In this document: positions 1-64,000 of the stretch, piece by piece
How the letters are laid out: the number at the start of each line of letters is the position of its first letter
Numbering within the stretch: the stretch's first letter is position 1
Assembly: GCF_026163685.1 (NCBI RefSeq)
Contig: NZ_JAOXSR010000006.1
Span: 124,001-188,000 of the forward strand
DNA: 64,000 nucleotides
Direction of reading: 5' to 3'
Origin: Oerskovia flava
GTDB lineage: Bacteria; Actinomycetota; Actinomycetes; Actinomycetales; Cellulomonadaceae
Made by a program: the position numbers and the translations under genes
The notes under the pieces: generated by a model
Database searches by the model: none
Seen by the model: only the letters and a program-made list of their open reading frames with translations
What the model was told of the DNA's origin: nothing

Positions 1-636
1 CGCGACCGGCAGAGCGGCATCCGACGATCCGCCGAAGTAGATCTCGGGCTGCGGCTCGGGCGGTGCAGAGACGCGCGCGTCGGCGATCCGGTAGTGGTCG
101 CCCTCGTAGGAGAACGGCGACGCCTCCCAGGTACCCCGGACGACGTCGAGGAACTCCCGTGTGCGGCCGTAGCGCTCGTCGTGGTCGAGCCAGTCGCCGA
201 AACGCCGCATCTCGTTCTCGTCACCTCCTGTGACCACGTTGAGCAGCAGTCGTCCCCCGGACATCCGCTGGAACGTAGCGGCCATCTGCGCGGCGAGCGT
301 GGGGGAGACGAGCCCGGGACGGAGCGCGACCAGGAACTTCAACCGCTGCGTGCTGCGGGCGAGCGCCGCCGTCACCAACCAGGCGTCCTCGCACCACGTT
401 CCGGTCGGGGTGAGCACACCCTCGTACCCGAGCCGGTCGGCGGCGAGCGCCACCTGCTCGAGGTAGTCGAGCGTCGGTGGCCGAAAGGCGCTCGCCCGGC
501 CGGGCTCTTCCTTGGCGTGCGAACCGTCGACGATCCCACGGCCGTCTCCCGACGTCGGGAGGAACCAGTGCACGGCGAGCGGACGACGCGCAGCCTGGCC
601 CGGCGACGGCGCCCGGCCGCCCGGTCGGACGCTCAT
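1..636 (-). CDS. ssuD: FMNH2-dependent alkanesulfonate monooxygenase SsuD, C-terminus cut by the window edge
   Basis: The open frame from an ATG at 636 runs off the left edge, so 212 N-terminal residues are visible. They align by eye with E. coli SsuD: HWFLPTSGDG near residue 23, ADRLGYEGVLTPTG, CEDAWLV, QRLKFLVALRPG, NVVTGGDENE and IYFGGSSDAA appear in the family order. SsuD cleaves alkanesulfonates to aldehyde and sulfite using FMNH2 supplied by a reductase. The gene follows the fused ABC ATPase, whose stop is at 653. The start is uncertain. ATG 636 carries about 20 more residues than E. coli SsuD, and a GTG just before HWFLP is possible. A 7-codon ORF (ATG 656, stop at 633-635) overlaps the start and could couple translation. 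It is the last visible gene of the downstream sulfur unit. Confidence 0.9.
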   Translation of the reverse strand, partial: MSVRPGGRAPSPGQAARRPLAVHWFLPTSGDGRGIVDGSHAKEEPGRASAFRPPTLDYLEQVALAADRLGYEGVLTPTGTWCEDAWLVTAALARSTQRLKFLVALRPGLVSPTLAAQMAATFQRMSGGRLLLNVVTGGDENEMRRFGDWLDHDERYGRTREFLDVVRGTWEASPFSYEGDHYRIADARVSAPPEPQPEIYFGGSSDAALPVA

Positions 637-652
637 CCTTCGAGCAGAGAGG

Positions 653-2311
653 TCATCGACTCTCCTCCAGTCCCGCGAGTGCCCGCCGTCCCGGGATGGC
701 GGCGATCAGCTCCCGCGTGTACGTCTCCTGCGGATCGAGCAAGATCGCGTCCGTCCGCCCCTGCTCGACGACGCGCCCCGCCTGCATCACGCCGACGTGG
801 TCCGAGATCTGCCGGACGACCGCGAGGTCGTGCGAGATGAAGAGATAGGTGAGGCCGTGCTCGGCCTGCAGCCGGACGAGGAGCTCCAGGATCTGGGCCT
901 GGACCGAGACGTCGAGGGCGGAGACGGGCTCGTCGAGCACGACGAGCGCGGGGTGGAGCGCGATCGCCCGGGCGATCGCGACCCGCTGGCGCTGTCCGCC
1001 GGACAGCTCGCGCGCACCTCTGCGCAGCACCTCGGCAGGCAGCGCCACGTCGTCGACGAGCGAGCGCGCGCGGTCCGCCCGTTCCGACGCGGAGCCGACC
1101 TGATAAGCACGCAACGGCTCGGTGATGATCTGCTCGACGGTGAAGCGGGGGTCGAGCGAGGCGTACGGGCTCTGGTAGACCACCTGGAACCCTCTCCGCA
1201 GACGTCGCAGCTCACGACCCCGGACGTCGGTGATGTCCGTACCCTCGAAGTCGATCCGCCCCGCCGTGGGACGCTCCAACCGCAGCGCGAGCCGAGCGGT
1301 CGTGCTCTTTCCCGACCCGGACTCGCCCACCAGCGCGTACGTCTCACCCCGGCGCACCGTGAAGCTCACGTCGTCGACGGCGACGAGGCTCCGCCGTGCG
1401 GCTCCGCGTGGCAGCGGGAACTCCTTGCGCAGCCCGCGCACCGCGAGGACGCTGCCGTCGGGCCGTCCCACCGGCCGCGAGGACTCGGCGACCGAACCTC
1501 CGACGACGAGTCTCGCGCTCGAGAGACTCGGCGCGGCAGCGATGAGCTGCCGTGTGTACGGGTGCTGCGGATCACGCAGCACCTGCTCCGCCGGCCCCTC
1601 CTCGACGACCACTCCACGTTCGAGGACGACGAGACGATCGGCACGGTCGGCCGCGACGCCGAGATCGTGCGTGATGAGGAGGACGGCGGTGCCGAGCTCA
1701 CGCACCAGCCCGTCGAGGTGGTCGAGGATCCGTCGCTGCACGGTGACGTCGAGCGCGCTCGTCGGCTCGTCCGCGACGAGGAGGCGCGGCCGTGCCGCGA
1801 TGGCGATCGCGATGAGCACACGCTGGCGCATACCGCCGGAGAGCTGGGAAGGATACTGCCGCGCGCGCGCCTCGGGGTCGTCGATTCCAGCCTGTCGAAG
1901 CAGCTCCACGGCCCGTCGCCGCGCCTCCTTGCGACGGGCGACGCCGTGGATCACGAGGACCTCGGCCACCTGGTCGCCGACCCGTGCGACGGGGTTCAGC
2001 GAGACCGTCGGGTCCTGCGGGACGAGTCCGATCTCTCGGCCCCGGACCTGCTCCCACTCCTTGTCGGTCAGGTCGCCCAGGTCACGTCCCGCGAGTCGGA
2101 TCGTCCCGGCCGTGACGCTCCCCCCGCGCGACAGGAGGTGCAGGGCGGCATGGGCAAGGGTGCTCTTGCCGGATCCGGACTCGCCGACGAGCGCGACGAT
2201 CTCGCCGCGCGCGACCGTCAGGTCCACGCCCCGCACCGCGCGATAGGTCCCGCCGCCCCGGGTGCGGTAACCGACCTCGAGGCCCTCGATCTCCAGCAGA
2301 GGTTCACTCAC
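653..2311 (-). CDS. Peptide-type ABC transporter, two ATPase domains fused (DppD-DppF/GsiA-like)
   Basis: This 552-aa protein starts at a GTG whose GTGA overlaps the stop of the permease gene. Two complete ABC cassettes are present. In the first, Walker A GESGSGKST is at 43-51, signature LSGGM at 157-161 and Walker B LLVADEP at about 177-183. The second cassette begins near residue 290 and repeats GESGSGKST, LSGGQRQRV and VVLDEP. Oligopeptide importers usually encode these as separate DppD and DppF proteins. The fused form is typical of E. coli GsiA, the glutathione importer ATPase. With the SBP and two permeases upstream it completes a GsiABCD-like importer. Given ssuD next door and the riboswitch at the head of the unit, an S-containing peptide such as glutathione is a reasonable but unproven substrate. 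Confidence 0.93.
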   Translation of the reverse strand: MSEPLLEIEGLEVGYRTRGGGTYRAVRGVDLTVARGEIVALVGESGSGKSTLAHAALHLLSRGGSVTAGTIRLAGRDLGDLTDKEWEQVRGREIGLVPQDPTVSLNPVARVGDQVAEVLVIHGVARRKEARRRAVELLRQAGIDDPEARARQYPSQLSGGMRQRVLIAIAIAARPRLLVADEPTSALDVTVQRRILDHLDGLVRELGTAVLLITHDLGVAADRADRLVVLERGVVVEEGPAEQVLRDPQHPYTRQLIAAAPSLSSARLVVGGSVAESSRPVGRPDGSVLAVRGLRKEFPLPRGAARRSLVAVDDVSFTVRRGETYALVGESGSGKSTTARLALRLERPTAGRIDFEGTDITDVRGRELRRLRRGFQVVYQSPYASLDPRFTVEQIITEPLRAYQVGSASERADRARSLVDDVALPAEVLRRGARELSGGQRQRVAIARAIALHPALVVLDEPVSALDVSVQAQILELLVRLQAEHGLTYLFISHDLAVVRQISDHVGVMQAGRVVEQGRTDAILLDPQETYTRELIAAIPGRRALAGLEESR

Positions 2312-3270
2312 GACTCGTCTCCTGTCTGCTCCAGCGCACGGGCTATCCGGTTCGCGGACAGCACGACGGCGACGATCACGAGCCCGGGAAGCGTCGTCAG
2401 CCACCAGGCGGTCGCGAGGTAGTCCCGCCCGCCGGAGACCAGCGAGCCCCATTCGGGCGCAGGTGGTGGCGTCCCGTACCCGAGGAAGCTCAGCGCCGAG
2501 ATCGCGAGGACGGCGGTGCCGAACTCGAGCGCGGTCAGCGCGACGACCGGTCCGCTCGAGTTGGGCAGGACGTGGCGGCGGAGCACCGTGTACCAGCGCA
2601 CGCCCGACGCGTGGGCCGCCTCGACGTACACCGACGTCGACGTGCGGAGCACCTCAGCCCGCATCACGCGGGCAAAGGTCGCGACGCTGGCGACGCCGAC
2701 GGCGACGGCGACCTTGACGGTCCCGAAGCCCAGCGCAGTGATGATGGCCAGCGACAGGAGCAGGCTCGGGATCGCGAGCAGGACGTCGACGACACGACTG
2801 ATCACGTCGTCGACCCAGCCGCGCAGGAACCCCGCCAGCAGCCCCAGCAGTGAACCCCCGAGGAGCCCGACGGCGACCGCGACGACCGTCGCCCGCAACG
2901 AGACGGAGGCGCCGTGCACGACGCGGGCGTACACGTCGCGTCCCAGGTGGTCGGTGCCGAACAGATGCGCTGCCGAGGGTGGCTGCAACCTGTCGGCCGG
3001 GACGCCGATGATCGGGTCGTGCGCCGTGAAGATCTGCGGCACCAGCGCCCAGGCGACGACCAGCAGGACGACGAGCCCCGAGAGGACGAGGCCCGGCCTG
3101 CGGGCCAGGTACCGCACGGAGCGCAGCGCACCACGGCCACCTCGAGAGCCCCGTACCTCGCCACCGTGGATGATCGCCCGCGCGTCGGCGCGGTCGGCGA
3201 TCTCGATCTCCTCCGGCGAACGTACCTGCGGTGCATCGAGCACCTGGTCGACATCGCGTGTGGCTGTCAT
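2308..3270 (-). CDS. Peptide ABC transporter permease, DppC/GsiD family
   Basis: The 320-aa protein starts at ATG 3270 after an AAGGACG Shine-Dalgarno. It has about 55 cytosolic N-terminal residues, a first membrane helix near 60-80, the DppC-family stretch HLFGTDHLGRDVYARVVHGA at 102-121 and further helices. The EAA loop (EAAHASGVRWYTVLRRHVLPNS) spans about 217-238, where the coupling helix contacts the ATPase. Its stop overlaps the GTG of the fused ATPase by 4 bp. Its partner is the DppB-type permease 28 bp upstream. Family assignment is secure. The transported peptide is not visible from sequence. Confidence 0.94.
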   Translation of the reverse strand: MTATRDVDQVLDAPQVRSPEEIEIADRADARAIIHGGEVRGSRGGRGALRSVRYLARRPGLVLSGLVVLLVVAWALVPQIFTAHDPIIGVPADRLQPPSAAHLFGTDHLGRDVYARVVHGASVSLRATVVAVAVGLLGGSLLGLLAGFLRGWVDDVISRVVDVLLAIPSLLLSLAIITALGFGTVKVAVAVGVASVATFARVMRAEVLRTSTSVYVEAAHASGVRWYTVLRRHVLPNSSGPVVALTALEFGTAVLAISALSFLGYGTPPPAPEWGSLVSGGRDYLATAWWLTTLPGLVIVAVVLSANRIARALEQTGDES

Positions 3271-3298
3271 CGGTCGTCCTTCCGTGGGGTCGCGGCGC

Positions 3299-4252
3299 TC
3301 ATGCCGTCACCGCCGTCCGTCGCACGTCGATCCGAGGGTCCAGCAGCGGGTAGACGAGATCGACGACGAGCGTCACGACCACGAAGACCAAGGCTGAGAA
3401 CACCACGATCGCCTGGACCACGGGGATGTCCTGCGTGTTGACCGACATGACGGTCAGGCGTCCGAGGCCCACACGGGAGAAGACGGTCTCGGTCACGACC
3501 GCGCCCGCCAGCAGGCCGCCGACGAGGACCCCGAGCACGGTGAGCGCGGGTATCGCGGCGTTGCGCAACGCGTGCGCGAAGTGCACGCGGGCACGGCTGG
3601 CACCCTTGGCCCGTGCCGTCTCGACGTACGGCTCGGTGAGCGTCCCGCGCAGGCTGCGGGCGAGAACCTGCGCGATCCCCGCCGTCGCGGGGATCGCCAG
3701 GGTGATGGCAGGCAGCACGAGGCTGATCGCGCCCTCGTTCCCGATGGCAGGGAAGACCGGGATCTGGAACGAGAACCACTGCAGGAGCAGCAGACCTACC
3801 CAGAACGTCGGCAGGGCGACGCCGAGCGGTGGGAGCGACGACAGGAGCTGGCGGACCCAGCGGGCACGGGGGAAGGTGCTGGCCAACGCAAGGCCGGTCC
3901 CGGCGAGCACGGCGAGCACGAGCGCTGCACCGGTGAGCTTGAGCGTCTCCGGCAAAGCCTGGAGCACGAGTGCCCCGGCCGAGGCGCCGGACGAGTACGA
4001 GGTCCCGAAGTCGAGCCTGACGGCGTGCCACAGGGCGTCGGCGTACTGCACGAGCACCGGTCGGTCGAGCCCGTACTGCGCACGGAGGTCGGCGAGGAGG
4101 GCGGGGTCGACCGCGTCGGTCTCTCCGCCTCCGCTCGCCATGAGCGCCGCAGGGTCGCTCGGCAGCAGGTACAGGATGAAGAACGAGATCGTGAACGCCG
4201 CCCAGAGGACGAAGATGCCTTGTCCGGCTCGGCGCAGGACGTAGCGACCCAT
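3299..4252 (-). CDS. Peptide ABC transporter permease, DppB/GsiC family
   Basis: I chose ATG 4252 because it is preceded by AAAGGAGC at normal spacing and gives the standard family N-terminus MGRYVLRRAGQGIFVLW. A longer frame to 4330 has no ribosome site. The 317-aa protein has an N-terminal membrane helix, a periplasmic-side loop containing LRAQYGLDRPVLVQYADAL, then five further helices. An EAA-type loop reads YVETARAKGASRARVHFAHA. It pairs with the DppC-type permease downstream. The 85 bp separating it from the substrate-binding protein gene contain a long perfect hairpin (4286-4329), which probably lowers permease expression relative to the binding protein. Confidence 0.94.
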   Translation of the reverse strand: MGRYVLRRAGQGIFVLWAAFTISFFILYLLPSDPAALMASGGGETDAVDPALLADLRAQYGLDRPVLVQYADALWHAVRLDFGTSYSSGASAGALVLQALPETLKLTGAALVLAVLAGTGLALASTFPRARWVRQLLSSLPPLGVALPTFWVGLLLLQWFSFQIPVFPAIGNEGAISLVLPAITLAIPATAGIAQVLARSLRGTLTEPYVETARAKGASRARVHFAHALRNAAIPALTVLGVLVGGLLAGAVVTETVFSRVGLGRLTVMSVNTQDIPVVQAIVVFSALVFVVVTLVVDLVYPLLDPRIDVRRTAVTA

Positions 4253-4285
4253 GGCCGTTGCTCCTTTCGTCGTCAGGTGCGTGCC

Positions 4286-4329
4286 TGCTCGTCCGGCCGC
4301 CGGTTCGTGCGAGGGCGGCCGGACGAGCA
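4286..4329 (-). terminator. Intercistronic stem-loop between binding-protein and permease genes
   Basis: A perfect 16-bp inverted repeat (4286-4301 and 4314-4329) with a 12-nt loop lies between the SBP stop and the permease start. No T-tract follows, so it is more likely a partial terminator or 3'-end mRNA stabiliser than a full terminator. Hairpins at this position in importer operons keep binding protein in excess over membrane components. Confidence 0.7.
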
Positions 4330-4337
4330 CCTGCCGG

Positions 4338-5984
4338 TCAGTCCTGGTCGACCCAGGCGTCGTAGAAGTCGAGCCTCGACGAGGCCTCGAAGGCCAGTCC
4401 GTGGACGGTGTCGGCGGCGGCGATCGTCGTCGACAGCTCGTACACGGGGATCGCGTGGCCCTGCTGGACGAGGAGACGGGACGCCTCCGTCACGAGCTCC
4501 TGACGCTCGGCGGCGTCCGTGGACGCGGCGGAACGGTCCAACAGGTCGTCCACCGCTTCGGCGTCGCGCTGATTGACGTTGCGGGCGTTCGCCGAGAAGA
4601 TCGTCCGCAGGACGTCCGCGTCCGCCCGGGTGAGGTTGTAGTAGTCGAAGTCGAAGTCACCGCTCTCCTTGATCGCCTGCGACTCCGCGACCGTCACGTG
4701 CTGGAGCTGGAGATCGATGCCGATCTGGGCGAGCTGCTGCTGCACCAGCTCGAGCGGCTCGGGGACCTGCCAGAAGGTCACGGTCGTGGAGAGCTTCTCG
4801 CCGTCCTTCTCCCGCACACCGTCCGCGCCCTCGACCCAGCCGGCGTCGTCGAGGATCTGCCGCGCACCCTCGGGGTCGTACTCCAGCTCGTCCGCGATGT
4901 CCTCGTAGAGCGGCGTCGAGTGCGACAGCACTCCGGTCGCGGGCTCGTCCTGCTCGCTGAGGACCGTGTCGGCGATCTGCTGACGGTCGATGCCCTTGGA
5001 GATCGCCCGACGGACCGCCTCGTCGCCCGCGAGCGGGCTCGACTCGTTGGGGAAGAGGTTGAAGACGACGCCGGGGTTGGCCCGGTAGGACAACCAGAAG
5101 CCGTTGCCGTCGAACTGCGGGAGGTCCACCGTCGAGAGCGCCGCCGTCGCGTCGATCTGACCCGACTGCAGACTCCCGCTGCGCACGCTCGCCTCCGGGA
5201 TCACCTTGAGCGTGACGGTGTCGAGATAGGCCTCACCGGTGTTGTCGTTCGCGGCAGAGCCCCACGCGTACCCGGGAACCTTCTCGAGCACGATCTCCTG
5301 GTCGAGCGTGTAGGACTGCACGGCGAACGGCCCGGACCCGACGAACTCGCCGGCGCACCGCTGCTCGGGGGTGAGCTCCGCCGAGTCCGGCGAGAGCAGA
5401 CCGAGCGAGAAGGTCGAGGTGGCCTGGAGGAACTGCGCGCTCGGCTCGGCGAAGTCGACGGTCACCGTCCTCTCGTCCACGACCGTCGTGCCGTCGTACC
5501 CGACGAGGTACTGCGAGCCGAGCGACGCGGTCGCGCCGAGCGCGACGATCGCGTCGAAGTTCGTCTTCACCGACTCCGCGTCGATCGGGGTCCCGTCGGC
5601 GTAGGTCGCGTCGTCGCGCAGGGTGAAGGTGTAGCTCGACGCGTCCTCGTCGACCTCCCAGGACTCCGCGAGCCAGGGCAGGATCTCGCCGGTCTCGGGA
5701 TCCTGCGCCGTCAAGGAGGCGACCGTCTGACGCGCGGCGGCGATGGCGTCGTTGTTGCCCACCTGCTGCGGGTCGATGCAGTGCGAGTCGACCGTGATCG
5801 CGAACGTGAGGTCGCCACCGGCGACCGGCTCCTCCGTGGCCGTGGTGGTCGCTGCGGACTCCGGCTCGGTCGTGCCGGCGCCCCCGCAGCCGGTGAGCAG
5901 GAGCCCGGTGACCGCGACGGTCGCTGCCGCGGTCAGGGACCGCCGACCGGTGCTGCCGTGCGAGCGGAGAGATGTGGGGTTCAT
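4338..5984 (-). CDS. Peptide-type ABC transporter substrate-binding lipoprotein
   Basis: This is a 548-aa SBP_bac_5-family protein. It has a lipoprotein signal peptide: Arg-containing N-region, hydrophobic core and lipobox LLTG-C with Cys33 as the lipidated residue. A Thr/Glu-rich linker and the binding fold follow, with the family motif AESWEVDEDASSYTFTLRDD near the first lobe. ATG 5984 is preceded by GAGGAG. It is the first gene of the downstream sulfur unit and lies about 90 nt behind a SAM-IV-like riboswitch, so its synthesis should respond to SAM. With the two permeases and fused ATPase it forms one importer. The ligand is unknown. Glutathione, other Cys/Met peptides, or sulfonated compounds are all compatible. 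Confidence 0.92.
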   Translation of the reverse strand: MNPTSLRSHGSTGRRSLTAAATVAVTGLLLTGCGGAGTTEPESAATTTATEEPVAGGDLTFAITVDSHCIDPQQVGNNDAIAAARQTVASLTAQDPETGEILPWLAESWEVDEDASSYTFTLRDDATYADGTPIDAESVKTNFDAIVALGATASLGSQYLVGYDGTTVVDERTVTVDFAEPSAQFLQATSTFSLGLLSPDSAELTPEQRCAGEFVGSGPFAVQSYTLDQEIVLEKVPGYAWGSAANDNTGEAYLDTVTLKVIPEASVRSGSLQSGQIDATAALSTVDLPQFDGNGFWLSYRANPGVVFNLFPNESSPLAGDEAVRRAISKGIDRQQIADTVLSEQDEPATGVLSHSTPLYEDIADELEYDPEGARQILDDAGWVEGADGVREKDGEKLSTTVTFWQVPEPLELVQQQLAQIGIDLQLQHVTVAESQAIKESGDFDFDYYNLTRADADVLRTIFSANARNVNQRDAEAVDDLLDRSAASTDAAERQELVTEASRLLVQQGHAIPVYELSTTIAAADTVHGLAFEASSRLDFYDAWVDQD

Positions 5985-6055
5985 GGTGCTGCTGTCTCCT
6001 CGTGTACCGGCGCAGCCGGCAGGTCGTTCGGCGCGCAGGGTGGCGGCCGTGCTTA

Positions 6056-6077
6056 CCCCGCAGCGGGAGCTGCGGGG
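6056..6077 (-). promoter_or_regulatory. Perfect hairpin directly after the riboswitch (possible expression platform)
   Basis: A 9-bp perfect GC stem with a 4-nt loop abuts the 3' side of the aptamer closing helix, and its last base touches that helix. There is no U-tract. Position and strength suggest a mutually exclusive helix or pausing element that relays ligand state to the start codon about 70 nt downstream. Mechanism is inference. Confidence 0.5.
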
Positions 6078-6162
6078 TCAGGTCCCTCCCGGAGCACCCC
6101 GTCACGTCGAAGGGTTGCTGGTCAGCGAGCCGGGCCTTGGTGCTGACACTCGTCACCTGCGC
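6075..6162 (-). ncRNA. SAM-IV-type (S-adenosylmethionine) riboswitch, unit 1
   Basis: Reading the minus strand from about 6160, the leader shows GACGAGTGTCAGC, then AAGGCCCGGCTCGCTGACC, AGCAACCC, a variable arm, GGGGTGCTCCGGG and GGACCTGAC. As I remember the actinobacterial SAM-IV consensus, these blocks occur in that order: GAG-GCCAGC, AAGCCCCGGCT-GCTGGCC, GGCAACCC and GGGGTGCCCCGGGTGA. AGGT and ACCT close the outer helix. The second leader at 20550-20640 carries the same blocks, which supports a shared fold. It controls the peptide importer plus ssuD unit. A covariance-model search would settle SAM-IV versus a SAM-I/IV variant. Confidence 0.8.
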
Positions 6163-6164
6163 AC

Positions 6165-6194
6165 AGGCAAGCCTTCTGGACTGTTTGAGTCAAG
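6165..6194 (-). promoter_or_regulatory. Candidate promoter and shared regulatory box of unit 1
   Basis: On the minus strand TTGACT (6193-6188) is followed after 17 bp by TTGCCT (6170-6165), placing the start site at the riboswitch 5' end. The -35 is good and the -10 poor. The element overlaps TGGACTGTTTGAGTCA (6177-6192, plus strand), which recurs as TGGACTGTTTCACTCA at 20703-20718 upstream of the second riboswitch. A weak -10 with a shared upstream box suggests a regulator is needed. The neighbouring Rrf2 protein is the obvious candidate. Confidence 0.5.
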
Positions 6195-6241
6195 AAGTGG
6201 GACCGGGATCTCGCATGCTGGAACGGGAGTACGGGAGAACC

Positions 6242-7345
6242 TCAGACCGACGCCGGTGCGAGTCCCCTGGCCCGGCGGTCGTCGGCAGGGCCCCAGAGGT
6301 CGGTCTTCACCTCCGCCCGGACGGCCGGGACGACCTCCTCCGCGAACCGACGGAGCATCTCGTCCTGCTGACTCGGCGGGAGGAGGTGATTGACCGACAC
6401 GGACTGCAGGTCGTGCCCGTAGCTTGCGTGGTAGTCGAGGATCTTCTCGACGACCCGCTCCGGCGACCCCACGAGTGCCGGACCTCGCTCCACAGACTCC
6501 TCGAGCGTCCGGAAGCTGGGCGCCTTGCCGACCGTGTCCGGACCGTATCCGCGCCGCGCAGCAGCAGCCACCTGGCCCTCGTAGATCGGCCGGTACTGCT
6601 CGATCGCCTGCTCCGTCGAGTCGGCGAGGAACAGCCCGCCCGACCCGGATCCGACGAACGCGTACGCCGGGTCGTGCCCGCGCTCGGTGTACTGCTCGCG
6701 GTACCGGTCGATGAGGACCTGGTAGTTCTCCCGCGGCTGCAGCGCGTTGGCGCTGACGATCGGGTCGCCGTACCGCGCCGCGAGATCGACGGCGAACTGC
6801 GACGTCGCCGAACCGTGCCAGATCCGGAACGGCCCGTCGAACGGGCGGGGGAGCGTGGTGGCGTTCTCGAGAGCGTGCCGGTGGCGGCCCGTCCAGGTCA
6901 CGTCCTCCTCGGACAGCAGGAGACGCAAGAGCTCGTAGTTCTCCTGGAGGTACTCGTACTGCTTGTCGATGTCGAGCCCGAGCAGGGGGTACTGCAATAC
7001 CTCGTTCCCCTTGCCGATGACGATCTCGAGACGCCCCCGGCTCAGCTGGTCGACGGTCGCGAGGTCCTCGGCGACCCGGATCGGGTCGAGCAGGGACAGC
7101 ACGGTGACCCCGGTGCTCAGCAGGATCCGGGAGGTTCGGACCGCGATCGCCCCGAGGATCACCGTCGGAGCGGAGGAGAGCACCTCCCCGGCGTGACGCT
7201 CCCCCACCGCGAACGAATCGAAACCCAGCTCTTCGGCGAGGACCGCCGTCTCGACGACACGGTTCAACCTGTCCGCAGGCGGCACCGCTTCGCCGGTCAC
7301 CGGGTGGGGAGGGTTGAAGACGATGTCGAGGACCTGAAAACGCAC
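6242..7345 (-). CDS. LLM-class flavin-dependent monooxygenase (CE1758-like)
   Basis: The 367-aa bacterial-luciferase-fold protein starts at GTG 7345, nine bases after AGGAGAG. The start gives VRFQVLDIVFNPPHPVTGE. It carries LLM hallmarks: LGFDSFAVGERHAGE, SSAPTVILGAIAVRTSRILLSTGV, LLDPIRVAEDLATVDQLSRGRLE and IVIGKGNE. It resembles the CE1758-type family usually found with an FMN reductase partner, and no such reductase is adjacent here. It ends the upstream sulfur unit, 48 bp before the promoter/riboswitch region of the next unit. The physiological substrate is unknown. It would need FMNH2 and O2. The family is certain, the subfamily less so. Confidence 0.85.
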   Translation of the reverse strand: MRFQVLDIVFNPPHPVTGEAVPPADRLNRVVETAVLAEELGFDSFAVGERHAGEVLSSAPTVILGAIAVRTSRILLSTGVTVLSLLDPIRVAEDLATVDQLSRGRLEIVIGKGNEVLQYPLLGLDIDKQYEYLQENYELLRLLLSEEDVTWTGRHRHALENATTLPRPFDGPFRIWHGSATSQFAVDLAARYGDPIVSANALQPRENYQVLIDRYREQYTERGHDPAYAFVGSGSGGLFLADSTEQAIEQYRPIYEGQVAAAARRGYGPDTVGKAPSFRTLEESVERGPALVGSPERVVEKILDYHASYGHDLQSVSVNHLLPPSQQDEMLRRFAEEVVPAVRAEVKTDLWGPADDRRARGLAPASV

Positions 7346-7412
7346 GTGTGACTCTCCTGATGTCGAAGGAGTACCGAAGGTGGCGAGGTGGAAGGGAGGC
7401 CCCTCGCCGAGG

Positions 7413-8528
7413 TCAGGCTGCCGCGTCGGCCTCCGCCTCCGCGTCGCGCCGTGCGACTCCCTCTCGAACCAGCGGGATGACGTACCGCCCGAAGTCGATC
7501 GCGTCGTCGAGCAGGTCGTAACCGCGCGCGGAGATGACGCGCACACCCAGGTCGTAGTACGCGAGGAGTGCCTCGGCGACCTGCTCGGGCGTGCCCACCA
7601 ACGCGTTCGAGTTGCCCGCCCCCCCGGTCGCCTTCGCGGTCGCGGTCCAGAGCGCCGAGTCAAAGCGGTCACCCTGCGCCGCGATCTCGAGCAACCGCTG
7701 CGATCCGGCGTTCTCCGGCGCGGCGATCGGGTGCCGCCGGCTCAGGGCTCCACCGGCTGCAGCCTTGCGGGCCTCGATGCGGTCGAGCACGCGGTGCGCC
7801 TTCTCCCACGCGAGCTCCTCGGTCGGTGCGATGATCGGCCTGAACGCGGCATGGATGCGGGGCGGCGTCGCGCGCCCGGCACGGTCCGCCTCCCGGTGCA
7901 CGCGTGCGATCTGCTCGGCGGTCCGCTCGAGCGGTTCACCCCAGACGGCGTAGATGTCGGCCTCGGCCGCACCGACCCGGAACGCGGCGTCGGACGACCC
8001 GCCGAACGAGATGGTCGGCGTACGACCGTCGAACGGCTTCGTGTCGAGCACGAAGTCGTCGAAGTCGTAGTACTGCCCGTGGTGGTCGAACGGTTCCGCG
8101 CTCGCCCATGCCTGCTTGACGACACGGATGTACTCGTGGGTGCGCGCGTACCGCTCGTCCTTGGGGAGCGTGTCGCCCTCACGCTGCTGCTCGTGGTCGT
8201 TGCCACCGGTGATGAAGTGCACCGACAGTCGCCCGCCCGAGAGCTGGTCGAGGGTCGCGAAGGTCTTCGCGGCGTACGTCGGGTACGAGACGTTGGGCCT
8301 GTGCGCGAGGAGCAGCTCGATCGACTGCAGGCGCGACGCGGTGTAGGCCGCGAGCGCCGCCGGCTCCGGGCCCGACGACCCGTAGGCGAACAGCACACGC
8401 GTCCACCCGTTGTCCTCGTGCGCGCGGACGATCCGCTCGAGGTACGCGGGGTCGAAGAGTGCGGTGGTGCGCTCGGCGCTCTCCGAGGCGTCGTTGGTCG
8501 TCGCGATTCCGAGAAACTCGACGGGCAT
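7413..8528 (-). CDS. LLM-class flavin monooxygenase, SsuD/alkanesulfonate-monooxygenase-like
   Basis: The protein is 371 aa. ATG 8528 sits seven bases after AAGGAG, and upstream in-frame codons lack a site. Core motifs resemble SsuD: LEFLGIATTND-type start, TRVLFAYGSSGPEPAALAAYTA, IELLLAHRPNVSYPTYAAKT, FATLDQLSGGRLSVHFITGG, PTISFGGSSDAAFRVGA and ADIYAVWGEPLERT. This suggests a C-S bond cleaving oxygenase using FMNH2. It is a paralogue of the truncated ssuD at the left edge, so two SsuD-like enzymes probably differ in sulfonate or thioether substrate. It is flanked by another LLM gene and a GNAT gene in the same unit. Confidence 0.88.
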   Translation of the reverse strand: MPVEFLGIATTNDASESAERTTALFDPAYLERIVRAHEDNGWTRVLFAYGSSGPEPAALAAYTASRLQSIELLLAHRPNVSYPTYAAKTFATLDQLSGGRLSVHFITGGNDHEQQREGDTLPKDERYARTHEYIRVVKQAWASAEPFDHHGQYYDFDDFVLDTKPFDGRTPTISFGGSSDAAFRVGAAEADIYAVWGEPLERTAEQIARVHREADRAGRATPPRIHAAFRPIIAPTEELAWEKAHRVLDRIEARKAAAGGALSRRHPIAAPENAGSQRLLEIAAQGDRFDSALWTATAKATGGAGNSNALVGTPEQVAEALLAYYDLGVRVISARGYDLLDDAIDFGRYVIPLVREGVARRDAEAEADAAA

Positions 8529-8613
8529 GGTGTCTCCTTCGTGCAGGGCTCTGGTCATGAGCGGGTGGTGGGTGGTGCGGTGACGCACGCGGCGACGCGT
8601 CGCTGTGGTCCGG

Positions 8614-9207
8614 TCAGAGGTCGATGCCGAACGCGAGCAGTCGGACGTCGCCGTCCACGACGCGTGTCTCACGCTCGGGCAGACGCCGGAAGCCCAGCCG
8701 GGCGTACAGCCGGTGGGCGCCGGTCATCTGCGGTCCGGAGTTCATGACGACACGCCGGTAGCGGCGCTCACGCGCCAGGGCGAGCACATGGCGGGTGAGA
8801 AGCTCGCCGACCCCTCCCCCGCGCGCCGAGGGAGCGACGCCGAGCAACCGGAAGTCGAGCTCTCCGGCACGTGCGAGCGGGCTCAGCGGTGCACCTCCAG
8901 CACGCGGCGTGACGACGGTGCCGAGCAGCCGCTGCGTGGGCGCCTCGTGCTGCGAGCCCGGGGCCTGCGCCTCTGCTGCGACCCAGACCTCGTGCTCCGC
9001 GGCGCGCGGCGCCACCTCACGAAGGCTCGCGAGATACGCCGCGGAGATCGTGTAGTCGTGGGTGTAGGCGTCCACCAGCAGCGCGCCGACGTCGGCGTGC
9101 TCGCTGGGTCGTGCCAGCCGGACGGTCGTCCGCGAAACGTCGCGGGGTGCAGGACCACGCTCGCCCACGTGCCCGACGTGGCTCCGCGTCCCGGGGAGGA
9201 GGCTCAC
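8614..9207 (-). CDS. GNAT-family N-acetyltransferase
   Basis: The 197-aa protein starts at a GTG that overlaps the rhodanese stop (GTGA) behind GGAGGACC. It has a single GNAT fold. The acetyl-CoA loop is seen as LGVAPSARGGGVGELLTRHVL, followed by the C-terminal strand-helix RVVMNSGPQMTGAHRLYARLGF. It is one of two acetyltransferases in the sulfur supercluster. In B. subtilis the ytmI and yxe operons pair a GNAT enzyme with LLM monooxygenases for salvage of S-alkyl- or S-succino-cysteine via the N-acetyl derivative. An analogous role here is an inference. No M20 deacetylase is visible in the window. Confidence 0.88.
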   Translation of the reverse strand: MSLLPGTRSHVGHVGERGPAPRDVSRTTVRLARPSEHADVGALLVDAYTHDYTISAAYLASLREVAPRAAEHEVWVAAEAQAPGSQHEAPTQRLLGTVVTPRAGGAPLSPLARAGELDFRLLGVAPSARGGGVGELLTRHVLALARERRYRRVVMNSGPQMTGAHRLYARLGFRRLPERETRVVDGDVRLLAFGIDL

Positions 9208-9602
9208 CGGTCCTCCGCCGCGTCGTCGGGCGGCGCGACCGGTGCGGCGGCAGGCAGGCCCGAATCCCTCCAGGCGGGGAATCCGCCGTCGACATGCGTC
9301 ACGTCCGTGTATCCGCGCTCCGCGAGGGCTGCCGCGACCGGCCCGGAACCCCGCTCGGAGCCGCACACGACGACGATCGGGGTGTCGAGCGCGACGGCCG
9401 GTGCGACCGCCGGCCCGAACAACGCGTCGAGGTCTGCCCGGTCGACGAGGGTGGCACCGGGGATCTCCCCGTGCGCGGCGCGACCACCGGCGGACCGGAC
9501 GTCGACGAGGAGCGCACCGCCGGCGACACGTTCGCCGGCGTCTCGGGGAGCCTGCAGCACGGGCTGGGTGCCACCCTGGCCGGGGCGGATGGAATCGGTC
9601 AT
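9204..9602 (-). CDS. Rhodanese-like sulfurtransferase
   Basis: This is a single rhodanese domain of 132 aa: ALLVDVRSAGGRAAHGEIPGA near 30-50, then active-site loop VVVCGSERGSGPVA with Cys80 as the presumed persulfide carrier, and GYTDVTHVDGGFPAWRDSG at the C-terminus. Such proteins move sulfane sulfur from thiosulfate or persulfides to acceptors. In this operon it could handle sulfur released by the oxygenases. It has no signal peptide, so it is cytosolic. Its stop overlaps the GTG of the GNAT gene. Confidence 0.9.
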   Translation of the reverse strand: MTDSIRPGQGGTQPVLQAPRDAGERVAGGALLVDVRSAGGRAAHGEIPGATLVDRADLDALFGPAVAPAVALDTPIVVVCGSERGSGPVAAALAERGYTDVTHVDGGFPAWRDSGLPAAAPVAPPDDAAEDR

Positions 9603-9627
9603 GGTCGTCTCTTCTCGTGGTCGGGTG

Positions 9628-10881
9628 TCAGAGGGCAGCCGTGGTCAAGGATCGGTCCCGCACGTCGGTGCCCGGGTGCAGCTCTGGTGCTCCCCAGTGC
9701 TCCGCGAGGAGCTCGAAGGAGCGGAGGGCGTCCGCGGGGTCGTGCGTCTCGGTGGTGATGAGCAGCTCGTCGGCGCCCGTCACCCGCTGGAGCGTCTCGA
9801 GCCGGGAGACGACGGACGCCGGGTCACCGACGATCCGGGTGTCCACGCGGTCCGCGACGAGCTCGCGCTCCTGCTCGGGCCGCTCCTCCCACCGCGCCGA
9901 GACACCGGGCTCCGGGTACGCGATCGCCCCGTCGGCGCCACGGCGGATGGACAGGACCCAGTCCGCGAACGGCGACGCGAGCGAGCGGGCGCGGTCGAGG
10001 GTGTCGGCCACGAGCACGTCGGCGGAGACGACGACGTAGGGCCGCCGCAGCGCACCGGGACGGAACGCCGCCCGGTAGGCGGCGATCGTGTCCAGCGTCG
10101 TGGCAGGGCTGACGTGGAAGTTCGCGGCCAGGGGCAGACCGAGCTCACCGGCGACGCGTGCGCTCTCCCCACCGCTCGACGCCAGCACCCACACCTCGAG
10201 GTCGGCGCCCTCCACCGGCGGGCTCGTGTACGCGGTCCCCCGGTCGGCGTAGGTCCCGGCCTGCAGTCCGAGGATCAGCTCCAGCTCCTCCCGGAACGCC
10301 GACGGCGTCCGCGCCGCACCGACGATGCGCTTCTGCGCGAGCATCCGCTCGCGCAGCACCGAGTCGTTCCGGTCGCTCGGCGGGGAGGCCGGGACGTAGA
10401 GGCCGTCGACGACGCGGGCGCCCGCGGGCGTCCGCGCAGGCGGAGGCGGTGGCGGGGCGTCCCGGTGCCCGGTCTCGCGCGCACCGTCGCCGGGCGCGGG
10501 CGGCGCGAACGCACGTCCGATCCCGAGGTCCACCCGGCCGGGGTGCAGAGCCGCGATCGTGCCGAACTGCTCGGCAGCCACGAGCGGGCTCGTCGTGCTG
10601 AGCAGCACGGCACCGCTGCCGACCCGGAGACGTTCGGTGCGCGCAGCCACCGCCGCGGCGAGCACGGCCGGCGATGCCGACGCCACGCCCGGGGACAGGT
10701 GGTGCTCCGCGAACCAGATGCGCGCGTACCCCAGCTCGTCGAGGCGACGCGCGAGATCTACCGCGTCGCGGATGGCCGCGGCGCCGGTCGACCCGGCGCT
10801 CACCGTCGCGAGCTCGAGCACGGACAGGGGGACGCGGGCCGTCGCGCTCTCGCCCGGGGGAAAGGCCTCGCTGATGCTCAT
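9628..10881 (-). CDS. LLM-class flavin-dependent oxidoreductase (MsnO8-like)
   Basis: The 417-aa protein starts at ATG 10881 behind GAAGGG. The N-terminus VPLSVLELATVSAG and the following GYARIWFAEHHLSPGVASASPAV, ERLRVGSGAVLLSTTSPLVAAEQFGTIAALHPGRVDLGIGRA are typical of the MsnO8-like branch of LLM oxidoreductases. A Pro/Arg-rich insertion (about residues 140-165, PPPPPPARTP) looks like a surface loop. It needs reduced FMN, and the substrate is unknown. It lies between the NfsA-like oxidoreductase, a possible flavin donor, and the rhodanese. Confidence 0.85.
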   Translation of the reverse strand: MSISEAFPPGESATARVPLSVLELATVSAGSTGAAAIRDAVDLARRLDELGYARIWFAEHHLSPGVASASPAVLAAAVAARTERLRVGSGAVLLSTTSPLVAAEQFGTIAALHPGRVDLGIGRAFAPPAPGDGARETGHRDAPPPPPPARTPAGARVVDGLYVPASPPSDRNDSVLRERMLAQKRIVGAARTPSAFREELELILGLQAGTYADRGTAYTSPPVEGADLEVWVLASSGGESARVAGELGLPLAANFHVSPATTLDTIAAYRAAFRPGALRRPYVVVSADVLVADTLDRARSLASPFADWVLSIRRGADGAIAYPEPGVSARWEERPEQERELVADRVDTRIVGDPASVVSRLETLQRVTGADELLITTETHDPADALRSFELLAEHWGAPELHPGTDVRDRSLTTAAL

Positions 10882-10900
10882 GGTGAACCCTTCTGCTGCA

Positions 10901-11755
10901 CTACTTCGACGGGAGCCCGAGCGCCTCGAGCGCCGAGCGGAGATGGGCACGGCCCTTGAGGGAGCCGGGGACGCGCAGACGGTCGATCACTCGCTCACGC
11001 CATCCACCCGGCAGACCCTCGGACCGGTAGAACGGCTCGATCAGCTGTTCGTAGGTCGCGACGTGCGCGTCCTGCGAATCGAGGTCGTAGCGCTCGCGGT
11101 GCAGGACGGCCTCCTGGGGCAGCCGAGGCTTGACGCGCTCACCGCCCGCAGGGTCCGCGTGCCCGACGACGAGACCGACCACCGCGACGACCCCGGGCGG
11201 CAGGCCGAGCTCGGCGGCGATCTGCTGCGGGTGGTTGCGCACCGCCCCGATGTAGACCGTGCCGAGCCCGAGGGACTCGGCGGCGACGAGCGCGTTCTGT
11301 GCGGCGAGCGCCGCGTCGATCACGGCGACGAGCGTCGACTCCAGGAACTCGCTGCCTTCCAGGTGCACGTCCGCGGCCGACCCGATCGCCCGTGCCCGGG
11401 CGAGGTCGGCGACCCAGACGAGCAGCAGCGGAGCCGTGCGGATGTGCTCCTGGCCGCCGGCGAGCGCCGCGATCCGGTCCCGGCGTCCCGCGTCCTCGAC
11501 GGCGACCACGCTCCAGAGCTGCAGGTTCGACGAGCTGGGCGCCGACTGCGCCGCCGCGACGAGCGTCGGCACGATGCTCGGCTCGAGCGCGTCAGGCAGA
11601 TAGCTGCGCACGGTGCGGTGCCGGAGCTGGACGTCCAGGACGTCGTTGTGCGCGGCGACGTCGAGGTTCTGGGCGGAGCCGTACCGTTCGGCGAGACGGC
11701 GCCGCGAGCGCTCGCGGCCGACCGATGCGGTCGAGGGAGTCGAGGTGAGGGTCAT
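10901..11755 (-). CDS. Nitroreductase-family NAD(P)H:FMN oxidoreductase (NfsA/FRP-like)
   Basis: This 284-aa protein has the NfsA/Frp layout. HRTVRSYLPDALEPSIVPTL is the FMN phosphate-binding arginine region. SAPSSSNLQLWSVVAVED is the second FMN site. LGLGTVYIGAVRNHPQQIAAELGLP is the dimer-interface helix region. The C-terminal half contains KPRLPQEAVLHRERYD, also typical of NfsA/FRP. ATG 11755 overlaps the stop of the sarcosine-oxidase-like gene (ATGA), so the start is translationally coupled although the site itself is weak. LLM enzymes need FMNH2, and this is the only obvious flavin reductase candidate in the supercluster. Confidence 0.88.
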   Translation of the reverse strand: MTLTSTPSTASVGRERSRRRLAERYGSAQNLDVAAHNDVLDVQLRHRTVRSYLPDALEPSIVPTLVAAAQSAPSSSNLQLWSVVAVEDAGRRDRIAALAGGQEHIRTAPLLLVWVADLARARAIGSAADVHLEGSEFLESTLVAVIDAALAAQNALVAAESLGLGTVYIGAVRNHPQQIAAELGLPPGVVAVVGLVVGHADPAGGERVKPRLPQEAVLHRERYDLDSQDAHVATYEQLIEPFYRSEGLPGGWRERVIDRLRVPGSLKGRAHLRSALEALGLPSK

Positions 11756-12948
11756 GGGGTCGCTCTCGGGGTCGTCGGGGTCGGGGACGTGGCCGCGGGT
11801 GGTGGTCGTGTTCCGGCGGACCGGGCCAGCGCCGCGCGGGCGAGCTCGAACCGGGCGGGGGCGGGTCGTGCGTCGGGCTCGGTCAGGTCTGCCAGCACCC
11901 GCCCCACGGCAGGGGCGAACTTGAAGCCGTGGCCGGAGAACCCTGCCGCCACCACGAGAGGGCCCCGCCGGTCGAGCACGAAGTCGTGGTCGGGGGTGGT
12001 CGTGTAGGTACACGTCACGGCGTCGTACCGGTCCGGGTCCACACCCGGGATCCAGGTCCGGGCGTAGTCGCGCAGGAGACCGAGCTGGACGGCGTCCGCG
12101 GTGTACGAGCGCCGGTCCGGGTCGATCACGGGCCCGACGCCGTGGAAGCCCACCTTGATGCCTTCGCCAGGTGTGGCCAGTCCGTAGGTGCCGCTCGGCC
12201 AGTGCGAGTCCGGCCCCGGGTCGTGCACGAAGCTCGGCCAGGAGTCCTCGGCAGACGCACCGGGAGCGGTCGCGAAGTGCACCGGCTGCTCCTGGGTGAC
12301 GACGACCGGCAGGTCGTCCTCGATACCCGCCCCTCGCAACAGCCCTGCACTCCAGGCGCCGACCGCGAGGACGACGCGCGCCGCACGCAGGACTCCGACG
12401 TCGGTCACGACCCTGACGCCGTCGCCCGAGGGCTCGAGGTGTCGTACCGGCGTCTCGTGACGCAGGTCCGCACCGTAGGCCTTGGCCGCCTGCTGCAGGG
12501 CAGCCACGGACCGGTCGGCGTGCAGCCGACCGGCCGTGGCGACCTCGTGCAGGACACGGCCCTCGAACCTCAGTCCGGGCCACCGCTCCGCGGCCGCATC
12601 GGGCGACAACCACGCGTGCTCGATGCCACGCGCGGAGAACGCTTCCGCGACGGGGCGCAGGTCACGCACCCCGTGGCTCACGCCGCCCGTGGGATCGAGC
12701 AACGATCCGCCTGTCTCGCCCTCCAGCTCACGCCAGAGGCGCAACGCCTCCTCGGCGAGGTCGAGGTACTCGACCTGACCATAGGTGGTCCGGTAGATCC
12801 GGGAGGCACCGTGCGACGCGCCGTGCGTGTGCCCCGGCCCGAACCGCTCGAGCAGGACCACGTCGTGGCCCCGGCGAGCGAGCTGCCAGGCGGCCGCCGA
12901 ACCCATGACGCCCCCACCGACGACGACGTGACTCACCGTCTCGGTCAT
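11752..12948 (-). CDS. Sarcosine oxidase / N-methyltryptophan oxidase-like FAD-dependent amine oxidase
   Basis: The 398-aa protein belongs to the DAO/MSOX-SolA family. The FAD dinucleotide fold GGGVMGSAAAW lies at about 11-21, followed by the family stretch GASHGASRIYRTTYG at 43-57. Cys313 in VTCTYTTTPDHDF aligns with the cysteine that covalently binds FAD in monomeric sarcosine oxidase. AAGFSGHGFKFAPAVG near 340 is the conserved C-terminal motif. It oxidises a secondary amine or amino acid to imine plus H2O2. Its presence in a sulfur operon is unusual and suggests an N-alkyl or N-modified sulfur amino acid intermediate, or simply amino-acid scavenging. ATG 12948 follows GAGGAGACGCG. Confidence 0.87.
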   Translation of the reverse strand: MTETVSHVVVGGGVMGSAAAWQLARRGHDVVLLERFGPGHTHGASHGASRIYRTTYGQVEYLDLAEEALRLWRELEGETGGSLLDPTGGVSHGVRDLRPVAEAFSARGIEHAWLSPDAAAERWPGLRFEGRVLHEVATAGRLHADRSVAALQQAAKAYGADLRHETPVRHLEPSGDGVRVVTDVGVLRAARVVLAVGAWSAGLLRGAGIEDDLPVVVTQEQPVHFATAPGASAEDSWPSFVHDPGPDSHWPSGTYGLATPGEGIKVGFHGVGPVIDPDRRSYTADAVQLGLLRDYARTWIPGVDPDRYDAVTCTYTTTPDHDFVLDRRGPLVVAAGFSGHGFKFAPAVGRVLADLTEPDARPAPARFELARAALARSAGTRPPPAATSPTPTTPRATP

Positions 12949-13000
12949 CGCGTCTCCTCGGTCGGTGGGTGCAGTGCGGGTGTGGGCCGGTGCTGCGACG

Positions 13001-14005
13001 TCACTCGGTCTTCGGCAGCCCGGGCGGGTTGGTCTCGGAGGTCTCGATCGCCTCGCTCTCCAGGCCCCAGCGCTCGAGAACCTCGAGATACGTGCCGTCG
13101 TCGAAGGCGTGGTTGAGCGCGGCCGTCACCGCCGGGGCGAGGCCGTTCCCCTTGAGCGTCGTCGCGGCGATCTGGGCAGTGTCGGGCCACCCTCCGTTGA
13201 GCGTGCCCACGACCTTGAAGTCCTGCGGAGAGACCTTGGCCTTGTACGACGCCGTGGCGTTCGGCCCGACCTGCACGTCGATCCGGCCGGACTGCAGGGC
13301 GAGGATCGTGTCGCCGTCGTTCTCGAAGTACTCGATCTCGACGGGTTCGAGGCCTGCCTCGGTGTTGAGGCGGTCCCACTCGAGCAGGATCTTCTCCTGG
13401 TTCGTGCCGGAACCCACCGCCACCGTCAGGCCCGCGACGTCGGCCGCCTCGGTGATCGAGGTGATCTCCTCGTTGTCCGCACGGGCGAGCCAACCGAGCT
13501 CGTCGTTGCGGTAGGTCGAGAAGTCGTACAGCTCCTTGCGCTCCTCGGTCACCGTGACGTTGGAGATCACGGCGTCGACGTCGCCTGACTGCAGGGCGAG
13601 CGGCCAGTCGGCCCACGCCCGGACCTCGAGCACGAGCTCCTTGTTCAGTGCGTCGGCGACGAGCTGGGCGATGTCGGTCTCGTTGCCGATAGGGGTCTGC
13701 TCGTCGTCGGCGAGGAAGGCGAGCGGAGCGACGTAGGAGCTCACCGAGACGGTCAGGGTGTCGGTGTCGGCGAACTCCGGCGGGAGGAGCGCGACGGCCT
13801 CGTCAGACACCGTCGTACGGATGCGCTCCTGGTCGGGGGACGTGTTGACCTCGAGGCCTGCAGCCTCGGCCGCGGCTTGCAGGTCGCTCGCGCCGCCCGG
13901 TTCGGAGCCGTCGGCCGACGCGCAGGCCGCGAGGCCGGCGACGAGCGGGACCGTCAGCATCACGGCGGCGAGCCGGATGCGCTGGGGGCGGGTGGTGCGG
14001 TTCAT
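13001..14005 (-). CDS. Amino-acid-type ABC transporter substrate-binding lipoprotein
   Basis: The 334-aa protein has a lipoprotein signal peptide with lipobox LAA-C (Cys28). A type II periplasmic binding fold (SBP_bac_3) follows. YVAPLAFLADDEQTPIGNETDIAQLVADAL and DAVISNVTVTEERKELYDFSTY are the ligand-site and hinge stretches of cystine/glutamine/arginine binding proteins. ATG 14005 was chosen over longer frames because the signal peptide begins there. With the permease and ATPase upstream it forms a complete importer. Given the operon, cystine, djenkolate or an S-substituted cysteine are plausible ligands. Confidence 0.92.
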   Translation of the reverse strand: MNRTTRPQRIRLAAVMLTVPLVAGLAACASADGSEPGGASDLQAAAEAAGLEVNTSPDQERIRTTVSDEAVALLPPEFADTDTLTVSVSSYVAPLAFLADDEQTPIGNETDIAQLVADALNKELVLEVRAWADWPLALQSGDVDAVISNVTVTEERKELYDFSTYRNDELGWLARADNEEITSITEAADVAGLTVAVGSGTNQEKILLEWDRLNTEAGLEPVEIEYFENDGDTILALQSGRIDVQVGPNATASYKAKVSPQDFKVVGTLNGGWPDTAQIAATTLKGNGLAPAVTAALNHAFDDGTYLEVLERWGLESEAIETSETNPPGLPKTE

Positions 14006-14082
14006 GGTGTGCCTCTCGTGGTTCTGCTGGTTCGGTACTGACGGATGGGTGCCGACGGGTCGGGCCGACACGGCGAGAAAGG

Positions 14083-14898
14083 TCAGAGGACCTTCTGGAG
14101 AAAAGTGCGGGTGCGGTCCTCGCGGGGGGCGTCGAGCACCTGGGACGGAGGGCCCTGCTCGACGATCCGGCCGTCGTCCATGAAGACGACGGTGTCGGCA
14201 AGCTCTCGAGCGAAGCCGACCTCGTGCGTGACGACGATCATGGTCGTGCCGGTGCGAGCGAGGTCCTTGATGACGTCGAGGACGTCACCGACCAGCTCGG
14301 GATCGAGCGCCGAGGTCGGCTCGTCGAAGAGCAGGAGCCGCGGGCGGGTGGCGAGCGCGCGGGCGATCGCCACCCGCTGCTGCTGTCCGCCGGAGAGCTG
14401 CCGGGGCCGGGCGTCTGCCTTGTCCGCCAGGCCGACGCGCTCGAGCAGCTCGCGCGCCTGCGCCTCGACCTCGGACCGGCGTCGCTTCTGCGCGGAGACG
14501 GGCGCCTCGACGATGTTCTCGAGGACGGTCAGGTGGCCGAAGAGGTTGAAGTTCTGGAAGACGAAGCCGATCGACGTGCGCTGCACGAGGATCTCCTTCT
14601 CCTTGAGCTCACGCAGCACCTCGCCCGTCGGCGTGCGTCTGCGTGCGTAGCCGATGAGCTCGCCGTCGAGGGCGACGAAACCGCGGTCGACCTTCTCGAG
14701 GTGGTTGATGACGCGCAGCAGCGTCGACTTGCCCGAACCCGACGGGCCGAGGATCACGGTCACCTCGCCGGGGCGCACCTCGAGGTCGATGCCGCGGAGC
14801 ACCTCGAGCGTGCCGTAGGACTTGTGCACGCCGTGCACGGCGAGGTGCCCCTGCGTCGGTGCGCCCGAAGCCTGCGTGGTGGTCTCGACGACGGTCAT
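14083..14898 (-). CDS. Amino-acid ABC transporter ATP-binding protein (GlnQ/TcyN-like)
   Basis: This 271-aa ATPase has Walker A GPSGSGKST at 51-59, a Q-loop in FVFQNFNLFGHLTVLENI near 113-130, signature LSGGQ at 168-172 and Walker B LLLFDEP at about 188-194, plus a switch histidine in VVTHEVGFA. A small insertion (GYARRRTPTGEVLRELKE, about 83-100) before the Q-loop is typical of the polar amino-acid group that carries an extended arm. The stop of the permease overlaps its ATG (ATGA). It energises the permease/SBP pair next to it. Confidence 0.94.
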   Translation of the reverse strand: MTVVETTTQASGAPTQGHLAVHGVHKSYGTLEVLRGIDLEVRPGEVTVILGPSGSGKSTLLRVINHLEKVDRGFVALDGELIGYARRRTPTGEVLRELKEKEILVQRTSIGFVFQNFNLFGHLTVLENIVEAPVSAQKRRRSEVEAQARELLERVGLADKADARPRQLSGGQQQRVAIARALATRPRLLLFDEPTSALDPELVGDVLDVIKDLARTGTTMIVVTHEVGFARELADTVVFMDDGRIVEQGPPSQVLDAPREDRTRTFLQKVL

Positions 14899-16037
14899 CG
14901 CGCACCTCCGACGTGGGCGCGGCCCGTCCGCGTGAGGTGCCCACGCTGCGGGAGGGCGCGGACCGCGTAAGCGGGCGGGATGCTCGGTGGCAGAGGCTTG
15001 CCGCTGACACGGGACCAGGCGATCTGCACCGACCAGCGCACCTTCTGCACAGGTGTGGGGGGCAAGGTCCGCACGGCGCCCTTCGCGTAGTGGCGCTCGA
15101 CGTAGAACTGCGCGACGGTGAGGACCGTCGTGATGACGAGGTACCAGATCGCCGCCACCATGAGCAGGGGCACGACGCGCTGGTTGCGGCCGTAGATCAC
15201 CGTCACGGTGTAGAAGAGCTCGCCGTACGCGAGGACGTAGACGATCGAGGTCCCCTTGACGAGACCGATGATCTCGTTCACCGACGTCGGCACGATCGTC
15301 CGCATCGCCTGCGGCAGGACGATCCGGGCGGACTGGCGGGCACGCGGTATCCCAAGCGCTGCCGCTGCCTCGTGCTGCCCCTGGTCGACGCCGAGGATCC
15401 CCGCTCGCACGATCTCTGCCGAGTACGCGGCCTGCGACAGCCCCAGGCCCAGGACCGCCGCCCCGAACTTGTCGATCACGTCCAGCGTGCCGAACGACAG
15501 GAGCTCAGGGCCGAAGGGGATGCCGAGCGAGAGCGTCGGGTACAGGTACGCGAGGTTGTACCAGAGCAGGAGCTGCAGGATCAGCGGGACCGAACGGAAG
15601 ACCCACGTGTAACCCCACGACACGGACTGCAGCAGGGGCGAGCGCGAGAGCCGCATCAGCGCGAGGACCGTGCCGAGGCCGAAGCCGACGGCGGCGGCGG
15701 CCGCGGTGAGCCGGAGCGTGCCCCACAGGCCGTCGACGATCGAGGGCCACACGAGGTACTGCGCGACGACGTCCCACTCCCAGCGCGGGTTCGTCACCAG
15801 CGAGCTGAGGGCCATCGCGAGCAGCACGGCGACGGCTGCCGTCGCGACCCACCGCCCAGGTTGGCGGGCGGGGAGGACTCGAAGGCTCTCGAAGTCTCCG
15901 GACGGTGCCTGCCGCGGCGGTTTCGTAGGCGGAAGCGTGGACGAACGTGCGGACGGGTCGCCGGAGGAGTCAGCAGGCTGCGCCGCCGGGGGCGGCGCGA
16001 TCTGTCGGGACTCGTCCTGCGGGAGGACTGTGCTCAT
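14895..16037 (-). CDS. Amino-acid ABC transporter permease (HisM/GlnP family)
   Basis: The 380-aa permease has an unusually long Pro/Ser-rich cytosolic N-terminus (about 60 residues) and a basic C-terminal tail of about 50 residues. The core has a first helix near 65-85, GLWGTLRLTAAAAAVGFGLG (start of the transport domain), FRSVPLILQLLLWYNLAY, and an EAA loop EAAAALGIPRARQSARIVLPQA. Two permease copies usually form a homodimer. ATG 16037 follows AGGTGAACC. It is coupled to the ATPase by a 4-bp overlap and lies 3 bp after the GNAT gene. Confidence 0.92.
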   Translation of the reverse strand: MSTVLPQDESRQIAPPPAAQPADSSGDPSARSSTLPPTKPPRQAPSGDFESLRVLPARQPGRWVATAAVAVLLAMALSSLVTNPRWEWDVVAQYLVWPSIVDGLWGTLRLTAAAAAVGFGLGTVLALMRLSRSPLLQSVSWGYTWVFRSVPLILQLLLWYNLAYLYPTLSLGIPFGPELLSFGTLDVIDKFGAAVLGLGLSQAAYSAEIVRAGILGVDQGQHEAAAALGIPRARQSARIVLPQAMRTIVPTSVNEIIGLVKGTSIVYVLAYGELFYTVTVIYGRNQRVVPLLMVAAIWYLVITTVLTVAQFYVERHYAKGAVRTLPPTPVQKVRWSVQIAWSRVSGKPLPPSIPPAYAVRALPQRGHLTRTGRAHVGGAR

Positions 16038-16040
16038 GGT

Positions 16041-16721
16041 TCACCTTCGGGAGGGCAGGAGGAGGGGTGCGCGTCGGGGCGTGTCGGTACACAGCCACTT
16101 CTCGAACGCGAGCGGACCGAGGGTCTCCGGTTCCGCAGCACGGTCGAAGAGTGCGGTGTACCCGGTCGCGAGGTAGAGACCTGCCGCCTCCGGCTGGCGC
16201 GGGCCGGTCGTCAGATAGATCCGGCGGTACCCCCGGGCGGCTGCGCGCTGCTCCAGCTCGGCGAGCACCTGACGGGCGAGGCCTCGGCGTCGGTGGGCAG
16301 AGTGGGTCCAGATCCGCTTGAGCTCTGCCGTCCGCACTGCCGGAGAACCGTCGGTGCGTCGGGTGCCCGGCCGGGTCAGCCGGTCGGCGTCGCCGAGCTC
16401 GGGCTCCGTCCGGCGACGGAACGCTCCGCCCGCGACCACGGCGTCGGTGGAGGGAACCTGCGACGCCGGACGTGCGTGCTCGAGCAGGAGGATGAGGTCA
16501 CCGTGGGGTGGCGCGAAGTCACGTGCCGGGTAGTGCTCCATCTCCTCCCGCAGCTGCTCAGCGGTCAGCACCCGGCGGTAGCGGTTCCAGTACTCCCGCG
16601 ACAGCTCGTCGACCAGGGGGCGGACCAGCGGATCCTCCAGGTGCACCGAGCGCACCTCGAGCGTGGGTGTCTCCGGCGTGACGAGCCCGACCTGCTCAGG
16701 CCGTGTCGTCGGCGCGGTCAC
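16041..16721 (-). CDS. GNAT-family N-acetyltransferase
   Basis: The 226-aa protein starts at GTG 16721, overlapping the DUF1684 stop (GTGA) with GGGAGAAGG upstream. Residues ELKRIWTHSAHRRRGLARQVLAELEQRA form the acetyl-CoA motif A, and GYRRIYLTTGPRQPEAAGLYLATGYTALF the following strand and helix. The N-terminal third (VDELSREYWNRY) is characteristic of GNAT proteins found with LLM oxygenases. It may acetylate the amino group of an S-substituted cysteine imported by the adjacent ABC system, by analogy with B. subtilis YtmI/YxeL. The substrate is not proven. Confidence 0.88.
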   Translation of the reverse strand: MTAPTTRPEQVGLVTPETPTLEVRSVHLEDPLVRPLVDELSREYWNRYRRVLTAEQLREEMEHYPARDFAPPHGDLILLLEHARPASQVPSTDAVVAGGAFRRRTEPELGDADRLTRPGTRRTDGSPAVRTAELKRIWTHSAHRRRGLARQVLAELEQRAAARGYRRIYLTTGPRQPEAAGLYLATGYTALFDRAAEPETLGPLAFEKWLCTDTPRRAPLLLPSRR

Positions 16722-17578
16722 GGCGCCTTCTCCCCTGCTGTCACCGCGAACGGCACATGGTTTCCGGGGACCGGAGCCGGGCACGTCCCGAAGTCGCTGA
16801 ACGCGAAGGGCAGGTTGACCGCCCTGTTGAGGTCGAGACGCAGCGTGCCCACCGTCCCGGGCACGGCGGGCTCCTCGACCCACACCACACGCCACGGCGC
16901 GACCTCGCCGGCCTCGTCGGTGAACAGGAGTCCCACCGGACCTCTCGCGCTCCCGGTGAGGACGACGGTCGCGACGATGCCGTCACGCTCCACCTGGACC
17001 TCTCCGACAGCCTGCACCTCGTGGACGAGGCCGGGCCGCGCGGCACCGACCACGATCGTCCGGGGCTCCTCGAACCAGCGCACCGGGGCGTCGAGGACCC
17101 AGCTCGGGTCGTAGGGAAAGGTGGGGACACCAGCGGCGTCGTGCCGCGCCGCGGCGTGCGGGTCGCGCAGCCGCAGCGCGTACCGGCCGGTGCGACGGAC
17201 AAGCTCGACGGCTACGCGGGACGGTACCGTCCCGGCATCTTCACGACCCTCGGGCAGGAAGTGCCCGACTACTGTCGAGCCGCCTTCCTCGACGACGACC
17301 GTGTGCACCCCGACGAGGACGTCATCCGACCCTGCGACGGTGAACGGCTCCGACGCCGAGCCCCGCAGTCTCGCCGACGGCCGGTCGAGTGCGGACCTGT
17401 CGGTCCACCACTCCCCCGGCAGCCCCGGCAGCGGGCTCGGTGTGCTGGGGAGCCACAGGTAGTCGACGAGCGACCGCCAGCCGTGCGGCTCGCGGAGCCC
17501 GGCCTCGCGTCGGGCCCGCCACTGCGCGTGCTCGGCGACGGCGGACTGCGCGGGACTCGTGGTCACGATGCTGGTCAT
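16718..17578 (-). CDS. DUF1684 domain protein
   Basis: The 286-aa protein fits the DUF1684 family along its whole length. The N-terminal helical part reads WRARREAGLREPHGWRSLVDYLWL. The middle has YALRLRDPHAAARHDAAGVPTFPYDPSWVLDAPVRW. The family C-terminus is RLDLNRAVNLPFAFSDFGTCPAP. No catalytic function is established for the family as far as I know. In this operon it sits between an NtaA-type oxygenase and a GNAT gene, an association that suggests a role in handling the oxygenase substrate or product. ATG 17578 follows GGAGGAGCACC. Confidence 0.9.
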   Translation of the reverse strand: MTSIVTTSPAQSAVAEHAQWRARREAGLREPHGWRSLVDYLWLPSTPSPLPGLPGEWWTDRSALDRPSARLRGSASEPFTVAGSDDVLVGVHTVVVEEGGSTVVGHFLPEGREDAGTVPSRVAVELVRRTGRYALRLRDPHAAARHDAAGVPTFPYDPSWVLDAPVRWFEEPRTIVVGAARPGLVHEVQAVGEVQVERDGIVATVVLTGSARGPVGLLFTDEAGEVAPWRVVWVEEPAVPGTVGTLRLDLNRAVNLPFAFSDFGTCPAPVPGNHVPFAVTAGEKAP

Positions 17579-17605
17579 CAGGTGCTCCTCCTTGCTCGTG
17601 GCCGG

Positions 17606-19027
17606 TCAGCCGACCAGCGTCGCGCTGGTGAGGTCGGCCGTCTCCGGGTCGTCGCCACGTCCGGGAGCCGCCAGACCGAGGTGCTCGCGCAGGGTGGTGC
17701 CGGCGTACTCCGCGCGGAACGAGCCGCGCTCCTGCAGCAGCGGGACGACGCGGTCGAAGACCTCGTCGAGTCCCCCGGGTGTGAGGTGCGGGACGAGGAT
17801 GAACCCGTCGGAGGCGTCCTCCTGGACGTGACGGTCGATGTCGTCGGCGACCTGCTGCGCGGTGCCGACGAATCCACCGCGTGCGGTCTTCTCGATGACC
17901 AGGCGTCGGATCGACCAGTCGTTGGCCTCCGCCTCGGCTCGCCACGCGGCGGCGACCGCCCGAGGGTCCGCCGCGTGGCGCACACGCCCACGCGTGATCG
18001 AGACGTTGTCCACGTCAGGTTCGACATCGGGCAGCGGGCCTTCAGGGTCGTACTCCTCGAGGTCACGCCCCCACAGCTGCTCGAGGAACGCGATCGCGGT
18101 CCGACCAGGTACCTGCTGGAGCCGGATCTCCCAGGCCTTCGCCTGCGCATCCTGCAGGTCGTCCCCCAGCACCACGGTCGTGGCAGGGAGGATCTTCAGG
18201 GCATCGCGCGCACGACCGTGCGCCGCGAGCCGACCCTTGACGTCGTCGTAGAACGTACGCCCCGCCTCGAACGTCGAGTGGGCGGAGAAGACCACGTCAG
18301 CCGTCGCCGCGGCGAAGTCCCGGCCATCGGTCGAGTCCCCCGCCTGGAAGAGCACCGGATGCCCCTGAGGGCCGCGCGGCGTCGTGAAGAGGCCGGAGAC
18401 CTGGGCGTGCTTCCCCCGGTGGTCCACGGGCCGTACCGCGTCAGGGCGGAGGAAGTCCCCGGTCCGTCGGTCGGCGAGCACCGCGTCGTCGCCCCACGAG
18501 TCCCACAGCTTCCGCGCGACCTCGACGACCTCCGCCGCACGCTCGTAGCGTTCCGCGTGCGGGAGGTATCCCCCGCGACGGAAGTTCTCGCCCGTGAACG
18601 CGTCAGAGCTGGTCACGAGGTTCCACGCGGCCCTGCCGCCCGAGAGGATGTCCAGGGTCGCGAACTGGCGGGCCAGCTCGTAGGGCTCGTTGAACGTCGT
18701 GTTGATCGTGCCTGCCAGCCCGATCCGGTCCGTGACGGCCGCGACCGCGGCGAGCACCGGCAGCGTATCGGGTCGACCGACGACGTCGAGGTCATGGATC
18801 CGGCCCTTGTGCTCCCGCAGGCGCAGGCCCTCGGCCAGGAAGAAGAAGTCCAGTCGTGCCTCCTCGGCGCGGCGCGCGAGGTGCTCGAACGAGGAGAAGT
18901 CGATCTGGCTCGCCGATCTGGGGTCGCTCCACACGGTCGTGTTGTTCACCCCCGGAAAGTGGACGCCGAGGTGGATCTGCTTGCGTGCCCGGGATCCGGG
19001 GTTCACCGTGCTCATGTCGTCGCTCAC
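17606..19027 (-). CDS. NtaA/SnaA/DszA-family FMN-dependent monooxygenase
   Basis: This 473-aa LLM enzyme has the long NtaA-type layout: HLGVHFPGVNNTTVWSDP, ARLDFFFLAEGLRL, IGLAGTINTTFNEPYELARQFATLDILSGGRAAWNLVTSSD, and a C-terminal GGFVGTAQQVADDIDRHVQEDASDGF followed by FRAEYAGTTLREHLGL. DszA, SnaA, NTA monooxygenase and B. subtilis YxeK/YtnJ belong here, and several split C-S or C-N bonds. The start is either GTG 19027 (GTGA overlap with the previous stop, used here) or ATG 19015. It works with a reduced-flavin donor. Sulfur salvage from an S-substituted compound is the favoured but unproven role. Confidence 0.87.
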   Translation of the reverse strand: MSDDMSTVNPGSRARKQIHLGVHFPGVNNTTVWSDPRSASQIDFSSFEHLARRAEEARLDFFFLAEGLRLREHKGRIHDLDVVGRPDTLPVLAAVAAVTDRIGLAGTINTTFNEPYELARQFATLDILSGGRAAWNLVTSSDAFTGENFRRGGYLPHAERYERAAEVVEVARKLWDSWGDDAVLADRRTGDFLRPDAVRPVDHRGKHAQVSGLFTTPRGPQGHPVLFQAGDSTDGRDFAAATADVVFSAHSTFEAGRTFYDDVKGRLAAHGRARDALKILPATTVVLGDDLQDAQAKAWEIRLQQVPGRTAIAFLEQLWGRDLEEYDPEGPLPDVEPDVDNVSITRGRVRHAADPRAVAAAWRAEAEANDWSIRRLVIEKTARGGFVGTAQQVADDIDRHVQEDASDGFILVPHLTPGGLDEVFDRVVPLLQERGSFRAEYAGTTLREHLGLAAPGRGDDPETADLTSATLVG

Positions 19028-20211
19028 GCGGTCTCTCGGGCGACCGGTGCGGTCGCGAAGCGGTTGGCAGGACGCTCGAGGCCGAGCGTCTGCCGCAAGG
19101 TCGTCCCGGGGTACTCCCGGCGGAAGATCTCGGCCGACTGCAGGAGAGGTACGACCTGGTCGACGATCGCGTCGAGATCTGTGCTCAACGACGAGGGCCG
19201 CAGGTGGAAGCCGTCAGCCGACCCACCTTCCGTCCATTCCTCGACGGTCGCCGCGAGGTCCCGTGCGGTCCCGACGTGCGTGAGCGAGTCGGTGTCCCAC
19301 GTGATCCCGTCGAGGTCCTCCAGCAGGTCGAGCCGTGCCTGCGCGCTCGCGCGGTCGGCTCCGATCACCACGTAGGTGTCGACGAGGACGCGCACCGTGT
19401 CAGGGTCGCGGCCCGCGGCCGCCGCGGCATCCCGGATCCGCGCGCGCACCGCAGCTGCCTGACCGGCGTCGACGGCAGAGACCCGCACGACGTCGGCCCT
19501 GCGCGCGGCCAGCGCGAGCGCCTCGTCGGACGTGGCGCTGACGACCACCGGTGGCTGGCCCTGAGGAGAGCGGGGCGTGATCGACGGTCCCTTCACCGCG
19601 AACCTGATGCCCTCGTGGTCGATGTAGTGGAGCTTCTCCCGGTCGATGAACCGGCCGGTCGAGGCGTCCCTGATCTCCGCGTCGTCCTCCCACGAGTCCC
19701 ACAGGCGAGTGACGACCTCGACGGCCTCGTCGGCCTCGGCCACGGCGTCGGCCTCGCCCTGCGGACCCTTGCGGCCGAACGCCGCGGCCTCCGGTGCACC
19801 GGTCGACCACGACACCTGCCACCCGGCGCGCCCGGCGCTCACGTGGTCGATCGTCGCGATCGCCTTGGAGACGTGGAACGGCTCGGTGTGGGTGGTGTCG
19901 ATGGTCGGGACCAGACCGATGCCGGCCGAGCGAGGGGCCAGGCGCGACGCCACCAGGGCGGCGTCCAGACGCCCCTGCACAGCGCCGCGACCCCGCGGCT
20001 GCAACGCGAAGCCGTCGTCGAAGGTGACGAGGTCGAGCAGTCCACGTTGGGCTGTCGTGACGAGCTCGAGAAGGCGGCCGGCGTCGAACAAGCGCTGCGA
20101 CTGCGAGCCGACTGCCCGCCACGCCGCCGGGTGCGCGCCGCCGTCGGTCAGGTCGATGCCGAGGTGCACCGACCGCGGGGCCGTGTGGTCGTCGGGGTAC
20201 GGGAAAACCAT
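19024..20211 (-). CDS. LLM-class flavin monooxygenase (DszA/NtaA-related), first gene of unit 2
   Basis: The protein is 395 aa. ATG 20211 is chosen because the family homology begins right after it (VHLGIDLTDGGAHPAAWR). A GTG at 20250 in the same frame would add 13 charged residues. Motifs: GLLDLVTFDDGFAL, IGLVPTIDTTHTEPFHVSKAIATIDHVSAGRAGWQVSWSTG, ITPRSPQGQPPVVVSATSDEALALAARRADVVRVSA, and a C-terminal IFRREYPGTTLRQTLGLERP shared with the next gene. The two are ancient tandem paralogues. It is the first gene after the SAM-IV-like leader. The long untranslated region (about 430 nt from the predicted start site) contains only the riboswitch and GC palindromes. Confidence 0.86.
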   Translation of the reverse strand: MVFPYPDDHTAPRSVHLGIDLTDGGAHPAAWRAVGSQSQRLFDAGRLLELVTTAQRGLLDLVTFDDGFALQPRGRGAVQGRLDAALVASRLAPRSAGIGLVPTIDTTHTEPFHVSKAIATIDHVSAGRAGWQVSWSTGAPEAAAFGRKGPQGEADAVAEADEAVEVVTRLWDSWEDDAEIRDASTGRFIDREKLHYIDHEGIRFAVKGPSITPRSPQGQPPVVVSATSDEALALAARRADVVRVSAVDAGQAAAVRARIRDAAAAAGRDPDTVRVLVDTYVVIGADRASAQARLDLLEDLDGITWDTDSLTHVGTARDLAATVEEWTEGGSADGFHLRPSSLSTDLDAIVDQVVPLLQSAEIFRREYPGTTLRQTLGLERPANRFATAPVARETA

Positions 20212-20528
20212 GGTGTTGTGTCCGTTCTGAAGGCGTGCACGAGAGCGCACTGCGGAGCTGGCGCGCCTGATCGGCGCGGGAGTTCCCGCCCGGGCGCCGA
20301 TCGACGGCGGGGCGGGTGATGGCTCGGGGTGTCGCGCGCGGCCGGGAGTCCGGCCGCGGGGGGGGTCAGCGCGTCAGCGACAACAGGATGCGCGCAGCGC
20401 GGACCGGGCAGACGGACAGGCGTCGGAGAGCATCGGCGGGCAGGTCACCGCGGCGCTCGTCCCGTACCTCGTCATCGTCCGTCTCCTTCGTGCCCTGCTC
20501 GGGCTCCGCGTCGTTGTCTCGATGCGCG

Positions 20529-20540
20529 GCCCGGCCGGGC
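20529..20540. repeat. GC palindrome downstream of riboswitch 2
   Basis: A perfect 12-bp palindrome (GCCCGGCCGGGC) sits about 15 nt 3' of the aptamer on the minus strand, the same relative place as the hairpin following riboswitch 1. It may belong to the expression platform. Confidence 0.35.
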
Positions 20541-20549
20541 GTGCACCTC

Positions 20550-20640
20550 GAGACCTGGTCCTCACCCGGGGCACCCCGCCGCGCGGGAGGGTTGCCGTCC
20601 GACGAGCCGGGGCTTCGCGTCGGAACTCGTGACCGTTGTC
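20550..20640 (-). ncRNA. SAM-IV-type (S-adenosylmethionine) riboswitch, unit 2
   Basis: From 20634 on the minus strand the order is GGTCACGAG, a TTCCGAC stem arm, AAGCCCCGGCTCGTCGGACG, GCAACCCTCC, a GCGCGGC arm, GGGGTGCCCCGGGTGA and GGACC closing on GGTC. This is nearly the actinobacterial SAM-IV consensus as I remember it and is a better match than the copy at 6075-6162. It lies just after a good promoter (20649-20677) and leads the multi-gene LLM/ABC unit. Its presence argues that the whole unit is switched by SAM level, as expected for sulfur acquisition. Confidence 0.85.
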
Positions 20641-20648
20641 AGGACGGG

Positions 20649-20677
20649 AACATACGAGCGCGCGGCGGGGTCGTCAA
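20649..20677 (-). promoter_or_regulatory. Promoter of unit 2
   Basis: On the minus strand TTGACG (20677-20672), a 17-bp spacer and TATGTT (20654-20649) predict transcription start near 20642, just before the aptamer. Spacing and distance to the riboswitch are ideal for a housekeeping sigma promoter. Confidence 0.6.
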
Positions 20678-20692
20678 CGAAACGGCCGACCT

Positions 20693-20720
20693 TCCCACAT
20701 TGTGGACTGTTTCACTCAGG
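20693..20720. promoter_or_regulatory. Candidate sulfur-regulon operator upstream of promoter 2
   Basis: This stretch contains CCACATTGTGG (perfect inverted arms, 20695-20705) running into TGGACTGTTTCACTCA. The latter matches TGGACTGTTTGAGTCA upstream of riboswitch 1 in all but the central bases. It lies about 26-43 bp upstream of the -35, a typical activator position, between the Rrf2 gene and its presumed target. The rest of the leader (20212-20760) shows no gene. Confidence 0.5.
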
Positions 20721-20760
20721 AAGCGCCTACGAGAGCACTGCGCGCTCCCGGTAGACGAGG

Positions 20761-21270
20761 TCAGCGACCTCGCACTCGCGTCTCGCGCCCGTGCGGACGC
20801 GTGCTCCACGCCGTTTCGTCAGCGAGCAGGCGACGGACGTCCGGCGGAAGCTCGCCGCCTGCGATGTCCGCGAGCGATACCGTGTCCAGCACCGAACGCA
20901 TCGCCGCACGCAGCGCCACCCAGACGTCACGGACCGGTGCGGCGGCGCCGGCATAGGAGACGTCCTCCACGTAGCTGCCGGCGACGTTCGCCAGCGGGCC
21001 GTCGATCGCCCGGACCACGTCGGCGACGACGATGCTCTCGGGCGGGTGCGCCAAGCAGTACCCGCCGTCAGCCCCGCGCCTGCTGACGACCAGGCCTGCC
21101 CGCTTGAGCTGGTTGAGGATACCCAGCACGAAGGCGTCCGGCGCAGCCTGGGCGTGCGAGATCGACTCGGCCTTCACGAACCGGGGCGCAGCCCCAGGAG
21201 CGCTGTCCCAGGCCGCGGCAAGCTCCACGCAGGCCCGGACCGCGTAGTCGATCTTCGCCGTGATCCGCAC
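20761..21270 (-). CDS. Rrf2-family transcriptional regulator (CymR-like, no Fe-S cysteines)
   Basis: The 169-aa protein starts at GTG 21270, giving VRITAKIDYAVRACVELAAAW. It has the Rrf2 winged helix with FVLGILNQLKRAGLVVSRRGADGGYCLAHPPESI and the C-terminal dimer helix. The three closely spaced cysteines that ligate the cluster in IscR are absent, so it resembles CymR-type sulfur regulators or metabolite-sensing Rrf2 proteins. It lies about 120 bp upstream of promoter 2, on the same strand, next to the operator-like box. It is therefore the prime candidate regulator of the supercluster. Effector unknown. Confidence 0.88.
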   Translation of the reverse strand: MRITAKIDYAVRACVELAAAWDSAPGAAPRFVKAESISHAQAAPDAFVLGILNQLKRAGLVVSRRGADGGYCLAHPPESIVVADVVRAIDGPLANVAGSYVEDVSYAGAAAPVRDVWVALRAAMRSVLDTVSLADIAGGELPPDVRRLLADETAWSTRPHGRETRVRGR

Positions 21271-21338
21271 CTGGCCAGTATCCCGGATCGCGCGGGCGGG
21301 GACAGACCGCGCGGCAGCCTCCCGCGGGGGCCTGTGCG

Positions 21339-21719
21339 TCAGCCGGCGAGCGCGGCGTACTCCTCTGCGCTGAGGGTGGGGCCGGTCTCGGTGACGTCGA
21401 CGGTGAACAGCCAGCCGTCGGTGAAGGGCGCGGAGTTGACGAGCGCCGGGTCGTCGATCGCGGCCTGGTTGACGTCGACCACGGTGCCGGTGACGGGCGA
21501 GAACAGCTCGGAGACGGACTTGGTCGACTCGACCTCCCCGATCACCGCGCCGGCCGTGACCTGTGCGCCCGGCTCGGGGAGCTCCAGGTAGACGATGTCG
21601 CCGAGCGCCTCGGCGGCGGTGCTGGTGATGCCGACGCGCGCGGGCGTCGAGTCGTCGAGCCACTCGTGCTCGGCGGTGTACCGCAGTCCGGCGGGGAAGG
21701 TGGCGTCAGAGCTGGTCAT
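21339..21719 (-). CDS. gcvH: Glycine cleavage system H protein
   Basis: This is the full-length 126-aa lipoyl carrier: [10 protein letters not shown] at 14-23, [15 protein letters not shown], and the lipoylation loop [17 protein letters not shown] with Lys67 as the lipoylated residue. It shuttles the aminomethyl group between GcvP, GcvT and Lpd. ATG 21719 follows GAGAGGAACACC. It is the third gene of the gcvP-gcvT-gcvH operon behind the glycine riboswitch. Lpd is not in the window. Confidence 0.98.
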
Positions 21720-21767
21720 GGTGTTCCTCTCGGGGGCTGCCCGGCCGACGGGCGGGCGGACGGGTGG

Positions 21768-22979
21768 TCAGGAGTTCTGGGGACGACGGTAGAACGGCAG
21801 CGGCACGACCACCACGGGTTCGGGGCGGCCCCGGACGTCGACGGCGAGCTCGGTGCCCTCGGCGGACATCTCGGGAGTCACGTAGGCCATCGCGATCGGG
21901 TACCCGAGCGTGGGCGACGGCGCACCCGACGTCACGTGCCCGATCACGCGGGTCTCGCCCCCCGCGGCAGGGAGCACGACGTCGTAGCCCGCCCGGGCGG
22001 GTCGCTTGCCCACGCCGCGCAGCCCGACGAGCACCCGGGCCGGGGGCGACTGCCGACGCGCGGCGAGCGCGTCGCGACCGACGAACGGCAGGGGCGTGCC
22101 GTCGTCGGCGACCTTGTCGAGCTTGACGACCCGCCCGAGGCCGGCCTCGTAGGGCGTCGTCGTGGTGTCCAGCTCGTGCCCGTAGAGCGGCATGCCCGCC
22201 TCGAGACGCAGCGAGTCACGGGCGGAGAGCCCGGCGGGCACGAGCCCGAGCGGCTCCCCCGCCGCCAGGACGGTACGCCACAGCGCGGCCGCCCGGTCGG
22301 CAGGGACGAAGAGCTCGAAGCCGTCCTCCCCCGTGTAGCCGGTCCGTGCGACGAGCGCGTCGACTCGTGCGGCTCCCCCGCTCCCGACCGTGAGCGTCAC
22401 GGGCGCAGCGGCGTAGTACTTCATGTCCCGCACGATCTGTACATCGTCCGGCGCCGCCACCAGTCCGGTGACGATCTCCGCCGCCCGCGGCCCCTGGACC
22501 GCGACGAGCGCGGTCTCCGCGCCCTGGTCGGTCACCGTGGAGTCGAAGCCCGCCGCCCGCGCGACGAGCTCACGCGTCACCAGCGGCGCGTTGCTCGCGT
22601 TGGCGACGACGAGGAAGCGCTCCGGGGCGAGGCGGTAGACCACCAGGTCGTCGAGCACGGACCCGTCCTCGGCGCAGATCATCGTGTACCGGGCACGGCC
22701 GGGCGTCACCGCACTGAGGTTGCCCACCAGCGCGTGGTCCAGGGCTGCCGCGGCCTGCGGGCCGGCGACCTCGACCTCCCCCATGTGGGACAGGTCGAAC
22801 AGGCCTGCCGCCGCACGGACCGCGCGGTGCTCGGCGAGGTCCGACGTGTACCGCAGCGGCATGAGCCAGCCGCCGAAGCTCGTGAGGTTCGCCCCGAGGG
22901 CGACGTGCTCGTCGTGCAGCGGGCTGTGCAGGTCCGGGGTGTGCAGGTCCGGGGTGTGCTGGTCCGTGGCGTCGGTCAT
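21768..22979 (-). CDS. gcvT: Glycine cleavage system aminomethyltransferase (T protein)
   Basis: The 403-aa protein transfers the methylene group from aminomethyl-H-protein to tetrahydrofolate. Motifs: SPLHDEHVALGANLTSFGGWLMPLRY, GLFDLSHMGEVEV, YTMICAEDGSVLDDLVVYRL, ARTGYTGEDGFELF and LRLEAGMPLYGHELD. ATG 22979 is preceded by GAGGATGAGGT. A second ATG at 23051 overlaps the gcvP stop (ATGA) and would add 24 residues, so coupled translation from there is possible. Just inside the gene a short tandem repeat encodes TPDLHTPDLHSPL, an N-terminal extension not typical of GcvT. Confidence 0.97.
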   Translation of the reverse strand: MTDATDQHTPDLHTPDLHSPLHDEHVALGANLTSFGGWLMPLRYTSDLAEHRAVRAAAGLFDLSHMGEVEVAGPQAAAALDHALVGNLSAVTPGRARYTMICAEDGSVLDDLVVYRLAPERFLVVANASNAPLVTRELVARAAGFDSTVTDQGAETALVAVQGPRAAEIVTGLVAAPDDVQIVRDMKYYAAAPVTLTVGSGGAARVDALVARTGYTGEDGFELFVPADRAAALWRTVLAAGEPLGLVPAGLSARDSLRLEAGMPLYGHELDTTTTPYEAGLGRVVKLDKVADDGTPLPFVGRDALAARRQSPPARVLVGLRGVGKRPARAGYDVVLPAAGGETRVIGHVTSGAPSPTLGYPIAMAYVTPEMSAEGTELAVDVRGRPEPVVVVPLPFYRRPQNS

Positions 22980-23047
22980 GACCTCATCCTCGCGGGTATC
23001 GGACCGGCCGGCAGGCCGGTCGTCGGGAACGGGCGTCGCACCCGCGG

Positions 23048-25993
<2,946 letters not shown>

Positions 25994-26067
25994 GAGGATC
26001 TCCGGTGCTCACGGGAACGGGGGACGGCGACGAACCCCTCCCCGCACTGTCATCGGACGCACGCGTC

Positions 26068-26290
26068 GACCTGAGAGTTTTGCCGGTCCGCCGTGCTCCC
26101 TCGTGAGGAGCCGGGGCGCGCCGACTTGCACCGTCGGTGGGCCCGGACGGCGTGATCCGTGAGGACCGCGCCGCCAGGGCCGCTTTCCAGAGTTGCCTCG
26201 CCGGCGACGGTACGTGGGCCTGAGAGATTCCCGGGGAGGACTTGCTCCTTCGGCGCCGGTGCACGGTGGCACCGGACTCTCCCGTCGTGG
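26068..26290 (-). ncRNA. Tandem glycine riboswitch
   Basis: Two aptamers are visible on the minus strand. The first (about 26287-26219) opens with CGGGAGAG, has GCCGAAGGAGCAAGTCCTCC, and closes with AATCTCTCAGGC. The second (about 26200-26068) has ACTCTGGAAAGC, a long P3 arm, CACCGACGGTGCAAG, and closes with CAAAACTCTCAGGT. CTCTCAGG plus GGAGCAAG/GGTGCAAG are hallmark glycine-aptamer segments. The gcvP start is 75 nt downstream. Glycine should turn on the cleavage operon. The rest of the gene-free stretch 25994-26416 shows nothing else. Confidence 0.95.
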
Positions 26291-26416
26291 CTCGGGCGGC
26301 TTGCTACCCGGCGATCATACCCGGGCGCGCCGACCAGGCGGTTTCTCGGCACCCCGAGCCGATCCTGCCGAGGAACCGCCTGTTCGGCGGGTGGGGGTGG
26401 GACCGGGGGCGGGGGG

Positions 26417-27325
26417 TCAGAGCAAGGTGAGGCCGGAGGCCGTGTCGACCATGGCGTCGACGACGGCGCTGACGACGGGACGGGGCTCGTGGCGGGTCGC
26501 GCGGTGGCGTGCGACGAGACGTCGGGTGCCGAGGCCGGGCAGGGCGACGACCGTGACGCCGTCGGGGACGTCGCCCCCCTCGAGGGCGAGGGCCGGGATC
26601 ATCGCGACGCCCTGACCTGCGGCGACGAGGGCCAGCGCGACGTCGAAGTCGTAGTAGGTGTGCCGGGTCGCGAACGTCGTGCCGAGGGTCGCGGCGACCC
26701 GGCGCATGGCGCGGGCGGCGGCCGTCTCCGGCTTGGGACCGAGCCAGTCGGCGTCCGCGAGGTCGGCGAGGCGCGCGGGCGTGGGGAACGTCGCCGGGAC
26801 GACGACGCGCCACGGCTCGTCGAGCAGCGGCACGTCCCGGACGTACCGGGGTGGGGGAGCGTCGGCGTCCTCGTCACGCTCGAGCAGGACGACGTCCAGG
26901 TCGCCGGCCCGCAGCTGGCGCACGGCCTCGGCGGGCTCACGCTCCTGGATCTCGAGCTCGACGCCGGGGTAGCGCTCGGCGAGCTCGGCGAGGACCGGGG
27001 CCACGACCGCGCGGATCGCGGTCTGGAAGGCCCCGACGACGACGCGACCCGTCAGCTCGTCGCTCATCGCGGCGATCGCCTTGCGCGCCTCGACCAGCTC
27101 GGACTCGATGCGCTCGGCCGCCTCGGCGAGCACCCGGCCCGCCGGGGTGAGGGTCACGCCGCGCGGGCCGCGGTCGAGCACCTGCAGACCTTCCTCGGCC
27201 TCGAGACGCGCTATTTGCTGAGACACGGCCGACGGGGTCAGATGCAGCACGTCAGCGGCCGCGAGGACGCCTCCAGCCCTGTGGACGGCAAGCAGGAATC
27301 CAAGTCTGCGTGGGTCGGTCGTCAT
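26417..27325 (-). CDS. LysR-family transcriptional regulator
   Basis: The protein is 302 aa. The winged helix at about 1-60 reads RRLGFLLAVHRAGGVLAAADVLHLTPSAVSQQIARLEAEEGLQVLDR. It is followed by the linker helix (PAGRVLAEAAERIESELVEA) and a two-lobed effector domain (VVVGAFQTAIRAVVAPVLAEL onward). It is transcribed toward the glycine riboswitch and diverges from a small membrane protein gene at 27526, the likeliest regulated neighbour. Nothing identifies its effector. Confidence 0.93.
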   Translation of the reverse strand: MTTDPRRLGFLLAVHRAGGVLAAADVLHLTPSAVSQQIARLEAEEGLQVLDRGPRGVTLTPAGRVLAEAAERIESELVEARKAIAAMSDELTGRVVVGAFQTAIRAVVAPVLAELAERYPGVELEIQEREPAEAVRQLRAGDLDVVLLERDEDADAPPPRYVRDVPLLDEPWRVVVPATFPTPARLADLADADWLGPKPETAAARAMRRVAATLGTTFATRHTYYDFDVALALVAAGQGVAMIPALALEGGDVPDGVTVVALPGLGTRRLVARHRATRHEPRPVVSAVVDAMVDTASGLTLL

Positions 27326-27525
27326 GTAGTGATACTAAATGCCGGATCCAGTTTTGTTCGATTGTGCTGAACGCCCAAAGGCCCCACACTGGATCTTGGC
27401 GCCAGCCGGAACCTCCTCAAAAGGGGCTGGCGTCCACACTCTGGGAGAGCCCGCAGCGTCGCGGCACCTCTTCTTCCCCAAGCCACCCGCGTCGATCTGT
27501 CGACCAACCCTGCCCGGAGTCCGCC
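27326..27525. promoter_or_regulatory. AT-richer divergent promoter region between LysR and the small membrane protein gene
   Basis: About 100 bp next to the LysR start are visibly less GC-rich than the surroundings (GATACTAAATG, CCAGTTTTGTTCGATTG), as expected for divergent promoters and a LysR site. A 7-bp inverted repeat, GCCAGCC at 27401-27407 with GGCTGGC at 27425-27431, could form a stem in the plus-strand leader. No confident -35/-10 pair was assigned. Confidence 0.4.
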
Positions 27526-27825
27526 ATGTCCGTCTCGCTCCTCACCCTCGTCACCGCCCTCGGATGGGTCGGCGCCGCTGCCGGCGTCGTCGCCTACGCC
27601 ATGGTCAGTCGTGGCCGGTGGGCGCCCACGTCGCTGCCCTTCCAGCTGACGAACCTCACCGCCGCGAGCCTCATGTGCCTGGTCGCCGCGGTGAACGGGG
27701 TGTGGCCGTCGGCCGTCGCGAACATCGTGTGGATGGTCATCGGCGTGCAGGCCGTGGCGATGATGGTGCGTCGTGCCCGACGTCGCGTGGTCACCACGGC
27801 GCGCGAGCTCGAGCTCGCCGCCTGA
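27526..27825 (+). CDS. Small three-helix membrane protein (CBU_0592-like)
   Basis: The 99-aa protein starts at ATG 27526 behind CGGAG. Helix 1 is GWVGAAAGVVAYAMV. After a polar turn comes LPFQLTNLTAASLMCLVAAVNGVWPSAVANIVWMVIGVQAVAMM, then a basic tail (RRARRRVV). The N-L-x-A and PS-x-x-N-x-x-W pattern matches the CBU_0592 type of small bacterial membrane proteins. The function is unknown. Divergence from a LysR gene suggests LysR control. Confidence 0.8.
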   Translation: MSVSLLTLVTALGWVGAAAGVVAYAMVSRGRWAPTSLPFQLTNLTAASLMCLVAAVNGVWPSAVANIVWMVIGVQAVAMMVRRARRRVVTTARELELAA

Positions 27826-27852
27826 CCCCACCCGACGGACCGGTCGCGGGCG

Positions 27853-28587
27853 TCAGTTCTGCGGTGCCGCCCCGGGGACCCTCCGGGTCGTGACGATCTG
27901 GCGGGCGACCTCCTGCAGGCGCACGTTCGAGTCCTGCGAGACCCGGCTCAGCACCGCGAACGCCTGGGCGGGGGAGACGCGGTAGCGCTCCATGATGATG
28001 CCCTGCGCCTGGCCGATCAGCGTGCGCGTGTGCACGGCCGTCTGCAGCTGGTCCTCGGTGCGCGCCGCGTCCAGCGCCGCCGCCGCGACGGCCGCGAAGG
28101 TCGTGGCCAGCGGGATGATGTCGGCGGGGAACGCGTTCGGCTGCTGGGCGTAGAGGTTCAGGGCGCCGTGCTTCGCGTCGGTCGTGTAGAGCTGGATGCA
28201 GAGCATGGACCGCACCCCCAGCTCGCCGAGGACCGCGTGCGACCAGCGCGGCCAGCGCTCGTCGAGCGCGAGGTCGGCGGTGTACACCACCTCGGTCTCG
28301 CGGATCGCGTCGAGGCACGGCCCTTCGTCGAGCGCGTACTGGAGCTCGTCACCGCGCACCGCGACGTCGTCGGAGTGGGCGGGGGTCTCGATCCGTCCGC
28401 CGCGCACGACCATCGAGATGCCTGCGCTGTCACAGCCGTCGACCATCGCGACGGCCAGCTGCGCGATGCGGTCGAGCGTCTCCTGCAACGACGGCTCGTC
28501 CGCCAGGAGGCGTGCTGCCGCCGCGATCTCGCCGTCGAGCCCTTGCTCGGCCAGCTCCGCCACCCGGGTCTCCATCTCGGACACCAT
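27853..28587 (-). CDS. GAF-ANTAR one-component RNA-binding antiterminator
   Basis: The 244-aa protein has a GAF sensor domain (about 25-165; GCDSAGISMVV, DEGPCLDAIRETEVVYTADLALDERWPRW) followed by a three-helix ANTAR domain at about 175-235 (LQTAVHTRTLIGQAQGIIMERYRVSPAQAFAVLSRVSQDSN). ANTAR domains bind paired hexaloop RNA hairpins and prevent termination. ATG 28587 follows CGGAGGTGTCAGC. It is the first of four ANTAR sensors within 6.3 kb. The ligand of the GAF domain is unknown. Confidence 0.93.
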   Translation of the reverse strand: MVSEMETRVAELAEQGLDGEIAAAARLLADEPSLQETLDRIAQLAVAMVDGCDSAGISMVVRGGRIETPAHSDDVAVRGDELQYALDEGPCLDAIRETEVVYTADLALDERWPRWSHAVLGELGVRSMLCIQLYTTDAKHGALNLYAQQPNAFPADIIPLATTFAAVAAAALDAARTEDQLQTAVHTRTLIGQAQGIIMERYRVSPAQAFAVLSRVSQDSNVRLQEVARQIVTTRRVPGAAPQN

Positions 28588-28795
28588 GCTGACACCTCCG
28601 TGCTCCTACGGACCGGGCGCCGCGTCGCGGGCCTCGGTCCCGCTAGCGTACTCGCCCCAGGATGAGAGCTACGACGTCCGGTGCAAGACTGGCAGACGTC
28701 CGGTGAAGCAGCCCGCCTGACGACGCGCGCACCCGTGGTGCCGCGCGTCTCCCGCCCTGGGCATACCCCGGGAGGACCACCTGGAAGGTGGCAGC

Positions 28796-30043
28796 ATGCG
28801 CGCACTGACATGGCAGGGCACGGAGAAGGTCGCCGTCGCGACCGTTCCCGACCCCACGATCAAGGCTCCGAACGACGCGGTCGTCCGCGTGACGTCCACC
28901 GCGATCTGCGGCTCCGACCTGCACCTGTACTCGGTGCTGGGGATGTACATCGACCCGGGCGACGTCCTCGGGCACGAGACGATGGGGGTCGTCGAGGAGG
29001 TCGGCTCCGCGACGGGCGACCTCGCGGTCGGCGACCGGGTCGTCGTCCCCTTCACCATCTCCTGCGGGAGCTGCTGGATGTGCGGACGCGGACTGCAGTC
29101 CCAGTGCGAGACGACGCAGGTCCGCTCCCAGGACAAGGGAGCCGCCCTGTTCGGCTACACCAGGCTCTACGGGCAGGTGCCCGGCGGCCAGGCGCAGTAC
29201 CTGCGGGTGCCGCAAGCACAGTACGGCCCGATCGTGGTGCCCGACGACGGTGCGCCCGACGAGCGGTACCTCTACCTCTCCGACGTGCTCCCCACCGCCT
29301 GGCAGGCCGTCGAGTACGCCGCCGTGCCACCGGGCGGGACGGTCGTGGTGATCGGTCTGGGGCCGATCGGCCAGATGGCGGCCCGGGTGGCGCTGCACCG
29401 CGGCGCGGGGCTCGTGATCGGCGTCGATCTCGTGCCCGAGCGGCTCGCGATGGCCGAGCGGCACGGTGTCGAGACGCTCGACGCCTCGACCGTCGACGAC
29501 GTCGGCGCGACGATCCGTGAGCTGACCGGCGGGCGCGGCGGCGACAGCGTCATCGACGCCGTCGGGATGGAGGCGCACGGCTCGCCCGTCGCGGAGGCTG
29601 CTCACAAGGTCATGGGGCTGCTGCCGGACCGGGTCGCGGGCGCGCTGAACGAGCGGGCCGGCGCCGACCGGCTCGCGGCGCTGGGCACGGCGATCGACGT
29701 CGTCCGGCGCGGCGGCACGATCTCGATCTCGGGCGTCTACGGGGGATCGAAGGACCCGCTGCCGATGCTCCAGCTCTTCGACAAGCAGGTCACGCTGCGC
29801 ATGGGCCAGGCGAACGTCCGGCGCTGGGTCGACGACCTCCTGCCCCTCGTGCAGGACGACTCCGACCCGCTGGGAGTCCTCGACCTGCGCACGCACCGGC
29901 TGCCCCTCGAGGACGCGCCCGCCGGCTACGACCTGTTCCAGCGCAAGGCGGACGGCTGCATCAAGGTCGTCCTGGACCCGAGCCTGCCGAGCGCGGCGGG
30001 CGGCACCGACCAGAGCACCGAGACGAAGGAGGAGCACGGATGA
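28796..30043 (+). CDS. Zinc-dependent alcohol dehydrogenase (glutathione-independent formaldehyde-dehydrogenase type)
   Basis: The 415-aa medium-chain dehydrogenase has catalytic-zinc ligands Cys38 (AICGSDLHLY) and His60-Glu61 (GHETMG). Structural-zinc cysteines are C90, C93, C96 and C104. A Rossmann motif VVVIGLGPIGQMAARVA is near 185-200. An insertion around 245-275 (VIDAVGMEAHGSPVAEAAHKVMG) is typical of FdhA-like enzymes and absent from simple ADHs. ATG 28796 follows GGAAGGTGG. Its stop overlaps the ATG of the next gene, an unknown helical protein. Substrate specificity is not determined by sequence. Confidence 0.9.
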   Translation: MRALTWQGTEKVAVATVPDPTIKAPNDAVVRVTSTAICGSDLHLYSVLGMYIDPGDVLGHETMGVVEEVGSATGDLAVGDRVVVPFTISCGSCWMCGRGLQSQCETTQVRSQDKGAALFGYTRLYGQVPGGQAQYLRVPQAQYGPIVVPDDGAPDERYLYLSDVLPTAWQAVEYAAVPPGGTVVVIGLGPIGQMAARVALHRGAGLVIGVDLVPERLAMAERHGVETLDASTVDDVGATIRELTGGRGGDSVIDAVGMEAHGSPVAEAAHKVMGLLPDRVAGALNERAGADRLAALGTAIDVVRRGGTISISGVYGGSKDPLPMLQLFDKQVTLRMGQANVRRWVDDLLPLVQDDSDPLGVLDLRTHRLPLEDAPAGYDLFQRKADGCIKVVLDPSLPSAAGGTDQSTETKEEHG

Positions 30044-30573
30044 CCGAGCACATCCCGGGGGAGGCCGAGGAGGGTCCGGGGCGAGTCGACCTGAAGCTGC
30101 TCGGCACGTACCTCGTCGACCACGTGACGGGCGCGACCGTCGGCCTCAACCGCGTCGAGCGCATGGCGGACGCGTACGAGGGGACGTTCGTGGGAGACGC
30201 GCTCGCCCCGTTCGTCGGTCAGTTCGAGCACGAGCGCGAGTGGCTGGTCCAGACCACCGAGGGGCTGGGCGTGCACATCAGCCGCTACAAGGTCGTCGGG
30301 GCGTTCGTCGCCGAACGCCTCGGACGCCTCAAGCCGAACGGGCGGATCGTCAGCACCTCGCCGCTGAGCGCGCTGCTGGAGGTCGAGCTGCTACGCAGCG
30401 CGATCCTCGGCAAGCTGAGCGGCTGGGAGACCCTCGAGTCGGTCGCGCCGCACCTGGACGTCGACGCGTCGCACCTGCCGTTCCTCCAGGACCAGGCACG
30501 CGAGCAGATCGACGTCCTCACCCGGGTCCTCCGGGGGCTGCGCCCGAACTCCCTGCTCCGGCCTCTCGACTGA
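30040..30573 (+). CDS. Unknown helical protein coupled to the alcohol dehydrogenase
   Basis: I do not recognise this 177-aa protein. It has no signal peptide, membrane helix or cysteine. Heptad-like hydrophobic spacing through GTYLVDHVTGATVGLNRVERMADAYEG, FEHEREWLVQTTEGLGVH, and SALLEVELLRSAILGKLSGWETLESVAPHL suggests a bundle of four or five helices. The conserved-looking HxxxE pattern (QFEHEREW) could bind metal as in ferritin/hemerythrin-like bundles, which is speculation. ATG 30040 overlaps the dehydrogenase stop (ATGA), so the two proteins are made together. Confidence 0.75.
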   Translation: MTEHIPGEAEEGPGRVDLKLLGTYLVDHVTGATVGLNRVERMADAYEGTFVGDALAPFVGQFEHEREWLVQTTEGLGVHISRYKVVGAFVAERLGRLKPNGRIVSTSPLSALLEVELLRSAILGKLSGWETLESVAPHLDVDASHLPFLQDQAREQIDVLTRVLRGLRPNSLLRPLD

Positions 30574-30606
30574 CCGAGGGCACCGCAGGAGGACACCCGG
30601 ACGACC

Positions 30607-30638
30607 GATCGCCCCGCGCACGTGTGCACGGGGCGATC
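30607..30638. terminator. Bidirectional terminator between convergent genes
   Basis: Perfect 10-bp inverted arms GATCGCCCCG (30607-30616) and CGGGGCGATC (30629-30638) with a GC loop lie between the convergent ends at 30573 and 30667. Confidence 0.7.
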
Positions 30639-30666
30639 TGTGGCCGACGGCCTGCCGGTAGAGGGA

Positions 30667-31404
30667 TCAGGCGCTGCGGCGGCGTACGAGCAGCGCGTTG
30701 TGGTGACGGTTGTCCGCCGACGCGTCCAGCGACGCGAGGAACGTCTCGACGTCCTCGCGGGCGTTGGCGCCGAGGGGCGAACCTTCGAGCGAACCGACCA
30801 GCTGCTCCGCGACGTCGCGCACACGGATGTTGGCGCGGCTGGCGAAGCCCACGAGGCGGTTGGCGGCCGTCTCGGCGTCCACGCCGTGGGTCGCCATGAT
30901 GACGCCCTTGGCCTGGTCGATGACCGACCGGCCGTCGAGGGCACTGTCCACGGCACGTGCGGTGTCGCGCTCGACGTGCGCCCGCTGGACCGCGGTCACG
31001 TCGATGAGGTATCCGGCGATCTCGGCGAGCTTGCCGTCCGGGCCGCGGCGGCCCTGACCGGTGAGCGCGATCGTGTGGGTGCGGCCCTTCGCGTCGACGA
31101 CGCGGTGCATGCAGCTGAAGGGCTTGCCGGTGCGCTGCGCGGCGCGGACCTCGCGCAGTGCACGCCCCCGGTCGTCGGGGTGCTTGTGCGCGGCGAGCAG
31201 CTCGGCGGACGGGACGACGGAGTGCGGTTCGAGACCGTGGATGCGGTAGACCTCGTCGGACCACCACCACTGACCTGAACGGATGTCGACGCGGTACTGG
31301 CCGACGGGGAGAGCGTCGCCGAGGCCCAGCGCAGCCGCGAGCTGCGCCGGTTCGAGCGCGGTGGTCGGACGGTCGGTCACGACGGGTGCGGAGGAGGGGG
31401 CCAC
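30667..31404 (-). CDS. PAS-ANTAR regulator
   Basis: The 245-aa protein starts at GTG 31404 behind AGGAGC. A PAS domain (about 30-140) contains GQYRVDIRSGQWWWSDEVYRIHGLEP and AAHKHPDDRGRALREV. ANTAR helices (about 150-210) include ALDGRSVIDQAKGVIMATHGVDAETAANRLVGFASRANIRVRDVAEQLV. It is a paralogue of the protein at 33372-34103, with near-identical WWWSDEVYRIHG and AHKHPDDR stretches. The PAS ligand is unknown. Confidence 0.92.
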   Translation of the reverse strand: MAPSSAPVVTDRPTTALEPAQLAAALGLGDALPVGQYRVDIRSGQWWWSDEVYRIHGLEPHSVVPSAELLAAHKHPDDRGRALREVRAAQRTGKPFSCMHRVVDAKGRTHTIALTGQGRRGPDGKLAEIAGYLIDVTAVQRAHVERDTARAVDSALDGRSVIDQAKGVIMATHGVDAETAANRLVGFASRANIRVRDVAEQLVGSLEGSPLGANAREDVETFLASLDASADNRHHNALLVRRRSA

Positions 31405-31513
31405 AAGATGCTCCTAGATCTCTCGATAAAGAGCTGGGCCCCTTCTTGACGCCAGATCTTTCACCGTAGCGCACTTTCACCCGTACGGCGCGGTGGGCGG
31501 CCGGATCAACCGC

Positions 31514-32251
31514 TCACCAGGCGGCCTGCCCGTCGCCGGGTATCGCGTCGGTGCGGAGGTCGACCCGACCCGTCAGGACGTCGTCGGCCACGTCCTCGAG
31601 CCGTTGCGAGCACGCGTAGGCGCGCGCCCTCAGCAGGGCGAGGGCGTCGCGGGCCGCCAGTCCCAGCTGCGCCACGACCATGCCCGTGGCCTGGTCGATC
31701 CGGGAACGCGCGGACCACAGAGAAGCGGGCAGGGCGCCCTCCTCGATGCCCTGCAGAAGACGCGACGCGGCCGCGTCCGCGACCTGCTGCTGCTCGCTCG
31801 TCGTGCCGGCAAGCGTCCCGGCACCCCGCTGGTGCAGGCACAGGACGCCGAGCCTCCCGTGCGGCGACCGCAGCGGCAGGGCGTGCACGGTGCACTCGCC
31901 GACCTCGCGCGCCAGCTCGGCGAAGAGGGGAAAGGGGCCGCCGGGCGACCCGCCGACATGCACCTGGGCCACCCGGCCCGAGTGGAACGCCTCGTGCGCC
32001 GGTCCCTCGCCCAGCAGCTCCTCCAGGTCGCCCAGCCGCTGCGCGACCGCGTCCGTGACACCCAGGGTGAACCACCCGGTGCGGGAGGGTACGAGGGTGA
32101 GCGCACCGCCGTCCGCCCCCAGGACGTCTGCGCAGGCGCGGCCGATCAGCACGGGCAGCGAGCTCGAGGGCGAACCCGTGTCCACGGTCCGGGCGAACGC
32201 CTCCAGCGCGTGGGCAGGACGGGGTGTCTCGGATCCGTCCGAGCCGCTCAT
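31514..32251 (-). CDS. GAF-ANTAR regulator
   Basis: The 245-aa protein starts at ATG 32251, overlapping the YihY/BrkB stop (ATGA). The GAF domain covers about 20-165 (RACADVLGADGGALTLVPSRTGWFTLGVTDAVAQRLGDLEELLGEGPAHEAF). The ANTAR helices at about 175-235 read LWSARSRIDQATGMVVAQLGLAARDALALLRARAYACSQRLEDVADDVL. Coupling to a membrane protein gene suggests the sensor and YihY/BrkB are co-produced. The GAF domain is more diverged than the one at 27853-28587. Confidence 0.9.
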   Translation of the reverse strand: MSGSDGSETPRPAHALEAFARTVDTGSPSSSLPVLIGRACADVLGADGGALTLVPSRTGWFTLGVTDAVAQRLGDLEELLGEGPAHEAFHSGRVAQVHVGGSPGGPFPLFAELAREVGECTVHALPLRSPHGRLGVLCLHQRGAGTLAGTTSEQQQVADAAASRLLQGIEEGALPASLWSARSRIDQATGMVVAQLGLAARDALALLRARAYACSQRLEDVADDVLTGRVDLRTDAIPGDGQAAW

Positions 32252-33303
32252 CGCTGCTGCTCGCGGCCCGCCCGCAGCTCCCTGCCCTTCGCGAGGTCGT
32301 CCTCCCGTTGTGCCGCACGCTTGTCGCTCGCCCGGGTGTCCCGTGGCGGGAGCTGGATGGTCTCCTCCGCCTCGATACCGCCTTGGAGCTGGCGGCCACG
32401 CTCCAGCTCGGCGTCGAGCTCGGCACCGAAGAGCAGCGCCAGGTTGGTGATCCACATCCACAGCAGGAAGACGATCACGCCCGCGAGCGCGCCGTACGTC
32501 GCCCCGTAGCTCCCGAAGTTCGCGACGTAGAACGCGAAGCCCGCCGAGGCGAGGACCCAGACGAGGATGGCGACGACCGCCCCGACGCTGAGCCAGCGGA
32601 ACGTCGGCTGCCGGACGTTCGGGGTCGCGTGGTAGAGCACGGCGACCAGGAGCACCACGAGCAGCAGCACGACGGGCCACTTGGCGATGTTCCACACGCT
32701 CAGTGCCGTGTCGCCGAGACCGATCGTCTCGCCGACGGCGCGCGCGAGCGGGCCGGACATCACGAGCGCGGCCGCGACCAGGGCCGCGACCACCACCAGC
32801 AGCAGGGTCACGACCAGCATCGCGGGACGCAGCTTCCAGACCGGCCGGCCCTCCGGGATCTCGTACACGCGGTTCATGGCGCGGCTGAACGCGCCCACGT
32901 AACCGGAGGCGGACCACAGCGCGAGCGCGAGACCGGTGACGAGCGCGAGACCGGCGCCGCCCCCCTCGGACGCCTGCTCGACGAGCGGCTCGATGACGGC
33001 CAACGTCTCCGCGGGGACGACGCCCTCGGCGATGTCCAGGACCTGGTCGACCGCCTGCCGCCCGTCACCCACGAGCCCGAGGAGCGAGACGACGGCGATG
33101 ATCGCCGGCGCGGTGGCGAGCACCGCGAAGAAGGTGAGGGCGGCCGCGAGGTCCAGGCACTGGTCGCGGCTGAACTCGCGCACGGTGCGCTTGAGGACGT
33201 ACCCCCACGACGGCTTGTGCAGGTCGGTCGGGGCGTCGGGCTTGCGCGGGTCGTCGGGGTCGGGTGCGCTCGGGCGCTTGCCGTCGTCGTCCTCGGCGCT
33301 CAT
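32248..33303 (-). CDS. YihY/virulence-factor-BrkB-family membrane protein
   Basis: This 351-aa integral membrane protein has an acidic, Pro-rich N-terminus (about 40 residues). The family opening is WGYVLKRTVREFSRDQCLDLAAALTFFAVLATAPAIIAVVSLLGLV. About six helices follow, including YHATPNVRQPTFRWLSVGAVVAILVWVLASAGFAFYVANFGSYGATYGALAGVIVFLLWMW. The C-terminus is long and charged. ATG 33303 follows AAGGAGGCAGCC. Substrate or function is unsettled for the family. A short perfect hairpin (stem CGGTCG/CGACCG) ends just before the ribosome site. Confidence 0.93.
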   Translation of the reverse strand: MSAEDDDGKRPSAPDPDDPRKPDAPTDLHKPSWGYVLKRTVREFSRDQCLDLAAALTFFAVLATAPAIIAVVSLLGLVGDGRQAVDQVLDIAEGVVPAETLAVIEPLVEQASEGGGAGLALVTGLALALWSASGYVGAFSRAMNRVYEIPEGRPVWKLRPAMLVVTLLLVVVAALVAAALVMSGPLARAVGETIGLGDTALSVWNIAKWPVVLLLVVLLVAVLYHATPNVRQPTFRWLSVGAVVAILVWVLASAGFAFYVANFGSYGATYGALAGVIVFLLWMWITNLALLFGAELDAELERGRQLQGGIEAEETIQLPPRDTRASDKRAAQREDDLAKGRELRAGREQQR

Positions 33304-33371
33304 GGGCTGCCTCCTTCGGTCGTCTCCTTCGACCGTAGGGCGACGCCCGGCACTCACAACCCGGGCGGGGT

Positions 33372-34103
33372 TCAGCCCGGCCGAGAACCACGACCCGGCA
33401 GCGGCACCTCGTCGAACGGCACGTGCCGCAGGCGGCGCACGGGGCCGTCGGCCATCCGTCCCAGGACGCCCTCCGCCAGGTCGCGCACGCGCACGTTGTC
33501 GCGGTTGGAGCGCGTGCGCAGCATCGCGAACGCCTCCTCCTCCGAGACGTCGTACACGGCCATGAGGATCCCCTTGGCCTGCTCGATGCGCCCTGCCGTC
33601 CGCCGGAACCCGTCGAGCGCGACGTCGACGTCGCGCTGCGTCGCGACGTGGTGCGCGGGGGTCAGGTCGATGACGTAGCCGCTCACGGACTCCACGACCG
33701 TGCGCGACGTCGCACCCTCGCCGCCGCTGCGGTCCTCGCTCGTGCGTCCCTCGCCGACCGCGACCACCTCCCGCACCCGGCCGCGCACGTCGACCACGCG
33801 GTGGTACAGCGCGAACGGCTCGCCCTGGGCGAAGGTCCGCTCGAGCACGGCACCGGCGGCCTCGCGGTCGTCAGGGTGCTTGTGGGCGAGGACGAGCTCG
33901 CTGGTGGGGACGACCTCGCGCGGCTCGAACCCGTGGATGCGGTAGACCTCGTCGGACCACCACCACGTGCCGGTACCGACGTCGACGTGGAACGTCCCGA
34001 CCCGTTGCTGCTGACCGACGGCGAGCGCGGGAAGGGCCGCGTACGCCCCGAGGTCCGGGGGTGCGGCGGGGGAGGCGAAGGCATGCCCTTGATGCGCGTC
34101 CAT
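33372..34103 (-). CDS. PAS-ANTAR regulator
   Basis: The 243-aa protein has a PAS domain at about 30-150 (GTFHVDVGTGTWWWSDEVYRIHGFEPREVVPTSELVLAHKHPDDREAAGAVLERTF) and an ANTAR domain at about 155-220 (VALDGFRRTAGRIEQAKGILMAVYDVSEEEAFAMLRTRSNRDNVRVRDLAEGVL). Start ATG 34103 follows GAACGAGGAC. The untranslated region contains a 6-bp stem with an AGAGAC hexaloop (34130-34147), the loop type recognised by ANTAR proteins, which hints at autoregulation. A GC inverted repeat overlaps its stop codon region. Confidence 0.92.
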   Translation of the reverse strand: MDAHQGHAFASPAAPPDLGAYAALPALAVGQQQRVGTFHVDVGTGTWWWSDEVYRIHGFEPREVVPTSELVLAHKHPDDREAAGAVLERTFAQGEPFALYHRVVDVRGRVREVVAVGEGRTSEDRSGGEGATSRTVVESVSGYVIDLTPAHHVATQRDVDVALDGFRRTAGRIEQAKGILMAVYDVSEEEAFAMLRTRSNRDNVRVRDLAEGVLGRMADGPVRRLRHVPFDEVPLPGRGSRPG

Positions 34104-34129
34104 GTCCTCGTTCCGGTGTAGCGCGCCAA

Positions 34130-34147
34130 GGACCTGTCTCTAGATCC
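34130..34147 (-). promoter_or_regulatory. Hexaloop hairpin in the leader of a PAS-ANTAR gene
   Basis: On the minus strand GGATCT, loop AGAGAC, AGGTCC forms a 6-bp stem (one G-U pair) with A at loop position 1 and G at position 4. These are the two loop bases known to matter for ANTAR binding. A convincing second hexaloop hairpin beside it was not found, so assignment is tentative. Confidence 0.35.
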
Positions 34148-34201
34148 GCCGGAAAGGTACCTCGATCCCCGGACACCGCACAATCCGGACGGCCGTACCG
34201 G

Positions 34202-35539
34202 TCAGCGCGCCACGTGCCGGCCCGTGCGCACGCCGAAGCGCAGCCTGAAGTGATCGACGGTCTTCGGCAGCGGCGCGTCCGCGAGATACCGCGCCCGCTC
34301 GAACGACAGGTCCGCGCCCGTCGCGACGCCCGCCAGGAGACGGCTCGCGACGAGCAGGACGACGTTGCGGCCCGGGCAGGAGACCGGCCCGGCGCTGAAC
34401 GGGACGAGTCCCCAGTCGGCGTCCGCCCGCCCGTCGAGCCAGGCCTCGGGCGCGAAGTCGTCGGCCACGTCGAGCCGCTCGGCGTCGCGGTGGAAGAACG
34501 AGCTGACGACCACGAACCCGGTGCCGGCAGGCAGGGTCCGTCCGCCCCAGGTCGTCTCACGGGTGCTCTCGCGCAGGATCGCGAGGGTCGTCGGCCACAG
34601 GCGGACGGACTCGAGGACGCACCCGCGGGAGTAGCCGAGCACGGCACGCGGGTCGCCGTCCGCCGCCTCGAGCTCGCCGCGTACGCGCGCGAGCGCGTCC
34701 GGGCGGGACGCCAGGACGGCGAGCGTCCGGTAGACCGCTGCGCCTGCGGCGTCGAACGCGAAGAGCCAGTGGGGGATCTGTCCTGCGGCCTCGATCACGG
34801 AGCCCGTGCGGCGTGCGCGGGCAGCAAGCGTCCCGTCCTCCGCGTCGCTGACGTAGTCCTCGATCAGCGCGTCGAGCTCGGTCCGGAGCCACGGCCGCCG
34901 CGGGCGCAGGAACGCCCAGTTCGCGTCCCGGCGCAGCGCATCGAGGAGCTCGGTGACGCGCTCGTCGTGACGGGCACGCTCACCGAGGGTCAGGGTCCGC
35001 ACCGCCCGCCAGAACGCCCCCGCGAACCGCTCCCAGTCGAGCCCTCCGCCGACCCGGGCGTCCTCGAGCAGCTCGGTGACCTCCCGGTCGACGGCGCGGG
35101 AGAGGAACGCTCCGTCGCTGTGCACGGGCTCGGCCATGTCGAGCGCGGCCTCGTTGAAGGGTCGGCGCTCGGCGCGCTCCTCCGTCGAGGAGATGAGCAC
35201 CCCGTCGGGCTGGAAGTGAGCGAGCGCGGCCCGCTTCTCGGCCGACGCCGGGGTGAACGGGTCCGGCGAGCCGGCGAGCAGCGTCTCGACGTGCTCCGGG
35301 GCGGTGGCGACCACCATCGACCGGGGGCCGAGCCGGAGCTCGAGGGGGGCGCCGTCGTACCGCCCGCGCAGCGACGCCAGGAGGGAACCGCCCGACCGGT
35401 CCACCTGTCGCCGCTCCGCCCACGCCGTGACCCGGGGCCGTCGCACGATCGCCCCCTGGGCGACGAGGGGGAGCAGCACTCCCGTGACGAGCCGAACCGA
35501 CTCGGTCGGTGTCAGGCGGGCGGGGGTGGAGGTGGGCAC
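34202..35539 (-). CDS. Cytochrome P450
   Basis: The 445-aa protein starts at GTG 35539 behind GGGAG. ExxR is at 310-313 (LESVRLWP). Helix I, around 257-270, reads HWLFAFDAAGAAVY. The heme loop is FSAGPVSCPGRN with Cys388 as thiolate ligand. The usual Thr of the A-G-x-D/E-T oxygen-activation motif is Ala here (FDAAG), so it may use peroxide or an unusual proton relay. No ferredoxin or reductase is next to it. It lies upstream of the PAS-ANTAR gene on the same strand. Substrate unknown. Confidence 0.9.
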   Translation of the reverse strand: MPTSTPARLTPTESVRLVTGVLLPLVAQGAIVRRPRVTAWAERRQVDRSGGSLLASLRGRYDGAPLELRLGPRSMVVATAPEHVETLLAGSPDPFTPASAEKRAALAHFQPDGVLISSTEERAERRPFNEAALDMAEPVHSDGAFLSRAVDREVTELLEDARVGGGLDWERFAGAFWRAVRTLTLGERARHDERVTELLDALRRDANWAFLRPRRPWLRTELDALIEDYVSDAEDGTLAARARRTGSVIEAAGQIPHWLFAFDAAGAAVYRTLAVLASRPDALARVRGELEAADGDPRAVLGYSRGCVLESVRLWPTTLAILRESTRETTWGGRTLPAGTGFVVVSSFFHRDAERLDVADDFAPEAWLDGRADADWGLVPFSAGPVSCPGRNVVLLVASRLLAGVATGADLSFERARYLADAPLPKTVDHFRLRFGVRTGRHVAR

Positions 35540-35612
35540 GAGGTCTCCCTGGTGAGGTGGCCGGGTGGTCCTTCCCAGGGTGCGCAGACGCGGGAGGGCT
35601 CGCACGTCGGCC

Positions 35613-37259
35613 TCAGGCGAGGCGCTTCTCGCCCTCGCGCAGCACGCGGAACCACCGGTAGCCGTACCCCTCGAGTGCGATCTCGAGGCGGCCCTCGTCG
35701 TCCAGGACCTGCTCGTCGGCGTCCAGGACGTCCAGGATCCGCGTGCCGGGCGGGACGTCGTCGAGCACGAGCGGGATGCTGCGCCCGTCGGGGGCGAAGT
35801 TGTGCAGCGCGACGATCTGGCCCGTCTCGCCGCGGATCGTGTGGGCGAAGACGCACGGGTGCGGCTGCTCGAGGACGGTCATCTCGCCCCAGCCGATCTC
35901 CGCGGCGTTGCGGTACCGGTGCGCGAGCGCGCTCACGAACCGCAGCAAGGAGTCGGGGTCGTACCGCTGGTCGGCGACGTTCACGTGCGCGGGGCCGAAC
36001 CCGTCGGCGACGACCGGCGCGACCAGGCGCGAGGGGCGCACCGCGGAGAACCCGCCGTTCTTGGTCGCGCTCCACTGCATGGGCGGGCGGACCGCCGAAC
36101 GGCCCGCGACCTCCGGGTTCTCGGCCATGCCGATCTCCTCGCCGTAGTACAGCACCGGGGCGCCGGGCAGCGAGAACATCAGGCTGTAGACCATGCGGAT
36201 CCGGCGTGGGTCACCCTCGAGCATCGAGGGGAGCCGACGGACGATTCCGCGACCGTGGATGCGCATCCGCTCCTCGGGTGCGAACGCGGCGAAGATCTCC
36301 TCCCTCTCGTCCTGCGTGAGCAGGTCGAGCGTCAGCTCGTCGTGGTTGCGCACGAAGTTCGCCCACTGGTTGCCGCGGTCCAGCGCGGGTCGGGCGGCGA
36401 GCGCCTCGGCGAGCGGGCGGGCGTCCTGGCGGGCGAGCGCCAGGTAGAGGCGCTGGTTGCCGAAGAAGTCGAACTGCATCGTCAGCTCGTCGCCGTTCTC
36501 CCCGAAGAAGTCGAGTTGCTCCTCGTAGGGCAGGTTGACCTCGCCGAGCATCATGCCGGAGCCGCTGCGACGGACGATGTCGCGCCGCAGGGAGCGCAGA
36601 TAGGTGTGCTCCCGCGAGCCGCCCGCGTCGATGGTGTGGGGCACCGAGTCGACGCGGAAGCCGTCGACCCCGAGCTCGAGCCAGAACCCGACGACCTTCG
36701 AGATCTCCTCGCGCACCCGCAGCGCGCCCGTATCGAGGTCCGGCTGGTGGCCGTAGAACGAGTGCCGGTAGTACTGCCCGGCCCGCTCGTCGAACGTCCA
36801 GACCCCCTCCTCGACGTCGGGAAACATGTTCGGCGGCTGGTCCTCGGGCGGCTCGTCGGCCCACACGTAGTAGTCGCGGTACGGGCTCGACCGACTCGCG
36901 CGCGCCGCGCGGAACCACGGGTGCTGGTCCGAGGTGTGGTTCACCACCAGGTCGACGATCACGCGCATGCCGCGGTCCTTGGCGGTGCGCACCACCTCGA
37001 CGAAGTCGCCCAGATGCCCGAACCGCGGGTCCACGCCGTAGAAGTCCGCGACGTCGTACCCGTTGTCCTTCCCCGGCGAGGGGTAGAAGGGCATGAGCCA
37101 CAGGCACGTCACGCCCAGCTCGGCGAGGTAGTCCAGCCGGTGGGCGAGACCTTCGAGGTCGCCCGTGCCGTCGTCGTTCCAGTCGAGGTAGGTCTCGACG
37201 TCGAGGCAGTAGACGACGGCGGTCTTCCACCACAGGTCACCCGTATCCGTGATTCTCAT
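35613..37259 (-). CDS. GH13 alpha-glucanotransferase, trehalose-synthase-like
   Basis: This 548-aa GH13 enzyme opens with WWKTAVVYCLDVETYLDWNDDGTGDLEGL. Catalytic residues are Asp204 (DGFRVDSVP, nucleophile), Glu240 (MLGEVNLP, acid/base) and Asp307 (RNHDELTLD). The conserved regions VIVDLVVNHTSDQHPWF and PVLYYGEEIGM are present. Trehalose synthase (maltose glucosyltransferase) is the best fit by length and by NHDELTLDL. But TreS normally has DGFRADAVP and AEANQ, so a related specificity such as an alpha-glucosidase is possible. ATG 37259 was chosen since the frame upstream is antisense to the SDR gene. Confidence 0.82.
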   Translation of the reverse strand: MRITDTGDLWWKTAVVYCLDVETYLDWNDDGTGDLEGLAHRLDYLAELGVTCLWLMPFYPSPGKDNGYDVADFYGVDPRFGHLGDFVEVVRTAKDRGMRVIVDLVVNHTSDQHPWFRAARASRSSPYRDYYVWADEPPEDQPPNMFPDVEEGVWTFDERAGQYYRHSFYGHQPDLDTGALRVREEISKVVGFWLELGVDGFRVDSVPHTIDAGGSREHTYLRSLRRDIVRRSGSGMMLGEVNLPYEEQLDFFGENGDELTMQFDFFGNQRLYLALARQDARPLAEALAARPALDRGNQWANFVRNHDELTLDLLTQDEREEIFAAFAPEERMRIHGRGIVRRLPSMLEGDPRRIRMVYSLMFSLPGAPVLYYGEEIGMAENPEVAGRSAVRPPMQWSATKNGGFSAVRPSRLVAPVVADGFGPAHVNVADQRYDPDSLLRFVSALAHRYRNAAEIGWGEMTVLEQPHPCVFAHTIRGETGQIVALHNFAPDGRSIPLVLDDVPPGTRILDVLDADEQVLDDEGRLEIALEGYGYRWFRVLREGEKRLA

Positions 37260-37385
37260 CTTCTCGACCGTATCGACCCCGCGGGCACCTCGCAGGACGG
37301 CGTGCACCGAGGCGCTCGCGAGATGCGAGCCCCCCGCACCGTGTCCATGGTGGAAGTGATCGTGAACCCACGACAGGAGGACCGC

Positions 37386-38276
37386 ATGACGGACCAGACC
37401 ACACCTCAGGACCCGACCACCCAGCAGCCGGAACCGAAGCAGCCCGCGGACGACCTCGACCCGCCCGGTCGCACCGGCGAGATGTCGCAGGAGCCCGACC
37501 ACGGCGAGTCGACGTACACGGGCTCCGGGCGGCTGGACGGCAAGCGCGCCCTCATCACGGGCGGCGACTCCGGCATCGGCCGCGCGGTCGCGATCGCGTT
37601 CGCCCGCGAAGGCGCCGACGTCGCGATCTCCTACCTTCCCGAGGAGGAGGAGGACGCCCGCACGACCGCCCGCTGGGTCGAGGACGCCGGCCGCAAGGTC
37701 GCGCTCCTCCCGGGGGACATCCGCGACGAGTCGGTGTGCCGGCAGATCGTCGAGGACACCGTCGCGCAGCTGGGCGGCCTCGACGTGCTCGTCAACAACG
37801 CCGCCTACCAGATGTCCCAGGACGACGGCTTGCTCGGCATCACGACCGAGCAGCTCGACCGGGTGCTCAAGACCAACGTCTACGCGCTGTTCTGGATCAC
37901 GCAGGCGGCCGTGCCGCACCTGCCGCGCGGCGGCGCGATCATCAACACCAGCTCGATCCAGGCGACCGACCCCAGCCCGCAGCTCCTCGACTACGCGACG
38001 ACGAAGGCCGCGATCCTCAACTTCACGCAGGGTCTCGCCCAGCAGCTCGCTCCTGAGGGCATCCGGGTCAACGCCGTCGCACCAGGTCCGATCTGGACCC
38101 CCCTCATCCCGGCGACCCTGCCGGACGAGAAGGTCGAGCAGTTCGGCGCGGAGACCCCGCTGGGCCGTGCCGGGCAGCCCGCGGAGCTCGCACCCGCGTA
38201 CGTCTTCTTCGCCTCGCAGGAGTCGAGCTACATCACGGGCGACCGGATCGGTGTGACCGGTGGCCGGCTGGTCTGA
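37386..38276 (+). CDS. Short-chain dehydrogenase/reductase (YghA/YhxC-type)
   Basis: The 296-aa SDR carries a ~45-residue Pro/Gln-rich N-terminal extension. The Rossmann motif ITGGDSGIG is at 57-65, NNAA at 137-140, catalytic Ser190, Tyr203 and Lys207 (DYATTKAA), and the C-terminal YITGDRIGVTGGRLV. The extended N-terminus with RTGEMSQEPDHGESTY is typical of the YghA/general-stress SDR subgroup. ATG 37386 follows CAGGAGGACC. It diverges from the GH13 gene across 126 bp. Substrate unknown. NADP(H) or NAD(H) preference cannot be read with confidence. Confidence 0.92.
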   Translation: MTDQTTPQDPTTQQPEPKQPADDLDPPGRTGEMSQEPDHGESTYTGSGRLDGKRALITGGDSGIGRAVAIAFAREGADVAISYLPEEEEDARTTARWVEDAGRKVALLPGDIRDESVCRQIVEDTVAQLGGLDVLVNNAAYQMSQDDGLLGITTEQLDRVLKTNVYALFWITQAAVPHLPRGGAIINTSSIQATDPSPQLLDYATTKAAILNFTQGLAQQLAPEGIRVNAVAPGPIWTPLIPATLPDEKVEQFGAETPLGRAGQPAELAPAYVFFASQESSYITGDRIGVTGGRLV

Positions 38277-38331
38277 GCGCGCGGCCCCGAGCGGACCCGG
38301 CAGCCCGCCCGGCGGCCCGCCCGACCGGCCG

Positions 38332-38370
38332 TCGTACGGAGGCGGGCCTCACTTGCCCGCCTCCGTACGA
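38332..38370. promoter_or_regulatory. Long perfect palindrome immediately upstream of a TetR gene
   Basis: Arms of 16 bp (38332-38347 and 38355-38370) flank a 7-nt centre (CTCACTT). The right arm ends at TACGAT (38366-38371), a good -10 placed 8 nt before ATG 38379, so the TetR mRNA could be leaderless. The palindrome may be both the TetR operator and the terminator of the upstream SDR gene. Confidence 0.6.
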
Positions 38371-38378
38371 TGGTGCTG

Positions 38379-39039
38379 ATGCCATCGAACGAGCCCGTGC
38401 GTGTCCCCGTGACCGACCCGTCTCCGTCGCAGGTGCGACTCATGGAGTCCGCCGAGCGACTGGTCGGACGCTTCGGTCTCGAGGGCGCCAGCTCCCGGGC
38501 CATCACGCGGGACGCGGGCCACCGCAACCACTCCGCGATCGCCTACTACTTCGGGTCGCGCGAAGGGTTGCTCGACTCGCTGTACCACTGGCGCAGCGCA
38601 CCGATCAACGCCCACCGTGCCCGGATGATCGACGAGCTCGTCGAGGCCGGCGAGGAGCACGACGCGCGGGCGCTCGTGCGGGCGTTCGTCGTCCCGTACG
38701 TCACCGCGATCGAGGCGCTCGCGCCCTCGTCGTGGGCCCGGTTCAACGTCGCGGTCCTCGCCCAGCACCCGCTGGTGTTCATGGACGACGTGACCCGCGA
38801 CATCAAGCGGTACAACGACATCGACGTGCCGCTCAGCACGACGCTGCGCCTGTTCGCCATGATGCGCGAGGTGGCGTGCGACGGCCGGGAACCCGTGGCC
38901 GGGCTGCGGGTCGCGATCGTCGCGCGCTCCATCAACGCGAACCTCGCGGCCTGGGAGACCGGCGTCGAGGCAGGTCACCTCGACCAGGTCCCGCTGTGGG
39001 ACCTCGCCGACGAGGCGATCCATCTCGGCACCATGGCGC

Positions 39040-39050
<11 letters not shown>
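38379..39050 (+). CDS. TetR-family transcriptional regulator
   Basis: The 223-aa protein has an N-terminal helix-turn-helix: VRLMESAERLVGRFGLEGASSRAITRDAGHRNHSAIAYYFGSREGLLDSLY. A larger helical effector domain follows (SRYNDIDVPL-like region near 150). I favour ATG 38379 (MPSNEPVRV) because a TACGAT -10 lies at leaderless distance. ATG 38370 would add three residues. The 3' end overlaps the convergent LPXTG gene by 11 bp. Target genes and ligand are not evident beyond probable autoregulation. Confidence 0.88.
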
Positions 39051-41193
<2,143 letters not shown>

Positions 41194-41313
41194 AGTCGAA
41201 CCGTAAGAGAGAATTCTCAATCCTGCGAGGGCTGGGAGACACCATCGCCACTCGGTCGCGGCGATCCCGCCAAGAAACGCGCCTCATTTCACCCTGCGGC
41301 GCCGGTCGTCGTC

Positions 41314-41736
41314 CTACGCGCTCGCTGCCCGCATCCCCTCGCCGACGACGGTCGCCTCGCCCGCGCCGTCGACCACGATCTCCGTGGACGTCGGGCGGGC
41401 CGGGGTATGCAGGACGACGAGAGTTCGCTCGGTCCCCACCGGCTCGCCGGTGGTCGGTTCCGCCCCGCGCTGACGGATCGACCGCACCACTCCTCGGCTC
41501 CCCTGACCGGTGTAGACCGGCAACGGCACCGGCTCGCGCCGGTGGTGCCCTCGGGTGCGGGGGCGGTCGACGGTCGCGACGAACACGACGATCGCCGCCA
41601 GCGTCATGCCGATGAGCACCCACGCGAGCGCGGGCAGCGCGTAGCCGGCTGCGGCGCCGATCGCCGTACCGGCGGCGACGGCTCCGACGAGCCCGCCGAC
41701 GAGAGATCCGGCGCTCAGCCCGGAGACCTGGCGCAT
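41314..41736 (-). CDS. Small membrane protein, unknown
   Basis: The 140-aa protein starts at ATG 41736 behind GAGGAGGAC. Two adjacent hydrophobic helices (SAGSLVGGLVGAVAAGTAIGAAAGYALPALAWVLIGMTLAAIVVFVATV, about 8-56) are followed by a soluble Arg/Pro-rich tail with RTLVVLHTP and TEIVVDGAGEATVVGEG. I do not recognise a family. It may be a monocistronic gene, with 120 bp to the LPXTG gene. Confidence 0.7.
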   Translation of the reverse strand: MRQVSGLSAGSLVGGLVGAVAAGTAIGAAAGYALPALAWVLIGMTLAAIVVFVATVDRPRTRGHHRREPVPLPVYTGQGSRGVVRSIRQRGAEPTTGEPVGTERTLVVLHTPARPTSTEIVVDGAGEATVVGEGMRAASA

Positions 41737-41932
41737 GCGTCCTCCTCGAGATCTGTCCGGCACCGCGGGGGCACCCGTCCGTTGCTCGTGCGCTGGGGTT
41801 CCCGACGGTCCGGCTGCCGGGCTCGAGGGCGCTCGCACGCACCCCCTGGCTCCCAGAGTGGCACGAGTGGCCCTCCCTCGTCGGGCGAGCGGGCGGTTTC
41901 ACCCCGCCGGGCGTGTCGCGCCGTCGGCGCGC

Positions 41933-41985
41933 CGTGTCACGTCTTGCGTGTCACGTCTTCCGTGTCACGTTTCGCGTGTCATGCC
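41933..41985. repeat. Four tandem copies of a 14-bp unit
   Basis: Units start at 41933, 41947, 41961 and 41975. The consensus is CGTGTCACGTCTTG, the fourth copy diverging after CGTGTCA. They lie just downstream of the EEP-protein stop (41979) and run into its last codons. The remainder of the gap 41737-41932 shows nothing recognisable. Confidence 0.8.
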
Positions 41986-42842
41986 TGCTCGGTACCGAGC
42001 CGAAGAACGACCACGAGCGCGCGATGGTCGGACACCCCGGTGTCGACCGCGACGGCGCCCTCGGCCCGCACCGTGCCGTCACCGAGCACGTGGTCGAGCT
42101 GCCGGTCGGGCGTCGTGACGGGGAAGGTCAGCGCGGTGGCGAGCGGCTCCCAGCCCGTGATCCGTGCCGGGTGCGGCGCCCGGACGTTGAGGTCGCCGAG
42201 CACGACCAGCGGACGCGGTAGGTCGGCGCACGCGCGGGCCAGCCGCTCGAGCTGGACCTCGCCGCGCCCGGCGATGGGGGACAGGTGCGTGGCGACCACG
42301 GTCAGCGGACCGGCGGGGGTGCGCAGGCGGGCCGCGAGCGCCACGCGCGGCTCGTCGGTGAGGATCCGGAAGCGCCACGGTCCGCGACGTCGCAGGTTGA
42401 TCCGGGGGCCGGGCGGGTCGAGGTCGAGGCGCCGGACCCAGTCGGCCGGGTACCGGCTGACGAGCCCGATGCCGTACGCGGGCAGCCAGCCCGAGCCCCA
42501 GGGCGCGGGGGTAGGTCCGCTGCGGTGGCGAGCGCGACCGGCTCGGCCGCTGGGCCGGGTTCGGCGGGCACGGAACCACAGGCCCGGCAGGCCGACGATC
42601 GCCGGGGCGAAGTGGTGGTAGCGCGCCCCGGCGGCGGCGGCCGCGAGCGCCGTGAGGTCGGCGCCGTGCGAGCGGGGCTGGTGACGTTCGGCCTCCTGGA
42701 GCGCCAGGACGTCGGCGTCGAGGTCGGCGACGGCGGCGGCGAGGCGGTCGAGGTCGACCTTCCCGTCGGTGACCGACCGGCCGTGCAGGAGGTTGAAGCT
42801 CGCGAACCGCAGCACGCATGCCGGGTCCGGTGCGGTGCTCAC
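41979..42842 (-). CDS. Endonuclease/exonuclease/phosphatase-fold protein
   Basis: The 287-aa protein starts at GTG 42842. EEP active-site segments appear in order: FASFNLLHG near 12-20, DVLALQEAERHQPRSHG (catalytic Glu), VVATHLSP, PLVVLGDLNVRAP (Asp-Asn) and VSDHRALVVVL (Asp-His). An Arg-rich insertion (about 90-110) separates the second and third motifs. The substrate could be a nucleic acid or a phospholipid/phosphoinositide-type phosphate ester. It has no signal peptide, so cytosolic nuclease or phosphatase activity is likeliest. It follows the aminotransferase on the same strand by 4 bp. Confidence 0.9.
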   Translation of the reverse strand: MSTAPDPACVLRFASFNLLHGRSVTDGKVDLDRLAAAVADLDADVLALQEAERHQPRSHGADLTALAAAAAGARYHHFAPAIVGLPGLWFRARRTRPSGRAGRARHRSGPTPAPWGSGWLPAYGIGLVSRYPADWVRRLDLDPPGPRINLRRRGPWRFRILTDEPRVALAARLRTPAGPLTVVATHLSPIAGRGEVQLERLARACADLPRPLVVLGDLNVRAPHPARITGWEPLATALTFPVTTPDRQLDHVLGDGTVRAEGAVAVDTGVSDHRALVVVLRLGTEQA

Positions 42843-42846
42843 GTGC

Positions 42847-44055
42847 TCACACGCTCCGGCGCCAGGTCACGAGGCGCTCGACGGCCTGGGCGACGAGCGT
42901 GGGGTCGGCCGCGAAGGAGAGGCGGACCCAGTCGTGGCCGTGCACGTCGTCGAAGTCGGTGCCGGGGGTGAGGGCGACGCCCGCCTCGGCGAGGACCCGC
43001 TCGCACCAGGTGACGGAGTCGAGCCCGGAGGCGGAGACGTCGGCGTAGACGTAGAACGCGCCGTCGGCGGGGGCGGTCTGCGTCCACCCGAGGTCGTCGA
43101 GGCGGTTCAGCACGAGCTCGCGGGAGGCGGCGTAGCGGGCGACGTTCTCCGCGGCCGCGGCGTACCCCTCGGGCGAGAACGCGGCGACGCCCGCGTGCTG
43201 GGCGAGCGCGGGCGGGGACAGGGCCACGTTGCCGGCGAGCGCGTCGACGGGCGCGACGAGCTGCTCGGGCAGGAGCAGCCAGCCGAGCCGCCAGCCCGTC
43301 ATCGCCCAGTACTTCGAGAACGAGTTCACGACGACGGCCCCGGAGTCGAGGTGCTCGGCCGCGGTCGCCGCGGCGCCGGCACTCCCACCGGCACCTGAGC
43401 CCGCGCCTGCCCCTGCACCCGAGCCGTAGACGATGCCGTGGTAGATCTCGTCGCTGATGAGGCGAACGTCGTGCTGGGTGCACCAGTCGGCCAGGAGCGC
43501 CAGGTCGCCCGGCGGGATCATCGTCCCGGTCGGGTTGGCGGGGCTGGCGACGACCAGCCCGTCGAGCCCCGCCTCGTAGTACGCCTCCATGAGCTGGGAG
43601 ATCGTGGGCTGGTAGCGGCTCGCAGGGCCGCAGTCGAGCTCGACGACCTCGCAGCCGAGCGCGGTGAGGATGTTGCGGTACGCGGGGTAGCCGGGGCGGG
43701 CGAGCGCGACCCGGTCCCCGACGTCGAACGACGCGAGGAACGCCAGGAGGAAGCCCCCGGACGAGCCGGTCGTGACCGCGACGCGCGCCGGGTCGATCTC
43801 GAGGTCGTACCAGCGCCGGTAGTGCCCGGCGATGGCCTCACGCAGTGCAGGCGCACCCAGCGCCTCGGTGTACCCGAGGTCCCCCGACTCCAGCAGGTCG
43901 ATCGCACGACGGCGCACCACCTCGGACGCACCCGTCGCGGGCTCCCCGACGCACAGGTTGATGATCGACTCGCCCGCGGCGCGGCGCGCGTTGGCCGCCG
44001 CGAGGACCTCCATGACCGCGAACGGAGGGACGTGGGCACGGCGCGAGACCTTCAT
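42847..44055 (-). CDS. PLP-dependent aminotransferase, class I/II
   Basis: The 402-aa fold type I aminotransferase has LCVGEPATGASEVVRRRA, VTTGSSGGFLLAFLA, VASPANPTGTMIPP, LISDEIYHGIVYG, and the PLP lysine in VVNSFSKYWAMTGWRLGWL, with RLSFA near the C-terminus binding the carboxylate. ATG 44055 sits after GGGGGGATG. A longer frame has no site. A low-complexity Gly/Ala/Ser insertion of about 25 residues lies between DEIYHGIVYG and the PLP-lysine strand, unusual for the family. The amino donor and acceptor cannot be assigned. Confidence 0.92.
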   Translation of the reverse strand: MKVSRRAHVPPFAVMEVLAAANARRAAGESIINLCVGEPATGASEVVRRRAIDLLESGDLGYTEALGAPALREAIAGHYRRWYDLEIDPARVAVTTGSSGGFLLAFLASFDVGDRVALARPGYPAYRNILTALGCEVVELDCGPASRYQPTISQLMEAYYEAGLDGLVVASPANPTGTMIPPGDLALLADWCTQHDVRLISDEIYHGIVYGSGAGAGAGSGAGGSAGAAATAAEHLDSGAVVVNSFSKYWAMTGWRLGWLLLPEQLVAPVDALAGNVALSPPALAQHAGVAAFSPEGYAAAAENVARYAASRELVLNRLDDLGWTQTAPADGAFYVYADVSASGLDSVTWCERVLAEAGVALTPGTDFDDVHGHDWVRLSFAADPTLVAQAVERLVTWRRSV

Positions 44056-44128
44056 CCCCCCATCATGCCCGTCGGGATACATCGTTCGCCCGATCCGCCG
44101 GGGCGCCCGCCCTGCTGGGATGGTGCTC

Positions 44129-44680
44129 ATGAGCGAGCACTTCCGTCCGGTCCGGGGGATCGAGGCCCTGTGGCGCGGCGCGTTCGGCGTCGAGCACGGC
44201 GGGCACCGGTGGGTCGTCGGCGTCGACTTCCTCGACTGGGACGAGCGGGTCCGGCTCTACCGCGACGGCATCCCCGTCGACGAGCAGCGGACACGGGCGT
44301 CGTTCGAGCTCGGCGACGGCGCCCGGCTCGAGGCACGGGTCGGCACGTACGGCATGCGGTACGTCCGGGTCGTCGACGACGAGGGCGCCCGCGACGTCGC
44401 GCCCCTGCCCGGCACGGCCGAGGCCTGGCGCGACCGCATGGATCGCGAGCACCCCGACGCCAGCCGGGCGGCCGACACCCTCTCGTGGGTCGTGCTGGCC
44501 GTCGCGCTCCTCACGCAGGTCCCCCAGCTCCTGCAGCTCGTCACCGGCCTCCTCGGCCACGAGCCGTGGTTCGTCCTGGACCTGCCGCCCACGGTCAACA
44601 CCGTCCTGACCGTCCTCGGCCTCGCCGCCGCGCTGGACCGCGGCCTGCGGCGCCGCCACCACCCGATCATCGACGCGTGA
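44129..44680 (+). CDS. Unknown membrane-anchored protein
   Basis: The 183-aa protein starts at ATG 44129 (MSEHF). An ATG nine bases upstream is possible. The N-terminal ~105 residues are soluble, rich in acidic and Arg residues, with strand-like segments (RWVVGVDFLDWDERVRLYRDGIPV). A C-terminal hairpin of two hydrophobic helices follows (WVVLAVALLTQVPQLLQLVTGLL and PPTVNTVLTVLGLAAAL). I do not recognise a family. It diverges from the aminotransferase. Confidence 0.7.
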   Translation: MSEHFRPVRGIEALWRGAFGVEHGGHRWVVGVDFLDWDERVRLYRDGIPVDEQRTRASFELGDGARLEARVGTYGMRYVRVVDDEGARDVAPLPGTAEAWRDRMDREHPDASRAADTLSWVVLAVALLTQVPQLLQLVTGLLGHEPWFVLDLPPTVNTVLTVLGLAAALDRGLRRRHHPIIDA

Positions 44681-44702
44681 GCGGCGGCGCCGACGAGCCG
44701 GC

Positions 44703-45236
44703 TCAGGCCCGCGCCGCGAGCTCCGCGCGCACGTGCTCGACGACGCCGTCCGCCGCGGCCTCGACCTCGGCGAGGCAGACCTCGAAGTCCTCCGGGCCGC
44801 CGTACCAGGGGTCGGCGATGTCGAGCACGTGCTCGGGGGAGCCGGGTGCGACGGTCGGCGCCGCGGGGTCGAACGACCTGTACATCCGCACACGACCATT
44901 CGGTACACCCTCAGGAGTGCCGTCCGTCAGGCGTCGTAGTGCCCGGGCGTGCTGCGACGTCATGGCGAGGACGAGGTCGTGGGAGACGACGTCGCTCGGA
45001 CGCACCTGGCGTGCACGGTGCGTCCCGTCGACGACGTGGCCGTGCTCGGCGAGCACCGCCCGCGCCCGGGGGTCGATCGGGTTGCCGTGCTCCTCACCGC
45101 TGATCCCGGTGGAGTCGACGACGACCCGGTCGCCCAGCCCGGCGGCCTCGAACCTCTCCCGCAGGACGACCTCCGCCATCGGGGACCGGCAGATGTTGCC
45201 CGTGCACACGGTCATGACCCGGAACTGATCGCTCAT
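44703..45236 (-). CDS. Low-molecular-weight protein-tyrosine phosphatase
   Basis: The 177-aa protein has the signature CTGNICRSP with nucleophile Cys11 and Arg17, and the general-acid DPWY loop (IADPWYGG). It is shaped like the arsenate-reductase/LMW-PTP family, so protein-tyrosine or small-molecule phosphate hydrolysis. ATG 45236 begins MSDQFRVMTVC. Family members of this length in actinobacteria (for example M. tuberculosis PtpA) are usually cytosolic or secreted without a signal. It is 56 bp from the CsoR-family gene on the same strand. Confidence 0.93.
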   Translation of the reverse strand: MSDQFRVMTVCTGNICRSPMAEVVLRERFEAAGLGDRVVVDSTGISGEEHGNPIDPRARAVLAEHGHVVDGTHRARQVRPSDVVSHDLVLAMTSQHARALRRLTDGTPEGVPNGRVRMYRSFDPAAPTVAPGSPEHVLDIADPWYGGPEDFEVCLAEVEAAADGVVEHVRAELAARA

Positions 45237-45292
45237 GGCGCCATTGTGCCCGTCGACGTGACCGGCGTCCGCTCGGCCGCCTGCCCGGGCGC

Positions 45293-45553
45293 TCAGGCCA
45301 GCGACAGGAACAGCTTCTGGAGCTTCTCCACGTCGGCCTCGCCGCTCTCCTCGTCCGCGAGGCACTGCCGCAGACCCGAGGCGATGATGGCGAACCCGGC
45401 CCGGTCCAGGGCCTTGGAGACGGCGGACAGCTGCATGACGACGTCGGCGCAGTCGTCGCCCTCGTCCACCATGCGCACGACCGCGGCGAGCTGGCCCTGG
45501 GCGCGCTTGAGCCGGTTCGAGACCTTCTTCATCTCGTCCTTGTCGAGCTCCAT
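45293..45553 (-). CDS. CsoR/CstR-family (DUF156) transcriptional regulator
   Basis: The 86-aa all-helical repressor starts at ATG 45553. NRLKRAQGQLAAVVRMVDEGDDC and QLSAVSKALDRAGFAIIASGLRQC give two conserved cysteines (35 and 64). In copper-sensing CsoR a histidine lies four residues before the second cysteine. Here that position is Gly60. This two-cysteine pattern resembles S. aureus CstR, a persulfide sensor, rather than a Cu(I) sensor. The gene is downstream of a 58-aa Cys-rich protein and an operator palindrome that fits this family. Confidence 0.92.
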   Translation of the reverse strand: MELDKDEMKKVSNRLKRAQGQLAAVVRMVDEGDDCADVVMQLSAVSKALDRAGFAIIASGLRQCLADEESGEADVEKLQKLFLSLA

Positions 45554-45614
45554 GTCCGGTCCTCTCCGTCCTGGCGGTCTCGCGCGCGGCGAGCGTCCGA
45601 GCGTAGCGCGCGCC

Positions 45615-45791
45615 TCAGCGCTGCGGGCTGCGTGTGAAGAGCCTCGTGAGGAACGAGCCGCTGGACGGCTCGTCGTCGTGGCCGGCGCACCGCTGCGCAC
45701 GCGGGACGTTCCCGAGCACGTCCTCGACATGCTCGCCGCACCCGGCCCACGTCACCTTGCCGCACGTCCTGCACGTCACCGCTCTGCACAC
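45615..45791 (-). CDS. Small Cys-rich zinc-ribbon-like protein beside the CsoR-type regulator
   Basis: The 58-aa ORF starts at GTG 45791 behind GGAGG. It reads VCRAVTCRTCGKVTWAGCG, then HVEDVLGNVPRAQRCAGH and a basic tail. Cysteines at 2, 7, 10, 18 and 35 suggest a metal or persulfide site. Proteins with CRAVTCRTCGK-WAGCG frequently sit beside CsoR-type genes in actinobacteria, from what I remember. It is transcribed from the operator at 45824-45839 and probably co-transcribed with the regulator. Confidence 0.75.
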   Translation of the reverse strand: MCRAVTCRTCGKVTWAGCGEHVEDVLGNVPRAQRCAGHDDEPSSGSFLTRLFTRSPQR

Positions 45792-45823
45792 GGTCGTCTC
45801 CTCCGGTCGTCGTTGGTGACACT

Positions 45824-45839
45824 ATACCCCTGGGGGTAT
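45824..45839. promoter_or_regulatory. CsoR/CstR-type operator palindrome
   Basis: ATACCCC and GGGGTAT arms surround a TG centre, matching the A/T-flanked G-tract palindromes bound by CsoR and CstR. It lies 33 bp upstream of the 58-aa gene and 73 bp upstream of the divergent NAD(P)-binding-protein gene, so the regulator may control both. Confidence 0.8.
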
Positions 45840-45911
45840 CAGGATGCGCAACCCCGACCTCCGTCCCGCGACCGCCGCGCCGACCCGGCGCACCCCGGAT
45901 ACGGTGGAGAC

Positions 45912-46820
45912 ATGTCGTCCACCGTGCGATCCGGGCTCGTGGCGGTCACGGGGGCGAGCGGTCGGCTGGGCACCAAGCTCGCGTTCCGGCTCGCCGCCGA
46001 GGGTGCGCCGCAGCGCCTCGTCGTGCGCGACCCGGCGGGCGCACCGAGCCTGGGCGACCAGCCGCTCCCCGAGAGCGAGGTCGTCGTGGCGAGCGGCTAC
46101 ACCGACACCCCCGCGCTCGAACGGTGCTTCGACGGCGTCCAGAGCGTGTTCCTCGTCTCCGGGCGGGAGTCCGCCCACCGGGTCGCCGAGCACCGAGGCG
46201 CGGTCGACGCGGCCGTCACGGCCGGGGTGGAGCGGATCGTCTACGTGTCGTTCGTGGGAGCGGCCCCCGACGCCGTCTTCACGTTCGCGCGCGACCACTG
46301 GCACACCGAGGAGTACATCCGCGCCTCCGGCCTGCGGTACACGTTCCTGCGCGACAACCTCTACCACCTGGCGCTGGCGCAGATGGTCGGCGACGACGGG
46401 GTGATCCGCGGCCCCGCCGGCGACGGGCGGGTCGCGTCGGTCGCGCACGACGACATCGCCGACGTCGCGACCGCCGTCCTGCTCGACGAGAGCTCCCGGC
46501 AGCACGACGGCGCCACGTACGACCTCACCGGCCCCGAGGCCCTCACCCTCCACGAGGTGGCGGCGACGCTCAGCGACGTCACCGGGCGGCGGATCGTCTA
46601 CTACCCCGAGACCCTCGAGGAGGCCTACGCCTCGCGGGCCGCCTTCGGGGCGCCGCAGCACGAGGTCGACGGGTGGGTGTCGTCCTACCGCGCGATCGCG
46701 GCGGGCGCGCTGTCGTCGGTGAGCACCGTCGTCCGACGCTTCGCGGGCCGCGGCGCCCGCAGCTTCGCCGACTGGCTCGACGACTACCCGTCCGAGTGGG
46801 ACCACCTCCTGCCCCGCTGA
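45912..46820 (+). CDS. NmrA-like NAD(P)-binding (atypical SDR) protein
   Basis: The 302-aa protein starts at ATG 45912. The N-terminal Rossmann motif TGASGRLG is at 13-20. DTPALERCFDGVQSVFLVSG, VERIVYVSFVGAAPDAVFTFARDHWHTEEYIRASGLRYTFLRDNLYHLAL and the C-terminal LTGPEALTLHEVAATLSDVTGRRIVYYPETLEEAY are typical of NmrA/quinone-oxidoreductase-2-like proteins. The Tyr-x-x-x-Lys site of classical SDRs is absent, consistent with redox sensing or atypical reductase activity. The upstream operator palindrome suggests control by the adjacent CstR-like protein. Confidence 0.87.
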   Translation: MSSTVRSGLVAVTGASGRLGTKLAFRLAAEGAPQRLVVRDPAGAPSLGDQPLPESEVVVASGYTDTPALERCFDGVQSVFLVSGRESAHRVAEHRGAVDAAVTAGVERIVYVSFVGAAPDAVFTFARDHWHTEEYIRASGLRYTFLRDNLYHLALAQMVGDDGVIRGPAGDGRVASVAHDDIADVATAVLLDESSRQHDGATYDLTGPEALTLHEVAATLSDVTGRRIVYYPETLEEAYASRAAFGAPQHEVDGWVSSYRAIAAGALSSVSTVVRRFAGRGARSFADWLDDYPSEWDHLLPR

Positions 46821-46874
46821 TCGACCTGCCGACCGACCCGCTGATCGCCGTCGGAGAACACCGCCGGAAAATGC

Positions 46875-46904
46875 TTGGCAGACCCCGCCGGGCGGTCGTA
46901 GTGT
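46875..46904 (+). promoter_or_regulatory. Promoter of the structured RNA
   Basis: TTGGCA (46875-46880), an 18-bp spacer and TAGTGT (46899-46904) predict a transcript starting near 46911, seven bases before a strong ribosome-binding site. Confidence 0.55.
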
Positions 46905-46910
46905 CGCTGT

Positions 46911-47152
46911 ACACGCGAAAGGAGGTGGTCCTGGAAGTGAATATTCTTCGGACTCGTGAGGTGGTTGCGCGCTAGTCGTCGCGCACCGTTCCAACGGACC
47001 GGTCGTGCAGAGCCCGTGAACCGGGCGAGGGTCCAGGCACCTGCCTGACACCCTCGGCGGCGAGCGAGTACCTCGTGACCACCGGAGCCCGTGGGTGTCG
47101 TGCCCTCGTCCAGCACGACAGGTGGAGGAATCCACCAGCCCACGGGCTCTTT
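46911..47152 (+). ncRNA. Structured RNA with a 12-codon leader ORF and multi-branched 3' stem
   Basis: The transcript would carry an AAAGGAGGTGG ribosome site (46918-46928) and the 12-codon ORF. A hairpin follows: GAGGGT arms with inner CAGGCA/TGCCTG at about 47027-47054. A three-way junction closes the 3' end: outer 11-bp stem GAGCCCGTGGG/CCCACGGGCTC (47085-47095, 47139-47149), inner 8-bp stem TGTCGTGC/GCACGACA (47096-47103, 47113-47120) and 6-bp stem GGTGGA/TCCACC (47121-47126, 47131-47136), then TTTGCT. All arms are perfect. No downstream plus-strand gene follows. The next gene (MFS) is on the other strand, so this may be a stand-alone regulatory RNA. Confidence 0.65.
46937..46975 (+). CDS. 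12-aa leader peptide MNILRTREVVAR
   Basis: GTG 46937 is 11 nt after GGAGG of a near-perfect anti-16S site. The ORF ends in TAG at 46975. It has three arginines. The peptide or its translation could sense ribosome or tRNA state and change folding of the downstream hairpins, as in attenuators. Its shortness makes it hard to prove by similarity. I have the impression that similar REVVAR-type leader peptides occur in other actinobacteria, but cannot cite one. Confidence 0.55.
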   Translation: MNILRTREVVAR

Positions 47153-47170
47153 GCTGCCCGGACCGGCCCG

Positions 47171-48565
47171 TCAGCGTCGACGGCCGGAGAGGATCACCCC
47201 GATCGCGACGAGGCCGCCGACGACCGGGACCCACAGCGCGGTACGGAACGCGTCCAGGCCGGCCTCGGGCCCGAGCACTCCACCGAGGGCGAGCACGCTC
47301 ACGGCGGTGACGGCCGAGATCCCCATCGCCGCCCCGAACTGGAACGACGTGTTGAGCAGCCCGCTCGCGACGCCCTGCTCGCGCTCCGCCACACCGTCGG
47401 TCGCGGCGATCGCCAGGGGTCCGTAGACGAGGGCGAACGCGACGCCGGTGAGCACCATCGACGGCACCATCGCGGGGTACGACCAGTCGAGCTCGGCCCG
47501 CCAGAAGAGCGCGACGGCCACGACGCCCGCGCCGAGCCCGGCGGCGATCACCCGCGGGACGCCGAAGCGGTCGACGAGGCGTGGTGTGACGAGCGGGGCG
47601 ATGACGACGTCGATCGCCATGAGCAGCATGACGAGACCGGTCTGCAGCGCGGTCCAGCCACGCAGCTCCTGCAGGTAGAGAGTGAGGAGCACCTGGAAGC
47701 CGTAGAACGAGCCCGCGAAGAGCAGCGCCGAGACGTTCGCCCGCACCAGGCCGCCCGACCGGAGCAGGCCGAGCCGCAGGAGGGGGTACGGCGCGCGCCG
47801 CTGGATCGCGACGAACAGCCCGAGGAGGGCGGCGCCGCCCGCGAGCGCCCCGACGGTCCATCCGACTCCCTCGGCAGGGTGCTCGAGCCGGACGATCCCG
47901 AGGGCGAGCAGTACCATGGCCGCGGTGGCGGTGACGGCCCCGGCGACGTCCAGGCCGCCGTCGTCCGTGCGGGTCTCGTCGTCGCGGATCATCACGGCGG
48001 CGAACGCGAGCAGCACGGCGGCGATGAGCACGGGCGCGAAGAAGACCCAGCGCCAGTGGATCGCCGAGAGCAGCCCGCCCACGACGAGGCCGAGGGAGAA
48101 GCCCGCGGCCCCGGCCGCCCCGTAGATGATGAGCGCGCGGTTGCGCAGCGCCCCCTGCGGGAACTGGGTCGTGATGAGGGACAGGCCGGCCGGTGTGAGG
48201 AACCCGGCGGCGATGCCCGTGGCGAAGCGTGCGGCCAGGAGCATCCAGCTCTCGGTCGCGAGGCCGCCGAGGCCGGAGAACACGAGGAACACGGTGAGCC
48301 AGGCGAGGAACATCCGACGGCGGCCGTAGAGGTCCGCGGCCCGACCGCCGAGCAGCATAAAACCGCCGTAGCCGACGACGTAGGCCGTCACGACGCCGCC
48401 CAGCTCACCCGTCGCGAGGCCGAGGTCCTCGCGGATTGACGGCAGCGCGACGGTGAGCATCGCGACGTCGCTGCCCTCGAGGAAGATCGCCCCGCACAGC
48501 ACCAGCAGGATGCCCCACTCGCGAGGTCGTAGCCGGGCGGGTGCGGGGTGCAGCGTCTGCGTCAT
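47171..48565 (-). CDS. MFS transporter, DHA2-like drug/H+ antiporter
   Basis: The 464-aa membrane protein has about 14 predicted helices. Motif A is FMLLGGRAADLYGRRRMFL near 90. Helix 5, LIIYGAAGAAGFSLGLVVGGLLS, contains the antiporter-type G-x-x-x-G-P-x-x-G-like pattern. Start ATG 48565 follows GGAGACC. It lies divergent from an HxlR regulator, a common arrangement for inducible efflux pumps. Substrate is not predictable. Confidence 0.92.
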   Translation of the reverse strand: MTQTLHPAPARLRPREWGILLVLCGAIFLEGSDVAMLTVALPSIREDLGLATGELGGVVTAYVVGYGGFMLLGGRAADLYGRRRMFLAWLTVFLVFSGLGGLATESWMLLAARFATGIAAGFLTPAGLSLITTQFPQGALRNRALIIYGAAGAAGFSLGLVVGGLLSAIHWRWVFFAPVLIAAVLLAFAAVMIRDDETRTDDGGLDVAGAVTATAAMVLLALGIVRLEHPAEGVGWTVGALAGGAALLGLFVAIQRRAPYPLLRLGLLRSGGLVRANVSALLFAGSFYGFQVLLTLYLQELRGWTALQTGLVMLLMAIDVVIAPLVTPRLVDRFGVPRVIAAGLGAGVVAVALFWRAELDWSYPAMVPSMVLTGVAFALVYGPLAIAATDGVAEREQGVASGLLNTSFQFGAAMGISAVTAVSVLALGGVLGPEAGLDAFRTALWVPVVGGLVAIGVILSGRRR

Positions 48566-48594
48566 CGGGGTCTCCGGGGGGCTACCTGCGGGTC

Positions 48595-48618
48595 GTCGGT
48601 TATCTCTTGATACCGACG
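48595..48618. promoter_or_regulatory. Palindromic operator between MFS and HxlR genes
   Basis: GGTTATCTCTTGATACC contains TATC-TCTT-GATA (48601-48612) with imperfect flanking arms (GG/CC), in the 78-bp divergent region. HxlR-type dimers usually bind such short AT-containing dyads. Confidence 0.5.
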
Positions 48619-48643
48619 CCATCCTGCGACAGGATCTGGAGGC

Positions 48644-49126
48644 ATGGAAGACGGCACATCGGAGTCACCCGGTACCCCCGGGGATACCGTGGACGCGCAG
48701 GTCACGGGGCAGGTCGCCCAGCACGACACTGCGCTCGCCGACGAGCACGACGACGAGATCTGGCAGTGGGACACCCGCGAGGGGTGCGAGGTCCGGCAGA
48801 TCCTCGACCGGGTGGCGGACAAGTGGTCGTTGCTCGCCATCGCGCTGCTCGACCGGCGCACCATGCGCTTCACGGAGCTCAAGCGCGAGATCGACGGCAT
48901 CAGCCAGCGCATGCTGTCGCGGACGTTGCGCCAGCTGGAGCGCGACGGCATGGTGACCCGCACGGTCCACCCCGTCGTCCCGCCGCGGGTCGACTACGCG
49001 CTGACGCCGATGGGCGCGACGCTGCACTCCACGATCAAGTCGCTCGTCGTGTGGACGGAGGACCACCAGCTGGAGATCGCCAGGGCGCGTGCGGAGTACG
49101 ACGCGCGCCAGCCCACCACCCCCTGA
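48644..49126 (+). CDS. HxlR-family winged-helix regulator
   Basis: The 160-aa protein has an acidic N-terminal tail (about 45 residues). The HxlR core is CEVRQILDRVADKWSLLAIALLDRRTMRFTELKREIDGISQRMLSRTLRQLERDGMVTRTVHPVVPPRVDYALTPMGATL. HxlR proteins sense redox or electrophilic signals through a cysteine near the N-terminus of the core; here one sits at CEVRQIL. Divergent from the MFS gene, which it probably controls. A GC hairpin spans its stop codon. Confidence 0.92.
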   Translation: MEDGTSESPGTPGDTVDAQVTGQVAQHDTALADEHDDEIWQWDTREGCEVRQILDRVADKWSLLAIALLDRRTMRFTELKREIDGISQRMLSRTLRQLERDGMVTRTVHPVVPPRVDYALTPMGATLHSTIKSLVVWTEDHQLEIARARAEYDARQPTTP

Positions 49127-49140
49127 GCCGCGGGCGGCTC
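49125..49140. terminator. Short convergent terminator-like hairpin
   Basis: GAGCCG and CGGCTC arms with a CGGG loop span the stop codons of the convergent HxlR and methyltransferase genes. Confidence 0.4.
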
Positions 49141-50008
49141 AGCCGGGCTTGCGCGCCACGACGAGGAACCGCGGGGCCTCGTCGACGAACTCGTGCCCGG
49201 CGGCGAAGTGCAGGTGCAGCGCGCGCAGCGGCGCCTCGAAGCGGGCGATCGCGGCGGGGGAGAGGTCCGCGAGGTCGGGCACCTGCCACGCGATGATCTT
49301 GAGGTACCAGAGCAGCGCACCGAGGTCGGTGAAGTGGCGCAGGCCGAGGTGCTCGCGCGCCACGTCGACGACGAAGCCGGCGTCGGTGAGCACGTCGACG
49401 GCTCCTTCGAGGGTCACGTCGTCCGGCCCCCACGGCAGCTGCGCGCCGAGCGCCGTGTTCACCCGGATGCCGTCGCGGGTGTCGACCTGCTGGGTGCAGA
49501 AGATCCCGCCCGACTCCAGGACCCGGTACACCTCGCCGGGGTCGAACTCCTCGTGGCGGTCGAGCACGACGGCGAACCGGCCGTCCAGGAACGGCAGCGG
49601 CAGCTCTTCCGGGCCGACGCGCTCCACCTGCCGCACGTCCACGCCCAGGGGCTCGAGCCGACGGCGGGCCACCGGCAGGTTCGGCGCCCACCCCTCGGTC
49701 GCTCCCGACCCGGGCGGGAGGGGCGCGAGCGACGCGAAGACCTCCCCGCCGCCGGTCCCCATGTCGAGCACCGGTCCGCGACCGCTGTGCACGAGCTCGC
49801 GCGCGAGCGCGAGGTAGTCCCACGGGAGCGGGTCCTCGGTGCAGCGGCCGGCGACGGGCGAGAGGTCGAACCCTTCGACGGGCTCGGCCCGGGCCCACTC
49901 GACGTGCGCCTCGAAGGACGCGTCGGGGGCGGGCGGTGGGCGGGTGGGGCGTTGCGACGCGCCGTCGGGCAGTCCGTCCGGCGCGGCAGCGGGTCCTGCG
50001 GCAGGCAT
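49139..50008 (-). CDS. Class I SAM-dependent methyltransferase
   Basis: The 289-aa protein starts at ATG 50008. The first ~35 residues are Pro/Ala-rich, then WARAEPVEGFDLSPVAGRCTEDPLPWDYLALARELVHSG. Motif I of the SAM fold is GPVLDMGTGGGEVFASL. A typical acidic end of strand 2 follows (PVARRRLEPLG). RFAVVLDRHEEFDPGEVYRVLESGGIFCTQQVD is the post-I/motif III region. The substrate is not identifiable. It ends next to the HxlR gene, facing it. Confidence 0.9.
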   Translation of the reverse strand: MPAAGPAAAPDGLPDGASQRPTRPPPAPDASFEAHVEWARAEPVEGFDLSPVAGRCTEDPLPWDYLALARELVHSGRGPVLDMGTGGGEVFASLAPLPPGSGATEGWAPNLPVARRRLEPLGVDVRQVERVGPEELPLPFLDGRFAVVLDRHEEFDPGEVYRVLESGGIFCTQQVDTRDGIRVNTALGAQLPWGPDDVTLEGAVDVLTDAGFVVDVAREHLGLRHFTDLGALLWYLKIIAWQVPDLADLSPAAIARFEAPLRALHLHFAAGHEFVDEAPRFLVVARKPG

Positions 50009-50058
50009 GCTGCGATTGTCTCCCGCCGCAGGCGGGCAGTCGAACGGCCGCGCCGTGG

Positions 50059-50568
50059 TCAGTCGGCCGTCTCTCGCCCGGAGCGCCCGCTGGGACGTGG
50101 TTCGAGCACGACGACGGCGGTCGGCGTCGGGCGCCGGGCCGCGTACTCCTCGAGCTTGTCGTCGTACCGTCGCCACGTCTCCCACAGCCGCTCGCGCTCG
50201 GCGCCCTCGGCGGCGCGGGCCCGGACCGTGCGGGTGGTGCCGCCCTGGAGGTCGACGGTCACCTCGGGGTCCGCCTGCAGGTTGAGCCACCACGCGGGCT
50301 CGGGCGCCGCCCACCCGTTCATGGCGAGCGTGACGAGGTTCGGCCCGTCCTCGACGTAGCCGACGATGACCGTGTGCTCGTTGCCCGTGCGACGTCCCAC
50401 GGTGTGCAGCCGGAGCGTGCCCCAGCGGTCGGGTCGCGGGCGCCACAGCCCTCGCCGGCCTCGCGTGAGGCGGTAGTAGGCGCGGTGCACCACCCACGCG
50501 CCGCGGACGAACCAGCGCGGAGGCAGGCGGGGTGCTCGGTCGGTTCCGTCGGTCGCGGTGCTGGGCAT
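50059..50568 (-). CDS. Deazaflavin (F420)-dependent nitroreductase-family protein (Ddn-like)
   Basis: The 169-aa protein matches the split beta-barrel Ddn family: WGTLRLHTVGRRTGNEHTVIVGYVEDGPNLVTLAMNGWAAPEPAWWLNLQADPEVTVDLQGGTTRTVRARAAEGAERERLWETWRR. Ddn of mycobacteria reduces nitro or quinone compounds with F420H2. The GRRTGN segment is part of the F420 phosphate site. It shows the organism probably makes F420. The F420 genes themselves are outside the window. Confidence 0.92.
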   Translation of the reverse strand: MPSTATDGTDRAPRLPPRWFVRGAWVVHRAYYRLTRGRRGLWRPRPDRWGTLRLHTVGRRTGNEHTVIVGYVEDGPNLVTLAMNGWAAPEPAWWLNLQADPEVTVDLQGGTTRTVRARAAEGAERERLWETWRRYDDKLEEYAARRPTPTAVVVLEPRPSGRSGRETAD

Positions 50569-50661
50569 CGACGGCCCTCTCTCCTGCTGCGGTGGCGAGC
50601 CCCTGTGTCGCTCCCACGCTCCCGCGGGGAGGACCCCGCCGTCAACAGTCCGACGGACCGT

Positions 50662-51573
50662 TCAGTCGAGGACCGGGAACTGCGTCCCGAGCCAGAACGC
50701 CCCGGCCACGAGGAGTGCGGAGACCGCCAGGAACACGACGTCGCCGAGCCGCACCTTCAGGTACGCGAGCCGGATGCGGCGGCCGGCGTCGTTCTCGGCC
50801 GCGAAGGTGAAGCCCTTGGTCTCGAGCGCCTCGACGGTGGTCCGGGTGCGCTTGGCCGTGTTGAGCATCATCGGGTAGAACGCCTGCACGACGGTCGTGC
50901 CCAGGCGCACGACGACCCGCCACCCGAGGAACCCCTTCGACGGCAGCGGCGCGGACCGCAGCCGGTGCCCGTCGATGATGGTGTGGAACTCCTCCATGAG
51001 CATCGGCAGCATGCGGTAGCCGTAGCTCACGGCGAAGCTCAGCAGCGCGGGCGCCCGCAGGGACAGCAGCGCGTCGGACAGCTTCTCGGGGTCGAGCGAG
51101 ACGAACGCCGCCATGCTCGCCATGGAGATCGTGCCGAGCTTGAGGGTCAGCTCCGCGAGCGCGACGATGCTCTCGGTCCCACCGCCGAAGATCGCTGCCG
51201 CGACGAGCAGGTAGAACCCCTCGGCGAGGAGACCGATGACGAACAGGCCGAGCACGAGCGGTCCCACGCGGCTGACGAGGACGGCGACGGCCGCGAGCAC
51301 GAACAGCGAGGCGAGCACGGTCACGGAGTGCGTGAACCACGGCACGACCGCGAACAGCAGGTACCACCAGATCACGACGCGCGGGTCGCGCTTCGACAGC
51401 AGCCCGCCGCGCGTCGCGTAGGCGGTACGCATGAGCTCGAGCTTGACCCACTCGACGGAGATCGTGTCGCGGTCCTTGCGGTCACGCCGGCGGGCGCGAC
51501 CCTTCGGCGCGGGGTCGGGTGCGGTCACGGGGCGCGCGGCCGGGGCGACCGGGGTGAGCGGTGGTGCGGTCAT
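50662..51573 (-). CDS. ECF transporter transmembrane protein EcfT
   Basis: The 303-aa EcfT-like membrane protein has the family opening region KRDPRVVIWWYLLFAVVPWF, five or six helices, and the two short ATPase-coupling helices with the Ala-Arg-Gly-like motif region MMLNTAKRTRTTVEALETKGF. ATG 51573 overlaps the stop of the fused ATPase (ATGA), making it the last gene of the HAD-S-A-T operon. It links EcfA-EcfA' to the substrate-specific S protein encoded two genes upstream. Confidence 0.92.
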   Translation of the reverse strand: MTAPPLTPVAPAARPVTAPDPAPKGRARRRDRKDRDTISVEWVKLELMRTAYATRGGLLSKRDPRVVIWWYLLFAVVPWFTHSVTVLASLFVLAAVAVLVSRVGPLVLGLFVIGLLAEGFYLLVAAAIFGGGTESIVALAELTLKLGTISMASMAAFVSLDPEKLSDALLSLRAPALLSFAVSYGYRMLPMLMEEFHTIIDGHRLRSAPLPSKGFLGWRVVVRLGTTVVQAFYPMMLNTAKRTRTTVEALETKGFTFAAENDAGRRIRLAYLKVRLGDVVFLAVSALLVAGAFWLGTQFPVLD

Positions 51574-53405
51574 CGGGCGTCCGTCCTCGTGCGGTGGGCG
51601 TCGGGCAGGTGGGCGTCGGGCAGGTGGGCGTCGGGCAGGTTCGGTGCGAGGCGGGCGAGCAGCTCGGCCACGGACAGCGGGGGCGGGAGCATCCCGATCG
51701 TCGCGCCGAGCTGGGCGACCTGCGGCGGCACGAGCCGGGCGCGCGTGAGCACGCCCGGGCGGGAGAAGAGGGTCGCGGGGTCGGTGTCCTCGATGATCCG
51801 GCCGCCGTCGAGGACGATCACGCGGTCGGCCCACTCGGCGACGAGGTGCATGTCGTGCGTCGCGACGACGACGCACCGGATGTGCTCGGCGAGCGCCGCG
51901 AGCATCTCGATGACGTCGTCGCGGCTGCGCACGTCGAGGCTCGACGTGGGTTCGTCGAGCAGGAGGAGCGCCGGCTGCATGGCGAGCCCGATCGCGAGGG
52001 TCGCGCGGCGCTGCTGCCCCCCGGACAGCAGCCGGCCGTCGCGGTCGGCGAGCTCGGCGAGCCGCACGCGGTCCAGGACCCGCTCGACCAGCTCGTCCGC
52101 GCCCGAGCGCTTGCGGTCGACCGGGAAGTACCCGACGTCGGCCCGCACGGAGTCCTTGACGAACATCTGCTCGGGGCGCTGGTAGAGGTAGCAGACCTGG
52201 TCGGAGAGCTGGGACGCGCTCACGGTCTTGGTGTTGGTCCCGCCCACGACGACGTCGCCCGAGCGGGGCACCTTCAGCCCCGTGAGCAGGCGCAGGAGGG
52301 TGGACTTCCCCGCGCCGTTGGACCCGACGAGCGCGACCCGCTCGCCCTCCCGCAGCGTGAGGTCGAGGCCGTCGAGGACCGGGTTCCACGCGCCGGAGAC
52401 GCTGCGGTACCCGTGCACGACGCCGGAGAGCCGGGCCGCGACCGCGGCCTCACCCTGCCCACGTGGCCGGGTGGTCGCGGGCACCTGGCCCGCAGGCGCC
52501 TGGCCCGTGGGTGCCGGGCCCGTGGGTGCCTGACGCGCCCGGGCCGGGCGGTGACCGCGCTCGTCGAGCCAGCGCGCGGCGTCGGGCACCGTGAGGGGCA
52601 CCGGGCCGTCCTGCTCGAGCGCGCGGGCCACCGCGACGACCTGCGGGGCCGGGATGCCGGCGTCGTCGAGGTCGCTCGTGCGTGCCAGGGCGTCGGCGAC
52701 CGGCAGGTGCCAGCGCGGGGCGCCGTCGGCCATGAGGACGACCGAGCGGGCGTAGCGGGCGACGAACTCCGCGTGGTGCTCGATGACGACGACCGTCGTG
52801 CCCTCGCGGTTGAGCTGCGCGAGCCGCTCGTAGATCTCGGTCGCGCGCGCCGGGTCGAGCTCGGCGACCGGCTCGTCAACGACGATGACCCGGGGGCGCA
52901 ACGCCATGACGCTCGCGAGCGCCGTCAGGTGCTGCTGCCCGCCCGAGAGCTGCCACGTGAAGCGGTCGGCGAGCTCGGTGATGTCGAGAGCGGCGAGCGC
53001 GGTGTCGGCGCGCTCGGACCAGTCGTCGAGCCCGAAGTTCACGGGTGCGAACGTCACCTCGTCCCGCACGGTCGGCCGCACGAGCTGGGCCGCGAAGTCC
53101 TGGTAGACGTAGCCGATGCGGTGCGAGAGCGCCGCGACCGTCAGGTCCTGCGTGTCCTCGCCGAGGATGCGCACCGAGCCGACGAGGTCCCCGGACCAGA
53201 AGTGCGGCACGAGCCCGTTGAACGTCTTGCACAGCGTCGTCTTGCCCGAGCCGTTCCCGCCCACGACCGCGACGAAGTCACCCTGCTCGATCCGCAGGTC
53301 GACACCGCGGAGCGTGTCGTCGGCGGCACCGGGGTAGCGGAACCAGAGGTCCTCCACCTCGATCGCCGGGACCTCGCTCGCCGGGGCCGCGGGGACCGGA
53401 GTCAT
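51570..53405 (-). CDS. ECF-type ABC transporter, two ATPase domains fused (EcfA-EcfA')
   Basis: The 611-aa protein has two full ABC cassettes. The first contains GGNGSGKTT, LSGGQQHL and VIVVDEP. The second contains GSNGAGKST, LSGGQQRR and LLLLDEP. They are joined by a low-complexity Pro/Ala/Gly linker with repeated APTGQAPAG units near 310-330. The C-terminus has three LPDAH repeats. Group I and II ECF modules normally use separate or fused EcfA subunits; here both are on one polypeptide. Its stop and start overlap neighbours by 4 bp. Confidence 0.93.
   Translation of the reverse strand: MTPVPAAPASEVPAIEVEDLWFRYPGAADDTLRGVDLRIEQGDFVAVVGGNGSGKTTLCKTFNGLVPHFWSGDLVGSVRILGEDTQDLTVAALSHRIGYVYQDFAAQLVRPTVRDEVTFAPVNFGLDDWSERADTALAALDITELADRFTWQLSGGQQHLTALASVMALRPRVIVVDEPVAELDPARATEIYERLAQLNREGTTVVVIEHHAEFVARYARSVVLMADGAPRWHLPVADALARTSDLDDAGIPAPQVVAVARALEQDGPVPLTVPDAARWLDERGHRPARARQAPTGPAPTGQAPAGQVPATTRPRGQGEAAVAARLSGVVHGYRSVSGAWNPVLDGLDLTLREGERVALVGSNGAGKSTLLRLLTGLKVPRSGDVVVGGTNTKTVSASQLSDQVCYLYQRPEQMFVKDSVRADVGYFPVDRKRSGADELVERVLDRVRLAELADRDGRLLSGGQQRRATLAIGLAMQPALLLLDEPTSSLDVRSRDDVIEMLAALAEHIRCVVVATHDMHLVAEWADRVIVLDGGRIIEDTDPATLFSRPGVLTRARLVPPQVAQLGATIGMLPPPLSVAELLARLAPNLPDAHLPDAHLPDAHRTRTDAR
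51594..51638. repeat. Three tandem 15-bp repeats at the 3' end of the ECF ATPase gene
   Basis: Copies at 51594-51608, 51609-51623 and 51624-51638 are identical and encode LPDAH three times near the C-terminus. In-frame slippage would change C-terminal tail length without breaking the gene. Confidence 0.9.
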
Positions 53406-54406
53406 CGGTCGGCACCCCGGCGGCGCACGACGGCCCGCGTGACGAGCACGGCCACGACGAGGACGGCGACGACGGCCGCCACCGACACCCACAGGAACCC
53501 GGTGCCGTACTCCTCGAGGAACTCGGGCTCGAACGCGCCCCAGGTGCTGACACCATCCTCGCGGCCGTTGAACTCGTCGAGCTGCTCGACGAACGCGAAC
53601 AGCGCCGCGAGGAGTGTGAGGGCCACGGCGAGGAGGATGAACGGCGCGGCGCGGCGCCCGCCCAGGGTCGGGGGGTTCGCCGGGTCGCGCGGCTCCATGC
53701 CCATGAGCGGCTCGATCTTGCCGTAGAGGCGTGGGGCGAGCCACATGGCCGGCAGGGCGCCGAAGAGGATGCCCGTGACGACCAGCGCGACGAGCAGGTC
53801 GATCGCCTCGAGCGCGATGAACCCCTGTACCAGGCCGTCGGCCTCGCCGAGCGAGTCCGGGTCGATGCCGACGAGGACCTTCGCGATGTCGACCGTCGCC
53901 GAGAGGAACTTGTCGATGAGCACCGCGACGATCGCGGCGACGGCGAGCTGCCTGCGGTTGCGCGGGTCGCGCACCAGGCACCCGGCGACGTAGAGGCCGA
54001 GGAAGAGCTGGACGTAGCCCTCGATCTCGCCGATCCCGGAGAAGTCGCCCATGAGCAGGTCGACGAAGACGATCTCGCCGAGCGGGGCGCCGAGCGCGGC
54101 ATACAGGGGGTGGAAGAGGGACACCATGACGACGGGGACGAACACGAGGTAGGAGACCGAGATCTCGACGGGCCCGATCGTGATCTCGGGCAGCACCTCG
54201 GTGACGATGTTCGCGAGTCCGAAGAGGGTCATCGAGAAGACGAAGACCATGAGCTTCTGGGCGCTCGTCAGCTCGTTCGGTGCACGGCGGAGCCGGCCGG
54301 GTGACGTCGGTCGGGTGCGCTCAGGACGCGTGCGTCCTGCGTCGGTCGAGGTGCCGGACGGCGAGGCGCCGGGCGTCGGGGTGCTGGTGGTGGACGTGTC
54401 GCTCAT
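53402..54406 (-). CDS. ECF transporter S component (substrate-specific membrane protein)
   Basis: The 334-aa membrane protein has a ~45-residue disordered N-terminus. Six helices begin at AQKLMVFVFSMTLFGLANIVTEVLPEITIGPVEISVSYLVFVPVVMVSLFHPLYAALGAPLGEIVFVDLLMGDFSGIGEIEGYV, typical of large S components. Two more helices at the C-terminus exceed the usual six-helix fold. The vitamin or metabolite bound is not recognisable. It is coupled by overlaps to the HAD gene upstream and the ATPase gene downstream. Confidence 0.85.
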   Translation of the reverse strand: MSDTSTTSTPTPGASPSGTSTDAGRTRPERTRPTSPGRLRRAPNELTSAQKLMVFVFSMTLFGLANIVTEVLPEITIGPVEISVSYLVFVPVVMVSLFHPLYAALGAPLGEIVFVDLLMGDFSGIGEIEGYVQLFLGLYVAGCLVRDPRNRRQLAVAAIVAVLIDKFLSATVDIAKVLVGIDPDSLGEADGLVQGFIALEAIDLLVALVVTGILFGALPAMWLAPRLYGKIEPLMGMEPRDPANPPTLGGRRAAPFILLAVALTLLAALFAFVEQLDEFNGREDGVSTWGAFEPEFLEEYGTGFLWVSVAAVVAVLVVAVLVTRAVVRRRGADR

Positions 54407-56163
54407 GAGAGCTGACCTTTCCGGAGGAGGGCTGGGGTCGTGGTGCTGGACTTCCACAGGTCGAGCAGGTCGGACATCTCGGAGATCACGTGGTCGGGTC
54501 GCAGGCCGGCGGTGCGGCCTGCCGTCTCGGTGGGGAGCGTGTCGAGGAGGTCGTCGAGGACGGTGTCGTCGGTCGACCCGCCGCGGACGACGACGGTCGT
54601 GCCGATGCCGGCCCGGCGGGCGGCGAGGACGTCGCGGTGCGGCTTGTCGCCGACGAACCAGGCACCCGTGGCGTCGACCGCGAGCGCGTCGAGCGCGGCC
54701 CGGACCGTGGCGGGGTCGGGCTTGCGCCGCCCGAGCTCGTCGGAGTAGACGTGCACGCCCACGAGGTGCGCGATCCCGAACGTCTCGAGCTCCTCGCGCA
54801 CGGCCCGGCCGCACACGGTGTTGGAGACGACGGCCACGGGCACACCGTGCTCCCTGGCCAGCTCGAGGACGTCGCGGACACCGGGGCGCAGGCTCGCGCG
54901 GGACTTGGCGCGCGCGTGCCCGAGCATCAGGGCGTGGGCCTCGGCGCGCAGCAGGTCCGGGGTGCCGGGGCCGGCGAGCCCGGCGGCCGCGAGCTCGCCG
55001 CCGACCAGGTCGACCCAGAAGGTCGCCGGGTCGATCTCCGGCACCACGTCACCGTCGGCGTGCTCGGCCTTCCACGCCCGGTAGCGCCCACGGCCCGCGG
55101 CGACCGCCGCGGCGACCGCCGCGTCCTGCGTCTCGTCGAGGCCCAGCAGTGCGGCGAGCTCGCGGGCGAACGCGAGCCGGGCGGCGTCGTCCACCTCGGA
55201 GGTGACGATCACGCCGCCGTGGTCGAGCAGGAGCGCCGTGGGCAGCCCGGTGCCCGACGTCGGCCTGACCGCGCGCGTGCCGGTCGCCGGGGTCGGGGGC
55301 TGGTCCTGGGGTCGCGCCTCGGGGACGAGCACGCTGCGGCGCAGCGGCTCGACGAGGCCCTCGGGGGTGTCGTAGACCGCGTCGGGGCGGTCCGTCACGG
55401 GGTAGGGCGGGGTGTCGGTGTGATGGTGGCGGGTGACGATCACGGCGCCGACTCCGGCGCGACGGCCCGCGACGACGTCGCGGTCCTGCGTGTCGCCGAC
55501 GTACCAGCTGCGGTCCGGGGTCGTGCCGAGGGCCCGGGCCGCCATCTCGATGATGGCGGGGTGGGGCTTGCGGATGCCGACCTCGTCCGAGTACACCTGC
55601 ACCGCGAAGTGGCCGGTGAGGCCGTGCGCGTCGAGGAGCGTGCGGTGCGCGCGGCCCGAGTGCGCGTTGGACACGATGCCGACCGGCACGCCGAGGTCGC
55701 GCGCCGTCGCGAGGAGGTCCCGGACGCCGGGGCGCACGACGTGCGCGGACAGGGTCGTCGACATCGTCGCCAGCAGGTCGCCCGCGCTGCCGGCGAGCAC
55801 CTGGCGCTGCGGGCGGGGCAGGGACGACGCGAGGAAGTCGGTCCAGATCGTCCGGTGGTCGAGCTCGACGGGCTCGAGCCGGCGCCCCGCGGAGTTCTTC
55901 CAGTCCTTGAGCGCGGCGAGCCCTGCCTCGATCGACACCAGGAGGTCGGCGGGGTCGGCGTCGTGCCCGGCGCGGGCCAGGACCTGCGCCAGGTGGTCGG
56001 CGAAGGCCGCTCGCCCACCGGGGTGCTTGGTCGTCTGGAAGACCACGCCCCCGAAGTCGAGCAGGAGCGCCGCGGGCCGGGCGCGCAGGGCGTCCGGGGA
56101 CGTGGGCGCGGGCAGGGTCGCGGAGAGCGGGTCGGGGAGGGCTGCGGGAGCGAGCGTGGTCAC
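54403..56163 (-). CDS. Tandem HAD-superfamily phosphatase (two HAD domains)
   Basis: The 586-aa protein has two complete HAD domains. Domain 1: ALLLDFGGVVF, VGIVSNAHSGRA, IRKPHPAI, YVGDTQDRD. Domain 2: ALLLDHGGVIV, VAVVSNTVCGRA, RRKPDPAT, FVGDKPHRD. The nucleophilic Asp is kept in both, while the second Asp of the DxD motif is Gly (DFG, DHG), as in several sugar or small-molecule HAD groups. GTG 56163 is the start; no strong ribosome site is visible. It is the first gene of the ECF operon, and may dephosphorylate or process the imported substrate. Confidence 0.87.
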   Translation of the reverse strand: MTTLAPAALPDPLSATLPAPTSPDALRARPAALLLDFGGVVFQTTKHPGGRAAFADHLAQVLARAGHDADPADLLVSIEAGLAALKDWKNSAGRRLEPVELDHRTIWTDFLASSLPRPQRQVLAGSAGDLLATMSTTLSAHVVRPGVRDLLATARDLGVPVGIVSNAHSGRAHRTLLDAHGLTGHFAVQVYSDEVGIRKPHPAIIEMAARALGTTPDRSWYVGDTQDRDVVAGRRAGVGAVIVTRHHHTDTPPYPVTDRPDAVYDTPEGLVEPLRRSVLVPEARPQDQPPTPATGTRAVRPTSGTGLPTALLLDHGGVIVTSEVDDAARLAFARELAALLGLDETQDAAVAAAVAAGRGRYRAWKAEHADGDVVPEIDPATFWVDLVGGELAAAGLAGPGTPDLLRAEAHALMLGHARAKSRASLRPGVRDVLELAREHGVPVAVVSNTVCGRAVREELETFGIAHLVGVHVYSDELGRRKPDPATVRAALDALAVDATGAWFVGDKPHRDVLAARRAGIGTTVVVRGGSTDDTVLDDLLDTLPTETAGRTAGLRPDHVISEMSDLLDLWKSSTTTPALLRKGQLS

Positions 56164-56228
56164 GGTGACGACCGTAGGGACGCCAGGAGGACACGAGACG
56201 ACCGTCGGGCGACGGCCGGGTGAACGAG

Positions 56229-56244
56229 ACTGGAACGTTCCAGT
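56229..56244. promoter_or_regulatory. Perfect 16-bp palindrome, LacI-type operator
   Basis: ACTGGAACGTTCCAGT lies between the divergent HAD-ECF operon (56163) and LacI gene (56302). The TGGAACGTTCCA core has the CG centre favoured by LacI dimers. It is the only perfect palindrome in the region. Confidence 0.85.
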
Positions 56245-56301
56245 TCCTGATGGTGCCCGCGCACCCCGCGTCATGTCCCTGACAGCGAGCGCGAGCGCCC
56301 C

Positions 56302-57309
56302 ATGAGCCACAATGGCCGCGTGAGCACCCGCCCGACCCTCCTGGACGTCGCCGCCCGCGCGGGCGTCTCCAAGTCCCTCGTCTCGCTCGCGCTGCGCGGC
56401 GACGACGGGGTCGGCGACGCCACCCGGGCGCGCATCCTCGCGGTCGCGGACGAGCTCGGCTACCGGTCGAACACGCTCGCGCGCAGCCTCAAGCAGGGCC
56501 GCACCGCGCTCCTCGGCGTCCTGCTGACCAGCCTCGCGAACCCCTACCACACCGACGTCGTCGCCGGCGTGGAGGACGCAGCCGAGGCCGCCGGGCTCAC
56601 CGTCCTGCTGTCCCACGGCTGGCGCGACCCCGCGCGCCTCGCCCGCCGGCTCGACACGATGCTCGACCTGCACGTCGACGGGGTCGTCGTCATCTCCTCC
56701 TGGCTCGACGACGCGCTGCTCACCCGCGCCGCCCGCCGCACGCCCGTCGTCCTCGTCGGCCGCAGCAGCACCCCGGTGCCCGGGATCGACTCGCTGAACA
56801 ACGACGACGCGCTCGGGGCGGAGCTCGCGGTCGCGCACCTCGCCGAGCACGGGCACACCCGCATCGCGCACCTCGCCGGCGGCACCCGGCCCGCGTCCAT
56901 CGCCCGCCGCGCCGGGTACGACGCCGCGATGGCCCGGCGCGGCCTCGGCGACCTCCGCCGCACCGTCGGGCACGACGCACCGGACTGGCGCACGGCCGTC
57001 GACGCCGCCCTCGCCGACGGCTGCACGGCGGTGTTCGCCCGCAACGACGTCGCCGCGGTCGACCTCCTGGACCACGCGCTCGACTCAGGCCTCGACCTGC
57101 CCGCCGACCTGTCCGTCGTCGGCTACGACAACACGGCCCTGGCCGAGCGGTCCCGCCCGCGCCTCACGAGCGTCGACCAGCCACGCCTCACGATGGGTCG
57201 GCGCGCCGTCGACCTCCTCCTCGAACGCCTCGGCGGCCGCACCGACGACGTGCACGAGGTCCACCGCCCCGCGCTCGTCGAGCGAGGGTCCGTCGCGCAC
57301 CGCTCCTGA
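56302..57309 (+). CDS. LacI-family transcriptional regulator
   Basis: The 335-aa protein has the LacI headpiece PTLLDVAARAGVSKSLVSLALRG, the hinge region, and the sugar-binding-like periplasmic-fold domain with LLGVLLTSLANPYHTDVVAGVEDAAEAAGLTVLLSHGWRDP and ADGCTAVFARNDVAAVDLLDHAL. ATG 56302 is used. GTG 56320 (VSTRPTLLDV) is equally possible. It is divergent from the HAD-ECF operon with the palindrome at 56229-56244 in between. Substrate-responsive repression of the uptake system is the expected role. Confidence 0.94.
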   Translation: MSHNGRVSTRPTLLDVAARAGVSKSLVSLALRGDDGVGDATRARILAVADELGYRSNTLARSLKQGRTALLGVLLTSLANPYHTDVVAGVEDAAEAAGLTVLLSHGWRDPARLARRLDTMLDLHVDGVVVISSWLDDALLTRAARRTPVVLVGRSSTPVPGIDSLNNDDALGAELAVAHLAEHGHTRIAHLAGGTRPASIARRAGYDAAMARRGLGDLRRTVGHDAPDWRTAVDAALADGCTAVFARNDVAAVDLLDHALDSGLDLPADLSVVGYDNTALAERSRPRLTSVDQPRLTMGRRAVDLLLERLGGRTDDVHEVHRPALVERGSVAHRS

Positions 57310-57367
57310 ACCGGCTCGGAGGTGCTGTCGGGAGGCGAGCCTCGCCCACCGCCGGACGCGGAAGACC

Positions 57368-58324
57368 TCAGGGCGCACGGAACGGCGACCAGCGCGGTAC
57401 CCAGCAGCGCACCTGGTCGCGGTACGTGAGGTACGGGGCGCCGAGGCGCTCTGCGAGGTCAGCCTCCTCGAGCGGGCGGACCAGCCAGTTCCAGACGAGC
57501 GAGCCGCACAGCGCGTAGACCACCACGAGCCACGAGCCGAGGATGAGCCCGACCGCCATGCCCTGAGCGACCCCGGCCAGCGCCATGGGGTTTCGCAGGT
57601 GCTGGTACGGGCCGACGACGACCAACCGTCGCGTCGAGGCAGACGGCAGCGGGGTGCCCTCACCGTTCCGGGCCATCGCGAGGGCCGACCAGATGCCGAG
57701 AGCGCTGAACAGGAGCAGGAGGACGAACCCGGCAGCCCGTACGCCCAGCGGTAGGGAAACGCCGACTGACCAGCGTCGCTCGAGCAGGAGGATGACGGCG
57801 GGGACGACGCCGAGGAAGAAGCTCCAGAAGACGATCACCTGACCGACGGTCTGCCGTACGTGGCGGTCGGTCGAGGTTCCGGTCGCGGGCCGGAAGGCGA
57901 ACGGCCCGACAAGAATCCGCTCCGCGGGTAGCCGGTCGAACAGGACGAGTGCACCCGCCGCGATCCCGGCCGCCGCGGAGGCGATCATGAGCAGAGCGCC
58001 CCAGCCCGCGAGCCCGGTGACGGTCGCATAGACGGCCAGACCTGCGGCGACGACCACGGTCCACACGACGACGACCCGGACAGCGGGCCGCCGGCCGACG
58101 GCAGCGAGACCGGATGCCACGACGAACAGCGGAAGATCGAACGCCGCGACGACGACCGGATCCAGTCCGCCGAGCGTCGCCTCGCGGATCCACGGGGTGG
58201 TGAACACTCCGATCCACCAGGCGAGACCGAGGAGGCACTGGACCGCGAAGTAGGCCCGTCCGAGCCGTGCGTCGAGGACCGGCGCCCGCCGCGGCGCCAG
58301 GACGGGCAAGCGAGGTGAGGCCAC
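57368..58324 (-). CDS. Isoprenylcysteine carboxyl methyltransferase (ICMT)-like membrane protein
   Basis: This 318-aa membrane protein has about eight helices. The C-terminal region VVVGPYQHLRNPMALAGVAQGMAVGLILGSW and the final YRDQVRCWVPRW match the PEMT/ICMT-type membrane methyltransferases (GPY-x-x-x-RNPM). GTG 58324 is the start codon. It faces LacI at its 3' end and is divergent from glutathione peroxidase. Methyl acceptor unknown. Confidence 0.85.
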   Translation of the reverse strand: MASPRLPVLAPRRAPVLDARLGRAYFAVQCLLGLAWWIGVFTTPWIREATLGGLDPVVVAAFDLPLFVVASGLAAVGRRPAVRVVVVWTVVVAAGLAVYATVTGLAGWGALLMIASAAAGIAAGALVLFDRLPAERILVGPFAFRPATGTSTDRHVRQTVGQVIVFWSFFLGVVPAVILLLERRWSVGVSLPLGVRAAGFVLLLLFSALGIWSALAMARNGEGTPLPSASTRRLVVVGPYQHLRNPMALAGVAQGMAVGLILGSWLVVVYALCGSLVWNWLVRPLEEADLAERLGAPYLTYRDQVRCWVPRWSPFRAP

Positions 58325-58482
58325 AGGTGGAGCCTGTCACGCGCGGGTCGGATGCCGACGACGCGGGCTGCGTGTTGCCGACTCCGCTCTCTACCCGCCG
58401 ATGCCCCGGCGGGCCGTCGCGCGTCCGTGTGGCCTACGCTCGTCAGCGTGCCGCACGTGCGCCACGACCCAGGGAGCAGCCG

Positions 58483-58965
58483 ATGAGCGTGTACGACATC
58501 CCCTTCCAGACGATGGACGGATCGACCACCAGCCTGGCGGAGTACCGCGACGACGTGATCCTCGTCGTCAACGTCGCCTCCCGCTGCGGGCTCGCCCCGC
58601 AGTACGCGACCCTCGAGGCGATGCAGGAGAAGTTCCGCGACCGCGGGTTCACCGTGCTCGGCTTCCCGAGCAACCAGTTCCTCCAGGAGCTCGGCTCGAA
58701 CGAGGCCATCCAGGAGTTCTGCTCGATGACGTACGGCGTCACCTTCCCGGTGCTCGACCGTGTCCGGGTCAACGGCCGCAACGAGCACCCGCTGTACACC
58801 GAGCTCAAGAAGACCCCGGACCAGACGGGCAAGGCCGGCAAGGTGTCGTGGAACTTCGAGAAGTTCCTCGTCCTGCCCGGCGGCGAGGTGCACCGCTTCC
58901 GCCCCAAGACACTGCCCGACGACCCGGCGATCCTCACGCTCGTCGAGGACCACCTGCCGCGCTGA
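58483..58965 (+). CDS. Glutathione peroxidase-family thiol peroxidase
   Basis: The 160-aa GPx-like protein has the catalytic Cys35 in NVASRCGLAPQY, Gln65 (FPSNQF) and Trp-Asn in SWNFEKFLV, which make up the GPx tetrad. Cysteine in place of selenocysteine and the monomeric-type length suggest a thioredoxin- or mycothiol-dependent peroxidase rather than a classic glutathione enzyme. ATG 58483 follows GGGAGCAGCC. Confidence 0.95.
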   Translation: MSVYDIPFQTMDGSTTSLAEYRDDVILVVNVASRCGLAPQYATLEAMQEKFRDRGFTVLGFPSNQFLQELGSNEAIQEFCSMTYGVTFPVLDRVRVNGRNEHPLYTELKKTPDQTGKAGKVSWNFEKFLVLPGGEVHRFRPKTLPDDPAILTLVEDHLPR

Positions 58966-58989
58966 TCCCCGCGGCCCGGCCGGCGTCGG

Positions 58990-59320
58990 CAGGCGGGGCA
59001 CGCCGGTCTCGCCGACCCGAACCGCACGAACCCACGACGAGCGCCGCCGTGACGAGACCGGAGGCGACCGCCCACGGTGCGTCGAGGGTGAAGACCGCCG
59101 CGAGCGCCGCGGCACGCCACGACGAGAAGACGACCCGGCCGGCCCGGTCGTGCAGCGCGTGGCGCCGGCTCGTGCGCGACGGCGTCCCGTCCGGCGTGCC
59201 CGGCGGGCACCCCCGCACCGGGTCCATCGGGGACACGCCCGACGCGACGAGCGAGAGGCCGAACACCGACACCAGGGCCGGGAGCACGACGCTGCCCGCA
59301 GGAAGGCTGCCGGCCGCGGC
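58990..59320 (-). pseudogene. Remnant of a DUF998-type membrane protein gene
   Basis: The reverse strand reads VVLPALVSVFGLSLVASGVSPMDPVRGCPPGTPDGTPS, then HALHDRAGRVVFSSW and DAPWAVASGLVTAALVVGS. The SPMDPVRG-PPGTPDGTP and HDRAGRVVF blocks are those of DUF998 proteins. The N-terminal helices are missing and the frame upstream is noise, so this looks like a decayed fragment. It fills most of the gap between GPx and the ATP-grasp gene (58966-59426). Confidence 0.45.
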
Positions 59321-59426
59321 GCGCCACCGCTGAGGGTCTCGAGGTCTCTCGCTCGGCGGGCAACTTCTCGCATACCCGGTGCCAGTACCCTCGTAGCACT
59401 GCGCAACCTTCGTCAAAGGAGTCGTC

Positions 59427-60440
59427 GTGCGCCCATTGCTCCGTCGCCTTCCGCCCTTGCGGTGGCGAGACGAACGCATCGCAGTGCTGCGTGTCCAGCG
59501 CGACGCCGCCGAGAAACGCCTCCGTGACGCCGCCGAGCGGGACGCGGAAGCCGCAGCCGAGCGTGAACGCGTCGGCACCGCGCACGGGGCTTCCTTCCAA
59601 TATCTGCTCGAGGCCGAGCGGCGGCTCGCTCGGCTCGCGGAAGGATCCGCAGCGAAACCTCTGCGTATCACGCTCGCGGGAAAGCTCTACTCTCAGTCGA
59701 TCGCACGAGCTGCCGGTGTGCAGGTGCCGGAGGTGTATCGCGTCTGGCACACGCTCGACGAGATCGATCTCGGTGGCCTGCCGTCGACGTTCGTCCTCAA
59801 GTCGGATCGCGGCACCAGCTCTCAGGGTGTCTTCCCGCTTCTCGCAGAGGGGGACTCGTTCCGTCTCGCTGGGCATCACACCCCGCTGACGGCAGAGAGC
59901 GTCATCGATCGCCTGCGCGCGCGAGCGCTCGCCGGCAAGGCACCGGAGCCGTACTTCGTGGAGGAGTACCTGCACGGCAGGGGAGGTGACGAGATCCCCC
60001 CGGACATCAAGGTGTACGCGTTCTACGGCGAGATCGGGCACATCCTTCTTCGGCAGGTCGGGAAACATGGCGACAACCGCTCGGTCGTCTTCAAGTACGT
60101 CGACGAGGACGGAGCGAATCTCGGGCCTCTCGCAACGGACCGTCGGATCGATTCGTCGATACCCCTCCCCGCCAACCTCGACGAGGTGGTCCGTGCGGCA
60201 CGCGCGATGTCCGTCGCCGCCCGCGTCCCGTTCATCCGCGTCGACCTGTACGAGACCGACCGGGGGATCTTCTTCGGCGAGTACACCACTCGCCCCGGGG
60301 GTCGACAGTGGTATGGCGACACCCATGACGCTCGGTTGGGAGAGCTCTGGGAGGCCGCGCAGGCACGTCTCGACGCCGATCGGGCGGGCGGCACGCCAGC
60401 GGAGCCAGCGACCTGGACCCATGGAGGAGTGGTGCCCTGA
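59427..60440 (+). CDS. TupA-like ATP-grasp protein
   Basis: The 337-aa protein starts at GTG 59427 after AAAGGAG. The first ~70 residues form a charged coiled coil (DAAEKRLRDAAERDAEAAAERERV). The rest carries ATP-grasp-like features: STFVLKSDRGTSSQGVFPLL, PYFVEEYLHGRGGDEIPPDIKVYAFYGEIGHILLRQVG, and VPFIRVDLYETDRGIFFGEYTTRPGG. TupA-like proteins work in teichuronopeptide or other cell-surface polymer assembly. The DNA here uses more A/T-ending codons than the neighbours (GTGTATCGC, AAAGCTCTACTC), consistent with recent acquisition. Confidence 0.82.
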   Translation: MRPLLRRLPPLRWRDERIAVLRVQRDAAEKRLRDAAERDAEAAAERERVGTAHGASFQYLLEAERRLARLAEGSAAKPLRITLAGKLYSQSIARAAGVQVPEVYRVWHTLDEIDLGGLPSTFVLKSDRGTSSQGVFPLLAEGDSFRLAGHHTPLTAESVIDRLRARALAGKAPEPYFVEEYLHGRGGDEIPPDIKVYAFYGEIGHILLRQVGKHGDNRSVVFKYVDEDGANLGPLATDRRIDSSIPLPANLDEVVRAARAMSVAARVPFIRVDLYETDRGIFFGEYTTRPGGRQWYGDTHDARLGELWEAAQARLDADRAGGTPAEPATWTHGGVVP

Positions 60441-60518
60441 TGACGCGCGCCTCGATCCCCGCGGTCCTCGGTCCCGGCGGGTCCCCTTGCGGCCGGAACC
60501 CCAGCCGCAACGAGCGCT

Positions 60519-61094
60519 TCAGTCCGTCAGTGCATCGCCCAGCGCGGAGATCTGCAGCACCATCCACGGGCTGAAAGCCCACGGCGTGGCCTCGACCGCT
60601 CGCACGACGGCGGCCGGCTCGGCCCAGGCGTGCTCCATCACCTCATCCGGGTTCGGCGCGACCTCGCCCACCGCACGCGCCATGTAGACCGGGCAGATCT
60701 CGTTCTCCACGACGCCTGACGCGTCGACGGCCCGGTAGCGGAAACCCGCGACGGCGACCTCGAGGTCCGTGACCGCGAAGCCGAGCTCGTGCGCAGCGTG
60801 CCGCGTGATCGACTCCTCGGTCGACTCCGTCCACCGCGGGTGACCGCAGAACGAGTTCGTCCACACCCCCGGCCAGGTGCGCTTCGCGAGGGCGCGGCGC
60901 GTGAGGAGGAGGCGACCGGCGTCGTCGAGCACGTAGCAGGAGAACGCGAGGTGCAGGGGCGTCTCCGTGGTGTGCACGGCGCTGCGCGCGAACGTGCCGA
61001 GGCGGGTGCCGTCGTCGGCCACCGTGACGACGTGGTCGGGAGCGACCGGCACGTGGCCGTCGCGGCGGGTCTGCTGCAGGTCTGCGTCGGGCAC
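60519..61094 (-). CDS. idi: Isopentenyl-diphosphate delta-isomerase, type 1
   Basis: The 191-aa Nudix-fold enzyme interconverts IPP and DMAPP. Catalytic Cys83 lies in NSFCGHPRWTES and Glu132 in VENEICPVYMA. The metal-binding His/Glu pattern (HLAFSCYVLD, HAAHELGF) is intact. GTG 61094 gives a normal length. GTG 61112 is an alternative. It faces the ATP-grasp gene, and its partner pathway genes are outside the window. Confidence 0.96.
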   Translation of the reverse strand: MPDADLQQTRRDGHVPVAPDHVVTVADDGTRLGTFARSAVHTTETPLHLAFSCYVLDDAGRLLLTRRALAKRTWPGVWTNSFCGHPRWTESTEESITRHAAHELGFAVTDLEVAVAGFRYRAVDASGVVENEICPVYMARAVGEVAPNPDEVMEHAWAEPAAVVRAVEATPWAFSPWMVLQISALGDALTD

Positions 61095-61260
61095 GCGTCC
61101 ACTCTCGCACACCCCGCCACGGCGCTCGGCGGCAGCCTGCTCGCAGGCTTGCGACGGATCGCCACCCTGGTCGGCCGGCTCGTCGACGACCGCGAGCTGC
61201 TCGGGGTCAACGGTGAAGCGCGCACAGCCGGTGAGCCGCACCGGCTGTGCGCGCGTCAGG

Positions 61261-62490
61261 TCAGCACCGGACGACGGGCCCGGAGACGTTGCGGATCGTG
61301 AGGTTGGTGGTGCACGGGTTCTCGACGACGCGCGCACCCGACGTCAGGGTGAGGTTCTCCAGCACGATGTCTCGGTTGCCCGGGAACTCCGACCGCGCGG
61401 CGAGCCGGACGTCGCCACCGGAGATCGTGCCGCCCGACGTCGCGAGGCTGACGTTGTAGCAGTTCTCGAGGAGCACCGGGTTGTTGCCCGTCCCGGAGAT
61501 CTCGACGCGGTTGATGCGCAGGCCACCGCTCTCGGAGACGCAGAAGATGCCGCGCCCGCCGCTGCTCGCGCGCACCGTGCCCACCTGGATGTTCGTCGGG
61601 TAGCTCGACCCGACGCGCCCGGCCCGGTTGGCGAGCCGCAGCGCCGCGTACCCGGTGCCGGCGCCCGCGTTCACCGCGTCGACGGTGCCGACGGTCGCGT
61701 TGATCGTCTGGTTGAGCAGCAGCCCGGACCCTCCGACGTTCCGGGCCGTGACGGTCCCGACCGTGAGCCCGTCGACGCCGTACGTCTCGACGCCGTGCGA
61801 CCCGGAGCCGGAGACGTACGCCGAGTTGATGGTGATGTTCCGCGCGTAGCGGCTCGTGTCGCCGTGGTTGTCGATACGGACGCCGATGCCGCCGCCGCTG
61901 AGCCGCATGTCGATGTCACGCAGGCGCAGGTTGTCCACGTTGCGCGCGAAGATGCCGTAGACGGGTGTGCCCGTCAGGGCGAGGCGAGCGACCTCGATGT
62001 CCGTCGCGCCGCGCATGTAGACGCCGGCGACGTTGCCCGAGCCGCTGCCCGTCACGTGGATCGTGCCGCACGACTCGAGCGTCGTGTAGCTCGGCAGGGT
62101 GATGCGGGAGTTCGCGCTCATCGTGCCCGAGCCGTTGACGACGACGCGCTGCTTGCTCGTCCGGCCGGCGTCGAGCCCACCGATCGCGGTGTTGATGGCG
62201 GTGAGCATGTCGCCGCCGCTGTACAGCTGTGTCGTGCCGCGGAAGGCGCGCCAGGTGCTCCCGTCCTGGACGGCCGCGCCGTGCACGGTCGAGCCCGTAC
62301 AGCTCGTGCCGGTGTTGGCCTGGCTCGCCGGTGCCAGTACGACCCCGGGTGCGACGAGGCCGAGGGACACCAGCGCCGTCAGCGCGGCGGTGCGCAGGCG
62401 GGGTCGGGTCCGGGGTCTCGATCTGCCGTGCGAGCGGGCCGCTGCCGGTCCGGTCGCGGGTCGCAGGTGATTCGTCACGTCGTTGTGCAC
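61261..62490 (-). CDS. Secreted right-handed beta-helix protein
   Basis: The 409-aa protein starts at GTG 62490 behind GAAGGGC. A long basic N-region (RSRPRTRPRLR) and hydrophobic core (TAALTALVSLGLVAPGVVLAP) form a signal peptide, cut near ASQA-NTG. The mature part is a Thr/Asn/Gly/Ser-rich repeat sequence with IHVTGSGSGNVAGVYMRGATDIEVARLALTGTPVYGIFARNVDNLRLRDIDM, matching pectate-lyase-like parallel beta helices. Catalytic residues of known lyases cannot be placed. It may act on plant or cell-wall polysaccharide. Confidence 0.82.
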   Translation of the reverse strand: MHNDVTNHLRPATGPAAARSHGRSRPRTRPRLRTAALTALVSLGLVAPGVVLAPASQANTGTSCTGSTVHGAAVQDGSTWRAFRGTTQLYSGGDMLTAINTAIGGLDAGRTSKQRVVVNGSGTMSANSRITLPSYTTLESCGTIHVTGSGSGNVAGVYMRGATDIEVARLALTGTPVYGIFARNVDNLRLRDIDMRLSGGGIGVRIDNHGDTSRYARNITINSAYVSGSGSHGVETYGVDGLTVGTVTARNVGGSGLLLNQTINATVGTVDAVNAGAGTGYAALRLANRAGRVGSSYPTNIQVGTVRASSGGRGIFCVSESGGLRINRVEISGTGNNPVLLENCYNVSLATSGGTISGGDVRLAARSEFPGNRDIVLENLTLTSGARVVENPCTTNLTIRNVSGPVVRC

Positions 62491-62581
62491 GATGTCGCCC
62501 TTCGTCGGGTTTGGGACATTCACATCGTTGCATCGTTTCAAGAGGCCGACAAGACCCTGTCCCGGGCGTCTGCGTCCGGCG

Positions 62582-63574
62582 TCACCCCGGCCAGGAGTCC
62601 TGGTGGTCGTCCCACCAGCGCAGGACGAGCGTCCCGTAGAACGTCAGCCACGGGGACGGCTCGCCGGGCGGGACGTCCACCTCGAACCACACGCGTCCCG
62701 GGAGCCGGTGTTCCTGGACCCACGTCCCGTCGGGTGTGCGCGCGGCGCGGACGAGCTCCATGGCGTCGGCCATGCGCGGGTCCGGCGGCGTCCCGTCGAG
62801 CAGCGCCGCCTGCCGGAAGTACACGGCCGCGTTGAGCACGGTGTAGTACGCGCGGAACGGGTAGACGTACCGCAGCGCCCACGGCGCCACCGGTTCGCCG
62901 GTGGACAGGCGCCGGAACAGTCCGCGACGTAGGAGGTACTCCTCACCGGACCGTCGTGCGGCGCGCGTCTCGTCGCTCCCGCCCGTCGTCATCTCGTCGT
63001 ACAGCAGGCCCTTGAGCGTGTTGAGCGTCGAGTGGAACGACGACCGCACCGATCCCTCGACCCACTCGCAGTTCCACCCGCCGTCCGCCATCCGCAGCCG
63101 CAGGATCTCGGCGCGCAGAGCGTCGACGTCGGCCCCGAGCCAGACCCCGTTGGCGAGCGTCCACGCGTTGATGCAGCAGTCCACCTCGCCGCCCCAGTAG
63201 GGGAGGTCGTCGTACTCCCAGCGGCTGTTCGCCGCGAGCAGCTCGGCCGTGCCACGCTCTCGCAGCGGCGCCGGGTCGAGCCCCCACTCGCGCAGCGAGT
63301 TCAGCGACCAGGTCGTCGCGGTCCACGGCTGACCGGCGCCGACCTGCGCCTCGGGCCCGGTGAAGTCGAAGTCGCCCGGGAAGAACGCACCGCCCGCCCA
63401 CTGCCCGTCGGGGTCCTGCAGGGCGAGCAGCCGGGCGCCGAAGCCCTCCGTCGCGACCCGGGCCCGGGTCTCCTGCCACACCTCGGGCGGCGCGTGCAGC
63501 AGGTCGCGCTCGACCTGCCACCGCAGCGCCGGGTCGGTGTCCAGGAGCCAGTCGACGAGCTGTCGGTCCCCCAT
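62582..63574 (-). CDS. Squalene-cyclase/prenyltransferase-fold protein
   Basis: The 330-aa protein starts at ATG 63574. It shows alpha-alpha barrel repeats of the terpenoid cyclase fold: LLALQDPDGQWAGGAFFPGD, WSLNSLREWGL, LRLRMADGGWNCEWVEGSVRSSFHSTLNTLKGLL, and ELVRAARTPDGTWVQEHRLPGRVW. The DGxW repeats are QW-like. The DxDD acid motif of true squalene-hopene cyclases is not visible, so catalysis is uncertain. Such single-barrel proteins are often annotated as hypothetical. Confidence 0.85.
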   Translation of the reverse strand: MGDRQLVDWLLDTDPALRWQVERDLLHAPPEVWQETRARVATEGFGARLLALQDPDGQWAGGAFFPGDFDFTGPEAQVGAGQPWTATTWSLNSLREWGLDPAPLRERGTAELLAANSRWEYDDLPYWGGEVDCCINAWTLANGVWLGADVDALRAEILRLRMADGGWNCEWVEGSVRSSFHSTLNTLKGLLYDEMTTGGSDETRAARRSGEEYLLRRGLFRRLSTGEPVAPWALRYVYPFRAYYTVLNAAVYFRQAALLDGTPPDPRMADAMELVRAARTPDGTWVQEHRLPGRVWFEVDVPPGEPSPWLTFYGTLVLRWWDDHQDSWPG

Positions 63575-63683
63575 GAGCCGAGCGTACGACCGGCACGGTG
63601 TGGTGCGCCTGCTCACCGGCCGACGCTCACCGGCCGACGGCCGCGAGCGGGGCGCTGCCCGCGGCCGTCGACGACTGGTGCCG

Positions 63684-64000
63684 CTATCCGGCGTAGGTCT
63701 CGATCTCGGCGACCCGCGGCGTGCCGGTCGCGCTGGTGATCTCGACGTCGACCTTGCGCAGCGTCGTCGCCGGGAACGTGAGGCTCCCCGCGCCGGTTCC
63801 GGTGGCCAGGACCGCGCCGGTGTCGTTGTTCACGACCCGCCACGCGCGGAGGTTGCCGACCGCGCCCGTGGCCTCACGCACCGTCACGCGTGAGACCGTC
63901 GTGTCCGTGCCCCACTTGACCGAGATGCGTCCGGTGGTCCCGCTCGGTGACCAGTAGGTGCTCATCGAGTCGTCGACGACGGCGCCGTAGCTGGTCCCGC
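63684..64000 (-). CDS. F5/8-type-C (discoidin) domain, C-terminal end of a secreted protein, partial
   Basis: The open frame ends at 63684 and continues past the right edge, so only the last ~105 residues are visible. AVVDDSMSTYWSPSG, ISVKWGTDTTVSRVTVREATG, LRAWRVVNNDTGAVLATGTG and RKVDVEITSATGTPRVAEIETYAG follow the F5/8 type C fold (galactose-binding-like). Such domains usually end carbohydrate-active enzymes and bind glycans at the surface. Confidence 0.85.
   Translation of the reverse strand, partial: GTSYGAVVDDSMSTYWSPSGTTGRISVKWGTDTTVSRVTVREATGAVGNLRAWRVVNNDTGAVLATGTGAGSLTFPATTLRKVDVEITSATGTPRVAEIETYAG

Follow-up and report, generated by a model that had tools for sequence, protein, structure and literature searches.

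The window analysed here, a 64-kb stretch of DNA from Oerskovia flava, contains a minus-strand operon that encodes a tandem HAD hydrolase together with the S, A and T parts of an ECF transporter, and a divergent gene for a LacI-family regulator on the plus strand (Table 1). Each of the three gene junctions is an overlap of exactly 4 bp (54403-54406, 53402-53405 and 51570-51573), and the HAD gene is possibly leaderless. A preliminary description of this DNA had proposed the same arrangement of two fused HAD domains, S, fused EcfA-EcfA' and EcfT, with the LacI gene diverging across a perfect palindrome; it agrees with the coordinates and with the Pfam and NCBIfam matches, and both the LacI gene and the palindrome were located.

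Table 1. Genes and sequence elements of the ECF locus (positions in the window)
Feature	Positions	Strand	Remarks
Tandem HAD-IA hydrolase	54403..56163	-	586 aa, GTG start; Pfam PF00702 and PF13419, two stretches each
ECF S component (predicted model)	53402..54406	-	334 aa; no Pfam or NCBIfam family
Fused ECF ATPases (A-A')	51570..53405	-	611 aa; TIGR04520, 350.7 bits (cut-off 315); two ABC_tran stretches
EcfT transmembrane coupling protein	50662..51573	-	303 aa; PF02361 (CbiQ/EcfT), 50.8 bits (cut-off 25)
LacI-family regulator	56302..57309	+	PF00356 and PF13377; divergent from the operon
LacI operator ACTGGAACGTTCCAGT	56229..56244		perfect 16-bp palindrome
PHO-box-like 11-bp direct repeats GTTCCAGTCTC / GTTCACCCGGC / CGTCGCCCGAC	56204..56236	-	first overlaps the LacI operator
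-10-like TACGGT	56171..56176	-	49 bp past the start of the GTTCACC unit

The transporter and its S component

The fused A-A' protein exceeds the cut-off of the NCBIfam ECF ATPase equivalogs, and the cassette displays the hallmarks of a group I ECF transporter, namely an EcfT and two EcfA-type ATPase domains (PF02361, TIGR04520), S, A and T genes in a single dedicated operon, both in the window and in related loci, and a six-helix S fold, the last of these in predicted models. The S protein of the window matches no Pfam or NCBIfam family at E 0.01, a Pfam scan of 32 members of its family at E 1 yielded 17 families without an S-component family among them, and no known S-component family of Pfam or NCBIfam is matched above its cut-off. 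In five plasmid records the S gene is labelled "hypothetical protein" four times and is unannotated in the fifth.

The AlphaFold model of this uncatalogued protein is nonetheless that of a predicted ECF S component, with a core at residues ~45-241 and two added C-terminal helices at 253-279 and 304-333, the confidence being low from residue 251 on (pLDDT 50-73 by ten-residue blocks). A second model, of a homologue from Bacillota (L029), has the identical layout, in line with the extra helices surmised earlier. In structure comparison each of the 17 best-scoring rows is an ECF S component (Z 10.5-13.1, the next row being 8.2); since Z values below ~13 may arise by chance for helical bundles, the argument depends on how consistent these rows are and on the drop in Z after them. 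Foldseek by itself gave a best E of 0.099, with S components in the first six rows, and the sequence profile matched FolT weakly (E 0.022).

Among known systems, YkoEDC, a group I ECF transporter for thiamine or its precursor, resembles the present operon in combining a dedicated S component, a fused two-domain ATPase and a T component in one operon, and YkoE too has an added C-terminal helix, compared with two in the S protein here (PMC5037267). In its predicted model the present S protein shares the S-component fold with YkoE (5edl, Z 10.5). They differ in context: ykoEDC is controlled by a THI-box riboswitch, whereas the operon in the window has LacI and PHO-box-like sites, phosphatase genes and an S protein that lacks a Pfam family. 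HtsTUV, classified as TC 3.A.1.31 in the "Unknown-ABC1" ECF family (PMC3654945), is likewise an ECF importer of no known substrate; it may or may not be the family to which the present cassette belongs.

Relatives of the S-A-T cassette are present in Actinomycetota, Bacillota and haloarchaea. Among 63 neighbourhood loci (L003-L033 and L073-L104), S, A and T are found together in 62, the remaining one (L028) stopping inside A; L034 (a 47-residue match) and L071 (a 62-residue fragment) were dropped from every neighbourhood count, a Streptomyces cavourensis plasmid (L110) was viewed separately and enters none, and the genome counts include the centre genome, whose S content was known beforehand. 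The S alignment and tree have 63 rows, i.e. these loci plus the window and minus L031, whose S gene is split over two frames. Six polar residues are invariant in all 63 S sequences: E70, E129, D173, K176, E200 and E232.

Operator, PHO-box-like repeats and riboswitch scans

The core of the palindrome, TGGAACGTTCCA, occurs once in the window (0.05 occurrences expected by chance with one mismatch allowed) and has a single location in the complete 4.11-Mb genome, while CTGGAACGTTCCAG or a close variant is present in 14 of the 24 testable orthologous intergenic regions, a count that omits L012 and L013 at contig ends. The best solved relative of the LacI protein is a ribose operon repressor. A sigma-70 promoter scan of positions 56100-56400 returned nothing.

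In the actinobacterial promoter an apparent phosphate-starvation box shares part of its length with the LacI operator. The published Streptomyces PHO box consists of two 11-nt units, with GTTCACC as the most conserved motif in S. coelicolor (PMC4415409), and at least two such 11-nt direct repeats before the promoter are a conserved feature of 25 orthologous regions, 10 of which come from close kin (Brachybacterium/Brevibacterium). The mean best score at 11-bp spacing is 11.56 of 14, versus 8.96-9.92 at other spacings from 7 to 18 and at most 9.08 in shuffled controls, and it is still 11.4 with the operators masked. A TA-type hexamer lies 38 bp away in 15 of the 25 regions, and the same 38 bp separate the elements at pstS of the O. 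flava genome, whose promoter layout resembles that of the operon. The site in the window is by itself weak and not significant alone: its best repeat pair contains 3 mismatches, and 478 places in the genome do as well as this, versus 89 for a reversed control pattern. The Streptomyces carriers of the operon (L007, L009 and L110) have just one clear repeat unit each. Both these repeats and the broad conservation of the cassette are absent from the preliminary description, which was made from the sequence alone.

The Bacillus-type PHO repeat has the consensus TTAACA. Upstream of S in eight Bacillota loci, 11-bp spacing ranked top for such repeats but weakly (mean 9.4 versus 8.1-8.9), and the case made here for phosphate control is confined to the actinobacterial loci; for those of Bacillota and haloarchaea it includes neither a PHO box nor phosphate genes.

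Vitamin riboswitch control was rejected after Rfam scans, which gave nothing at E<=1 in window positions 49000-58500 and, in the 16 of the 63 related loci covered at gathering scores, no riboswitch at S, A or T; this upholds the earlier view that the operon departs from riboswitch-run vitamin ECF systems. Those 16 loci yielded three tRNAs, a ZTP element at a distance (L008) and, in L029, an AdoCbl riboswitch, which lies downstream of the cassette and ahead of another gene.

Partner enzymes in different lineages

The catalytic domains of the HAD protein span about residues 30-270 and 309-540. The catalytic D, S-N, K and GD...D of each domain are conserved in 24-26 of 26 rows (one of them, L013, is a contig-end fragment whose sole HAD piece was counted for both), and the second motif-I Asp is replaced by Gly (DFGG/DHGG/DQGG). 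A HAD protein adjoins the cassette in 25 of 26 LacI/HAD-type actinobacterial loci and a LacI regulator in 24 of them; in Brachybacterium massiliense, HAD, HAD and S form a single frame. The HAD-S-A-T-LacI neighbourhood reported for the window thus recurs in actinobacteria, but other loci pair S-A-T with other enzymes: a PHP protein in 12 of 13 PHP-type loci (an RpiR/SIS regulator adjoins 10 of the 13); in haloarchaea a ComB-like protein (22 of 24 loci), joined by either PHP2 (13 loci) or an EndoIV/CbiR-like TIM barrel (10 loci) but not by the two together; and once IMPases. The haloarchaeal PHP and TIM barrel swap for each other repeatedly, the S tree having four changes of label, three of them forced by starred branches. 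In 24 haloarchaeal genomes phosphatase-type neighbours were found at 24/24 S-A-T loci versus 0/38 other EcfT loci, with profiles that were derived from the target neighbourhoods themselves.

A phosphatase role is not assured for the PHP protein of the PHP-type loci, because its match to PF02811 is marginal (27.3 against a cut-off of 26.4) and because among solved structures it is closest to PsfC, a phosphonate-pathway protein. The haloarchaeal TIM barrel, annotated as "sugar phosphate isomerase/epimerase" in Halostagnicola, may be an epimerase; the one such protein tested (L032) has CbiR as its best NCBIfam match, at 84.3 bits and so below the curated cut-off of 105, and a cobamide function was rejected on that score. 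Histidinol phosphate came into consideration as a substrate because the best matches of PHP2 and IMPase are HisJ/HisN-type models, albeit below cut-off. Inspection by eye of the HAD, PHP and ComB-like proteins revealed no signal peptide, and the chemistry should therefore be cytoplasmic.

A candidate importer of organophosphates

Taking together the genes and their overlaps, the operator, the repeats, the conservation of the cassette, the recurrent phosphatase-type partners and the predicted S fold, we consider it moderately probable that the operon encodes a group I ECF importer whose substrate is an organophosphate and which is induced when phosphate is scarce and a LacI-sensed ligand is present, with dephosphorylation in the cytoplasm; this substrate is likely the phosphate mono- or diester of a sugar, polyol or amino alcohol. 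In the order of steps that we infer, S would capture, outside the cell, a small metabolite that contains phosphate, its release from S to the interior would be driven by T and the fused A-A' ATPase, and the co-translated tandem HAD protein would split it into inorganic phosphate and an organic part. Transcription would require two signals. One would be a ligand that relieves putative LacI binding and is probably the substrate or the organic part of it; the other would be phosphate starvation, acting via presumed PhoP binding to the repeats with GTTCACC, of which the first sits within the LacI operator in the window. More tentatively, and with slightly less than even confidence, we suggest that an unclassified ECF family spanning three phyla takes up organophosphates intact and relies on interchangeable cytoplasmic phosphatases, the actinobacterial interleaving of operator and PHO box serving as an AND gate for phosphate hunger and substrate.

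Ugp is not an ECF system but a conventional ABC importer that depends on a binding protein, and its hydrolases differ from those beside the present cassette. It is described as a glycerol-3-phosphate ABC importer with a phosphodiesterase, and resembles the proposed model in phosphate-controlled ABC uptake of an intact organophosphate with a co-encoded hydrolase (PMC7866108, PMC4415409).

The suggestion in the preliminary description that a sugar or phosphorylated metabolite is imported gains support in its general direction from the LacI or RpiR/SIS regulators, the phosphatase-type enzymes of each lineage and the PHO-box-type repeats, but the conserved carboxylate-rich residues of S are unlike a classic phosphate site and argue against a purely anionic ligand. 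Such acidic residues, friendly to hydroxyls or cations, would suit an S component that imports an unphosphorylated sugar, polyol or amine, with the phosphatases acting on side products or an internal phospho-form and PhoP merely tuning carbon use to phosphate supply. The kinship of LacI to ribose/nucleoside-type regulators, the GH2 and L-rhamnose mutarotase genes adjoining the Halopiger xanaduensis cassette, and the possible sugar epimerase of haloarchaea point the same way. We nevertheless regard this as unlikely: phosphatase-type enzymes recur while no kinase or glycosidase was seen to do so among the neighbour clusters displayed, a phosphatase acting on an internal phospho-form would oppose catabolic uptake, and there are the PHO-box-type repeats. 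The latter would also fit an importer of phosphonates (C-P) or similar phosphorus compounds, with enzymes cleaving C-P bonds or unusual esters, as Pho regulons include phosphonate systems; the proximity of the PHP protein to PsfC is also in its favour. IMPase, HisJ-type PHP and ComB are, however, phosphate-ester hydrolases by family name, the HAD protein has no phosphonatase model among the best 25 of its 49 NCBIfam rows, and we give this explanation little credence. Equally improbable is import of a vitamin or cofactor, e.g. cobamide fragments or phosphorylated cofactors, to which the CbiR-like TIM partner and the mostly vitamin-binding S components listed first among the structural relatives might point, given the sub-threshold CbiR score, the lack of a cassette riboswitch at the 17 places examined and the absence, by eye, of cobamide genes next to the cassettes of L030 and L032 and from the annotated regions viewed.

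No article describing this gene combination was found by title or abstract in open-licence PMC text, and the searched text of a study of LacI regulons (PMC4052901) does not mention ECF. A 2021 review asks whether sugar phosphates or nucleotides enter actinobacteria intact and states that there is no evidence for such sugar-phosphate transport in Streptomyces (PMC7866108). The presence of the operon in the three Streptomyces loci named above puts this question of intact entry within direct test. The known substrates of ECF importers are vitamins and metals, and a member of the class that scavenged phosphate esters and was regulated by both PhoP and LacI would, if the model is true, widen the range of what the class transports and supply a missing uptake route for intact phosphate esters in Streptomyces and its relatives.

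Gene order and the S component

As the preliminary description had it, the HAD-HAD, S, A-A' and T genes follow one another opposite a divergent LacI gene, an order borne out by coordinates and family matches, and the four minus-strand genes do overlap by 4 bp at every junction.

Features of the ECF operon (window coordinates)
Feature	Position	Strand or location	Description
HAD-HAD	54403-56163	-	HAD-IA family, two domains
S	53402-54406	-	matches no family
A-A'	51570-53405	-	ECF ATPases
T	50662-51573	-	EcfT
LacI	56302-57309	divergent from minus-strand genes	LacI family
Palindrome ACTGGAACGTTCCAGT	56229-56244	LacI-HAD gap	putative LacI operator

S matches no Pfam or NCBIfam family, a scan of 32 relatives at E<=1 brings up no S-component family, and the sole match of the S sequence profile above noise is a weak one to FolT (E 0.022). 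An AlphaFold model built on 32 homologues (pLDDT 77, pTM 0.69) predicts a core at residues 48-227 followed by helices 253-279 and 304-333 (low confidence), which agrees with the extra helices noticed earlier; the layout is identical in a second model, of the S protein from the PHP-type locus L029, and 50 of 63 aligned S sequences show two hydrophobic peaks beyond the KIEP motif. On a residue-level second look, the top 17 structural matches are all ECF S components (ThiT, FolT, RibU, PanT, BioY and others), with Z of 10.5-13.1 in a range (below about 13) that helical bundles can reach by chance, and next in the same ranking come Lnt (Z 8.2) and BtuM (Z 7.4). Foldseek alone gave a best E of 0.099, yet S components fill its first six places. 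Since Z alone could be due to chance, the assignment rests on the agreement of all 17 matches, on the drop in Z after them and on the operon context. It is very probable that S is an ECF S component, and almost certain that the cassette is an ECF importer. PMC5037267 describes the group I ECF architecture and fused ATPases in YkoD. A second EcfT gene in the same genome (L002, G000:C2:125676-126242) presumably belongs to another ECF system.

Distribution and partner enzymes

One scan of genome contigs yielded 32 loci with S. In whole-genome searches, each including the centre genome, S was found in 8/396 Actinomycetota genomes, in 24/194 of the haloarchaeal class, and in 5/398 Bacillota (5/299 in an overlapping draw), one of these matches being a 62-residue fragment. 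The S tree (63 rows) places the LacI/HAD group (26, including the window) and the haloarchaeal group (24) each on one side of a starred branch; support for the PHP group (13) is weak (64/68). Some copies of the cassette are plasmid-borne, in records from Halopiger, Halobacterium, Streptomyces cavourensis and Halostagnicola (L108, L109, L110, L112), which is suggestive of horizontal spread.

The neighbours were surveyed at 63 loci, Pfam and NCBIfam being tested on one representative per family and other members assigned by BLAST to it. The 31 Actinomycetota loci comprise 26 of LacI/HAD type and five of PHP type (L098-L102). LacI is present in 24 and HAD in 25 of the former, the absences being due to contig ends (both genes in L012, LacI in L013). 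A single 887-aa frame in Brachybacterium massiliense, the only case in 26, joins both HAD domains to S, which the loss of a stop codon or an error could explain; in another Brachybacterium locus (L031) the frames of HAD and S are broken, by decay or sequencing error.

In 12 of the 13 PHP-type loci (eight from Bacillota, five from Actinomycetota) T is followed by a PHP protein, the exception being the truncated L028, and ten have an adjacent RpiR/SIS regulator. A TTATTTTCA..TTAC-like stretch, seen by eye upstream of S in several of them (L027, L029, L033, L098-L101), is possibly an RpiR operator. Downstream of the PHP gene in L029 (8743-8892) lies an AdoCbl riboswitch, ahead of an ORF that, judged by eye, would encode an anaerobic ribonucleotide reductase.

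In haloarchaea 22 of 24 loci encode a ComB-like protein (once at 7 kb distance); 13 loci have PHP2 and ten an AP_endonuc_2 TIM barrel, never both. L082 is truncated at the T end, and at the Natrialba locus (L030) two IMPases and a weakly CehA/McbA-like protein take the place of this set. Along the haloarchaeal S tree the labels TIM and PHP2 switch four times, and starred branches force three or more of these switches, so the two replace one another and probably share one job. Partner-enzyme profiles, which were trained on the target loci, matched within 5.5 kb none of the 38 other EcfT loci (PF02361 at E<=1e-8) of the same 24 genomes, versus 24/24 target loci.

The operator and the 11-bp repeats

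The genome contains the 12-bp core of ACTGGAACGTTCCAGT only once. Among 24 testable loci, 14 have CTGGAACGTTCCAG between LacI and HAD (ten exactly, the others as a near variant), and ten Brachybacterium/Brevibacterium loci carry another element there, CTGAAG..TTTCAG in seven and TGCAGATCTGCAG in three. LacI control of the operon is highly probable.

The same gaps contain GTTCACC-type units repeated every 11 bp and oriented towards HAD, resembling the PHO box, which PMC4415409 describes as a pair of 11-nt units in direct repeat, GTTCACC being the best-conserved motif in S. coelicolor. Among 25 regions (the window and 24 others) scanned at spacings 7-18, the mean best pair score, out of 14, is 11.56 at spacing 11 versus 8.96-9.92 elsewhere and at most 9.08 in 300 rounds of dinucleotide shuffling; scores of at least 12 occur at spacing 11 in 13/25 regions and at no other spacing. 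With operators masked the spacing-11 score is 11.4, with 18/25 regions at 11 or more. A TA-type -10 hexamer (mostly TAGCGT) follows a GTTCAY unit by exactly 38 bp in 15/25 regions; in nine of the 25 the scan finds no pair of this kind, and in the window the distance is 49 bp. There (56163-56176) a -10-like hexamer sits 7 bp upstream of the HAD start codon, so the HAD mRNA may be leaderless.

Taken alone, the window's repeat pair is weak, its three mismatches being found at 478 genome places versus 89 for a reversed control pattern. In the same genome the promoter of pstS reads GTTCATCTCGT followed by GTTCACC, with TAGCGT at a distance of 49 bp from unit one and 38 bp from unit two; directly upstream of pstS lie a histidine kinase and a response regulator, PhoR/PhoB-like among other matches, all below cut-off. 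The six best genome pairs (0-1 mismatch) include one ahead of pstS, one ahead of a PAP2 gene and a third, inversely oriented, where a Pit-type phosphate transporter gene begins; for the remaining three no phosphate link is evident. The genes with 11-bp GTTCACC pairs at L152, L153 and L156 (PAP2, the Pit-type transporter and a small putative secreted protein without Pfam family) are candidate Pho regulon members. Control by PhoP is likely in actinobacteria, the evidence for it being confined to LacI/HAD-type loci. In the window and nine of the 14 operator loci (L003-L006, L008, L010, L011, L103, L104, as read from the gap sequences), the right half of the operator (GTTCC) lies 11 bp ahead of the next GTTCACC-type unit, so LacI and PhoP would compete where operator half and repeat unit coincide.

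The probable substrate

Both HAD domains look active, as the nucleophile Asp, Ser-Asn, Lys and the GD...D acid pair are retained in each in 24-26 of 26 rows (that of L013 being a fragment). Motif I has Gly in place of its second Asp in each domain, a substitution shared by some active HAD phosphatases such as YihX. Two activities per cassette (HAD-HAD, ComB-like with PHP2 or TIM, IMPase twice) would fit a diester or bisphosphate; the PHP type, unlike the others, has only one. Besides the weak repeat pair of the window and the limit of the Pho evidence to LacI/HAD-type loci, several points count against a Pho-controlled importer of a phosphate-containing compound: the PHP protein of PHP-type loci is barely above the Pfam cut-off with PsfC as its nearest relative, the haloarchaeal TIM barrel may be an epimerase, and the polar residues kept in 63/63 S sequences, whose pocket placement was judged by helix order, not coordinates, are besides K176 mostly acidic (E70, E129, D173, E200, E232), a composition suited to hydroxyl or cationic groups. 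If the ligand were a zwitterionic or polyol phosphate, these residues and the phosphatases could be reconciled.

The review PMC7866108 describes Streptomyces as without ugp and uhp, finds no evidence for sugar phosphates entering it still phosphorylated, and lists a paper on PhoP-dependent sugar phosphate assimilation in Streptomyces; HtsTUV has been placed in the 'Unknown-ABC1' family (PMC3654945), and PMC7733943 is the source for CbiR. On balance the substrate probably contains phosphate, and, by judgement rather than computation as for all these gradings, the odds somewhat favour the combined picture of an ECF importer of such a compound, under LacI and, in actinobacteria, also PhoP control.
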